Shown here piece by piece: positions 1 to 34,493 of a stretch of DNA of 34,493 nt. The stretch is taken from assembly GCA_028288515.1 (NCBI GenBank), contig JAQBNP010000094.1, forward strand, positions 1 through 34,493, written 5' to 3'. Positions within the stretch are counted from its first letter, which is position 1. Each line of letters opens with the position of its first letter. The notes beneath the pieces were generated by a model, which was not told the DNA's origin, made no database searches, and worked only from the letters and a program-made list of their open reading frames with translations. This stretch comes from Flaviaestuariibacter sp. GTDB lineage: Bacteria > Bacteroidota > Bacteroidia > Chitinophagales > Chitinophagaceae. The position numbers were made by a program, and so were the translations under genes.

Positions 1-894
1 GTACGGATATGAATCCTGCGCCGTGAATGTTGCCGACGTGTCGTTGATCGGCAGGAGCTGGATCAGCTTCATCTCTGTTTCTACTGCCCAGTCGGCAAGC
101 AGCCTGAGGTCCGTGAATTCTCCCACGCCGAAGCTCCCGGCGCTGCGAAGCGCAAACACGGGGATGGCGATGCCGGCACCTTTCCAGCCGGTATTCGGCA
201 GGCGCACAAAACCGTCATGAAGGGTTGTGAGACTGCGGGCCGGCGGTTCGAAAAGGCTGCGGTTGTCGCCAGTCTCATAGCCGACAAACTCATTTTTTTT
301 GACGTTGAAGATCCCGTACTTATACGTGAGTGGAAAAGCGGCGTCGGCCAGGTCAACTTTTGTCGTCCACCAATCGCCTGCACGTTCCAGGAGCACGGGT
401 TTGTCCACGTTCCAGCTTGCCAGCGCCGGGCCGGCGCCGACGAGGCAAACAACCTCGGATGATTTGAGCAGGGGGGCTTTTACATGAAAGCTATGCGTGT
501 AGGACTTCGGCTTTTTCTGTCGAGGGGCCGACTTTTGTGAGAGGTACACTTCGCGGAACGGCGCGCTGAAGAATGCATTTTCCGGAGCACCCGCATAGTT
601 CCAGTTGTCAATCAGAACGAGGTGGGTGGTGTCCTTTTTTCCAAGCGCGATGACGCGGTCCTTTTCACCGTCCTGCATGACGTCGTCATGCTCGTTTCTG
701 AAGAGATAGTGATAGTGAAGCGTGTCGTGCTCTGCAGGGTCCACCTCGATAGAAATAAACCAGAAATCTTCGTTCAGGAATTGAAGAGGCAGTGCTTTCG
801 AGGGGTCATTTTTGCCAAGTGATAGAAGGTTTCCCGTCACTGCCAGGGACTGGCCGTATATGGTCTTGAACCGTACGTAAAAATCGATTTTCAT
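1..894 (-). CDS. malQ: 4-alpha-glucanotransferase (GH77) with tandem CBM20 modules, 5' part
   Basis: The frame is open for 298 codons from the ATG at 894-892 to the window edge, so the C-terminal part is missing. Two starch-binding CBM20-like modules are visible: residues about 1-115, and about 125-225 containing GAGPALASWN and a downstream WW pair. The GH77 catalytic domain then begins, with KGAGIAIPVFALRS, the GVGEF segment and LIQLLPINDT followed by DSYPY, all typical of amylomaltase. The enzyme transfers alpha-1,4-glucan segments between maltodextrins in glycogen and maltose metabolism. The CBM20-CBM20-GH77 order is that of plant DPE2 and of Bacteroidota enzymes. No signal peptide is seen, so it is probably cytoplasmic. 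No Shine-Dalgarno sequence precedes the ATG. The family call is firm; the gene symbol is by family. Confidence 0.9.
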   Translation of the reverse strand, partial: MKIDFYVRFKTIYGQSLAVTGNLLSLGKNDPSKALPLQFLNEDFWFISIEVDPAEHDTLHYHYLFRNEHDDVMQDGEKDRVIALGKKDTTHLVLIDNWNYAGAPENAFFSAPFREVYLSQKSAPRQKKPKSYTHSFHVKAPLLKSSEVVCLVGAGPALASWNVDKPVLLERAGDWWTTKVDLADAAFPLTYKYGIFNVKKNEFVGYETGDNRSLFEPPARSLTTLHDGFVRLPNTGWKGAGIAIPVFALRSAGSFGVGEFTDLRLLADWAVETEMKLIQLLPINDTSATFTAQDSYPY

Positions 895-1033
895 TCCGTC
901 AATAGTTAAGCGGGACTGGTGGTCAGCACCTATGTGTGCATGGCACACGATAAGGGGCGAAAATAAGAAAGGGAATTGAGGTGCCGAAGCAAAATAAGGA
1001 GCACGCTCAAAATAGTTCTCAACGGATTCCCCC

Positions 1034-1041
1034 TATTTTTG
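1034..1041 (+). promoter_or_regulatory. Bacteroidota -7 box (TATTTTTG) for the 51-residue membrane protein
   Basis: TATTTTTG matches the TAnnTTTG consensus exactly and lies 17 bases before the ATG at 1059. No clear TTTG is seen at the -33 position. If used, transcription begins near 1046-1048. That excludes the upstream in-frame GTG at 981 as the start and supports 1059. Confidence 0.4.
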
Positions 1042-1058
1042 CACAAATTCTTTTCGAC

Positions 1059-1214
1059 ATGGAAGTGAAGCACAAATCAAGAGGAATGTACTGGTTGTTA
1101 TTTTTCGTTTCAACGGCTGCGCTGATCGCCGCCATTGCGCTCCACTGGCCGTGGCTTACCCTGATCATTCCCTTTGTCGGCACTTCGCTCGTACTGGCAA
1201 TGGACCTGATCTGA
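1059..1214 (+). CDS. Small membrane protein, 51 residues, unknown function
   Basis: I do not recognise a family. The protein has a short basic N-terminus (EVKHKSRG), then two hydrophobic stretches at about residues 10-27 and 31-48 separated by HWPW, so it is probably a two-helix inner-membrane hairpin. The frame stays open upstream to a GTG at 981, but that part (PKQNKEHAQNSSQ) is hydrophilic and lies across a candidate promoter, so the ATG at 1059 is preferred. It is a single gene, divergent from the glucanotransferase, and closes with a strong terminator at 1289-1313. An isolated small ORF can be spurious. The hydrophobic pattern, the promoter and the dedicated terminator together support a real gene. 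Confidence 0.6.
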   Translation: MEVKHKSRGMYWLLFFVSTAALIAAIALHWPWLTLIIPFVGTSLVLAMDLI

Positions 1215-1288
1215 ACAGCTGACCGGCTCCCTTCAATGTGACAGGATCATTTAGGATCATCGTCGAACCAATCTAAACTTTTACATGG

Positions 1289-1313
1289 AACCTGCCTCGA
1301 GGCAGGTTTTTTT
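1289..1313 (+). terminator. Intrinsic terminator of the small membrane protein gene
   Basis: AACCTGCC (1289-1296), loop TCGA, GGCAGGTT (1301-1308), with seven T from 1307. An eight-base-pair perfect stem and T run make a strong rho-independent terminator on the plus strand. Confidence 0.85.
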
Positions 1314-1334
1314 GTCCTCCATCTTTGTCTTCAT

Positions 1335-1367
1335 ACAATAAAGAAAGCCCCCGGACCGGGGGCTTTC
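1335..1367 (-). terminator. Intrinsic terminator of dnaK
   Basis: GAAAGCCCCC and GGGGGCTTTC form a ten-base-pair stem (1343-1352 with 1358-1367) around a five-base loop. On the minus strand it is followed by TTTATTGT. It lies 34 bases after the dnaK stop. Confidence 0.8.
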
Positions 1368-1401
1368 CTGTATCATTTTGCCCGATCATCAGGCAACAGA
1401 T

Positions 1402-3312
1402 TTATTTTACTTCTTCGAACTCGGCGTCCGTAACGTTCTCCGAGCCGCCGCCGCTTTGCTGCTGTTGCTGCTGGCCGCCAAAGCCTTCCGCTCCAGGCTG
1501 TCCGCCTTCCTGCGTTGCTTTGTACATGTCTTCGCTGGCAGCTGTCCAGGCACCGTTGAGGGCCGCCATGGCCGTATCGATCTGTGCGAGGTCCTGCGAC
1601 TTATGCGCTTCCCGCAGCTGCTCGAGGGCCGATTCGATCGGCGCTTTTTTATCTGCCGGTACTTTGTCGCCGAAGTCTTTCAACTGCTTCTCCGTCTGGA
1701 AGATGAGGCTGTCCGCCTGGTTGATCTTCTCGACCTTTTCTTTTTCGCGCTTGTCCGTCTCCTCGTTTGCTTTTGCTTCGGCCTTCATTTTTTCCACTTC
1801 CTCTTTGCTAAGGCCGGAACCGGCTTCGATACGGATCTTTTGCTCTTTGCCTGTCCCCTTATCCTTTGCCGTGACATGGAGGATGCCGTTCGCGTCGATA
1901 TCGAAGATCACTTCGATCTGTGGTACGCCGCGTGGTGCCGGCGGGATGCCGTCAAGGTTGAACATGCCGAGGCTTTTGTTCTGGGTGGCCATGGGGCGCT
2001 CACCCTGCAGAACGTGGATCTGCACACCTGGCTGGTTATCCGATGCCGTTGAGAATGTCTCTGATTTTTTCGTGGGGATCGTCGTGTTGGAATCGATCAG
2101 GCGCGTCATGACGCCACCCATTGTTTCGATGCCGAGGCTGAGAGGAGTAACGTCCAGAAGAAGAACGTCCTTCACCTCACCGGTGAGTACAGCGCCCTGG
2201 ATGGCGGCACCAATGGCCACAACCTCGTCGGGGTTCACGCCGCGGTTCAGCTTTTTACCAAAGAATTTCTCCACGATCTCTCCCACTTTTGGAATGCGTG
2301 TCGAGCCACCCACCATGATCACTTCATCGATCTGGCTGATGTTGAGGCCGGCATCTTTGAGGGCCTGCTCACAGGGGCGCAGGCAACGCTCGAAGAGCTG
2401 GTCGGCAAGCTGCTCGAACTTCGCACGGGTCAGCTTCTTGACAAGGTGCTTGGGCACGCCGTCGATCGCCGTGATATAAGGAAGGTTGACTTCTGTTTCG
2501 GAGGACGAGGACAGCTCGATCTTCGCTTTTTCAGCTGCTTCCTTCAGGCGTTGCAGGGCCATCGGGTCTTTGCGCAGGTCGACATTCTCTTCTTTGCGGA
2601 ACTCGTCGGCCAGCCAGTCCATGATCACTTTGTCAAAGTCGTCGCCGCCAAGGTGCGTGTCACCATTGGTCGATTTGACCTCGAATACGCCCTCGCCCAG
2701 CTCAAGCACGGAGATATCGAATGTACCGCCGCCGAGGTCGAACACGGCGATATGATGGTCTTTGCCGCCTTTGTCCAGGCCATAAGCCAGTGCTGCGGCT
2801 GTCGGCTCGTTGACGATCCGGCGCACGTTCAGACCGGCAATCTCACCGGCTTCCTTGGTCGCCTGGCGCTGCGCATCATTGAAGTAGGCCGGTACCGTGA
2901 TCACGGCGTCGGTCACTTCCTGGCCGAGGTAATCCTCTGCCGTTTTCTTCATTTTTTGAAGAACCATGGCGGAGATCTCCTGCGGTGTATAAAGTCTGCC
3001 ATCAATGTCGATGCGAACGGTATTATTGTCACCTTTTGCGACGTTATAGCTCCAGTGGCTGATCTCTTCAGTGACCTCGCCGAACTGGCGGCCCATGAAA
3101 CGCTTCACCGACATGATCGTGTTTTGCGGGTTTGTGATCGCCTGGCGCTTGGCCGGGTCCCCTACTTTCCGCTCACCATTTTTCAAAAAAGCCACGATTG
3201 ACGGGGTCGTGCGGCGACCTTCATCATTCGCGATCACGACCGGCTCGTTGCCTTCCATGACCGCCACACAACTGTTGGTGGTCCCCAGGTCAATACCAAT
3301 TATCTTTCCCAT
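1402..3312 (-). CDS. dnaK: Molecular chaperone DnaK (Hsp70)
   Basis: This 636-residue protein has full family length. It is an ATP-driven chaperone that binds unfolded segments in the cytoplasm with DnaJ and GrpE. The N-terminal ATPase has the phosphate-1 motif [12 protein letters not shown] at residues 5-16, then [13 protein letters not shown] and the adenosine-binding segment [10 protein letters not shown]. The substrate-binding domain starts with [14 protein letters not shown]. The lid ends in a Gly/Gln-rich tail with a run of six Gln before a DAEFEEVK terminus. It starts at the ATG at 3312 and is divergent from lpd across 339 bases. No dnaJ or grpE lies next to it, and I see no CIRCE element upstream, so the heat-shock control is not evident from sequence. 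The identification is certain. Confidence 0.99.
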
Positions 3313-3651
3313 TGAAATTTGAATTTAATAGTTCCCCCTTGGTCATCAATGATTATGCCGCCAGGCAAAACGTGCAATTTTGGCAGGAAAAGCTGGCGCG
3401 CACGTGCCAGAGTGGAGCAAAGTCAATTTAAAAGCCAACAGGCCCGACGTACGGGATCGGATGCGGCGTTTCAATTTTTGACTTTCGACTTTCGACGCCA
3501 AGCGATCAACCACACGGTCAGCCCTCCACCTTTTGCCCGTAACCCATTTTGACCTAGCTTCGTGCCGCAAATTTGACGGCGAAAAGCCCGACCCGGCCGC
3601 CCGGTCAGCTTCTACCGCCGTCAGGCTCTTCAATTTAAATCTACAATCGAT
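3313..3651. other. 339-base divergent intergenic region between dnaK and lpd
   Basis: I see no gene here; open frames run through it only as extensions of frames opposite lpd. It contains a candidate lpd promoter at 3531-3562, an imperfect dyad CTGGC-N8-GCCAG at 3393-3410 on the dnaK side, and a short tandem repeat GACTTTC GACTTTC GAC at 3480-3496. No TAnnTTTG box at a suitable spacing was found for dnaK, so its promoter is not assigned. Confidence 0.5.
3531..3562 (+). promoter_or_regulatory. Candidate promoter of lpd
   Basis: TTTTG (3531-3535), a 19-base spacer, then TAGCTTCG (3555-3562), which matches TAnnTTTG with one mismatch. The spacing is that of the Bacteroidota primary sigma consensus. 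It would give a leader of about 85 bases before the lpd ATG. Confidence 0.4.
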
Positions 3652-5055
3652 ATGGCGTACGACGTTGTTGTCATTGGCTCGGGTCCCGGCGGTTATGTTG
3701 CGGCGATCCGCGCTGCTCAGCTGGGCTTTAAAACTGCGATCATTGAAAAAGAAAGCCTCGGCGGGATCTGCCTGAACTGGGGCTGTATCCCTACCAAGGC
3801 GCTGCTCAAGAGCGCCCAGGTTTACGAATACATCAAGCACGCCAAGGACTTCGGCATCGAGGCGACGGGCCAGCACAATTTCGAGGCGGTCGTCAAGCGC
3901 AGCCGCGGTGTGGCCGACAAGATGAGCAAGGGCGTTCAGTTCCTCATGCGGAAAAATAAGATCGACGTGATCAACGGCTTCGGCAAGATCGTTTCCAAAG
4001 GAAAGATCGAGGTGACCGGTGCCGATAACGCGAAGCAAACAGTCGAAGCAAAGCATATCATCCTGGCCACCGGCGCCCGCGCCCGTCAGCTTCCCGCCAT
4101 GCCCATCGACGGCAAGAAGATCATCGGCTACCGCGAAGCGATGGTCCTGCCACAGCAGCCTAAGAGCATGATCGTCGTCGGCAGCGGCGCGATCGGTTGC
4201 GAGTTCGGCTACTTCTATAACAGCATGGGCACCAAAGTGACCATCGTCGAGTTCCTCCCCGGCATCGTTCCTCTCGAGGATGCCGACATCTCCAAAGAGC
4301 TCGAGAAAAGCTTTAAGAAGCAAGGCATCGACGTGATGACGAACAGCGAGGTGACCCATGTCGATACGTCAGGAAACGGCGTTATCGCAACCATCAAAAC
4401 GCAAAGCGGCGAAGTGAAGCTTGAGGCCGACGTGCTGCTGAGCGCGGTTGGTGTACAGTCCAACATTGAAGGCATCGGCCTTGAGGAAACAGGCATCAAA
4501 GCTGAGAAAGGAAAGATCCTTGTCGATAAATTTTACCAGACGAATGTGCCGGGTGTCTACGCCATCGGTGACTGTGTTCCCGGCCAGGCGCTGGCGCACG
4601 TTGCATCCCGCGAAGCCATTATTTGCGTGGAGAACATCGCCTACAATGAAAAGAAATTCGCACACCAGCCGGAAGCCCTCGATTATGCAAACGTTCCGGG
4701 CTGTACCTATTGCGTTCCGGAAGTCGCGTCCGTGGGCATGACCGAAAAACAAGCGAAAGATGCCGGCTACGAGCTGAAAGTGGGCAAGTTCCCGCTGAGC
4801 GCATCGGGCAAGGCATCGGCAGCGGGGCATACGGAGGGATTTGTCAAGGTCATCTTTGACGCCAAATACGGAGAATGGCTGGGTACGCATATGATCGGCT
4901 ACAACGTCACGGAGATCATTGCCGAGACGGTGGTAGCGCGCAAGCTCGAAACCACTTACCACGAGGTCCTCAACAGCATTCACCCACACCCGACCATCTC
5001 GGAAAGCGTGAAAGACGCCATTGAGGTCGCCTACGGGGAAGCCATCCACCTGTAA
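3652..5055 (+). CDS. lpdA: Dihydrolipoyl dehydrogenase (E3)
   Basis: This 467-residue flavoprotein oxidises dihydrolipoyl groups of 2-oxo acid dehydrogenase complexes (and of glycine cleavage) with NAD+. The FAD-binding GSGPGGY is at residues 9-15. The redox-active disulphide is GGICLNWGC with Cys40 and Cys45. The NAD-binding GSGAIGCEFG lies mid-protein, followed by the second FAD motif AIGDC and the dimer interface. The C-terminal HPHPTISE carries the catalytic His446-Glu451 pair. The gene stands alone between a candidate promoter and a strong terminator. An E2 subunit is encoded about 15 kb away, at 20306, so the complex genes are not in one operon here. The assignment is certain; which complex it serves is not shown. 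Confidence 0.98.
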   Translation: MAYDVVVIGSGPGGYVAAIRAAQLGFKTAIIEKESLGGICLNWGCIPTKALLKSAQVYEYIKHAKDFGIEATGQHNFEAVVKRSRGVADKMSKGVQFLMRKNKIDVINGFGKIVSKGKIEVTGADNAKQTVEAKHIILATGARARQLPAMPIDGKKIIGYREAMVLPQQPKSMIVVGSGAIGCEFGYFYNSMGTKVTIVEFLPGIVPLEDADISKELEKSFKKQGIDVMTNSEVTHVDTSGNGVIATIKTQSGEVKLEADVLLSAVGVQSNIEGIGLEETGIKAEKGKILVDKFYQTNVPGVYAIGDCVPGQALAHVASREAIICVENIAYNEKKFAHQPEALDYANVPGCTYCVPEVASVGMTEKQAKDAGYELKVGKFPLSASGKASAAGHTEGFVKVIFDAKYGEWLGTHMIGYNVTEIIAETVVARKLETTYHEVLNSIHPHPTISESVKDAIEVAYGEAIHL

Positions 5056-5072
5056 TAAAGTGGCTCTTCTTG

Positions 5073-5104
5073 AAAAGGATTGTGCACCCTGGCACAATCC
5101 TTTT
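5073..5104 (+). terminator. Intrinsic terminator of lpd
   Basis: AAAAGGATTGTGC (5073-5085), a six-base loop, and GCACAATCCTTTT (5092-5104) form a 13-base-pair stem ending in a T run. It begins 18 bases after the lpd stop. Confidence 0.9.
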
Positions 5105-5170
5105 TTATTGTCCGGAAACAGAATTTTCGCTCATCAAAACATAATTCGTCCGCAGGGGCGTTCTAACACT

Positions 5171-5914
5171 ATGAAACGTTCGCTATCCCTCATCCTTTCC
5201 CTTACCATGGCAGTCGTTTCGCATGCGCAGGAAACAGCCCCGGCATTCACGCCGAACATCTCCATCAAATGGGCGCCGACCGGCCTGGTTGTCGGCAGCC
5301 TTAGCCTCCAAGGTGAGTACCGGTTCGACAGGAAGCATTCGCTGACGGCCAAGATCGGCATTCCCGTCAACGCAAAGCACAGCTTCGACTACCAGGGAGA
5401 CAATGCGGATTTCGACATGAAAGCCACGTCTTTCCTGGCGGGGTTTCGAAACTATCTTTCCCGGAAGCGCGAGATGAGAGGCCTTTATCTCGAGCCTTTC
5501 TTTTCATACGTACACCATTCAGCGGAAGGCATTGCAAACAGCACGCTGAACGGCAAGCCGGTTCAATGGAATTTTACAAATGACTACAACGCCTTCGGTG
5601 TCGGCGCCCAGCTGGGAGCGCAGTTCTTTGTTGGCAAGCGCTTCGTGATCGACCTCTTCTTCCTGGGACCCGAGATCAATTCGGCGTCCAACAACTTCAA
5701 GGCTGTCGATGTCTCGGCAAACAATGCCATTCCCTGGACCTTCGTGGAATCGAGCGAGGCAGAGAAGGACATCCGCGACTTCATCAACCAATTTCCGTTC
5801 GTTAAGAACAAGGTGAACGTAAAAGTTGACAATATGTCCAAGACCGTCGCGGCGGATTTCAAGGGTGCGCTGCCCGGACTGCGCGCAGGCGTTTCGATCG
5901 GCTTCGCATTTTGA
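5171..5914 (+). CDS. Outer-membrane beta-barrel protein, DUF3575-like
   Basis: The frame is open from 5021, but the ATG at 5171 begins a clear signal peptide (MKRSLSLILS, cleavage after SHA, mature Gln20), and the upstream part overlaps lpd and its terminator. The product is 247 residues. The mature part opens with SIKWAPTGLVVGSLSLQGEY, and alternating hydrophobic strands end in LRAGVSIGFAF with a terminal Phe, as in outer-membrane barrels. The pattern resembles DUF3575 proteins, but this is a judgement from memory of the family. The function is unknown. It is a single gene with terminators on both sides. The upstream terminator separates it from lpd. Confidence 0.75.
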   Translation: MKRSLSLILSLTMAVVSHAQETAPAFTPNISIKWAPTGLVVGSLSLQGEYRFDRKHSLTAKIGIPVNAKHSFDYQGDNADFDMKATSFLAGFRNYLSRKREMRGLYLEPFFSYVHHSAEGIANSTLNGKPVQWNFTNDYNAFGVGAQLGAQFFVGKRFVIDLFFLGPEINSASNNFKAVDVSANNAIPWTFVESSEAEKDIRDFINQFPFVKNKVNVKVDNMSKTVAADFKGALPGLRAGVSIGFAF

Positions 5915-5953
5915 CGAGCATGTTCCGATTCTATTATCGGATCGTAGAAGCAT

Positions 5954-5985
5954 AAAAAAGAGGGCGACCGATCGCCCTCTTTTTT
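5954..5985. terminator. Bidirectional terminator between convergent genes
   Basis: AAAAAAGAGGGCGA (5954-5967), loop CCGA, and TCGCCCTCTTTTTT (5972-5985) form a 14-base-pair stem with an A run on one side and a T run on the other. It can therefore serve both the barrel gene (plus) and the DUF4197 gene (minus). Confidence 0.9.
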
Positions 5986-6015
5986 ATGTCCGTTTTCAAT
6001 CAACGTGGATACGTG

Positions 6016-6783
6016 TCAGTTTCCAAACACCTTCTTGAGGATGTCAGTGACGCGGGCGGCGGGGTCCTTCCGGATCTTTCCTTCTTCCAGAGCCACCTGG
6101 TAAAAAATACCGGCAAGCGCTTTCTCCGTAACATAGGCCGTGAGGTCGGTATTCACTTTCTCCTTGCTGAACTTATTATATGTGGTGAACACTGTGTTCC
6201 AGTACTTGGTGGCATCGACCTTTTTAAGCGCCGCCTCGATGGAGGGGCGAAAGGCTTCGGTGAGCGAGGTGGTGGTTCGTCCCTGCAGGTAGGTTGTAGC
6301 CGCGTTGTCGCTGCCTTTGAGAATGCCGATACCATCCTGGATCGTAATGCCCCTGATCGCGTTGATAAAGATCGGTGCCGCGCTCTTGGCGGCCTCTTCA
6401 GCCGCGCGGTTCATGGAAAGGATGGCGTTGTCAACCTGCTTTCCGAGCCCCATATTCCGGAGCGTTTGCTCTGCCTTCTGCGCTTCAGCTGGCATCAGGA
6501 TCTTAATGGCCGCATCCTTGAAGAAGCCGTCAGCGGCGGATAGCTTTTGCGTTCCGTTCGTGGTGCCGACGCTCAGCGCTTCTTTGAGACCGCTGATGAT
6601 ATCCTCGTTTGAAAGCGATGTTCCTTTCGCCGCTCCGCTGACCTTTTCAAAAATTTTGGAAGCTGACGGTGTCTTGCCGGACGAGTCTTTCTCGGTGGCT
6701 TTTTTCATCAGGCCTTTCAAGCCCTGCGCGTGCCCGGCGCTCAAGGACGCCGCGAAAAATGAGAAGAGGAAAAGTTTTTTCAT
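6016..6783 (-). CDS. Secreted DUF4197 family protein
   Basis: This is a 255-residue protein with a signal peptide (MKKLFLFSFF, cleavage after GHA, mature Gln20). The body matches the DUF4197 pattern: NEDIISGLKEALSVGT, a Phe-Phe-Lys-Asp segment before IKILMP, paired Ala-rich helices with MNRAAEEAAKSAAPIF, and a C-terminal KDPAARVTDILKKVFG. The family is common in the periplasm of Bacteroidota and Proteobacteria, and its biochemical role is not known. The gene is monocistronic and ends at a shared terminator. It is divergent from the flavoprotein at 6852. Confidence 0.85.
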   Translation of the reverse strand: MKKLFLFSFFAASLSAGHAQGLKGLMKKATEKDSSGKTPSASKIFEKVSGAAKGTSLSNEDIISGLKEALSVGTTNGTQKLSAADGFFKDAAIKILMPAEAQKAEQTLRNMGLGKQVDNAILSMNRAAEEAAKSAAPIFINAIRGITIQDGIGILKGSDNAATTYLQGRTTTSLTEAFRPSIEAALKKVDATKYWNTVFTTYNKFSKEKVNTDLTAYVTEKALAGIFYQVALEEGKIRKDPAARVTDILKKVFGN

Positions 6784-6838
6784 AGTACGGTTTATGCATC
6801 CGAAAATAAGCGCAAAGAACTTAACAACCCGTTAAATG

Positions 6839-6846
6839 TACATTTG
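6839..6846 (+). promoter_or_regulatory. -7 box (TACATTTG) almost abutting the flavoprotein ATG
   Basis: TACATTTG fits TAnnTTTG exactly and ends five bases before the ATG at 6852. No TTTG is present at the usual -33 distance, so the promoter is uncertain. If real, the transcript would start at or within a few bases of the ATG. Confidence 0.3.
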
Positions 6847-6851
6847 TCAGC

Positions 6852-7979
6852 ATGATCAGCATCTGGGAAAAGGAGACCTTCTTTGCACCGCAGGACGTGG
6901 TGATCGTTGGCAGTGGATTCGTCGGCTTATGGTCTGCCTACCACATCATGAAGAAGCACCCGCGTGCCCGCGTGACGATCCTGGACCGCGGGCTGATTCC
7001 CACGGGCGCGAGCACCCGAAACGCCGGGTTTGCCTGCTTTGGCAGCCTCAGCGAGCTGGTTGCCGACGCGGCTGCCATGGGCACCGACAAGATGCTGTCC
7101 ATCCTTGAAATGCGGTTTAAGGGACTGGAGCGGATCCAAAAGGTGTTCCCCAAAAAGGAAATTGATTTCGAGCTATGCGGCGGCTATGAATTGTACGACG
7201 CCAACGCAAACGCAGGTTTGCTAGCCGACCAGATGGCCTACATCAACGCCCTGATCAAGCCGATAACCCGTCTCAAGAAAACCTTCCAGCCAGATGACAG
7301 CGCGATCAGGCGCTTCGGTTTCGGCGGTACTCGCTTCATCGTACGCAACAATCTCGAGGGTGCCCTTCATTCCGGCAAGCTCGTCAGGGCCCTGCTTCGC
7401 CTCGTGCAATCGATGGGCGCGCAGGTGCTGACCGGTATTGGCGTGACAGGCTTTGACACTGTCAACGGCCGCATCGAGCTGCAGCTTGACAAAGCTATTG
7501 CGCTCACCGCGTCAAGCATCCTGCTCTGTACCAATGCGTTTACCAAGGAACTGGCGCCGGAGCTCGATATCGTCCCCGCACGCGGCCAGGTCCTCCTCAC
7601 CTCTCCCGTCGCGGGACTCCCCGTGACCGGCACGTTCCATGCGGAAGAAGGCTATTACTATTTCAGGAACCTGGGCAGCCGAATTCTGCTTGGCGGTGCG
7701 CGCCACAAAGCTTTTGCCAGTGAGGAAACGATGGACATGAGCACATCAGAAACGATCCAGGCCCACCTGCAGGCGTATCTAGACGAGGTCATCCTGCCGG
7801 GCTACCGGGGAATGTATACGATCGACCACCGCTGGAGCGGGATCATGGCAATGGGAAGTGAAAAATCGCCCATCGTCCGGGAGCTTTCCCCGGGCGTTTA
7901 CTGCGCTGTCCGCATGAGCGGCATGGGCGTCGCCCTCGCTCCCGTCGTTTCACGGGAGATCGCGCGCAGCCTGCTCTAA
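6852..7979 (+). CDS. FAD-dependent oxidoreductase of the DAO (glycine/D-amino-acid oxidase) family
   Basis: This 375-residue protein is of usual DAO length. The dinucleotide-binding motif VVIVGSGFVGLWSAY lies near residues 16-30, with the acidic strand end TILDRG. The DAO-type signature GASTRNAGFACFG follows. The C-terminal part has GYYYFRNLGSRILLGGARH and a second FAD contact at YCAVRMSGMGVALAP. Such enzymes oxidise amines or amino acids with O2 or another acceptor. The substrate cannot be read from the sequence. No signal peptide is seen, so it is probably cytoplasmic. Its stop is one base from the stop of the convergent protease gene. No partner genes suggest a pathway. Confidence 0.85.
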   Translation: MISIWEKETFFAPQDVVIVGSGFVGLWSAYHIMKKHPRARVTILDRGLIPTGASTRNAGFACFGSLSELVADAAAMGTDKMLSILEMRFKGLERIQKVFPKKEIDFELCGGYELYDANANAGLLADQMAYINALIKPITRLKKTFQPDDSAIRRFGFGGTRFIVRNNLEGALHSGKLVRALLRLVQSMGAQVLTGIGVTGFDTVNGRIELQLDKAIALTASSILLCTNAFTKELAPELDIVPARGQVLLTSPVAGLPVTGTFHAEEGYYYFRNLGSRILLGGARHKAFASEETMDMSTSETIQAHLQAYLDEVILPGYRGMYTIDHRWSGIMAMGSEKSPIVRELSPGVYCAVRMSGMGVALAPVVSREIARSLL

Positions 7980-7980
7980 G

Positions 7981-9228
7981 TTAATTCTTGATAAACGTGA
8001 ACGACAAACGGCGATCGCCGGCCTGCCCCCGCAGCAGGTAAACGCCGGGTAGCAACGCCGACACGTCGATGGACTGCAGGCGCGAACGGATCACCGTTCT
8101 TTGGAGCAGCCCGCCCGTTACACTCGTCAGGCGGAGCTCCGTTCCGATCCACTCGGCCTCGCCGCCGGTATTGACCGTGATAAACGAGGTCGCGGGGTTC
8201 GGGTATACAGACAGGGGTTTTACAGATGTCGCCACGGGCACCACCGCTGTCCGAACACCTGTATTCCATGGCTTCGAAAGACCGGTGCTTTTCAGGAACG
8301 ACTCCTTGGGACCCCCCGGCGCGAACGAGTTTCTCATGCGGAGCTTCTGCCCGTTTGTGAACAGGTTCATGCAGGCATCGCTGGTGAAATCCATATAGTT
8401 CATATACATATCGCCGGCCTGCCCGTTGTTGCACGAGCTGCGGAAGCCATTGGGACAGCCAGCAGTGAAATTTCCCTGCGGCGGTGTGTCGTCGACCCCA
8501 TCGTTGCCGCAGTAAGAATCCCCCCAGATATGCCGAAGTCCAAGCCAGTGGCCAACCTCGTGAACGACGGTGCGCCCAAGGTTATAGGGCTCACGAACAC
8601 CGATCGTTCCAAACACGGAGGGCGTGATGACAAGGCCGTCACGATCGGTTGGACCACCTGGTGCGCTTGCATAACCGATGATGCGGCGCATTTGGCCGAC
8701 CCAGATATTCAGATAGCTTTTTGGATCCCACGCATCGTCGCCTCCGGCGGACGTGAACTTGATGCGGTCGTCGTTGGACCATTCGCCCACTGTTGTGAAT
8801 TTGCGAACGATGCCGGTTGTTTGATACCCTTCGGGGTCTGAACTTGCCAGGACGAACTCAATGGCGACATCCGCTGCGATGCCGCGAAAACGTGCAGGCG
8901 TATTGACCGTGTCGGAGTTATCGCGGCGAAAATCGCGGTTGAGCGATGCGATCTGCGACCGGACCTGCTCGTCAGAAATATTTTGAAGGGAGGAACTGTA
9001 AAGCACATGGACGACGACGGGAATACGGATCACCATGTCGCTGGAATTGCCTGTCGACCGTCCCATTGCTGAAGGACGTTCGAGCGCCGACTCGGCGTCA
9101 TCCATGGCCCGTGCAATCACGGGGCTGGACAACCGGAGAGATTCGGTGTATGTATGGGACGCGCATTCGCGTTGTGCAGCAGAAGCAAGGGAGACAAAGG
9201 CAGAAAGACAAAAAAGAAAAATCCTCAT
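7981..9228 (-). CDS. Secreted M43 (cytophagalysin/pappalysin-type) zinc metalloprotease with T9SS sorting domain
   Basis: The preferred start is the ATG at 9228, which begins a signal peptide (MRIFLFCLSA, cleavage after SAA, mature Gln19) and gives 415 residues; the frame is open upstream to 9414. The catalytic zinc motif HEVGHWLGLRH is at residues 223-233, with the Met-turn YMD at 278-280. Family-typical VVVHVLY and LNIWVGQM segments precede it. Residues about 336-415 form a type A T9SS C-terminal domain: SVYPNPA, GVYLLR, and a last strand ending FIKN. The protein should be exported by Sec, then across the outer membrane by T9SS, with the CTD removed and the protease released or attached to LPS. 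It has a promoter at 9381-9411 and a leader of about 150 bases. Confidence 0.93.
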   Translation of the reverse strand: MRIFLFCLSAFVSLASAAQRECASHTYTESLRLSSPVIARAMDDAESALERPSAMGRSTGNSSDMVIRIPVVVHVLYSSSLQNISDEQVRSQIASLNRDFRRDNSDTVNTPARFRGIAADVAIEFVLASSDPEGYQTTGIVRKFTTVGEWSNDDRIKFTSAGGDDAWDPKSYLNIWVGQMRRIIGYASAPGGPTDRDGLVITPSVFGTIGVREPYNLGRTVVHEVGHWLGLRHIWGDSYCGNDGVDDTPPQGNFTAGCPNGFRSSCNNGQAGDMYMNYMDFTSDACMNLFTNGQKLRMRNSFAPGGPKESFLKSTGLSKPWNTGVRTAVVPVATSVKPLSVYPNPATSFITVNTGGEAEWIGTELRLTSVTGGLLQRTVIRSRLQSIDVSALLPGVYLLRGQAGDRRLSFTFIKN

Positions 9229-9380
9229 TCGTGATAATTGGGCATAGAAGTACGGTTTGAATTGTTCAAAAAATATTGGATACGGCAATCTGGATAAGGA
9301 TCGACCCTTCGGTAGGAAATTGGAAGATTGAATGGTGAGGATATCAGGCGAACGGCCTTTGACAGGATAGGGAAGTGACG

Positions 9381-9411
9381 CAAAGATAACTCCACGTTTC
9401 AGAATACAAAA
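9381..9411 (-). promoter_or_regulatory. Promoter of the M43 protease gene
   Basis: On the minus strand TTTTG (9411-9407), an 18-base spacer and TATCTTTG (9388-9381) form an exact TAnnTTTG box with a well-placed -33 element. Transcription would begin near 9376, leaving about 150 bases before the ATG at 9228. It also excludes the upstream in-frame ATG at 9414. Confidence 0.6.
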
Positions 9412-9451
9412 CAAATACCGGTTTGTTTCGGGGCAGTTTTCGACGATGTTC

Positions 9452-9459
9452 TATTTTTG
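9452..9459 (+). promoter_or_regulatory. -7 box (TATTTTTG) just before the glutaminyl cyclase ATG
   Basis: TATTTTTG fits TAnnTTTG exactly and ends four bases before the ATG at 9464. A weak upstream element TTTCG at 9426-9430 lies 21 bases before it. The start of transcription would fall on or next to the ATG, so the mRNA may be leaderless. Confidence 0.4.
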
Positions 9460-9463
9460 GCCG

Positions 9464-10279
9464 ATGAAATTCCTTGCCGGTCTTTTTTTGTTGTGTGCAA
9501 TTTGCGTGAGCTGCGGAAATGACGACACAAGTGCCGATCCCGGAACGGACACGTCGACAGGTACGCCCGCAACCGCCCCATCGATCGCCCACCAGGTGAC
9601 CGCGGCATACCCCCACGATACATCTTCATTCACCGAAGGACTTCTATTCTACAATGGCCAGCTCCTTGAAAGTGGCGGCAATTACGGACGTTCAAAGATC
9701 TTCCTGTATGACCTGAAGACGGGCCGCCAGTCACACACGACGCCCGTCGACGCAAAATTTTTCGGAGAGGGAACCTGTGTGTTCCGCGATACGATCTACC
9801 AGATGACATGGAAAGAAAAAACGGTGCTCGTCTACGATAAAAACCTGCGCAAGATCAAAGAGCTGCCGCTCCCCATCGATGGCTGGGGACTCACCACCGA
9901 CGGTGCAAGCTTCATTGCCAGCGACGGCAGCAGCAACCTCAATTTCTTCGATCCATCAACGTTTCGATTGTTGCGCACGCAGGGCGTGACCGAGAACGGA
10001 ATGCCGATCTCAAACATCAACGAGCTTGAGTATGTCGACGGTGTACTGTATGCGAACCAGTGGCAGACTAATTATATCCTTCGCATCGACCCGGCAAGCG
10101 GCCGCGTCACGGGTCGCCTCGACTTGTCCGATCTCGATCAGCGCGCCCACGCTAAAAATCCGCAAGCCGACGTCCTCAACGGGATCGCCTATGACCCATC
10201 AACGAAAAAGCTTTATGTAACCGGCAAGAACTGGCCGGAGATCTACGAGCTGCAGGTCAGCCCCGCTCCTGCTCAATGA
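9464..10279 (+). CDS. Glutaminyl-peptide cyclotransferase (type I, beta-propeller), lipoprotein
   Basis: The enzyme converts N-terminal Gln of proteins to pyroglutamate with release of ammonia. Starting at the ATG at 9464 gives 271 residues with a lipoprotein signal peptide ending CVSC (Cys17; the Cys at -3 is unusual) and a flexible Asp/Thr/Pro-rich linker. The domain matches the plant/bacterial QC family PF05096: FTEGLLFYNGQLLESGGNYG, FGEGTCVF with YQMTWKEK, GWGLTTDG, INELEYVDGVLYANQW and LNGIAYDP near the C-terminus, in the propeller-blade order expected. Its place would be the periplasmic face of a membrane. It is divergent from a secreted protease whose mature N-terminus is Gln. Its 3' end overlaps the convergent methyltransferase by 23 bases. 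Confidence 0.92.
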   Translation: MKFLAGLFLLCAICVSCGNDDTSADPGTDTSTGTPATAPSIAHQVTAAYPHDTSSFTEGLLFYNGQLLESGGNYGRSKIFLYDLKTGRQSHTTPVDAKFFGEGTCVFRDTIYQMTWKEKTVLVYDKNLRKIKELPLPIDGWGLTTDGASFIASDGSSNLNFFDPSTFRLLRTQGVTENGMPISNINELEYVDGVLYANQWQTNYILRIDPASGRVTGRLDLSDLDQRAHAKNPQADVLNGIAYDPSTKKLYVTGKNWPEIYELQVSPAPAQ

Positions 10280-11159
10280 TATAGGTCAGCGAACTGCAGC
10301 GGTCATGATCCGCAGTGGCCTTGAGGTTGGACCGAATCCCCGCAAGGGACGCACCGATCCAGTTCGTTTTCCCGTTTTTATACTGGCTGCTCAGCATGCT
10401 GATGTAGAAGCTGTCGAACCACATTGGCTTCTTTGCAATGACACGAAGCCCGTGTCGCTCCATCAGCATTGTCAACGCCCGCGGCGTGAAGTGATACAGG
10501 TGGCGCGGCACATCGTAGGCAGCCCAGTTTTGGCCGTAGATCGCCTCGTCCTGTGAGGTGTAGTTGGGCACGGCAACCATCAGCTTTCCACCGGGCTTTA
10601 GCAGTTTCCTCAGCTGTGCCACGGTGCCGTGGAGCTCGTGTACATGCTCAAGAACATGCCACAGTGTGATCGCATCAAACGAGGCTGGTGGAAGGTCCTG
10701 CAGCATCGATGCCTCCAGCGGCTCAACGCGGTATAGCTCCCGGGCCACGCGGCGCGCGTCGGCATCCGGCTCAAGGCCGGTGACCTGCCATCCCTCTTTT
10801 TTCATCGCATTCAGAAACGCGCCCGTCCCGCATCCAACGTCGAGAAGGCGGCCGGTGGAGAGACCCGTAGCGGCTGCAATCGTCGACGCTTTTTGCTTCA
10901 GTGTCAGGGCGCGTACTTTTTGATAGAGATTATTGATCAGGCCCTTGCTGGTATTGGTGTGCGAGATATACGATTCGGCCTTGTAGTATGGCCCGATATC
11001 GGTGGCATCGGGCACATCCTGCGTGAAGCGCAGTGTGCAATCGCCGCATTGCCAGACGGCGAATTCCTTTCCGCTGACCGTATGATCCCTGACCACCAGC
11101 CGCGGTTCGATCGACGTTGATGAACAGACAGGGCAATGAGAATAATGAACGTTTGGCAT
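10257..11159 (-). CDS. Class I SAM-dependent methyltransferase with N-terminal zinc ribbon
   Basis: The preferred start is the ATG at 11159 (300 residues); the frame is open further upstream, but that extension is basic and lacks any recognisable segment. The N-terminus has a four-cysteine ribbon, CPVC (Cys9, Cys12) and CGDC (Cys38, Cys41). The SAM-binding motif I LDVGCGTG is at residues 106-113. ITLWHVLEHV and the GGKLMVAVPNY segment follow, as in the Methyltransf_23 type that often modifies sugars or cell-surface intermediates. The substrate is unknown. It lies 43 bases after the HU-CCDC81-like gene and may be the last gene of that operon. The QRHLYHF-type segment DVPRHLYHFT before helix RALTMLMERHG is typical of this group. 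Confidence 0.85.
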   Translation of the reverse strand: MPNVHYSHCPVCSSTSIEPRLVVRDHTVSGKEFAVWQCGDCTLRFTQDVPDATDIGPYYKAESYISHTNTSKGLINNLYQKVRALTLKQKASTIAAATGLSTGRLLDVGCGTGAFLNAMKKEGWQVTGLEPDADARRVARELYRVEPLEASMLQDLPPASFDAITLWHVLEHVHELHGTVAQLRKLLKPGGKLMVAVPNYTSQDEAIYGQNWAAYDVPRHLYHFTPRALTMLMERHGLRVIAKKPMWFDSFYISMLSSQYKNGKTNWIGASLAGIRSNLKATADHDRCSSLTYIIEQERG

Positions 11160-11202
11160 GCGCTGCAAAGTAAAGGGAAACGGCCTAAAGTGCCGGCAGG
11201 GC

Positions 11203-11790
11203 TCAGTTAGCCGGGTATTGCAGCCCGGTAGCAGGAAGGAGCGAGCCCTGTCGATAGACCCAGTATGCCACGAACAGAATAGCGAGCACAACGAGCAGCC
11301 ACGCGATCCATACGAAGGTCCGTGTCCGCGCGACAGGCGTCACCTCCTCCTGCCGGAAGCTCGATCTCACCTGGTCTTCGCCGCGGCGCACCACGTGCAT
11401 CGCATCGTCGCGGATCACCTTTTGTGCCGGTACGGGCGCCAACTGTATCAAGGCAGGTCGGAGCACGACCTTGTTGCCTTCGAGCTGCAGGATGCCCAGC
11501 CCGCCCCAGGAAACCGCTTCCTGCTGAAGGGAGCTTCGCAGCCCGTTACCGAATGCATACAGTCGGTTCTTCACATCGTCCGCGCCAACCTGCAGCTCCC
11601 TGGCCAGGAAGCCGAGTTGCGCCTCCGGAAGGTCGGCGGCTTCATGGTAGACCATTCGCGTTGCGGGCGGAAGGATCACCTTCTCGCCGAAGTCGAACCG
11701 GGCCGGCTCCTCCTCGATCGTAAAGGATCCGATCGATGGAATGGAAAGATGCCTGTAATGAAGAAGGTATTTGGTGAGCGGCTGGAACAC
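11203..11790 (-). CDS. HU-CCDC81-like domain membrane protein
   Basis: This 195-residue protein begins with GTG at 11790. Residues 1-55 (FQPLTKYLLHYRHLSIPSIGSFTI) and about 58-115 fit the paired bacterial HU-CCDC81 domains, which are derived from the HU/IHF fold and are found at the N-terminus of Bacteroidota envelope proteins. A charged linker follows, then one membrane helix at about 158-179, and a short tail of about 16 residues. Related proteins often carry a periplasmic SPOR domain after the helix; none is present here. The start overlaps the stop of the barrel gene as TAGTG, so translation is probably coupled. The cytoplasmic N-terminal domains suggest an anchoring or tethering job, but that is inference. 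Confidence 0.75.
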   Translation of the reverse strand: MFQPLTKYLLHYRHLSIPSIGSFTIEEEPARFDFGEKVILPPATRMVYHEAADLPEAQLGFLARELQVGADDVKNRLYAFGNGLRSSLQQEAVSWGGLGILQLEGNKVVLRPALIQLAPVPAQKVIRDDAMHVVRRGEDQVRSSFRQEEVTPVARTRTFVWIAWLLVVLAILFVAYWVYRQGSLLPATGLQYPAN

Positions 11791-13421
11791 TATTTTTTGC
11801 TTTGGGCAAACGAAAATACGACTCCGCCGAGGAAGTTGAAGCCGTAGGACGGATATTGTTTCCAGCGCTCGTACTGGTTGTTCAGGATATTATTGAACTG
11901 TGCCCAGAGCTTCACGTTTTTCACGACCGCGAACTCGAGACCTGCGCTGAGGTCGAGGGCGCCGGGCAGCTTGCCGCTTCCTTCAGCCTTGGTCCGATAC
12001 CATGGCGACGAGAATGCATACAGGTCGCTTTTCAGGTACAGGTCCTTGAGGATCTGCAGGCGGATGTTCGTCGTGAATTCGATCGGGAGCAGGCCCCATG
12101 GCTTATCATACACGTCGACACCGGCGTATTTGTTGACGGTCAGGCCGGTCTTCAGCGAGAAGGTCTCCCCCACGGTGTAGCCAAGCTCACCGTGAACGTT
12201 GATGGCTTTCAACTCCGGCTCGTAGACAACCTGGAAGGACTTGCCCGAAACCGTGTCGTTGAGAAACAACGGCTGGTTTGTAAACTTGTTCACACCCGCC
12301 TTTACCTGGTAGCTGAAATGGTCCGTCAGCGAGCCCTTCAGCCCGGCATAGACCTCTTCGATCCGGGAGTTGTTGATGGCGCTCGGGGCCCAGATCCAGG
12401 GATTATAAGAGGCAAGGGACTGGAACGAATTGATCCGGACATGACCGATCCAGCCAGCCATCAGCGTCAGGCGGTGATCGGCCGAGCTCAGCTCCCCCAT
12501 CACGTTCGGGAACATGCGAAACGCACCATTTTCCCAGGTAGGCTTGATACCGGCCTGGATGTAGAGGCCAGTCGTCTTTACAAAAAGGGAGGGAGCAACC
12601 GTAAAGTAATTGCTCTGCTCATTTCGCTTGGTATTCGGGCTATACGAAGTGAGCCCGCCCTCGAGCGCCAGTTCCGCCTCGAAGCGCCCGCTGAACGTCT
12701 TCCGAACCGGGAGATTGATATAAGAATTGGTCTCCCGGTTGGACGGGTAGCCGCCGAATACCTCAACCCGGACCTCGGGTGAATACGAGATGCCGAGCTC
12801 GGTCCTGTTAATGTTCCGCAGGCTCAATCGGGAGCGCATCGTATAATAATTCACCTTCAGCGAATCTGCCGGAAACACAAGTGACGTTGGCATAGAACCG
12901 TATTTTTTGTACGACTCGTCCTGGACGCCGAAACGCCCGCTGAATTCCATGTTCTGGCCGGTGCGCACGAAGCCATTCAGCTCCACTTTTGTATCGCTGA
13001 CGCTTTGATTCTTGTTGGTTCCCTGCGAGGATATATGCTGACCATAAATGTTCAGGCCTGCGTTGCGGCCATCGCCGATAGACAGGCCGGCCTCGATGTA
13101 CGGCGTTTTTTGCGTTCCGTAGCCAAGCTTCGCATAGTTCCAGGTATCCCATTTTCCGCCCGTATCGACCGAGAGCGCCATCGGCTTGAGGGTCCCTGGC
13201 TGGTAGGCAAACTGGAGGTTCTGCGTCGGGATCGCGTACTGGAGGCGGGGCCTTGCCGTATCCGATGCCGGTGGCGTGGCTCCGAAATTGATCTTGGCAG
13301 CTTCCTTCAAGGTCGGCTTGAACGCCGATGTAACGGTCACCTGTCGCTTCCGCGTTGTATCCTGCGCGCGAACGACGGTAAGCGAGATGAAAGAAAGGAC
13401 GATAAGGAATGAGGTTCGCAT
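11790..13421 (-). CDS. Outer-membrane beta-barrel protein, TonB-receptor-like
   Basis: This 543-residue protein has a signal peptide (MRTSFLIVLS, cleavage after VRA, mature Gln20). After RKRQVTVTSAFKPTLKEAAKINF, a segment seen in Bacteroidota barrels encoded next to large TPR proteins, the rest is rich in alternating strands with aromatic girdles and ends KLWAQFNNILNNQYERW followed by GFNFLGGVVFSF. That ending resembles the last strands of TonB-dependent receptors, including the NxxN-Y-E-W motif. No plug domain or TonB box is evident, and the size is too small for a full receptor. It starts 17 bases after the TPR gene and is stop/start overlapped with the HU-CCDC81-like gene, so the three probably form one unit. 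The function is unknown. Confidence 0.8.
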   Translation of the reverse strand: MRTSFLIVLSFISLTVVRAQDTTRKRQVTVTSAFKPTLKEAAKINFGATPPASDTARPRLQYAIPTQNLQFAYQPGTLKPMALSVDTGGKWDTWNYAKLGYGTQKTPYIEAGLSIGDGRNAGLNIYGQHISSQGTNKNQSVSDTKVELNGFVRTGQNMEFSGRFGVQDESYKKYGSMPTSLVFPADSLKVNYYTMRSRLSLRNINRTELGISYSPEVRVEVFGGYPSNRETNSYINLPVRKTFSGRFEAELALEGGLTSYSPNTKRNEQSNYFTVAPSLFVKTTGLYIQAGIKPTWENGAFRMFPNVMGELSSADHRLTLMAGWIGHVRINSFQSLASYNPWIWAPSAINNSRIEEVYAGLKGSLTDHFSYQVKAGVNKFTNQPLFLNDTVSGKSFQVVYEPELKAINVHGELGYTVGETFSLKTGLTVNKYAGVDVYDKPWGLLPIEFTTNIRLQILKDLYLKSDLYAFSSPWYRTKAEGSGKLPGALDLSAGLEFAVVKNVKLWAQFNNILNNQYERWKQYPSYGFNFLGGVVFSFAQSKK

Positions 13422-13438
13422 GATTCGTTTCTTGTTGA

Positions 13439-16400
13439 TTAGTTACCCACCTTGCTGTTTTGCGCTTCCGCAGCGGTTGCGTCCGCCAGCTTGCGCTGTG
13501 CTTCGCCCTTCAACTCCGCGTTGAGGCTGTTCTCCACGACGCTCTGGTAGGTGGCCTTTGCGTTGAAATAATCCTTTTCACGGAAGTACACGTCCCCCAG
13601 AAGAATGTATGCCTTTGTCACCCAGAAATCGTAGGATCCCGACTTGTTGATCACCTCGAAAGCCGCCTTCTCTGCGTCTTTCAGACGGTCGAGCGACAAG
13701 TGGCTGTTGGCGATCTCGTAGCGTGCTTCCGCGGCAAGAGCCCCTTTGTTGACAGCCACGACATTTCGGAAGGATGCGATCGCGACATCGTATTGGCCGG
13801 CAATCTGTGCCGACTTCCCGATCGTCATGTTGGCAAGGGACTTGTCGTCCGCGCTGCTGCCTTTCTGTGCCACCAGGTCCTTTGCATTCTCTGCGGCTGC
13901 CGCCCATTTCTGCTGCTGGTACTGGCTGCGCAACAGGCCGCGCATCGCCTCGAGACGCGTTTCCTGGTTAGCCGTCAGCCCTTTCAGCTGCGCGAAAAAT
14001 CCCTCAGCAGCGGCATAGTTCTTCAACTCGAAAAAGTTGACGCGTGCAGCTGCCAGCACGGAGCGCTCGGCAAAAGCATTGGGGGCTCGCTCAGCAACGG
14101 CTTCGTAATGATCGAGGGCGCGTGCCCAGTCTTTCCGCGCATAATAGATCTCGGCTGAATTGAAATGCGCTTCAAGAGCATACGTGCCGGTTGAAAAGCG
14201 ATGGAGGTAGGACTCGAACGATGCCAGCGCCGCGGCCGTATTACCGTTTTCATATTGAAGGTCCGCCGCGGCGAATGTCAGAGAGTCTTCAGCGCTCACA
14301 GACAGGGGCTTGCCGGCACGCCGCGCAGCTTCCGCGTATTCGCTTGTACGTCCCTGCTCAACATAAATGCCGCGCAGGTTGTCAAGAGCATCGTCGGCCT
14401 CGTCTGAGGACGGATACTGGTTGAGGATCTGGTTGAACTGCACGATCGCCTGGTCATTGTTATGAAGGTTGTAATAGGCGATACCGGCTTTCAGGTATGC
14501 CTGCGGCTTCATCGTGTTGTTGCCTGTCGATCTTGTGATCGCCGACAGGTACGGGATTGCTTCTGCGAAGCGCTCCTGCGCCAGGTAGGTATTGGCAATC
14601 TCCATATTGGCGTCCGTAACAAGCGAGGAGCCTGGAAATTTCCGGATCAGGTTCGCCATCAGCGTGATCTTTTCCGTGCTGTTCGAGATCCCCGCGATCA
14701 TTGCCTTCTGGTACGTGGCATAATCCTCGGCTGGCCAGGAATACCTGATCACGTTGTCATACATCGTCCGCGCCTGTGCATAGCTTTTCTCCATGAAATA
14801 GGTATCGGCCGTGCGGATATAGGCGTCCTGCGTCAATGGGTCGGAGCTCAGTGAAACCGAACGGGCAAGCGGCTCGAAGAAGCCCTGCGCCACCTTGTAA
14901 TTCTCTTTGCGGTAGTAGGTATAGCCGAGATTGTACCGGACGCTTTTTTCATTCACTTCCCCGTTGGATGGCGCGCCCGCATTGAGGTACGCGTAGTAGT
15001 AGCGGATCGCATCGTCCACACGATTTGAGCGATAGGCAAGCTCGCCCTTCCAGAAATTGACGAACGGCAGCACCGCAGCATTATTTGGATCGCGGAGCGC
15101 ACGGTCGAGAAGCGAGTTGGCTTCGTCGAGGCGGCCGTCATTGATCAATTCTGTTGCCCGCCCATAAAGGATGCGGGGATAAAGCTTGCGCGTATTTGCC
15201 GTCGGGACCTTCAGGCTTTCCAGAAGACTGAGTGCGTCGCGGTAATTGTTTGTGTTGGCCAGGGCACCGACGAGAAGCTCGGTTGCTTCGTCGGTGTACG
15301 TCGAGTTGGGATAGTCGTTCAGGAAAGAGCGGAGGTTCTTCAGTGCTTCGTCCTGGTAGCCGAGCTCGTAGGAAAGCTTCGCGTAATTAAACCTCGAGAT
15401 CTCGCGCTGGGACGCATTGCTGTTGTTGACAGAGCTGAACAGGAACGCGTTTCGGGCCGCCGGCTTCTGTCCTGTCTTCAGGTAGGAGTCGCCGAGCAGG
15501 TACATTGCGTGTTGGCTAAGCGAGTCTTCCTTTCCGCTCAGCTGCTTGAATCCTTCAATGGCCTGGGTATAGTTCGCTGCCTGGTAGTAAGAATAGGACA
15601 GCTCGTAGAGGTCTTCGCGACGGACCTTGTCGGACCGTTGTACGTAGTCCTGCAGGTACGGGAGCGCCTTCGCATATTCCTTTCGCTCAAAATAAGCATG
15701 GCCCAGAAGCTGCTTCAGCTCGAGGTCGTATTGCTTTGCCTTGCCTTGCTGGATCTTGGCCTCGGCATACTTGATGGCCTGGTCCTTCTGGCCCTGCACG
15801 TAGTAGATCTGGGCGATATAATAGGGTACGATGTTCTCATAAGACGGCTCGTTCTCGACAACGCGGAAGGCATCGAGCGCGTCGCGGTAGGACCTGTCGC
15901 GGAACGCAATAAAGCCATAATAATAGTTGGCGTCGATCGAGTTCGGGTCCGTCCTGTCCCGACGGATATCATCAAGCAGAGGCTTCGCCTGCGCGAATTG
16001 TTTCTGCGTGAAATAGGAATAGCCTTGGTGAAATTTCATGTCTGCCAGCTCGCGCTTATTGAGGTTGGCTGCGCCCACGGCCTCGTATCGCTCGAGCGCT
16101 TCTGAAAAACGCTGTTGACGGAAATAGTATTCGGCAAGTCCGAAATTCATCTGCTGAACGCGCGCGTTGTTCTTGGTGATCTCGATGTACTGCTTGGCAT
16201 CGTATTCAGCACGCGTCTCATTCTGCATCAGGGCCGACGCGGTGGTGTAGTAGTCGATGTCCTCCGCAGCGATCGCGTTGTTGAGGCGATCGGTCTCCCG
16301 GATGGATGCCTGCAGTTCCTTAAAGAGCGGGTAAGCTAGGTTGTAATATCCTTTCTGGAAATACTCCTGGGCAAGAAGATAACGTTGGTCGGGGTCGCGG

Positions 16401-16474
16401 TAAACAGCGGCAAGCTGCGCAAATGAAAAAGTAGACAGGGAAAGGACGGTTGCGAGCAGATAGAGTTTCTTCAT
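13439..16474 (-). CDS. Large periplasmic tetratricopeptide repeat protein
   Basis: The ATG at 16474 begins a signal peptide (MKKLYLLATV, cleavage after SFA, mature Gln20) and gives 1011 residues; the frame is open to 16540 but the extra part is not signal-like. The whole mature chain is helical repeats with TPR spacing, for example AEYYFRQQRFSEALERYEAV, FHQGYSYFTQKQFAQAKPLL and GIAYYNLHNNDQAIVQFNQI. Tyr at helix A and Ala/Phe at helix B recur throughout. No catalytic domain is seen. The likely role is as a protein-binding scaffold on the periplasmic side, possibly assisting the barrel protein encoded 17 bases downstream. It heads the TPR/barrel/HU-CCDC81 operon and is divergent from doxX. Confidence 0.88.
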   Translation of the reverse strand: MKKLYLLATVLSLSTFSFAQLAAVYRDPDQRYLLAQEYFQKGYYNLAYPLFKELQASIRETDRLNNAIAAEDIDYYTTASALMQNETRAEYDAKQYIEITKNNARVQQMNFGLAEYYFRQQRFSEALERYEAVGAANLNKRELADMKFHQGYSYFTQKQFAQAKPLLDDIRRDRTDPNSIDANYYYGFIAFRDRSYRDALDAFRVVENEPSYENIVPYYIAQIYYVQGQKDQAIKYAEAKIQQGKAKQYDLELKQLLGHAYFERKEYAKALPYLQDYVQRSDKVRREDLYELSYSYYQAANYTQAIEGFKQLSGKEDSLSQHAMYLLGDSYLKTGQKPAARNAFLFSSVNNSNASQREISRFNYAKLSYELGYQDEALKNLRSFLNDYPNSTYTDEATELLVGALANTNNYRDALSLLESLKVPTANTRKLYPRILYGRATELINDGRLDEANSLLDRALRDPNNAAVLPFVNFWKGELAYRSNRVDDAIRYYYAYLNAGAPSNGEVNEKSVRYNLGYTYYRKENYKVAQGFFEPLARSVSLSSDPLTQDAYIRTADTYFMEKSYAQARTMYDNVIRYSWPAEDYATYQKAMIAGISNSTEKITLMANLIRKFPGSSLVTDANMEIANTYLAQERFAEAIPYLSAITRSTGNNTMKPQAYLKAGIAYYNLHNNDQAIVQFNQILNQYPSSDEADDALDNLRGIYVEQGRTSEYAEAARRAGKPLSVSAEDSLTFAAADLQYENGNTAAALASFESYLHRFSTGTYALEAHFNSAEIYYARKDWARALDHYEAVAERAPNAFAERSVLAAARVNFFELKNYAAAEGFFAQLKGLTANQETRLEAMRGLLRSQYQQQKWAAAAENAKDLVAQKGSSADDKSLANMTIGKSAQIAGQYDVAIASFRNVVAVNKGALAAEARYEIANSHLSLDRLKDAEKAAFEVINKSGSYDFWVTKAYILLGDVYFREKDYFNAKATYQSVVENSLNAELKGEAQRKLADATAAEAQNSKVGN

Positions 16475-16610
16475 GGGTTTCCTTTTGCCGTGCGTATCGA
16501 ATAACGTTGTAAAGTTTGAAATTATTTTGACCCGGACCAAACATCATTCCAACAGAAGGGCTTGCGCCACGGCGGACGGGACGTTTAACAAAAGATTCGT
16601 AGCGCATGCA

Positions 16611-16644
16611 TTTGCATACCGAACCGATTTGTTCTGTAACATTG
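16611..16644 (+). promoter_or_regulatory. Candidate promoter of the DoxX gene
   Basis: TTTG (16611-16614), a 22-base spacer and TAACATTG (16637-16644), one mismatch to TAnnTTTG. It ends 20 bases before the ATG at 16665. The spacer is longer than the usual 19. Confidence 0.35.
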
Positions 16645-16664
16645 TCCCTCAATCACCAATTCCA

Positions 16665-17075
16665 ATGAGAAAGATCTTTAGCACACGCACCTCAGACTCG
16701 GCTTTTTCCTTCGCCACTCTCCTGCTTCGTCTTGGCGCAGGTTCCCTGATGATGATCGATCACGGTCTGGACAAGCTGATGCACTTTTCACAAAAATCCG
16801 GGTCGTTCGCAGACCCATTCCATACAGGCTCAACGACGGCCCTGGCAATGACCGTCTTCGCCGAGTTCTTCTGCGCCGCCTTCATCGTGCTTGGCCTCTT
16901 CACGCGCCTGGCCTGCATTCCGTTGATCATCGCCATGTCTGTGGCGCTGTTCTATGCGCACAAAGGCGAGTTCTTCGGAGCTGGCGAAAGCGCCGGGCTT
17001 TACCTTGTTTGTTTTCTTGCCATCCTGTTCTTCGGACCAGGCAAAGCCAGCATCGACCGCTTCATCGGGAAATGA
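16665..17075 (+). CDS. DoxX family membrane protein
   Basis: The ATG at 16665 gives 136 residues, the normal DoxX length; the frame is open upstream to 16473, but that extension overlaps the promoter region. Four hydrophobic helices are visible. The first contains LLLRLGAGSLMMIDHGLDKL, with the conserved R..G......G..K pattern of DoxX. Helix two is AMTVFAEFFCAAFIVLGLFTRL, followed by ACIPLIIAMSVALF and LYLVCFLAILFFGPG, ending in KASIDRFI. The family is linked to thiol or sulphur metabolism and quinone redox in some bacteria, but the role here is not known. The stop TGA is directly followed by the stop of the convergent gene (TGATCA). Confidence 0.85.
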   Translation: MRKIFSTRTSDSAFSFATLLLRLGAGSLMMIDHGLDKLMHFSQKSGSFADPFHTGSTTALAMTVFAEFFCAAFIVLGLFTRLACIPLIIAMSVALFYAHKGEFFGAGESAGLYLVCFLAILFFGPGKASIDRFIGK

Positions 17076-17504
17076 TCAGACACGGTGCCAATCGGCGCGC
17101 CATGATTTGATCGCGCTCTTGATGTCCTTGGAAGACATGCCTTCACTGACAGCACGGTCTGCCAGGGCAGGGAGCTCCTCATCGGACGCAAAGCGCAGCG
17201 CGATCACCTGCCCGTAGCCAAGGCGCGCATCAAGACGTTTCCCGGTCAGGATATAGTAGCGAAGTGATTCCTCCGCCCGGATCGCACGGTCCTGGGCCTT
17301 GAGCGCGAATGTGCGTGCGTGAATGTAGAGGCTGAGAAGGATCAGCGAGATCAGAACGATCAGCGACGCATTATACCGCTCTGTGTCTCCCGCCACGATC
17401 AGGTGGCGAATGGATCCGATCAGCAAGGCAAGAAGGGCGAGGCCGGTAAGAATATGGTACATCGGGACGATCCGCGTGTGGTTGCCCACGTGCTGCTCTT
17501 TCAT
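17076..17504 (-). CDS. Membrane protein, DUF6526-like
   Basis: Starting at the ATG at 17504 gives 142 residues. Two membrane helices lie near residues 15-37 and 45-65. A soluble C-terminal half follows with RTFALKAQDRAIRAEESLRY, GKRLDARLGYGQVIALRFAS and a final helix with MSSKDIKSAIKSWRADWHRV. This layout and the segment DRAIRAEE match what I know of DUF6526 proteins of Bacteroidota, whose function is not established. The alternative ATG at 17528 would add eight residues. It shares no gap with doxX at its 3' end and lies 31 bases upstream, in the sense of transcription, from nothing co-directional. Confidence 0.7.
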   Translation of the reverse strand: MKEQHVGNHTRIVPMYHILTGLALLALLIGSIRHLIVAGDTERYNASLIVLISLILLSLYIHARTFALKAQDRAIRAEESLRYYILTGKRLDARLGYGQVIALRFASDEELPALADRAVSEGMSSKDIKSAIKSWRADWHRV

Positions 17505-17535
17505 AAACGTTGGTTTGGTTGCGCGCAAAGTACGC

Positions 17536-18885
17536 TTATTTCAAAAGGTCGAGAACAGCATACATTTTTTTGACGAGAAGCGATGCCGATCCATTATAGT
17601 TGTTAACCAGGAAGGAAAAAATATAGGGTGTTCCATCCGATGCGACGTGGTAACCGCAAAAGCCCTTGACGCCGTTGATGGTACCACTTTTCATCTTCAT
17701 GCCATTGTACTCGGGGAAGCCGGCGTAATAGCCGTTGAACCACGGCCGTGACTGTGCGTACCGAAGCACCTGGACCTGCGCGTGCGTCGTCACACGGTTG
17801 AGCGGCGACAGGCCCGAACCATCTTCCATCTTTAGCTCAACGGGGTCGATGCCTCTCTCCTTCCAGAAGCGCTGCATTTGCTTCGTGCCTTCATCTGTCG
17901 TGCCGACGCCGGTTCTGTTGTAGCCGATCGTTCTGGCCAGCGCCTCCCCATACAGGTTGATGCTGCGCCGAAGGAACCAATACACCAGACTATCAAGCGG
18001 CGGGGATACATGCGTGTAAAGGATCGTAGTATCACCCGTGATCTTCCTGTCTCTTTTGACCGGGTGCGATGGAATCCCAAGAAGACCGGCAAACTCACGC
18101 TCCGGGTTTGGAAGGGCGGCCGAGATCGTGAAGGATGTTTCACCTACCGGGATCGTTCCACGGACAATGCCGCTGTCCATCGTGAGGGGATAATACACAT
18201 AGGACTGGTCGCCGGAACCTTTGGCTGCCGCCGTGGCGACGGAGCGCAAGCCGAGCGTCCGTAATCGAGGCCTTGTGGATGCAATGCTGACAGGACTGCC
18301 GATGGCCGGCCCACTTTTGAGAAGGATGTCGAACTGGTTCTCGCGCCAGTTGAATGCAGACGCGCCGGCGCCATAATAGTTCCCGATGTCCTGCCACATC
18401 CACCCGTCGGGGATACGCTCCCCTTCCCATCCGCGGTCATCAATCATGAGGGAAGCGGGCCGCACACCGGCTTGACGCCAGCTTGCCGTGAAAGCCGCCA
18501 GGACTGTCGAATCCGTTGTGCCCGGCCATCGCCAGCTTCCAAGGCTCGGGTCGCCGGACGGCTTCAGGTAGAGGATGGAGCCTGGACCTCGCCCGATCGT
18601 TCCAATGCTGGTGCGGTAGCGAAAATCCGTACCGAGCAGCTCGTAAGCGCTGGCAGCGGTCACAACTTTCAGTGTTGATGCAGTGGCCAGGCCTGTCATG
18701 GCATTTTTCTCAAAGACGACCACGCCCGTGCGGCCGTCGATCACATAGAGCGAGCTGATCGCGCTGCGCAGCTGCGAGTCGGCCTCGAACCGGGCAAACG
18801 CGGTCGCGAGGCGGGCTGACGTGGGTTGGGCAAGGGCCGCCGTTGCTGACAGAAGCGTGGAGAAAAGGAAGGAATATCGTTTCAT
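17536..18885 (-). CDS. dacB: D-alanyl-D-alanine carboxypeptidase/endopeptidase, PBP4 (peptidase S13) type
   Basis: The enzyme trims or cleaves peptidoglycan peptide side chains in the periplasm. The ATG at 18885 is preferred because it opens a standard signal peptide (MKRYSFLFST, cleavage after ALA, mature Gln20), giving 449 residues; ATG 18894 would add MPD. The nucleophile motif is STLK at residues 70-73. The DGSGLSPLN block (355-363) is the counterpart of the second active-site motif. KSGT at 399-402 is the third motif, where E. coli has KTG. The large insertion of class C PBPs between the first two motifs is present. A possible -7 box TATTTTTA (18912-18905) precedes it. It is divergent from cinA. 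Confidence 0.92.
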   Translation of the reverse strand: MKRYSFLFSTLLSATAALAQPTSARLATAFARFEADSQLRSAISSLYVIDGRTGVVVFEKNAMTGLATASTLKVVTAASAYELLGTDFRYRTSIGTIGRGPGSILYLKPSGDPSLGSWRWPGTTDSTVLAAFTASWRQAGVRPASLMIDDRGWEGERIPDGWMWQDIGNYYGAGASAFNWRENQFDILLKSGPAIGSPVSIASTRPRLRTLGLRSVATAAAKGSGDQSYVYYPLTMDSGIVRGTIPVGETSFTISAALPNPEREFAGLLGIPSHPVKRDRKITGDTTILYTHVSPPLDSLVYWFLRRSINLYGEALARTIGYNRTGVGTTDEGTKQMQRFWKERGIDPVELKMEDGSGLSPLNRVTTHAQVQVLRYAQSRPWFNGYYAGFPEYNGMKMKSGTINGVKGFCGYHVASDGTPYIFSFLVNNYNGSASLLVKKMYAVLDLLK

Positions 18886-18904
18886 ATCGGGCATTACATT
18901 GCAC

Positions 18905-18912
18905 TAAAAATA
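18905..18912 (-). promoter_or_regulatory. Possible -7 box of the PBP4 gene
   Basis: On the minus strand TATTTTTA, one mismatch from TAnnTTTG, ends 19 bases before the ATG at 18885. Its -33 region would fall inside the divergent cinA start, and no clear TTTG is seen there. Confidence 0.25.
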
Positions 18913-18922
18913 GGCGCTATCC

Positions 18923-20182
18923 ATGAAAGAAGTGACGGCTACCATCATTACGATCGGCGACGAGCTGCTGATCGGCCAGACGATCGACACCAACAGCGCG
19001 TTTATCGGGCAGGAGCTGACTAAAGCCGGGATCTGGCTGAAGCGCCGGGTCGCCGTGGGTGATGTGCGCGAGGAGATCCTCGATGCGCTTGCCCAGCAAA
19101 GCCGCGACAACGACATCATCCTCGTCACAGGCGGCCTCGGCCCCACTGCGGATGACATCACCAAGCCCGCCCTCTGCGCCTATTTCGGCGCCTCGCTCGT
19201 TGTTCACGAAGGTGCTTTGCAAAATGTAACGGACATCTTCAACCGGCTCGGAAAACCAGTGACCGACCGCAACAGGCGCCAGGCGGAAGTGCCCGACTCG
19301 TGCACCGTCCTGCCCAATCAGCGCGGGACTGCGCCGGGGCTCTGGTTTGAAAAAGACGGGGTCGTGTATGTTGCGATGCCAGGCGTTCCCCACGAAATGA
19401 AAGGCCTCCTCCTGGATCGTGTTCTTCCAAAGATCCGCGAGCGGTTTACACTGCCTGCGATCGCCCACCGCACCCTGCTTATTGCCGGAAAGGGAGAATC
19501 AGAGATTGCCGAGATCCTCGAAAATTTTGAGGGCAGCCTTCCTCCTTCGATCAAGCTCGCGTACCTGCCCGCCTACGGCATGGTGCGGCTGCGTCTGACC
19601 GGTAAGGGAGACGAACAATCCAGCCTTGAAGCCGCGGTGGCGGCACGGTTCGACCTGCTGAAAGGCCTTGTTGCAGAATGGATGGTGGCCGACGAAGATA
19701 TCAGCCTGCCGGAAGCGGTGAGCAGGCTGCTGAAAAGCAAGGGCAGAACCCTGGCGACGGCTGAAAGCTGTACTGGTGGCGCCATCGCGCAAATGTTCAC
19801 AGCCCGGCCCGGCGCATCGGCGCTGTACAATGGGGGCGTCGTTTCCTACTCGAATGAAGCCAAGCAGGACCTGCTGAATGTCTCAGCTGCGACCCTGGCA
19901 AGCAACGGAGCGGTCAGCGAGGCCACGGTCCTGGAAATGGCCAGGGGCGCGCGTCATGCGTTGCGAACCGACTATGCTGTTGCAACGTCCGGCATCATGG
20001 GACCTGATGGCGGCTCGCCGGAAAAGCCGGTCGGCACCGTATGGATCGCCGTCGCCGGTGCGGCCGAAGCACGCGCGCAAAAATTCAGCTTCCGATTCGA
20101 CCGGGCGCGTAACATCGAGCTCACGGCACACAACGCCCTGAACTTCCTGCGTCGCTTTGTTTTGGAGATGGAGGGAGAATAA
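18923..20182 (+). CDS. cinA: CinA family nicotinamide-nucleotide amidohydrolase
   Basis: This 419-residue protein has the full two-domain layout. The N-terminal domain resembles molybdopterin-binding proteins (IITIGDELLIGQTIDTNS at residues 8-25 and TGGLGPTADDIT about 70-81) and acts as an ADP-ribose pyrophosphatase in characterised members. The C-terminal PncC domain deamidates nicotinamide mononucleotide in NAD recycling: LATAESCTGG, then GGVVSYSNEAK, then ATSGIMGPDGG and KPVGTVWIAV. It is cytoplasmic. The start at 18923 has no Shine-Dalgarno. The 37-base gap to the divergent PBP4 start leaves little room for two promoters. The name comes from competence-induced loci in Gram-positive bacteria; nothing here links it to competence. 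Confidence 0.96.
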   Translation: MKEVTATIITIGDELLIGQTIDTNSAFIGQELTKAGIWLKRRVAVGDVREEILDALAQQSRDNDIILVTGGLGPTADDITKPALCAYFGASLVVHEGALQNVTDIFNRLGKPVTDRNRRQAEVPDSCTVLPNQRGTAPGLWFEKDGVVYVAMPGVPHEMKGLLLDRVLPKIRERFTLPAIAHRTLLIAGKGESEIAEILENFEGSLPPSIKLAYLPAYGMVRLRLTGKGDEQSSLEAAVAARFDLLKGLVAEWMVADEDISLPEAVSRLLKSKGRTLATAESCTGGAIAQMFTARPGASALYNGGVVSYSNEAKQDLLNVSAATLASNGAVSEATVLEMARGARHALRTDYAVATSGIMGPDGGSPEKPVGTVWIAVAGAAEARAQKFSFRFDRARNIELTAHNALNFLRRFVLEMEGE

Positions 20183-20205
20183 GAAGCGATTCACAGTCCA
20201 ATGCT

Positions 20206-20213
20206 TATTTTTG
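20206..20213 (+). promoter_or_regulatory. -7 box (TATTTTTG) upstream of the E2 gene
   Basis: TATTTTTG fits the consensus exactly and begins 24 bases after the cinA stop. No TTTG is seen at the -33 distance. The resulting leader of about 85 bases would begin with a short G+C-rich hairpin (GGGC-A6-GCCC at 20216-20229). Confidence 0.35.
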
Positions 20214-20305
20214 GCGGGCAAAAAAGCCCCGCAGCGAACCGGACGTACACGTGTGCGACGCAACGGAAGCCGAATTGAAAAACGATTGCTGATTAAACAA
20301 AACGT

Positions 20306-21634
20306 ATGGCTACAGTTGATTTAGTTATGCCGAAAATGGGCGAAAGCATCATGGAGGCAACGATCTTGAAATGGCATAAAGGACCGGGCGACACCGTGAA
20401 CATGGACGAGACCCTTCTCGAGATCGCAACAGACAAGGTCGACAGTGAAGTGCCGTCAACGGCGGCCGGCGTGATCGACGAAGTCCTATTCAAAGTAAAT
20501 GACGTGGTTCCCATCGGAACCGTCATCGCGCGCATCCGTACGGGTGGAGAAGCAGGCACGCCGGCCCCGAAGCCGGCAGAAGCACGGCAACCCGACACCG
20601 CTCAGGCCCCTGCTGCAGCGCCGGCCCACGAGGCACCCGCAGCGCCCGCCGCCGCACAGTCCTCCGGCAACCGCTTCTACTCCCCCCTCGTGCTGAATAT
20701 CGCCGCCCAGGAAGGCGTAAGCATGACCGACCTCGAGTCGATGCCGGGTACCGGCAACGAGGGCCGCGTCACGAAAAAAGACATCCTTCAATTCGTTGCC
20801 GACCGGAAGGCAGGCAAGACCCAGGCCGCACCGGCCGCACCGCAGCAGGCGCCCGCTTCCAACCAGCCCATGGTGATCCCGATGAATAAGGTGGAGCAGA
20901 ATGCTGCACCGGCACAGTACAGGGGCAACGTGGAAATCATCGAGATGGACCGCATGCGCAAGCTGATCGCCGACCACATGGTGCGCAGCAAGCATACCTC
21001 GCCCCACGTCACCTCCTTCACCGAAGCCGATGTCACGAACCTTGTTCTGTGGCGTGACCGTGCAAAAAAAGAATTTGAAAAGCGCGAGGGTACGAAGATC
21101 ACGTTCACGCCGCTGTTCGTGGAAGCGATCGTTCGGTGCATCAAGAAATTCCCGCTGATCAACAGCTCCCTCGACGGAACGAATATCATTGTCAAGAAGG
21201 ACATCAATATCGGGATGGCAACGGCCCTCCCATCGGGTAACCTGATCGTGCCGGTGATCCGCAATGCCGATCAGCTCAACCTCGTCGGGCTGGCAAAGCA
21301 GGTGAACGGCCTTGCCGATGCCGCGCGCAACAACAAGCTCAAGCCCGAAGACATTGCCGATGGCACGTTCACGCTCACCAATGTCGGAACCTTTGGCAGC
21401 CTGATGGGCACGCCGATCATCAACCAGCCACAGGTAGCCATCCTCGCTGTCGGCGCGATCAAGAAGCGCCCTGTCGTGATCGAAACGCCACACGGCGACA
21501 GCATCGCCATCCGCCACATGATGTACCTGTCCATGAGCTACGACCACCGCATTGTGGACGGCAGTCTCGGTGCGACATTTCTCACGGCGGTTGCCAACGA
21601 GCTGGAGAATTTCAACCCGAACCGCGAATTCTAA
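20306..21634 (+). CDS. 2-oxo acid dehydrogenase E2 component (dihydrolipoamide acyltransferase)
   Basis: This 442-residue protein carries acyl groups on lipoate in a multi-enzyme complex. A single lipoyl domain (residues 1-77) has the lipoylated Lys44 in ATDKVDSEV. An Ala/Pro-rich hinge follows (about 82-120), then the E3-binding domain (124-164: FYSPLVLNIAAQEGV and the GRVTKKDIL end), a second hinge, and the catalytic domain. The catalytic motif SYDHRIVDG provides His414 and Asp418. The spacing and the HTSPHVTSF substrate segment resemble branched-chain or 2-oxoglutarate E2 more than pyruvate E2, but specificity is not settled. No E1 gene is adjacent; an E3 gene lies at 3652. It ends in a palindromic terminator. 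Confidence 0.95.
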   Translation: MATVDLVMPKMGESIMEATILKWHKGPGDTVNMDETLLEIATDKVDSEVPSTAAGVIDEVLFKVNDVVPIGTVIARIRTGGEAGTPAPKPAEARQPDTAQAPAAAPAHEAPAAPAAAQSSGNRFYSPLVLNIAAQEGVSMTDLESMPGTGNEGRVTKKDILQFVADRKAGKTQAAPAAPQQAPASNQPMVIPMNKVEQNAAPAQYRGNVEIIEMDRMRKLIADHMVRSKHTSPHVTSFTEADVTNLVLWRDRAKKEFEKREGTKITFTPLFVEAIVRCIKKFPLINSSLDGTNIIVKKDINIGMATALPSGNLIVPVIRNADQLNLVGLAKQVNGLADAARNNKLKPEDIADGTFTLTNVGTFGSLMGTPIINQPQVAILAVGAIKKRPVVIETPHGDSIAIRHMMYLSMSYDHRIVDGSLGATFLTAVANELENFNPNREF

Positions 21635-21650
21635 CAAGATCAAAGAGAAT

Positions 21651-21680
21651 AAAAAAAGCTTCCCGCGGGAAGCTTTTTTT
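21651..21680. terminator. Perfect 30-bp palindromic terminator between convergent genes
   Basis: AAAAAAAGCTTCCCG is followed by its exact reverse complement CGGGAAGCTTTTTTT. It gives an A-run/T-run hairpin on both strands. Its right end overlaps the stop codon (21679-21681) of the convergent phosphatase gene, so on the minus strand the hairpin immediately follows translation termination. Confidence 0.9.
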
Positions 21681-22164
21681 ATTGGCCGAAACGGCTTCGA
21701 ACCATGCTGAATTTCTTTCCTTTCCGTGTGATGGTGAACAGGTCGCCGAACTGGCTGTCCGGCAGGTCGGTCAGTTCCGGGCGACCGAGGAAGCGGTTCA
21801 CGATATCATCGACTGTATTGCTGTGACCGACGATGAGCGCACTGCCGCGCCCGCGCCCCTTCACATAGGTAACAAAGCTCGTATCCCGCGGATCGTATGT
21901 TTCAATGGCCGCCCCGATGGCGTCTGCGAGAGGTTTTGCCGTTGATTTTGTGCGGATGGTATTGGTCGAGTAGATATACTGGATATGCTTATTCTTCAGC
22001 GCGTCGCGGAGGGCGGCAGCCCGCGCGGCTCCCGCTGCTGACAGCGGCACGTCGGACGACATATTGGCTGCCTGCGATTCCTTCTCGGCGTGCCGCACCA
22101 CGTAATAGGTTGTTGTGGAGCAGGAGGAGGCCAGAAGGGCCAGACTGAGTAGGAATTTGTACAT
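21679..22164 (-). CDS. Histidine phosphatase (SixA/PGM-like) lipoprotein
   Basis: This 161-residue protein has a lipoprotein signal peptide ending LASSC (Cys15). The histidine-phosphatase signature follows at once: VVRHAEK with the phospho-accepting His25, and later ALIVGHSNTVDD with the second catalytic His. The Arg in IYSTNTIRTKSTAKPLA is also typical. It is small, as in SixA-type phosphatases, and anchored to a membrane facing the periplasm. The substrate is unknown; a periplasmic location makes phosphohistidine signalling less likely than a small phosphoester. A possible -7 box TATCTTTA lies 20 bases upstream. The stop overlaps the shared terminator. Confidence 0.88.
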   Translation of the reverse strand: MYKFLLSLALLASSCSTTTYYVVRHAEKESQAANMSSDVPLSAAGAARAAALRDALKNKHIQYIYSTNTIRTKSTAKPLADAIGAAIETYDPRDTSFVTYVKGRGRGSALIVGHSNTVDDIVNRFLGRPELTDLPDSQFGDLFTITRKGKKFSMVRSRFGQ

Positions 22165-22184
22165 GCAGTTCGGGTTTAACGTTT

Positions 22185-22192
22185 TAAAGATA
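22185..22192 (-). promoter_or_regulatory. Possible -7 box of the phosphatase lipoprotein gene
   Basis: Minus-strand TATCTTTA has one mismatch to TAnnTTTG and ends 20 bases before the ATG at 22164. No -33 TTTG was found at the expected spacing. Confidence 0.25.
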
Positions 22193-22295
22193 AACAGGTA
22201 TGCGGTTTGAATGGTCTCTTTTGTAAATTAGGCGTGAGCTTCTTCCGGGTCGGGTACCCGTGCCGTGGAAGCCGCACCAGTAAACCGCATCGTCT

Positions 22296-23018
22296 ATGAA
22301 ACAACTTTCCGAAACCTGGTTCGCCGAGGGCTTCATCGATTTCGAGCTCAAGAAATACACCGTGCTCGCCTACCTCCAGGAAACGAACCGCTACTTCGAC
22401 GCGAACAAATTGTATCCGCAGCTGGCAGATCTTGTCTTCCACTACAACAACCTTGTCGCCTTTCGCGAGAACAAGAAATACCTGCAGGAACACTTTCCGA
22501 AAAAGCTGACCGGCATCCAGATCGAGAAGCTCCAGGGGCTTTACGAACAGATGATCGAAGATGACGAGGTAATGCAGGAGCTCGAAGAGATCATCCAGTT
22601 TGCATCCGAAAAAATGAAAACGACCCTGTCGAACGGTGCCGAGATCTACGAGTTCGTCGAAGAGCAGCTGACGATCACCCCGGTGGGACTCGTGCCGCTC
22701 GATGTACAGGAAGGCTATTTTTTCCTGAGCTCGGGATCGTCCGCAGACACACGTGTCTACCAGTACCGCCTTTCCTTTTTTGAAAAGCATGACGAGCGCT
22801 ACCGCAGCATCCGTACCACGTATGTCGACCTCACCAGGCGCAGCCTTTCCAACACGTACGAGAACATCAAGTACCACCTGCTCCGCGCCCAGGGCGGCAT
22901 GAGCAATCCTGCCGTATACAGCATTGAAACGGGTCTCAGCTTCCCTGTCGATGAAACGCTGCTGCCCATTGCGAAGCGAAGCCTGGTGAAATTCATTTCT
23001 GCGCCGGCCACGCAATAA
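22296..23018 (+). CDS. Conserved-looking cytoplasmic protein, unknown function
   Basis: I do not recognise a named family. The 240-residue protein has no signal peptide or membrane helix. Residues 1-135 look mostly helical and acidic (FELKKYTVLAYLQETNRYFD, the Leu-rich IEKLQGLYEQMIEDDEVMQE). Residues 135-235 are predicted strands and turns (ITPVGLVPLDVQEGYFFLSS, VYQYRLSFFEKHDERYRSIR, TYENIKYHLL). The codon use is like its neighbours and the reading frame is full, so it is a real gene. It is divergent from the phosphatase lipoprotein across 131 bases and ends in a shared terminator. The neighbours give no clue to its job. Confidence 0.75.
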   Translation: MKQLSETWFAEGFIDFELKKYTVLAYLQETNRYFDANKLYPQLADLVFHYNNLVAFRENKKYLQEHFPKKLTGIQIEKLQGLYEQMIEDDEVMQELEEIIQFASEKMKTTLSNGAEIYEFVEEQLTITPVGLVPLDVQEGYFFLSSGSSADTRVYQYRLSFFEKHDERYRSIRTTYVDLTRRSLSNTYENIKYHLLRAQGGMSNPAVYSIETGLSFPVDETLLPIAKRSLVKFISAPATQ

Positions 23019-23045
23019 AAAAGGCCGGCATGATGCCGGCCTTTT
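23019..23045. terminator. Bidirectional terminator between convergent genes
   Basis: AAAAGGCCGGCA (23019-23030), loop TGA, TGCCGGCCTTTT (23034-23045) form a 12-base-pair stem with an A run and a T run. It directly follows the stop at 23018 and lies 18 bases from the stop of the minus-strand gene. Confidence 0.88.
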
Positions 23046-23063
23046 AAAGATCACCTGGGGACC

Positions 23064-23576
23064 CTATTTTTTGATCTTGATCGAAGACAGGAACCTTTCG
23101 CGCGTCTCCGCCTTTGGCTTTTCCTTCTTCTCGAAAAAGCTCAGCGTGTACAGCTTGCCGCCCACGAAGATATTCCGGGTGTACATCGTTCCGTACTGGC
23201 TGTCGGGGCCCATATTGATCGTGTATTCGAAGCAGGGGTAGCCTTGCTCCATGGTATTTTTCTCGGCGATGACCTTTCCGCCATTGATCTGGGCGACCAT
23301 GCTGTTGCGGAAATTCTCGAACGCCGCCTCGCCTTTCATCTCTTCGGCAATCTGCTCGGCGGTCACGCCCATTTTTTCGAAGTCGATGATCATGCTCATA
23401 CAGCGTGCGTCGGTGCCGATGTCGAGGATCTTCACATCGTTGCCTTTCATGTCGGTATCCGTTGGCTTTTCAGGGAAACTGACGGTAACATGGTCGTCCA
23501 GCTGGACATTGACCCAGTCGATGGTGGCAAAAGCAAAAAGAGGCAGGAGGAAGCAGAGAAGCAGTTGTTTTTTCAT
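23064..23576 (-). CDS. Small secreted protein, unknown function
   Basis: The 170-residue product has an N-terminal signal peptide (MKKQLLLCFLLPLFAFA) probably cleaved after Ala17. It is the only signal-peptidase-I candidate in the window whose mature chain would not begin with Gln. The mature part starts DWVNVQLDDHVTVSFPEKPT and ends TLSFFEKKEKPK with RFLSSIKIKK, a layout seen in single-domain periplasmic proteins with a PsbP-like or similar alpha/beta fold, but I cannot place it in a family. It lies 82 bases after the S9 peptidase gene with no terminator between, so they may be cotranscribed. Confidence 0.7.
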   Translation of the reverse strand: MKKQLLLCFLLPLFAFATIDWVNVQLDDHVTVSFPEKPTDTDMKGNDVKILDIGTDARCMSMIIDFEKMGVTAEQIAEEMKGEAAFENFRNSMVAQINGGKVIAEKNTMEQGYPCFEYTINMGPDSQYGTMYTRNIFVGGKLYTLSFFEKKEKPKAETRERFLSSIKIKK

Positions 23577-23658
23577 GATGTATTATTTAAACAGTTGGGG
23601 TTGCCCGCTACAGACGGGACCGGGATTAAAATGGTTGGATGGCCGCACGGTGCTTTTT

Positions 23659-26589
23659 TTATTGGGCAGTTCCGAGGCCCCAGTCAATACCCTTACGGAC
23701 CGCCGGGACGCCCTCGGTGATCCATGTGGGAGGCTTCTCGCCTTTCAGGAGCCAGTCGAAATATTGCTGTTCGCGTACCTGGATGTCCTTCCGGTTGCGG
23801 CGCTCAACAAGGTTATGTGCTTCGCCGTTATAATTCAGCAGCCACACCGGCTTGTTCAGCCGGCGCATGGCGGTGAAGAACTCGATCCCCTGGTACCAGG
23901 GCACGGCGCCATCGGCATCGTTGCTCATGATCACCAGCGGTGTCTTTACTTTCTGGAGGTGGAAAAAGGGTGAGTTCTCGAGGTAGAGATCGGGGCGCTC
24001 CCAGGGCGTTGCGCCGATCCGGCTCTGGCCTTTCTCGTACTGGAACTGCCTGTTATTACCACTCTCCCACCGGATGCCTCCATACGCGCTGAACATATTC
24101 ACGACGGGAGCACCTGCCCAGGCGGCTTTGAACATATCCGTTGCCGTGATCAGGTAAGCGACCTGGTAGCCACCCCAGCTCTGGCCCTGGATGCCGATAT
24201 TTTTGGCATCCACCCATTTATTCTTGGACAGGGCCTGCGCTCCGCTCACGACATAGGTCACTGCGTCTTTGCCGGGATGACCTTTCGTATAGCTGATGTC
24301 CGGCGCAAACACAAGGTAGCCGCGACTGACAAAGAACGGGATATTGAGTCGACTCGGTGTCGGCGATGGCGCGGAGTAGCTGTACAGCCCATCCGTCAGC
24401 TTTTCGTAGAAATAGATGATCATCGGGTATTTCTTCGACGGGTCGAAATCTTCAGGCTTGTACAGGATACCCTCGGCAGGCTTGCCGTTCGAGGCGGTCC
24501 ATTTATACAGTTCGGCAGTGCCCCAGTTATAAGTTGCCTGCTGGGGGTTGATGGACGTCAGCTTCCCTGCATTTGCATTGCCAACCACATTCCATGCTTC
24601 GGTTGATTGCGTCGAATCGAGGTAGGGCGATATCCACAGGTCCGGCGCATGTGAATAGTCTTCCCAGGTGAAGATGTATTTCTTTTCATCACGTGCTTTT
24701 TGGAACGAGTTGAACCCGTACTTGCTGATCTGGAGAACGTCCACCATGGAACCGGCGGTACCTGCAGGCTGCATGCCGATGCCGTTCTCTTTCGTTGACT
24801 GCTTCGCGCGGCGGAAATAAAGGTCCTGGCCGCCGGAGATGAAACGCTCGTCGGGATCAAGCCTGATGTAGCGGTTCGAGACCTTTTCCTTGCGTCCCGA
24901 GGTGATCGCCACCGGCGCGCGAACCCCCATGGGATCGACCTTCCAGGCATCATACCGATCGTAGATATACACTGCCGAATCACCGGCATGCCAGGCCATG
25001 ACACCATAAGGGTTCGGATCGTCCGGGGTATCGTTCTCCTCGTTATACAGCGGTACCTTGATGCCGGCAGTAACGGTGCGAAGCGCTGACCCGTCCCATG
25101 CGAGGTAGTTGCGGGTCTTATTGTCATAGAGCAGGATGTACCGGCCCGTGGCAGACGGGTAGAAACTTCCGTCGTGGTTCCGGCGCACCAGCACCCGTGT
25201 CCCCGTCGTGGCATTCACGGCATAGATGTCTTTCAGCGTATTGCCGGACCATTGCGAAGCCACGCGGCGGCCGGTATCTGTCACGGCGATGAACCAGGTC
25301 CCATCACCCTCGCCCGTCGGTACAACGGTCTGCAGGGCGGGTGAGCCGAGCTGCTGCATCGTGTTGCGCCCAAGATCATAGGCGGCCAGGTAGCTTCGCT
25401 TCAGCTCGTTACCAAGCTGGAAAAGCTGCTGTGTCTGCAGGTAATCATCCTTATAGTTCCAGACGTCAAGCTTAACGAGGTCGATGTCGACCAGAGTGGT
25501 GTCCTTGGCCGGCTTAATCGGCGCCGTGCCGAACAACAGGCGCTTGCCGCTTTTGCTGAACTGCAGGGTGGCATTCTCGCTGACGGTCATTCCCAGCTCC
25601 ATGCCGGCCGTGCCCTTGTCGATCAGGAGCTGGGCGCTGTCGTTGCCGGACTTATAGAGATAGAGTCCATAGAATTTCTGCAGCGCTTTTGTGTTGGTAT
25701 CCCGCTCGGCTACGAATGCGGCGAGACTGCCGTCTTCCGTAAATGTAAAACTGCGGAAATCATTCCCGCCTTTCAGAATGGTATCGGCTTTGCCGGACGC
25801 AAGGTCGACCATGATGACAGATGCTTTGCTGAAGGAATCGCGCGGCGCTTTGGTCGTGCGGATCAGGAGCTTTCGGCCAGTGGGGTTGAAGGCATAGTCG
25901 GCAACGTTGCGGAAGGTCCGGTCAGTGCCGCGGGCCAGGTTGCGCAGAACGAGGTCGCTCCCTTCGACAGCACCTGCAGACGGGGCGGGGTCTTCATCCG
26001 CATCGAGTCCATCGCGGTTGCCGCCCTTGATATTTTTCAGCTCGGTCACGAGCAGCACAAGTGAATCAACGGTGCGCCGAAGACTGTCCACCGTGCGCTG
26101 CGTGGGCTGTGCGGCAGGCCGCGCCGTGATGGGGTCTTTTTCTTTTTGATAAGCAAGCCAGCCGCCTGCTTTTTGCGGGGTCTTGTATGATTTCACTTTC
26201 GCAACCTTCAGTACGCCCGGCTTGCCCAGCTCCACGATGCCGATCGAATCCTTCGGCATGTCCTCGGGCTTTTTCTTTTTGATCCGGGCATCGCGCGTTT
26301 CCTTGTACGTGGGCCGGATGCGAAACACGACGAAGCGATCGTCTTCGGTGATGACCGCATTATAGCCGCGTGGCACGGACACCTGGTCCAGGCCCTTATT
26401 TGCGGACCGGATATACAGGACCGCGTCGCCCTCCTGGGGCGTGACGGTAAACACCACCCACTCGCCATTGTTGGAGATCAGCTTCTCGCCCACGCTTTGC
26501 CAGCCGTCGTACACGGAATGGTCCAGGGGCTTTTTTTGGCCGTGCGCGCACAGGGGAAACAGGAAAAGAAGGGAAATCAGCTTTTTCAT
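23659..26589 (-). CDS. Secreted prolyl oligopeptidase family (S9) serine peptidase
   Basis: The ATG at 26589 opens a signal peptide (MKKLISLLFL, cleavage after AHG, mature Gln18) and gives 976 residues; the frame is open to 26715 without signal features. The N-terminal two-thirds is a WD/beta-propeller-like region. The alpha/beta hydrolase domain holds the nucleophile elbow GQSWGGY (Ser804), the acid in NDADGAVPW (Asp893) and the histidine in GEAHNL (His925). It is probably periplasmic, cleaving oligopeptides. An unusual polar insert at about residues 155-210 has a short repeat (RTVDSLRRTVDSL) and an acidic stretch. It may be expressed with the small secreted protein downstream. Confidence 0.93.
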   Translation of the reverse strand: MKKLISLLFLFPLCAHGQKKPLDHSVYDGWQSVGEKLISNNGEWVVFTVTPQEGDAVLYIRSANKGLDQVSVPRGYNAVITEDDRFVVFRIRPTYKETRDARIKKKKPEDMPKDSIGIVELGKPGVLKVAKVKSYKTPQKAGGWLAYQKEKDPITARPAAQPTQRTVDSLRRTVDSLVLLVTELKNIKGGNRDGLDADEDPAPSAGAVEGSDLVLRNLARGTDRTFRNVADYAFNPTGRKLLIRTTKAPRDSFSKASVIMVDLASGKADTILKGGNDFRSFTFTEDGSLAAFVAERDTNTKALQKFYGLYLYKSGNDSAQLLIDKGTAGMELGMTVSENATLQFSKSGKRLLFGTAPIKPAKDTTLVDIDLVKLDVWNYKDDYLQTQQLFQLGNELKRSYLAAYDLGRNTMQQLGSPALQTVVPTGEGDGTWFIAVTDTGRRVASQWSGNTLKDIYAVNATTGTRVLVRRNHDGSFYPSATGRYILLYDNKTRNYLAWDGSALRTVTAGIKVPLYNEENDTPDDPNPYGVMAWHAGDSAVYIYDRYDAWKVDPMGVRAPVAITSGRKEKVSNRYIRLDPDERFISGGQDLYFRRAKQSTKENGIGMQPAGTAGSMVDVLQISKYGFNSFQKARDEKKYIFTWEDYSHAPDLWISPYLDSTQSTEAWNVVGNANAGKLTSINPQQATYNWGTAELYKWTASNGKPAEGILYKPEDFDPSKKYPMIIYFYEKLTDGLYSYSAPSPTPSRLNIPFFVSRGYLVFAPDISYTKGHPGKDAVTYVVSGAQALSKNKWVDAKNIGIQGQSWGGYQVAYLITATDMFKAAWAGAPVVNMFSAYGGIRWESGNNRQFQYEKGQSRIGATPWERPDLYLENSPFFHLQKVKTPLVIMSNDADGAVPWYQGIEFFTAMRRLNKPVWLLNYNGEAHNLVERRNRKDIQVREQQYFDWLLKGEKPPTWITEGVPAVRKGIDWGLGTAQ

Positions 26590-26624
26590 GCAAGTCGTCT
26601 GGTTGATTGAGACAGGCCTTAAAA

Positions 26625-27506
26625 TTAAGGCTTTGCCGCCTTTCGCGCGCGCAGCAGACGCAACATGTGGAAAACGACCGCCAGGCCGATCAGCCCAAAA
26701 CCGGCATAGAACCAATTGCTCAATGCCCTGTTCTCACCGAAGAAAAGAAAGGCAAGGATGATCCCGTAGATCGGCTCCAGGGTTAACGTCAGGTTCATGG
26801 TGAAGGCAGAGATCCGCTTGAGCGAGCGGATATAAAGAAAGAATGTGAAGATCGTGCACACCCAGCTCAGGATGACCAGCCAGAGCCAGTCCATCGGCGC
26901 GGGCACGTAATGCTGCTCTGGAAAGAAGGATTGGTACAAGGGAAGAAAGAGCGTGATGCCTGCAAAGCCGCCCGTCAGCTGGTAGAGCGTGATCTGCTCC
27001 GGCGCATAATCGTCCACGATCTTCTTATTGAGAACGGAAACGATCACGGTCAACAGGGCCGACAGGAGACCAATAACAATACCAGCCGAAAACTGGACGT
27101 GCGTATTGTAGATGATGACGATGCCCGCGATGGCGAACAGGCCGAGCAGGATCTCCACCGGTTCGAACCGCTTCCGCAGCAGCAACGGCTCAATGAGCGA
27201 AGCAAGTAGCGCGGACGTTGACAGGCAGGTGAGGGCGATCGTGACATTTGCGTACTTGATGCTGCCGTAAAAACATACCCAGTGCAGCGCCTGCACAAAC
27301 CCGATGCACCCGATCTGAAGCAAAGACCGGAACGAGATCGACCTGATCTTTTTCAAAAAGAAATACAGGATCCAAAGCGAGATCACGGTGATCAGCAACC
27401 GGTACCACACGAGCCAGGTCTGGTCCAGCGTAATGACCCGGCCCAGCACGCCCGTGAACCCCCAAAGGAAGACCGCACTGTTCAATTGCAGCAGCGCTTT
27501 TCGCAT
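26625..27506 (-). CDS. EamA/DMT family transporter
   Basis: The ATG at 27506 gives 293 residues; the longer open frame to 27692 starts with a basic, non-membrane stretch that overlaps the divergent gene. About ten hydrophobic helices in two repeats are visible, with AVFLWGFTGVLGR at the start and MNLTLTLEPIYGIILAFLFFGE in the ninth helix region, both hallmarks of EamA drug/metabolite transporters. The C-terminus is basic (RLLRARKAAKP), consistent with a cytoplasmic end. The substrate cannot be inferred. It lies 35 bases from the S9 peptidase start on the same strand, so the two could be cotranscribed. Confidence 0.9.
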   Translation of the reverse strand: MRKALLQLNSAVFLWGFTGVLGRVITLDQTWLVWYRLLITVISLWILYFFLKKIRSISFRSLLQIGCIGFVQALHWVCFYGSIKYANVTIALTCLSTSALLASLIEPLLLRKRFEPVEILLGLFAIAGIVIIYNTHVQFSAGIVIGLLSALLTVIVSVLNKKIVDDYAPEQITLYQLTGGFAGITLFLPLYQSFFPEQHYVPAPMDWLWLVILSWVCTIFTFFLYIRSLKRISAFTMNLTLTLEPIYGIILAFLFFGENRALSNWFYAGFGLIGLAVVFHMLRLLRARKAAKP

Positions 27507-27642
27507 GCGCCAAAGATAGGGGCAGACAGCGGCGCGCCTCCCTGGGAAGGCAGGCGATGTCAACCCGGCGCGGGACGGCCCGCTTCTATTTGCCACCGTC
27601 CGGCCAGGCGAGACGATGCGCCCTCCATCGTATCTTTCCCGA

Positions 27643-28905
27643 ATGAAACGCGCACTCCTGTTCCTTCTTTGCCTGGCATGCCTCACCGGCAAAGCGCAAT
27701 CGGATTCGACCTATGTCCTCCGCCCCGACCGCGTGTTCGACGGGGAGGCGATGCATGCCGGCTGGGTTGTGATCGTCAAGGGAAACAGGATCCTTGCCGT
27801 TGGTGACAGGACCCTCCGCGCACCCGCCGAGGCACGCGTGATCGAGCTGCCGGGCACCACCCTCCTGCCGGGTCTGATCGAAGGTCATTCTCACCTGTTT
27901 CTTCATCCCTATAACGAGGTGAGCTGGAACGACCAGGTGCTTCGTGAAAGCCGCGCTGAACGCACGGTTCGCGCCGTAACGCACGCCCGCGCAACGCTGA
28001 TGGCCGGCTTCACAACCGTGCGCGACCTCGGTACCGAAGGCGCCGCCTATGACGACGCTGGGTTGAAGAAATCGATCGAAAAAGGCATTGTGCCCGGCCC
28101 ACGCATGATCATTGCCACGAGGGCGATCGTTGCCAAAGGCACATACGGGCCAAACTTCGGCAACGCGGACATCGACCTGCCGCAGGGTGCCGCGGAAGTG
28201 GCCGGCCGCGAAGAAATGATCAGCGAGGTACATACCCAGATCGCAAAAGGCGCCGACCTCATCAAGCTCTATGCAGACTACCGCTGGGGCCGCGACGGGC
28301 AGTCCATGCCGACCTTCTCTGCCGAGGACATCGCCCTCGCCACCGCCATAGCGAAAAGCAGTGGCCGCCAGACAGTCGCACATGCTGGCAATAAGGAAGG
28401 CATGCGCCGCGCCATCGCGGGCGGTGTGTCAACGATCGAGCACGGGGATGAGGGCGATGAAGAGATCTTCCGGCTGATGAAAGAAAAAGGCATCGCGCTT
28501 TGTCCGACGCTTGCCGCGGGGGATGCACTGCTTCAATACGGCGGCTGGAAAAAGGGCATCGATCCGGAACCGGCCCGCATCACCGCCAAAAAGAAAAGCT
28601 TTGCGGCCGCCCTCCGCGCCGGCGTCACCATTTGCATGGGTGGCGACGTCGGTGTGTTCAGCCATGGCGACAACGCACGGGAGATGGAGCTCATGGTCGA
28701 ATATGGAATGAAAGCCATTGACGTGCTTCGTTCGGCCACGTCTGTCAACGCCGACGTCTTCGGCTATGCAGACCGGATCGGGCGGATCCGCACAGGCCTG
28801 CTCGCCGACCTCGTGGCCGTCCAGGGCGACCCGTCCGCTGAAATCACTGCCCTGCGCCAGGTGCGGCTCGTGATGAAGAATGGGAAGCTGTACGTTCAAC
28901 CCTGA
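27643..28905 (+). CDS. Secreted amidohydrolase (imidazolonepropionase/prolidase-like)
   Basis: The ATG at 27643 opens a signal peptide ([10 protein letters not shown], cleavage after GKA, mature Gln19), giving 420 residues. The metal-binding HxH is in EGHSHLF (His82, His84). A Lys in LIKLYADY, a His in [10 protein letters not shown], a His in [10 protein letters not shown] and an Asp in [12 protein letters not shown] complete the expected amidohydrolase metal and catalytic set. The C-terminal strand domain has [18 protein letters not shown]. Secreted relatives cleave Xaa-Pro dipeptides or cyclic amides, but the substrate here is not known. A box TATCTTTC at 27631-27638 ends four bases before the ATG. 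The stop lies two bases from the hisB stop. Confidence 0.9.
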
Positions 28906-28907
28906 TC

Positions 28908-30065
28908 CTACAAAACCCCTTTGGTTGATGGCAGGTAATCTTTCAGCGGATCACGCTTGACAGCCATCTTGATCGCCTTTGCGAACGCCTTGAAGATCGC
29001 CTCGATCTTGTGATGCTCATTATCCCCGCGGCACTCGATATTCAGGTTGCACTTCGCTGCATCGGAGAATGATTTGAAAAAATGGAAGAACATCTCCGTG
29101 GGAACGTCGCCAACGCGCTCGCGCCCGAAATGAGCGTTCCAAACGATCCAGTTGCGCCCCCCGAAATCCAGCAGCACCTTGGCCTCAGCCTCGTCCATCG
29201 GCAATGCAAAGCCGTAGCGCTCAATGCCGCGCTTATTGCCGAGCGCCTGGGCCATTGCTTCGCCAAGCGCAATGCCGGTGTCCTCGACGGTGTGGTGCTC
29301 GTCGATCTGCAGGTCTCCACTTGCTTCAATGACCAGGTCAATGCCGCCATGACGGGCGATCTGGTCAAGCATATGGTCGAAGAAATGAAGGCCGGTTTTG
29401 ATGGAAGCCTTACCTGTCCCATCAAGGTCAAGGTCGACGCGGATCTTCGTCTCAGATGTGTCGCGGCTATGTGATACCTGGCGCTTCCCCCCTTTCAAAA
29501 ACTCGTAGATCGCCTGCCAGCTCTGGGTTTCAAGTGCAACGACCTTCGCGAGCTCTTCCCGGCTGTCTGATATTTCGGCGCCACCTAGGTCAGGATTATT
29601 CTTGAGCCAGATGGCCTTGCATGCGAGGTTCCTCGCCAGCTGCACGTCGGTCACCCGGTCGCCGATCACGTAAGACCCGGCGATATCGTAAGCGGGGTTG
29701 CCCAGATAGTTTCCAAACATACCGGTGCCCGGCTTCCGGGTTGGCAGGTTCTCTTCCGGCATGCTCCGGTCGATCAGCTCTTCTTTGAATAAAATCCCTT
29801 CATTAGCGAAGCTTCCCATCACCAGGTTGTGTACGGGCCAAAAATCCTCTTCCGGAAATTTGTCCGTGCCAAGCCCGTCCTGGTTACTCACAAGCACCAG
29901 CTCAAAATCGAGCTCTTTGGCGATGCGGCCCAGCCACGTAAAGACATGCGGGTAGAAAGACAGCTTCGCGAAAGAATCGATCTGGTAGGTGGGCGGGTAT
30001 TCCTGGATCATCGTGCCGTCGCGGTCAATGAAGAGGACTTTTTTTGGAATCGTTTGGTTATCCAT
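28908..30065 (-). CDS. hisB: Bifunctional histidinol-phosphatase / imidazoleglycerol-phosphate dehydratase
   Basis: This 385-residue fusion performs two histidine-synthesis steps. The N-terminal HAD phosphatase has the nucleophile motif FIDRDGT (Asp14, Asp16), VSNQDGLGT, a Lys in TRKPGTG and the acidic end [12 protein letters not shown]. The zinc loop of the E. coli enzyme (CPHxxxxxCxC before RKP) is absent; [15 protein letters not shown] stands there. The C-terminal dehydratase (from about residue 190) has [14 protein letters not shown] and [14 protein letters not shown] metal-binding segments and the second HHK in [15 protein letters not shown]. It is the last gene of hisGDCB and overlaps hisC by eight bases. 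Its stop is two bases from the convergent amidohydrolase stop. Confidence 0.97.
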
Positions 30066-31110
30066 TGTATTGCTGTAATGCGGTGATCAATTGGCGGTCC
30101 TGTACATCGGTGCCCACCGTGATGCGCAGGCTGTCCTCGCAAAGGGCCACAGTGCTCCGGTTTCGCACGATGATGCCTTTTGTTTTCAGGTATTCGTACA
30201 CGGCCGTCGCGTTCTGCATTTTGACGAGGACAAAGTTCGCGTCCGACGGGTAAACGGTTTGAACGAAGGGCAGGTCCGCCAGTGCTTTCACCAGAATGCC
30301 CCTCTCCTTCACGGTCTCGCGGATCATTTCGTTGACGTCCTCGAGGTTGTCGAGTGCCTTCAGTGCCAGCTCCTGCGTAGCGGCGTTGATATTGTAGGGA
30401 GGCTTGATCGTATTGAGAACGCGGATGATCTGGGGCGATGCGAAGGTCATGCCCAGGCGAAGGGCCGCCAGTCCCCAGGCCTTTGAGAATGTCTGCATTA
30501 CAACCAGGTTCGGGTAGTCCGCCAGCTCGGAAACAAAGGACCGGTACCGGCTGTAATTGATATACGCTTCGTCCACAACCACGATCCCTTCAAAATTGTT
30601 CAGCACCACTTCGATGTCTTCACGGTCCAGGCTGTTGCCCGTCGGGTTGTTGGGAGAACACAGAAAGATCAGTTTCGTATGCTCGTCGATCGCCCCTTCA
30701 ATGCCCTCGAGATTGAGCTGGAAATCGGGCAGCAGCGGCACTTCCGTTACGGGCACGTCGTTGATGTTCGCATACACTTCGTACATCCCATAGGTCGGCG
30801 GGCAGATGATGATCCTGTCTTTCTGCGGATCGCAAAAGGCGCGGATGAGGAGGTCGATGCATTCGTCGCTGCCATTGCCCAGCAGTATTTTTTCAGCATC
30901 GACGGACTTGATGCCGGCAATCTTTTTCTTCAGGTCCCACTGCAATGGATCGGGGTAGCGGTTATACCATTTCGTCAGCGGCGACCCATAGCTGTTCTCG
31001 TTGGCATCAAGAAAGACCGACGCGGTTCCGCGGAATTCGCTGCGCGCCGATGAGTAGGGTTTGAGGTTGCGGATATTGGCCCGCAACAGCTTATCAAGGT
31101 CAAAGTTCAT
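30058..31110 (-). CDS. hisC: Histidinol-phosphate aminotransferase
   Basis: This 350-residue class I/II aminotransferase converts imidazole acetol phosphate and glutamate to histidinol phosphate. The PLP lysine is Lys210 in [10 protein letters not shown]. Other motifs are [11 protein letters not shown], the SPNNPTGN stretch (about 152-159) and [10 protein letters not shown] with Asp180. It has full length for HisC. It overlaps hisD by 11 bases at its start and hisB by eight at its end, as expected for a tightly coupled operon. Confidence 0.97.
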
Positions 31111-32401
31111 GATCGGAGTTTGTTGTTTTTTCCGCGAGCCGCACGGACACAGCAGCCGCGTGTCCGCGGAGACCTTCCGCTTCCGCCATCGCTACAACCG
31201 ATGGGCCAATGCCACGCAACCCTTCCCGCGTCAGGCGCTGGTAGGTTATTTTTCGAACGAAGCTGTCGACGCTGACGCCGCTGTAGGCCCGCGCAAACCC
31301 GTTTGTCGGCAAGGTGTGATTCGTTCCGCTGGCATAATCGCCAACGCTTTCGGGTGTGTAGTGTCCGAGGAAAACAGAGCCTGCATTAACGACCCGGTCA
31401 CCAACACGTTCGGCACTGGCGCAGCTCAGGATGAGGTGTTCCGCGGCATATTCGTTAACAAGGTCGATCGCTTCGGAAAGGCTTTGGACAAGGACGGCCG
31501 TGCTGTTGGCCAGTGCACGATTTGCCGTCTCCTTCCGGGGCAGTGCGGCAACCTGGGCAGCAAGCTCACGCACGACGGCGATTACGACCGCCTCGCTTGT
31601 GCTGACGAGCAGGACCTGGCTGTCGGCGCCATGCTCCGCCTGCGAAAGCAGGTCAGCGGCGACGAAGGAGGGGTTGGCAGTCTCATCGGCGAGCACGCAC
31701 ACTTCGCTTGGCCCGGCCGGCATGTCGATCGCGATCCCATCCATCTGGACCAGCTGCTTTGCCGCCGTTACGTATTGATTGCCCGGCCCAAAGATCTTGG
31801 AAACGGCGGGGATCGTTTCCGTACCGTAGGCCATGGCAGCGATCGCCTGGGCGCCACCGGTTGCAAAGACCTTCGAGACGCCCACAAGACCGGCTGCAAA
31901 CAGGATGGCGGGGTGTACCGACCCGTCGGTTCCAGGTGTGCAGAGAATGACCTCGCGGCAACCCGCGAGCCGCGCGGGGATGCCCAGCATCAGCACGGTT
32001 GAAAAAAGCGGGGCGCTGCCGCCCGGTATATAAAGTCCAACCCGCTCGATGCCCACGCTTCGGCGCCAGCACGTGACACCGGGCATGGTCTGGATGGGGA
32101 CAGGATCGCTCAGCTGGCTGCGATGGAAGGCTTCAATATTGCGCGCCGCCAGGCGGATCGCGTCCCTGAGTTCGTTGGAAAGCGATTCCCCCGACCAGCC
32201 GATCGCCTCCGGGCCTACCTGGAGCGCTATCGGTGCGCCCCCCTCAAAACGGGTTGCAAGATCACGAAGCGCGGCATCGCCACCCGTGCGGACCTGGCCG
32301 ACGATCGCCCGCACAGATTCGATCACGGCCCGGTTATCAACGTAAGGACGCTTCAGAAGCGCGGTCCACTCTGTCCGCGGTGGGTTCACTACGATCTTCA
32401 T
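31100..32401 (-). CDS. hisD: Histidinol dehydrogenase
   Basis: This 433-residue enzyme makes the last two oxidations from histidinol to histidine with NAD+ and zinc. Family signatures include VGLYIPGGSAPLFSTVLM, the IFGPGNQYVTAAK stretch, GPSEVCVLADETANP, and LLSQAEHGADSQV, whose Gln and His are zinc ligands. EHLILSC and the C-terminal TNHTLPTNGFARAYSG complete the active site. It starts eight bases after the hisG stop and overlaps hisC by 11 bases. Length and order are normal. Confidence 0.97.
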   Translation of the reverse strand: MKIVVNPPRTEWTALLKRPYVDNRAVIESVRAIVGQVRTGGDAALRDLATRFEGGAPIALQVGPEAIGWSGESLSNELRDAIRLAARNIEAFHRSQLSDPVPIQTMPGVTCWRRSVGIERVGLYIPGGSAPLFSTVLMLGIPARLAGCREVILCTPGTDGSVHPAILFAAGLVGVSKVFATGGAQAIAAMAYGTETIPAVSKIFGPGNQYVTAAKQLVQMDGIAIDMPAGPSEVCVLADETANPSFVAADLLSQAEHGADSQVLLVSTSEAVVIAVVRELAAQVAALPRKETANRALANSTAVLVQSLSEAIDLVNEYAAEHLILSCASAERVGDRVVNAGSVFLGHYTPESVGDYASGTNHTLPTNGFARAYSGVSVDSFVRKITYQRLTREGLRGIGPSVVAMAEAEGLRGHAAAVSVRLAEKTTNSDHEL

Positions 32402-32409
32402 GACTCTTC

Positions 32410-33264
32410 TTAAAGGATCATTTTTTCAATGGGTACAACGAGGATTCCCTGTGCACCGGCATGCTTGAGCGCTTCGATCTTTTCCCAGAACTCCTCTTCC
32501 GGTAGAACGCTGTGAACCGAGCTCCAGCCGGTTTCGGCAAGCGGCAGCACGGTCGGGCTTTTCATCCCGGGAAGCAGTGAGAAAATGGTTTCGAGCGCAT
32601 CATTCGGCGCGTTGAGAAGAACGTATTTGTTCTTCTTTGCCGTCTTCACCGCGTTGATCCGAAAAAGCAAACGGTTGAGCAGCGCAACTTTGTCCTCGTC
32701 GAGGCGCTCCTGGCTGATGAGCACAGCCTGGCTTTCGAGGATGACCTCGACCTCTTTCAGACCGTTCATGAACAGGGTCGAACCGCTGCTGACAAGGTCG
32801 CAGACGGCATCGGCCAGGCCGATCCCCGGCGCGATCTCGACGGAGCCGCTGATCTCGTGGATCTCGGCCTCGATGCGGTGCTTGCGGAGAAACTGCGCGG
32901 TGAGAAAGGGGTAGCTGGTTGCCAGCTTTTTACCCTGCAGGAATTTGACATCGTTATAGGATTCATTGCGCGGGATCGCAACGGACAGGCGGCATTTGCC
33001 AAAGCCGAGCGGCCGCACGATCGCCACGTCCTTGCATTTTTCATACAGCACATTTTCCCCGACGATCCCGATATCGGCAACACCGTCCTGGACGTATTGT
33101 GGGATATCGTCATCGCGCAGAAAAAAGACCTCGAGAGGAAAATTCTCGGCGGACGTCTTCAGGAGGTTTCCCCCGTTCTTAACGGCGATGCCGCAGTCGT
33201 TGAGCAGCTTGATGCTGTCCTCTGAAAGTCGACCTGATTTTTGTATTGCCAGCTTGAGCTTCAT
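32410..33264 (-). CDS. hisG: ATP phosphoribosyltransferase, long (HisG-L) form
   Basis: This 284-residue enzyme catalyses the first step of histidine synthesis, PRPP plus ATP. The N-terminal catalytic part starts KLAIQKSGRLSEDSIKLL and includes the PRPP-binding stretch ISGSVEIAPGIGLADAVCDLVSSG. The C-terminal part (about 210-284, FSLLPGMKSPTVLPL to AGAQGILVVPIEKMI) is the ACT-like regulatory domain of the long form, through which histidine inhibits the enzyme. Being the long form, it needs no HisZ partner. It is the first structural gene after the attenuator; the ATG at 33264 lies 6 bases after the terminator T/A-rich tract. Confidence 0.97.
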   Translation of the reverse strand: MKLKLAIQKSGRLSEDSIKLLNDCGIAVKNGGNLLKTSAENFPLEVFFLRDDDIPQYVQDGVADIGIVGENVLYEKCKDVAIVRPLGFGKCRLSVAIPRNESYNDVKFLQGKKLATSYPFLTAQFLRKHRIEAEIHEISGSVEIAPGIGLADAVCDLVSSGSTLFMNGLKEVEVILESQAVLISQERLDEDKVALLNRLLFRINAVKTAKKNKYVLLNAPNDALETIFSLLPGMKSPTVLPLAETGWSSVHSVLPEEEFWEKIEALKHAGAQGILVVPIEKMIL

Positions 33265-33270
33265 ATCGGG

Positions 33271-33302
33271 AAATTAAAAAGGCTCACCACCCGGTAAGCC
33301 TT
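33271..33302 (-). terminator. Attenuator terminator before hisG
   Basis: In RNA sense, AAGGCUUACC (33302-33293), loop GGGU, GGUGAGCCUU (33288-33279) form ten base pairs (one of them U-G), followed by UUUUUAAUUU to 33271. A full intrinsic terminator sits between the leader peptide and hisG, six bases before the hisG ATG, where it can only act as an attenuator. Confidence 0.9.
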
Positions 33303-33337
33303 CAGTTCGTTTCATGTACACAAACGCCGTGCTTACC
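33293..33337 (-). promoter_or_regulatory. Antiterminator pairing of the his leader
   Basis: GGUAAGC (33337-33331) at the end of the leader reading frame is an exact complement of GCUUACC (33299-33293) in the 5' arm of the terminator. The pairing would block the terminator. A small hairpin CGUUU-N9-AAACG (33326-33308) lies between the two strands and brings them together. The 5' strand contains the UAA stop of the leader (33335-33333), so a ribosome finishing the leader covers it and a ribosome stalled at the His codons does not. Confidence 0.75.
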
Positions 33338-33386
33338 CTCGGGAGAAGGAATGCGCATGATGGATCTGTACAAATGATGTTGACAT
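33333..33386 (-). CDS. hisL: Histidine operon leader peptide
   Basis: A 17-codon reading frame encodes MSTSFVQIHHAHSFSRG, with His codons at positions 9, 10 and 12. It lies between the his promoter and the terminator that precedes hisG. The peptide has no role as a protein; its translation senses the supply of charged tRNA-His. When that is low, ribosomes stall at HHAH, leaving the strand that carries the stop codon free to form the antiterminator. The frame is also open further upstream, but only beyond the promoter. The ATG is five bases after the -7 box, with no room for a ribosome-binding site. Confidence 0.88.
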   Translation of the reverse strand: MSTSFVQIHHAHSFSRG

Positions 33387-33391
33387 CGGTG

Positions 33392-33423
33392 CAAAAATAT
33401 GAGCGGAATCGTTTCCGCCAAAA
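33392..33423 (-). promoter_or_regulatory. Promoter of the his operon
   Basis: On the minus strand TTTTG (33423-33419), exactly 19 bases, then TATTTTTG (33399-33392). Both boxes and the spacer fit the Bacteroidota consensus TTTG-N19-TAnnTTTG without mismatch. The transcript start is expected within a few bases of 33387. Confidence 0.8.
33403..33418. repeat. Exact inverted repeat inside the his promoter spacer
   Basis: GCGGAA (33403-33408), TCGT, TTCCGC (33413-33418). The arms are perfect complements and fill the spacer between the -33 and -7 boxes, a position where a bound regulator would exclude RNA polymerase. No known operator is recognised. Confidence 0.45.
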
Positions 33424-33552
33424 GTTTTCTGATCCCCGGACCGACTTCGAAATGCATGAATTATCGATTCTTTAAGAGGCGAACTGCGGGGGTCGCCCAA
33501 CTTTTGCAATGCTTTCACCGTCTCACAGGTGAACTTTACACAAACCTTCAGC

Positions 33553-33972
33553 ATGAGGAAGATCGCATTCAGCCTGGCTCTGATCCTGGTAAGCCTTTTT
33601 GGGAAATCCCAGAAGATCGAGTCCATCTATTTTAACCTGTACACTGACAGCCTCAAGAAAGGTTTCTACAACTATATCAACGTCGACGGCCACTCCACGG
33701 ACGACCGCTGGTTCCCGCTCGACTCGACGACGATCAGGCTCACGACGAACGGCGGGACATTCAAAGGCAACAGCCTGTTCATTGACAGCAGCTATACCGG
33801 GGAAACGGTGACGGTCAAAGCCGTTCTGCGCAGCAACCCCGCCGTCTGGAAAGAAACAGTGATCTATATCCGCCGTCGCGGCTTCGACGAGCCCCTCAAG
33901 ACCGCCGAAGAGATCCTGGATGAAATGCGGCGAAGCGGCGGCAAGACAAAGGTCAAAACGAAAAAATCCTAG
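33553..33972 (+). CDS. Small secreted protein, unknown function
   Basis: The ATG at 33553 opens a signal peptide (MRKIAFSLAL, cleavage after GKS, mature Gln20), giving 139 residues; the in-frame ATG at 33529 would add eight residues before it. The mature part looks like a short beta-sandwich: IESIYFNLYTDSLKKGFYNY, then WFPLDSTTIRLTTNGGTFKG and ETVTVKAVLRSNPAVWKETV. It ends in a basic tail (KTKVKTKKS). I do not recognise a family. It is divergent from the his operon, whose promoter and spacer repeat lie about 130 bases upstream. No clear promoter of its own was found. Confidence 0.7.
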   Translation: MRKIAFSLALILVSLFGKSQKIESIYFNLYTDSLKKGFYNYINVDGHSTDDRWFPLDSTTIRLTTNGGTFKGNSLFIDSSYTGETVTVKAVLRSNPAVWKETVIYIRRRGFDEPLKTAEEILDEMRRSGGKTKVKTKKS

Positions 33973-33974
33973 CC

Positions 33975-34022
33975 AAAAAAAAGCGCTGACGACCGGAAGC
34001 AATCGCTCTCGTTCGTCAACGC
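33975..34022 (-). terminator. Intrinsic terminator after the transaldolase gene
   Basis: On the minus strand GCGTTGACGA (34022-34013) pairs with TCGTCAGCGC (33992-33983; one G-T pair) around a 20-base apical part with its own AGC/GCT stem. Eight T follow (33982-33975). It lies about 70 bases after the transaldolase stop. Confidence 0.75.
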
Positions 34023-34094
34023 CCGGTTCTGTTCCTGCAGGGTAGGCGATGGCTAGATGCCCGATTCCACTCCCGTGTGCAGGTCCCTGTCCTC

Positions 34095-34493
34095 TTACAT
34101 CTTCTTTGCGTCTTCCAGGAATTTCGCCAGGCCGATATCGGTCAGGGGATGTTTCAGCAAACCGAGAATGGATTCCAGCGGGCATGTGCAAACGTGTGCG
34201 CCAAGCTCTGCGGCACGAACGATATGATTGGCATTGCGGATCGACGCTGCCAGGATCTCTGTCTTGAAGCCCTGCAGCGCGAAGATGTTCGCGATCTGCT
34301 CGATCAGGATCATACCGTCCCAGCCCGAGTCATCGATGCGGCCGATAAAGGGCGAAACATAAGCGGCACCCGCTTTTGCGGCAAGGATGGCCTGGCCCGC
34401 GGAGAAGATCAGCGTGCAGTTGGTACTGATACCGTTGTCAGTAAACCATTTAATGGCTTTGATGCCGTCTTTGATCATCGGCACCTTCACTAC
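34095..34493 (-). CDS. Transaldolase / fructose-6-phosphate aldolase family protein, 3' part
   Basis: The frame is open from the right edge (133 codons) and ends at 34095, so the N-terminal part with the first strands of the barrel is missing. Visible: VVKVPMI at the edge, STNCTLIFSAGQAILAAKAG, YVSPFIGRIDDSG and a C-terminal end with TCPLESILGLLKHPLTDIGLAKFLEDAKKM. These match the short (about 215-residue) transaldolase subfamily shared by bacterial Tal and Fsa. The Schiff-base Lys of the family is in VKVPM at the edge. The enzyme would work in the non-oxidative pentose phosphate pathway or act on fructose 6-phosphate; which of the two cannot be told. It has its own terminator. Confidence 0.92.
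   Translation of the reverse strand, partial: VVKVPMIKDGIKAIKWFTDNGISTNCTLIFSAGQAILAAKAGAAYVSPFIGRIDDSGWDGMILIEQIANIFALQGFKTEILAASIRNANHIVRAAELGAHVCTCPLESILGLLKHPLTDIGLAKFLEDAKKM

Follow-up and report, generated by a model that had tools for sequence, protein, structure and literature searches.

Upstream of hisG, at positions 33271-33399 of the window (the whole 34,493-nucleotide stretch of Flaviaestuariibacter sp. DNA analysed here), lies what is very probably a ribosome-mediated transcription attenuator of the hisGDCB operon, made of four mutually complementary segments. The observation of a his attenuator at this place, which goes back to a sequence-only reading, is confirmed: the coordinates and the main pairing given for a leader frame with His-His-Ala-His, a terminator and a seven-base pairing check out, the end of the T-rich tail does lie six bases before the hisG ATG (33264), and sequence comparison supports the call of a ribosome-mediated switch with the leader stop codon in its antiterminator strand. 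The parts of the element, the mutual exclusivity of its two states, their covariation and their spacing can all be read from the sequence and from its comparison with relatives. Behind the leader, as assigned with Pfam, stand hisG and hisD, then an aminotransferase at the place of hisC, and finally hisB with its two domains:

32410-33264, minus strand: hisG, first gene of the putatively regulated operon (Pfam HisG and HisG_C)
31100-32401, minus strand: hisD (Pfam Histidinol_dh)
30058-31110, minus strand: probable hisC, a class I/II aminotransferase (Pfam Aminotran_1_2 and place in the operon)
28908-30065, minus strand: hisB, HAD phosphatase and IGP dehydratase (Pfam IGPD; Hydrolase_like barely above the cut-off)

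A 147-aa ORF without a Pfam match (33529-33972, plus strand) is divergent from the his leader.

Leader peptide, terminator and antiterminator

The family sample comprised 117 Chitinophagaceae genomes, 92 of them with hisG (window included), and the upstream regions compared are those of 80 relatives plus the window. The window's place in this family agrees with its nearest named HisG sequences, which belong to Flaviaesturariibacter flavus (77%), Flavisolibacter and further Chitinophagaceae, in a comparison that may leave out records of the window's own genome. The segment table covers 71 of the 75 leaders found (G013, G109, G001 and G075 left out), and alignment A1 covers a different 71 (G050, G001, G075 and G051 left out). 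In the window the element is laid out as follows:

33333-33386, minus strand: leader ORF of 17 codons, MSTSFVQIHHAHSFSRG (ATG 33386-33384, stop TAA 33335-33333)
33367-33372, minus strand: 5' strand of helix P0, TGTACA (covariation; in the window's minimum-energy fold)
33351-33362, minus strand: control codons CAT CAT GCG CAT (His-His-Ala-His), from the sequence
33341-33349, minus strand: segment 1 region, CCTTCTCCC, degenerate in the window (UUACC-like in most relatives)
33331-33337, minus strand: segment 2, GGTAAGC, antiterminator 5' strand, which contains the stop codon and pairs with 33293-33299 (GCTTACC)
33320-33325, minus strand: segment 2b, GTTTGT, 5' strand of a second antiterminator helix (covariation and window fold)
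33315-33320, minus strand: 3' strand of helix P0, TGTACA (covariation and window fold)
33305-33310, minus strand: segment 3b, ACGAAC (window fold and covariation)
33278-33303, minus strand: terminator stem of 11 pairs, its 5' arm holding GGCTTACC (terminator scan)
33293-33300, minus strand: segment 3, GGCTTACC, terminator 5' arm (segment table and covariation)
33281-33288, minus strand: segment 4, GGTGAGCC, terminator 3' arm (helix 3:4 is 99.1% paired over 71 sequences)
33271-33280, minus strand: T-rich tail TTTTTAATTT, whose first three bases also pair in the stem (sequence)

The window leader clusters three His within four codons; when the intergenic stretch was shuffled in dinucleotide blocks, 11 of 2000 versions held an ORF of 30 aa or fewer that opens with ATG and has such a cluster. 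The stronger proof of a leader is its conservation, as a His-rich leader precedes hisG in 75 of the 81 family regions, window included. The sequence-only reading had proposed that the regions upstream of hisG in relatives be compared; there the His codons, the terminator and the antiterminator are conserved, with compensatory changes. The 75 leaders carry three (4 leaders), four (20), five (38), six (9) or seven (4) His codons, so that the window has the lowest count, and typical family peptides read MKINIHIHHHHFISNG or MKISMHIHHHHHFLPNG. Counted from its first base, the last His codon begins 16 nt before segment 2 in 40 of 71 leaders, the window among them, and 13-21 nt before it in 65. The leading edge of a ribosome stands about 12-13 nt ahead of the codon in its A site, and for this reason a ribosome stalled on the last His codon would cover segment 1 and not segment 2. 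As a side observation, the His codons of 71 leaders are CAT in 295 cases versus CAC in 54, while the starts of the hisG genes behind them use CAT 22 and CAC 27 times; this excess may stem from pairing with P0 and 2b or from codon speed.

Among the six family loci with no such leader, one region is cut by a contig end. Two others (L018 of G097 and L049 of G037) have open frames of 149 and 83 codons that end 13 nt before hisG and resemble each other at the end, as though promoter and leader had been replaced by another gene. A further two (L038 of G111 and L040 of G016) share a 231-base stretch before hisG that is 74% identical, and a different control element may stand there.

In the window the leader TAA sits within GGGTAAGC, and 29 nt separate it from the terminator stem. 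An intrinsic terminator lies between the leader and the first gene of the cognate operon, and its fold (-16.8 kcal/mol, z -4.7) was matched in stability by none of 200 shuffles. A simple terminator scan of the stretch, by itself, is no evidence, because it found 3 sites where 2.7 were expected from shuffles. The antiterminator excludes this terminator and has its 5' strand just downstream of the control codons. RNAalifold, run on a MAFFT alignment of 71 sequences, returned the terminator only, and the remaining helices were therefore tested as named structures. In the terminator state, 84.0% of cells are paired against at most 45.9% in slid versions, and in the antiterminator state 82.0% against at most 50.3%, the named structures having been drawn by eye from the same sequences, which biases this comparison in their favour. 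The covariation scores of the two states (0.276 versus 0.190 in shuffles, and 0.224 versus 0.177, respectively) exceed those of all 500 shuffles, which, like our Fisher tests, ignore relatedness; the number of pairs changed on both sides was reached by 12 of 500 shuffles for the terminator and is not exceptional for the antiterminator, for which 79 of 500 reach it.

At the level of single helices, the paired share of 2:3 is 96.8% in 71 family sequences. Segment 2 opens with a base that forms, with its segment 3 partner, G-C in 41 of 71 rows, G-U in 15 and A-U in 5, with 10 unpaired, and when segment 2 starts with A the partner is U in five of six rows. Helix 2b:3b, which lengthens the antiterminator and forms in the window fold, has 67.6% of cells paired and eight of its nine pairs changing on both sides. 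Helix P0 joins bases around the first His codon to those after segment 2, with 72.8% of cells paired over 71 sequences and six of eight pairs changing on both sides. In relatives, segment 2 reads GGUAAGC or GGUAGGC, and GGUGAGC in six of the 71 rows; segment 3 reads GGCUUACC or nearly so, segment 4 is GGURAGCC-like, and segment 1, directly after the His codons, is mostly UUACC or UUGCC. Because segment 1 resembles segment 3 and segment 2 resembles segment 4, each segment can pair with its neighbour.

The position of the stop codon is less constant than the pairings. It falls inside segment 2 in a single register, two bases after the segment's first base, in 49 of 71 leaders. In 6 it precedes that base by 1-6 nt, and in 16 it follows it by 9-28 nt. 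The claim that the UAA lies inside the antiterminator strand thus describes a real and common arrangement, but a dispensable one and not a requirement. In eight relatives (L028, L034, L037, L060, L062, L069, L071 and L074) the leader passes through segment 2 in a different reading frame and ends 21-28 nt beyond the segment's first base, which may be another way of building the same switch. Whenever the stop lies further downstream, the ribosome would leave 1:2 free to close behind it.

We also folded the RNAs under a ribosome mask of 13 nt (an assumption), scoring the 2:3 pairing just after segment 3 is made. With the ribosome stalled on the last His codon, the predicted 2:3 probability exceeds 0.5 in 65 of 71 sequences, as compared to 22 of 71 with no ribosome and none of 71 with the ribosome at the stop codon; the respective values for the window are 1.00, 0.29 and 0.00. 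At equilibrium, the full-length stalled RNA often still favours 3:4 (mean 0.76 over the 71 sequences, 0.35 in the window), and because this is so once segment 4 has been made, the switch, if it works as proposed, must be kinetic.

How many segments take part is a point on which our reading departs from the earlier one, which had called the element simpler than the four-segment enteric attenuator, that is, a three-segment switch with no protector hairpin. The window taken alone gives this idea some room. Its segment 1 matches segment 2 at best in four of five bases (33351-33347), its local hairpin, in which CCUUC (33349-33345) pairs with GAGGG (33340-33336), has a z of only -0.36 and is equalled by 67 of 200 shuffles, and with no ribosome the 2:3 probability is close to that of segment 2 pairing with its upstream side (0.33). 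Among the relatives, by contrast, 58 of 71 have a segment 1 that pairs with each of the five bases tested in segment 2. If the codons that lie between the last His and segment 2 are exchanged for synonyms drawn at pooled usage, 33.1 (sd 3.2) such cases are expected; helix 1:2 is 74.3% paired on alignment A1, which aligns segment 1 poorly. Helix P0, which would support segment 1, is present in the window as well, and we consider a three-segment switch unlikely. The weak extra hairpin that had been described is indeed present in the window, in a slightly different register in the best fold; since the window match extends to only four of five bases, we take this hairpin to be a degenerate segment 1.

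His-rich leaders before hisG also occur in further sets of loci. In a set of named loci that overlaps the family set, 76 of 80 pass the His rule, and 74 remain once two that have no segment 2 motif and look spurious (L164 and L190) are set aside. Outside the family, 66 genomes of the class carried hisG and 60 regions were examined: under a looser length rule, 56 of them hold an ORF of 8-35 codons in which His occurs three times or more, counting several leaders that look weak (G146, G161, G170 and G268). A model built from the 71 family sequences only, R1, matched 39 of these 60 hisG upstream regions in sense and 6 in antisense at E<=0.01. When 400 kb of further DNA of five family members was scanned with the same model, nothing reached E<=0.1 and two matches had E-values of 0.2 and 0.54. 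In search of a second copy in the window's genome, the next best match after the window reached 35.1 bits (E 0.011), with no Rfam match at that place. Rfam at its gathering score gave no match in the window, and at E<=1 it gave four sub-threshold matches in 10 loci, none of them to a His leader; these (Phe_leader, Thr_leader, SurA and ctRNA) were taken as chance. As for other amino-acid operons, the window's genome, which is 84% complete, gave no ilvD or trpE family match. A SAM riboswitch (RF00162, 70.3 bits) stands before homoserine dehydrogenase on contig 160 of that genome (L230, 900-1011, plus strand).

Promoter spacing and the start of the leader RNA

The leader RNA should be leaderless or nearly so, judging from the position of a predicted promoter upstream of the leader ATG:

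33419-33422, minus strand: TTTG, -33 promoter element, 19 nt before the -7 box
33392-33399, minus strand: -7 box TATTTTTG of a Bacteroidota sigma-A promoter (sequence; consensus and position as described in PMC9723704)
33387, minus strand: predicted +1, one nt before the leader ATG (from the box position of -12 to -5 in PMC9723704)

In Flavobacterium psychrophilum the -7 box occupies positions -12 to -5 (PMC9723704), and a box-to-start spacing of 4 therefore puts the start codon at +1. The earlier reading was silent on promoter spacing. All 75 family leaders have a promoter box (TAnnTTTG) whose end lies 4-20 nt upstream of the start; the box is exact in 70 and of a looser form in 5. Each leader was taken to begin at the first in-frame start codon that follows the box, a rule that favours short spacings. 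On this basis 15 leaders have a spacing of 4, another 5 (the window among them) a spacing of 5, 39 one of 6-10 and 16 one of 14-20, so that the start codon is predicted at +1 in 15 of 75 and at +2, behind a 1-nt UTR, in the window, and the spacing is 10 or less in 59. For comparison, among 155 long genes from five family members, with starts set at the ORF's most upstream ATG, 36 are preceded by an exact box, 6 of them at a spacing of 4-10 and none at 4; the exact-box leaders number 56 of 70 at 4-10 (Fisher p 3e-10 against these genes) and 15 of 70 at 4 (p 0.002). Where the spacing is at least 7, position -3 carries an A in 34 of 53 leaders, which matches the Kozak-like preference described in F. 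johnsoniae (PMC6847099).

A longer 5' UTR, made from an unrecognised upstream promoter with the TAnnTTTG box unused, appears distinctly unlikely, even though the transcription start is a predicted one and the start codons were chosen with the box in view. In 70 of 75 regions an exact box lies no more than 40 nt from the leader start, as opposed to 1 of 75 in the interval from -140 to -100, and a TTG occurs 17-24 nt before the box, at the place of the -33 element, in 59 of 75. No exact box was found closer than 4 nt, the spacing at which the AUG would be +1, in a family search run with no lower bound. The initial family and named-set searches sought boxes at least 2 nt from the first-chosen start; in the named set this gave a spacing of 4 in 19 leaders and none below, three exact boxes at a distance of 31-43 nt, and 11 leaders that lack one up to 60 nt. 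For the 60 regions of the class, with leader starts left unrefined, an exact box is found within 50 nt of the start in 39, at 4-37 nt. Only 9 of these are at 10 nt or less, and near-leaderless starts are for this reason best supported for Chitinophagaceae.

A reading that we consider probable is that of a class-wide his-attenuator lineage of Bacteroidia, with the Chitinophagaceae version built as one ruler from promoter to stop: a start at the 5' end or within about six bases of it, the His codons, 16 nt to segment 2, and the stop inside it. On such a ruler the ribosome would bind the bare 5' end while this emerges from RNA polymerase, and coupling would be set from the first base.

Proposed switch

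We infer ribosome stalling, termination and the transcription start from the arrangement described above, and propose that they combine as follows. RNA polymerase would start at the leader AUG or within a few bases of it, as the promoter spacing suggests, and a ribosome would load on the RNA 5' end and read the His codons. If charged tRNA-His is scarce, the ribosome would stall with its edge covering segment 1 and halting just before segment 2, whereupon 2 (with 2b) could pair with 3 (with 3b), the terminator would be blocked and the operon transcribed. If histidine is plentiful, the ribosome would reach the UAA in segment 2 and cover this segment, and 3:4 would end transcription before hisG. 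When no ribosome is present, P0 and 1:2 would tend to hold segment 2 and make termination the default, a tendency predicted to be weak in the window.

A hairpin that hides the hisG start region and controls translation instead of transcription, the U-run being incidental, would be an alternative with some precedent, as attenuators acting on translation are known (PMC9413887), and the window stem ends only 13 nt before the hisG ATG. This short distance is not kept in the family: with hisG starts assigned by rule, segment 4 ends anywhere from 14 to 206 nt (median 35) before hisG in 71 relatives, and in spite of this the hairpin is kept, as is the T-run in the loci shown, which makes translational control very improbable. 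Finally, that an ordinary terminator of upstream transcription happens to follow a chance ORF can be dismissed almost with certainty, for although terminator-like sites are as common in the stretch as in shuffles, it is strongly opposed by the conservation, within the family and outside it, of the His codons and the two alternative pairings.

Known attenuators and implications

As a ribosome-mediated transcription attenuator, the element would resemble the enterobacterial his operon attenuator (the his leader of E. coli and Salmonella), which we take to be the one listed in Rfam as His_leader, RF00514, in its His-rich leader peptide, its stalling logic and its mutually exclusive terminator and antiterminator before hisG. 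It differs from that system in having no Rfam match, in four segments that are near-copies or complements of one GGUAAGCC motif, in a stop codon that is usually inside segment 2, and in a leader start predicted at or near the 5' end. The leaders studied here have 3-7 His codons, whereas the enterobacterial leader has seven (PMC1183508).

Much is known of leader-peptide attenuation in Proteobacteria, and there are reports of it from Actinobacteria and Firmicutes (PMC1262725, PMC2965389, PMC9413887). The his attenuators (PMC9413887) and hisS/hisZ leaders (PMC2965389) of Firmicutes were, like ours, His leader peptides found by comparison, but they belong to other lineages, and the term "Bacteroid" is absent from the main texts of both papers. 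Within the phylum, Bacteroidota sORFs reminiscent of leader peptides have been described (PMC7366714), and a paper on the his genes of the superphylum mentions attenuation once, in its introduction on regulation (PMC8305728). A precedent is in F. psychrophilum, for which strong clues for leader-peptide attenuation upstream of amino-acid operons were reported, together with a structured 5' element upstream of hisG that has no Rfam hit (PMC9723704). It concerns the same gene and phylum as the window's, and we liken the two by description and not by sequence; the available part of that report describes the element with no mention of segments, covariation, stop register or start spacing (PMC9723704). 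An attenuator RNA that begins at the ATG of its leader ORF, and is hence a leaderless leader, is known in trpL (rnTrpL) of Sinorhizobium meliloti (PMC7298713); that case concerns tryptophan in an alphaproteobacterium and its start is established, whereas the start proposed here is predicted from promoter spacing. Among the titles and opening lines of abstracts that our literature searches brought up, none described a Chitinophagaceae his leader or a leaderless Bacteroidota attenuator, and Lopatovskaya et al. 2010 (cited in PMC4833913) may list Bacteroidota his leaders. In view of this prior literature, the attenuator is of a known kind, and its compact design and predicted near-leaderless start are the new part.

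Such a start is uncommon in those species of the phylum that have been mapped. Leaderless mRNAs amount to 5.5% in F. psychrophilum (PMC9723704), 3.7% of 5' UTRs are under 10 nt in B. thetaiotaomicron (PMC7366714), and 87% of predicted leaders exceed 10 nt in F. johnsoniae (PMC6847099); Bacteroidota are also described as devoid of Shine-Dalgarno sequences (PMC6847099). If the attenuator works as read here, transcription and translation must be coupled at the his operon, and a ribosome could be loaded in time by means of the predicted near-leaderless start. The element is a candidate RNA family, new to Rfam as far as the window and the 10 loci searched are concerned, and its many natural versions would provide a ready family of sensors with which to test coupling and leaderless initiation in Bacteroidota.
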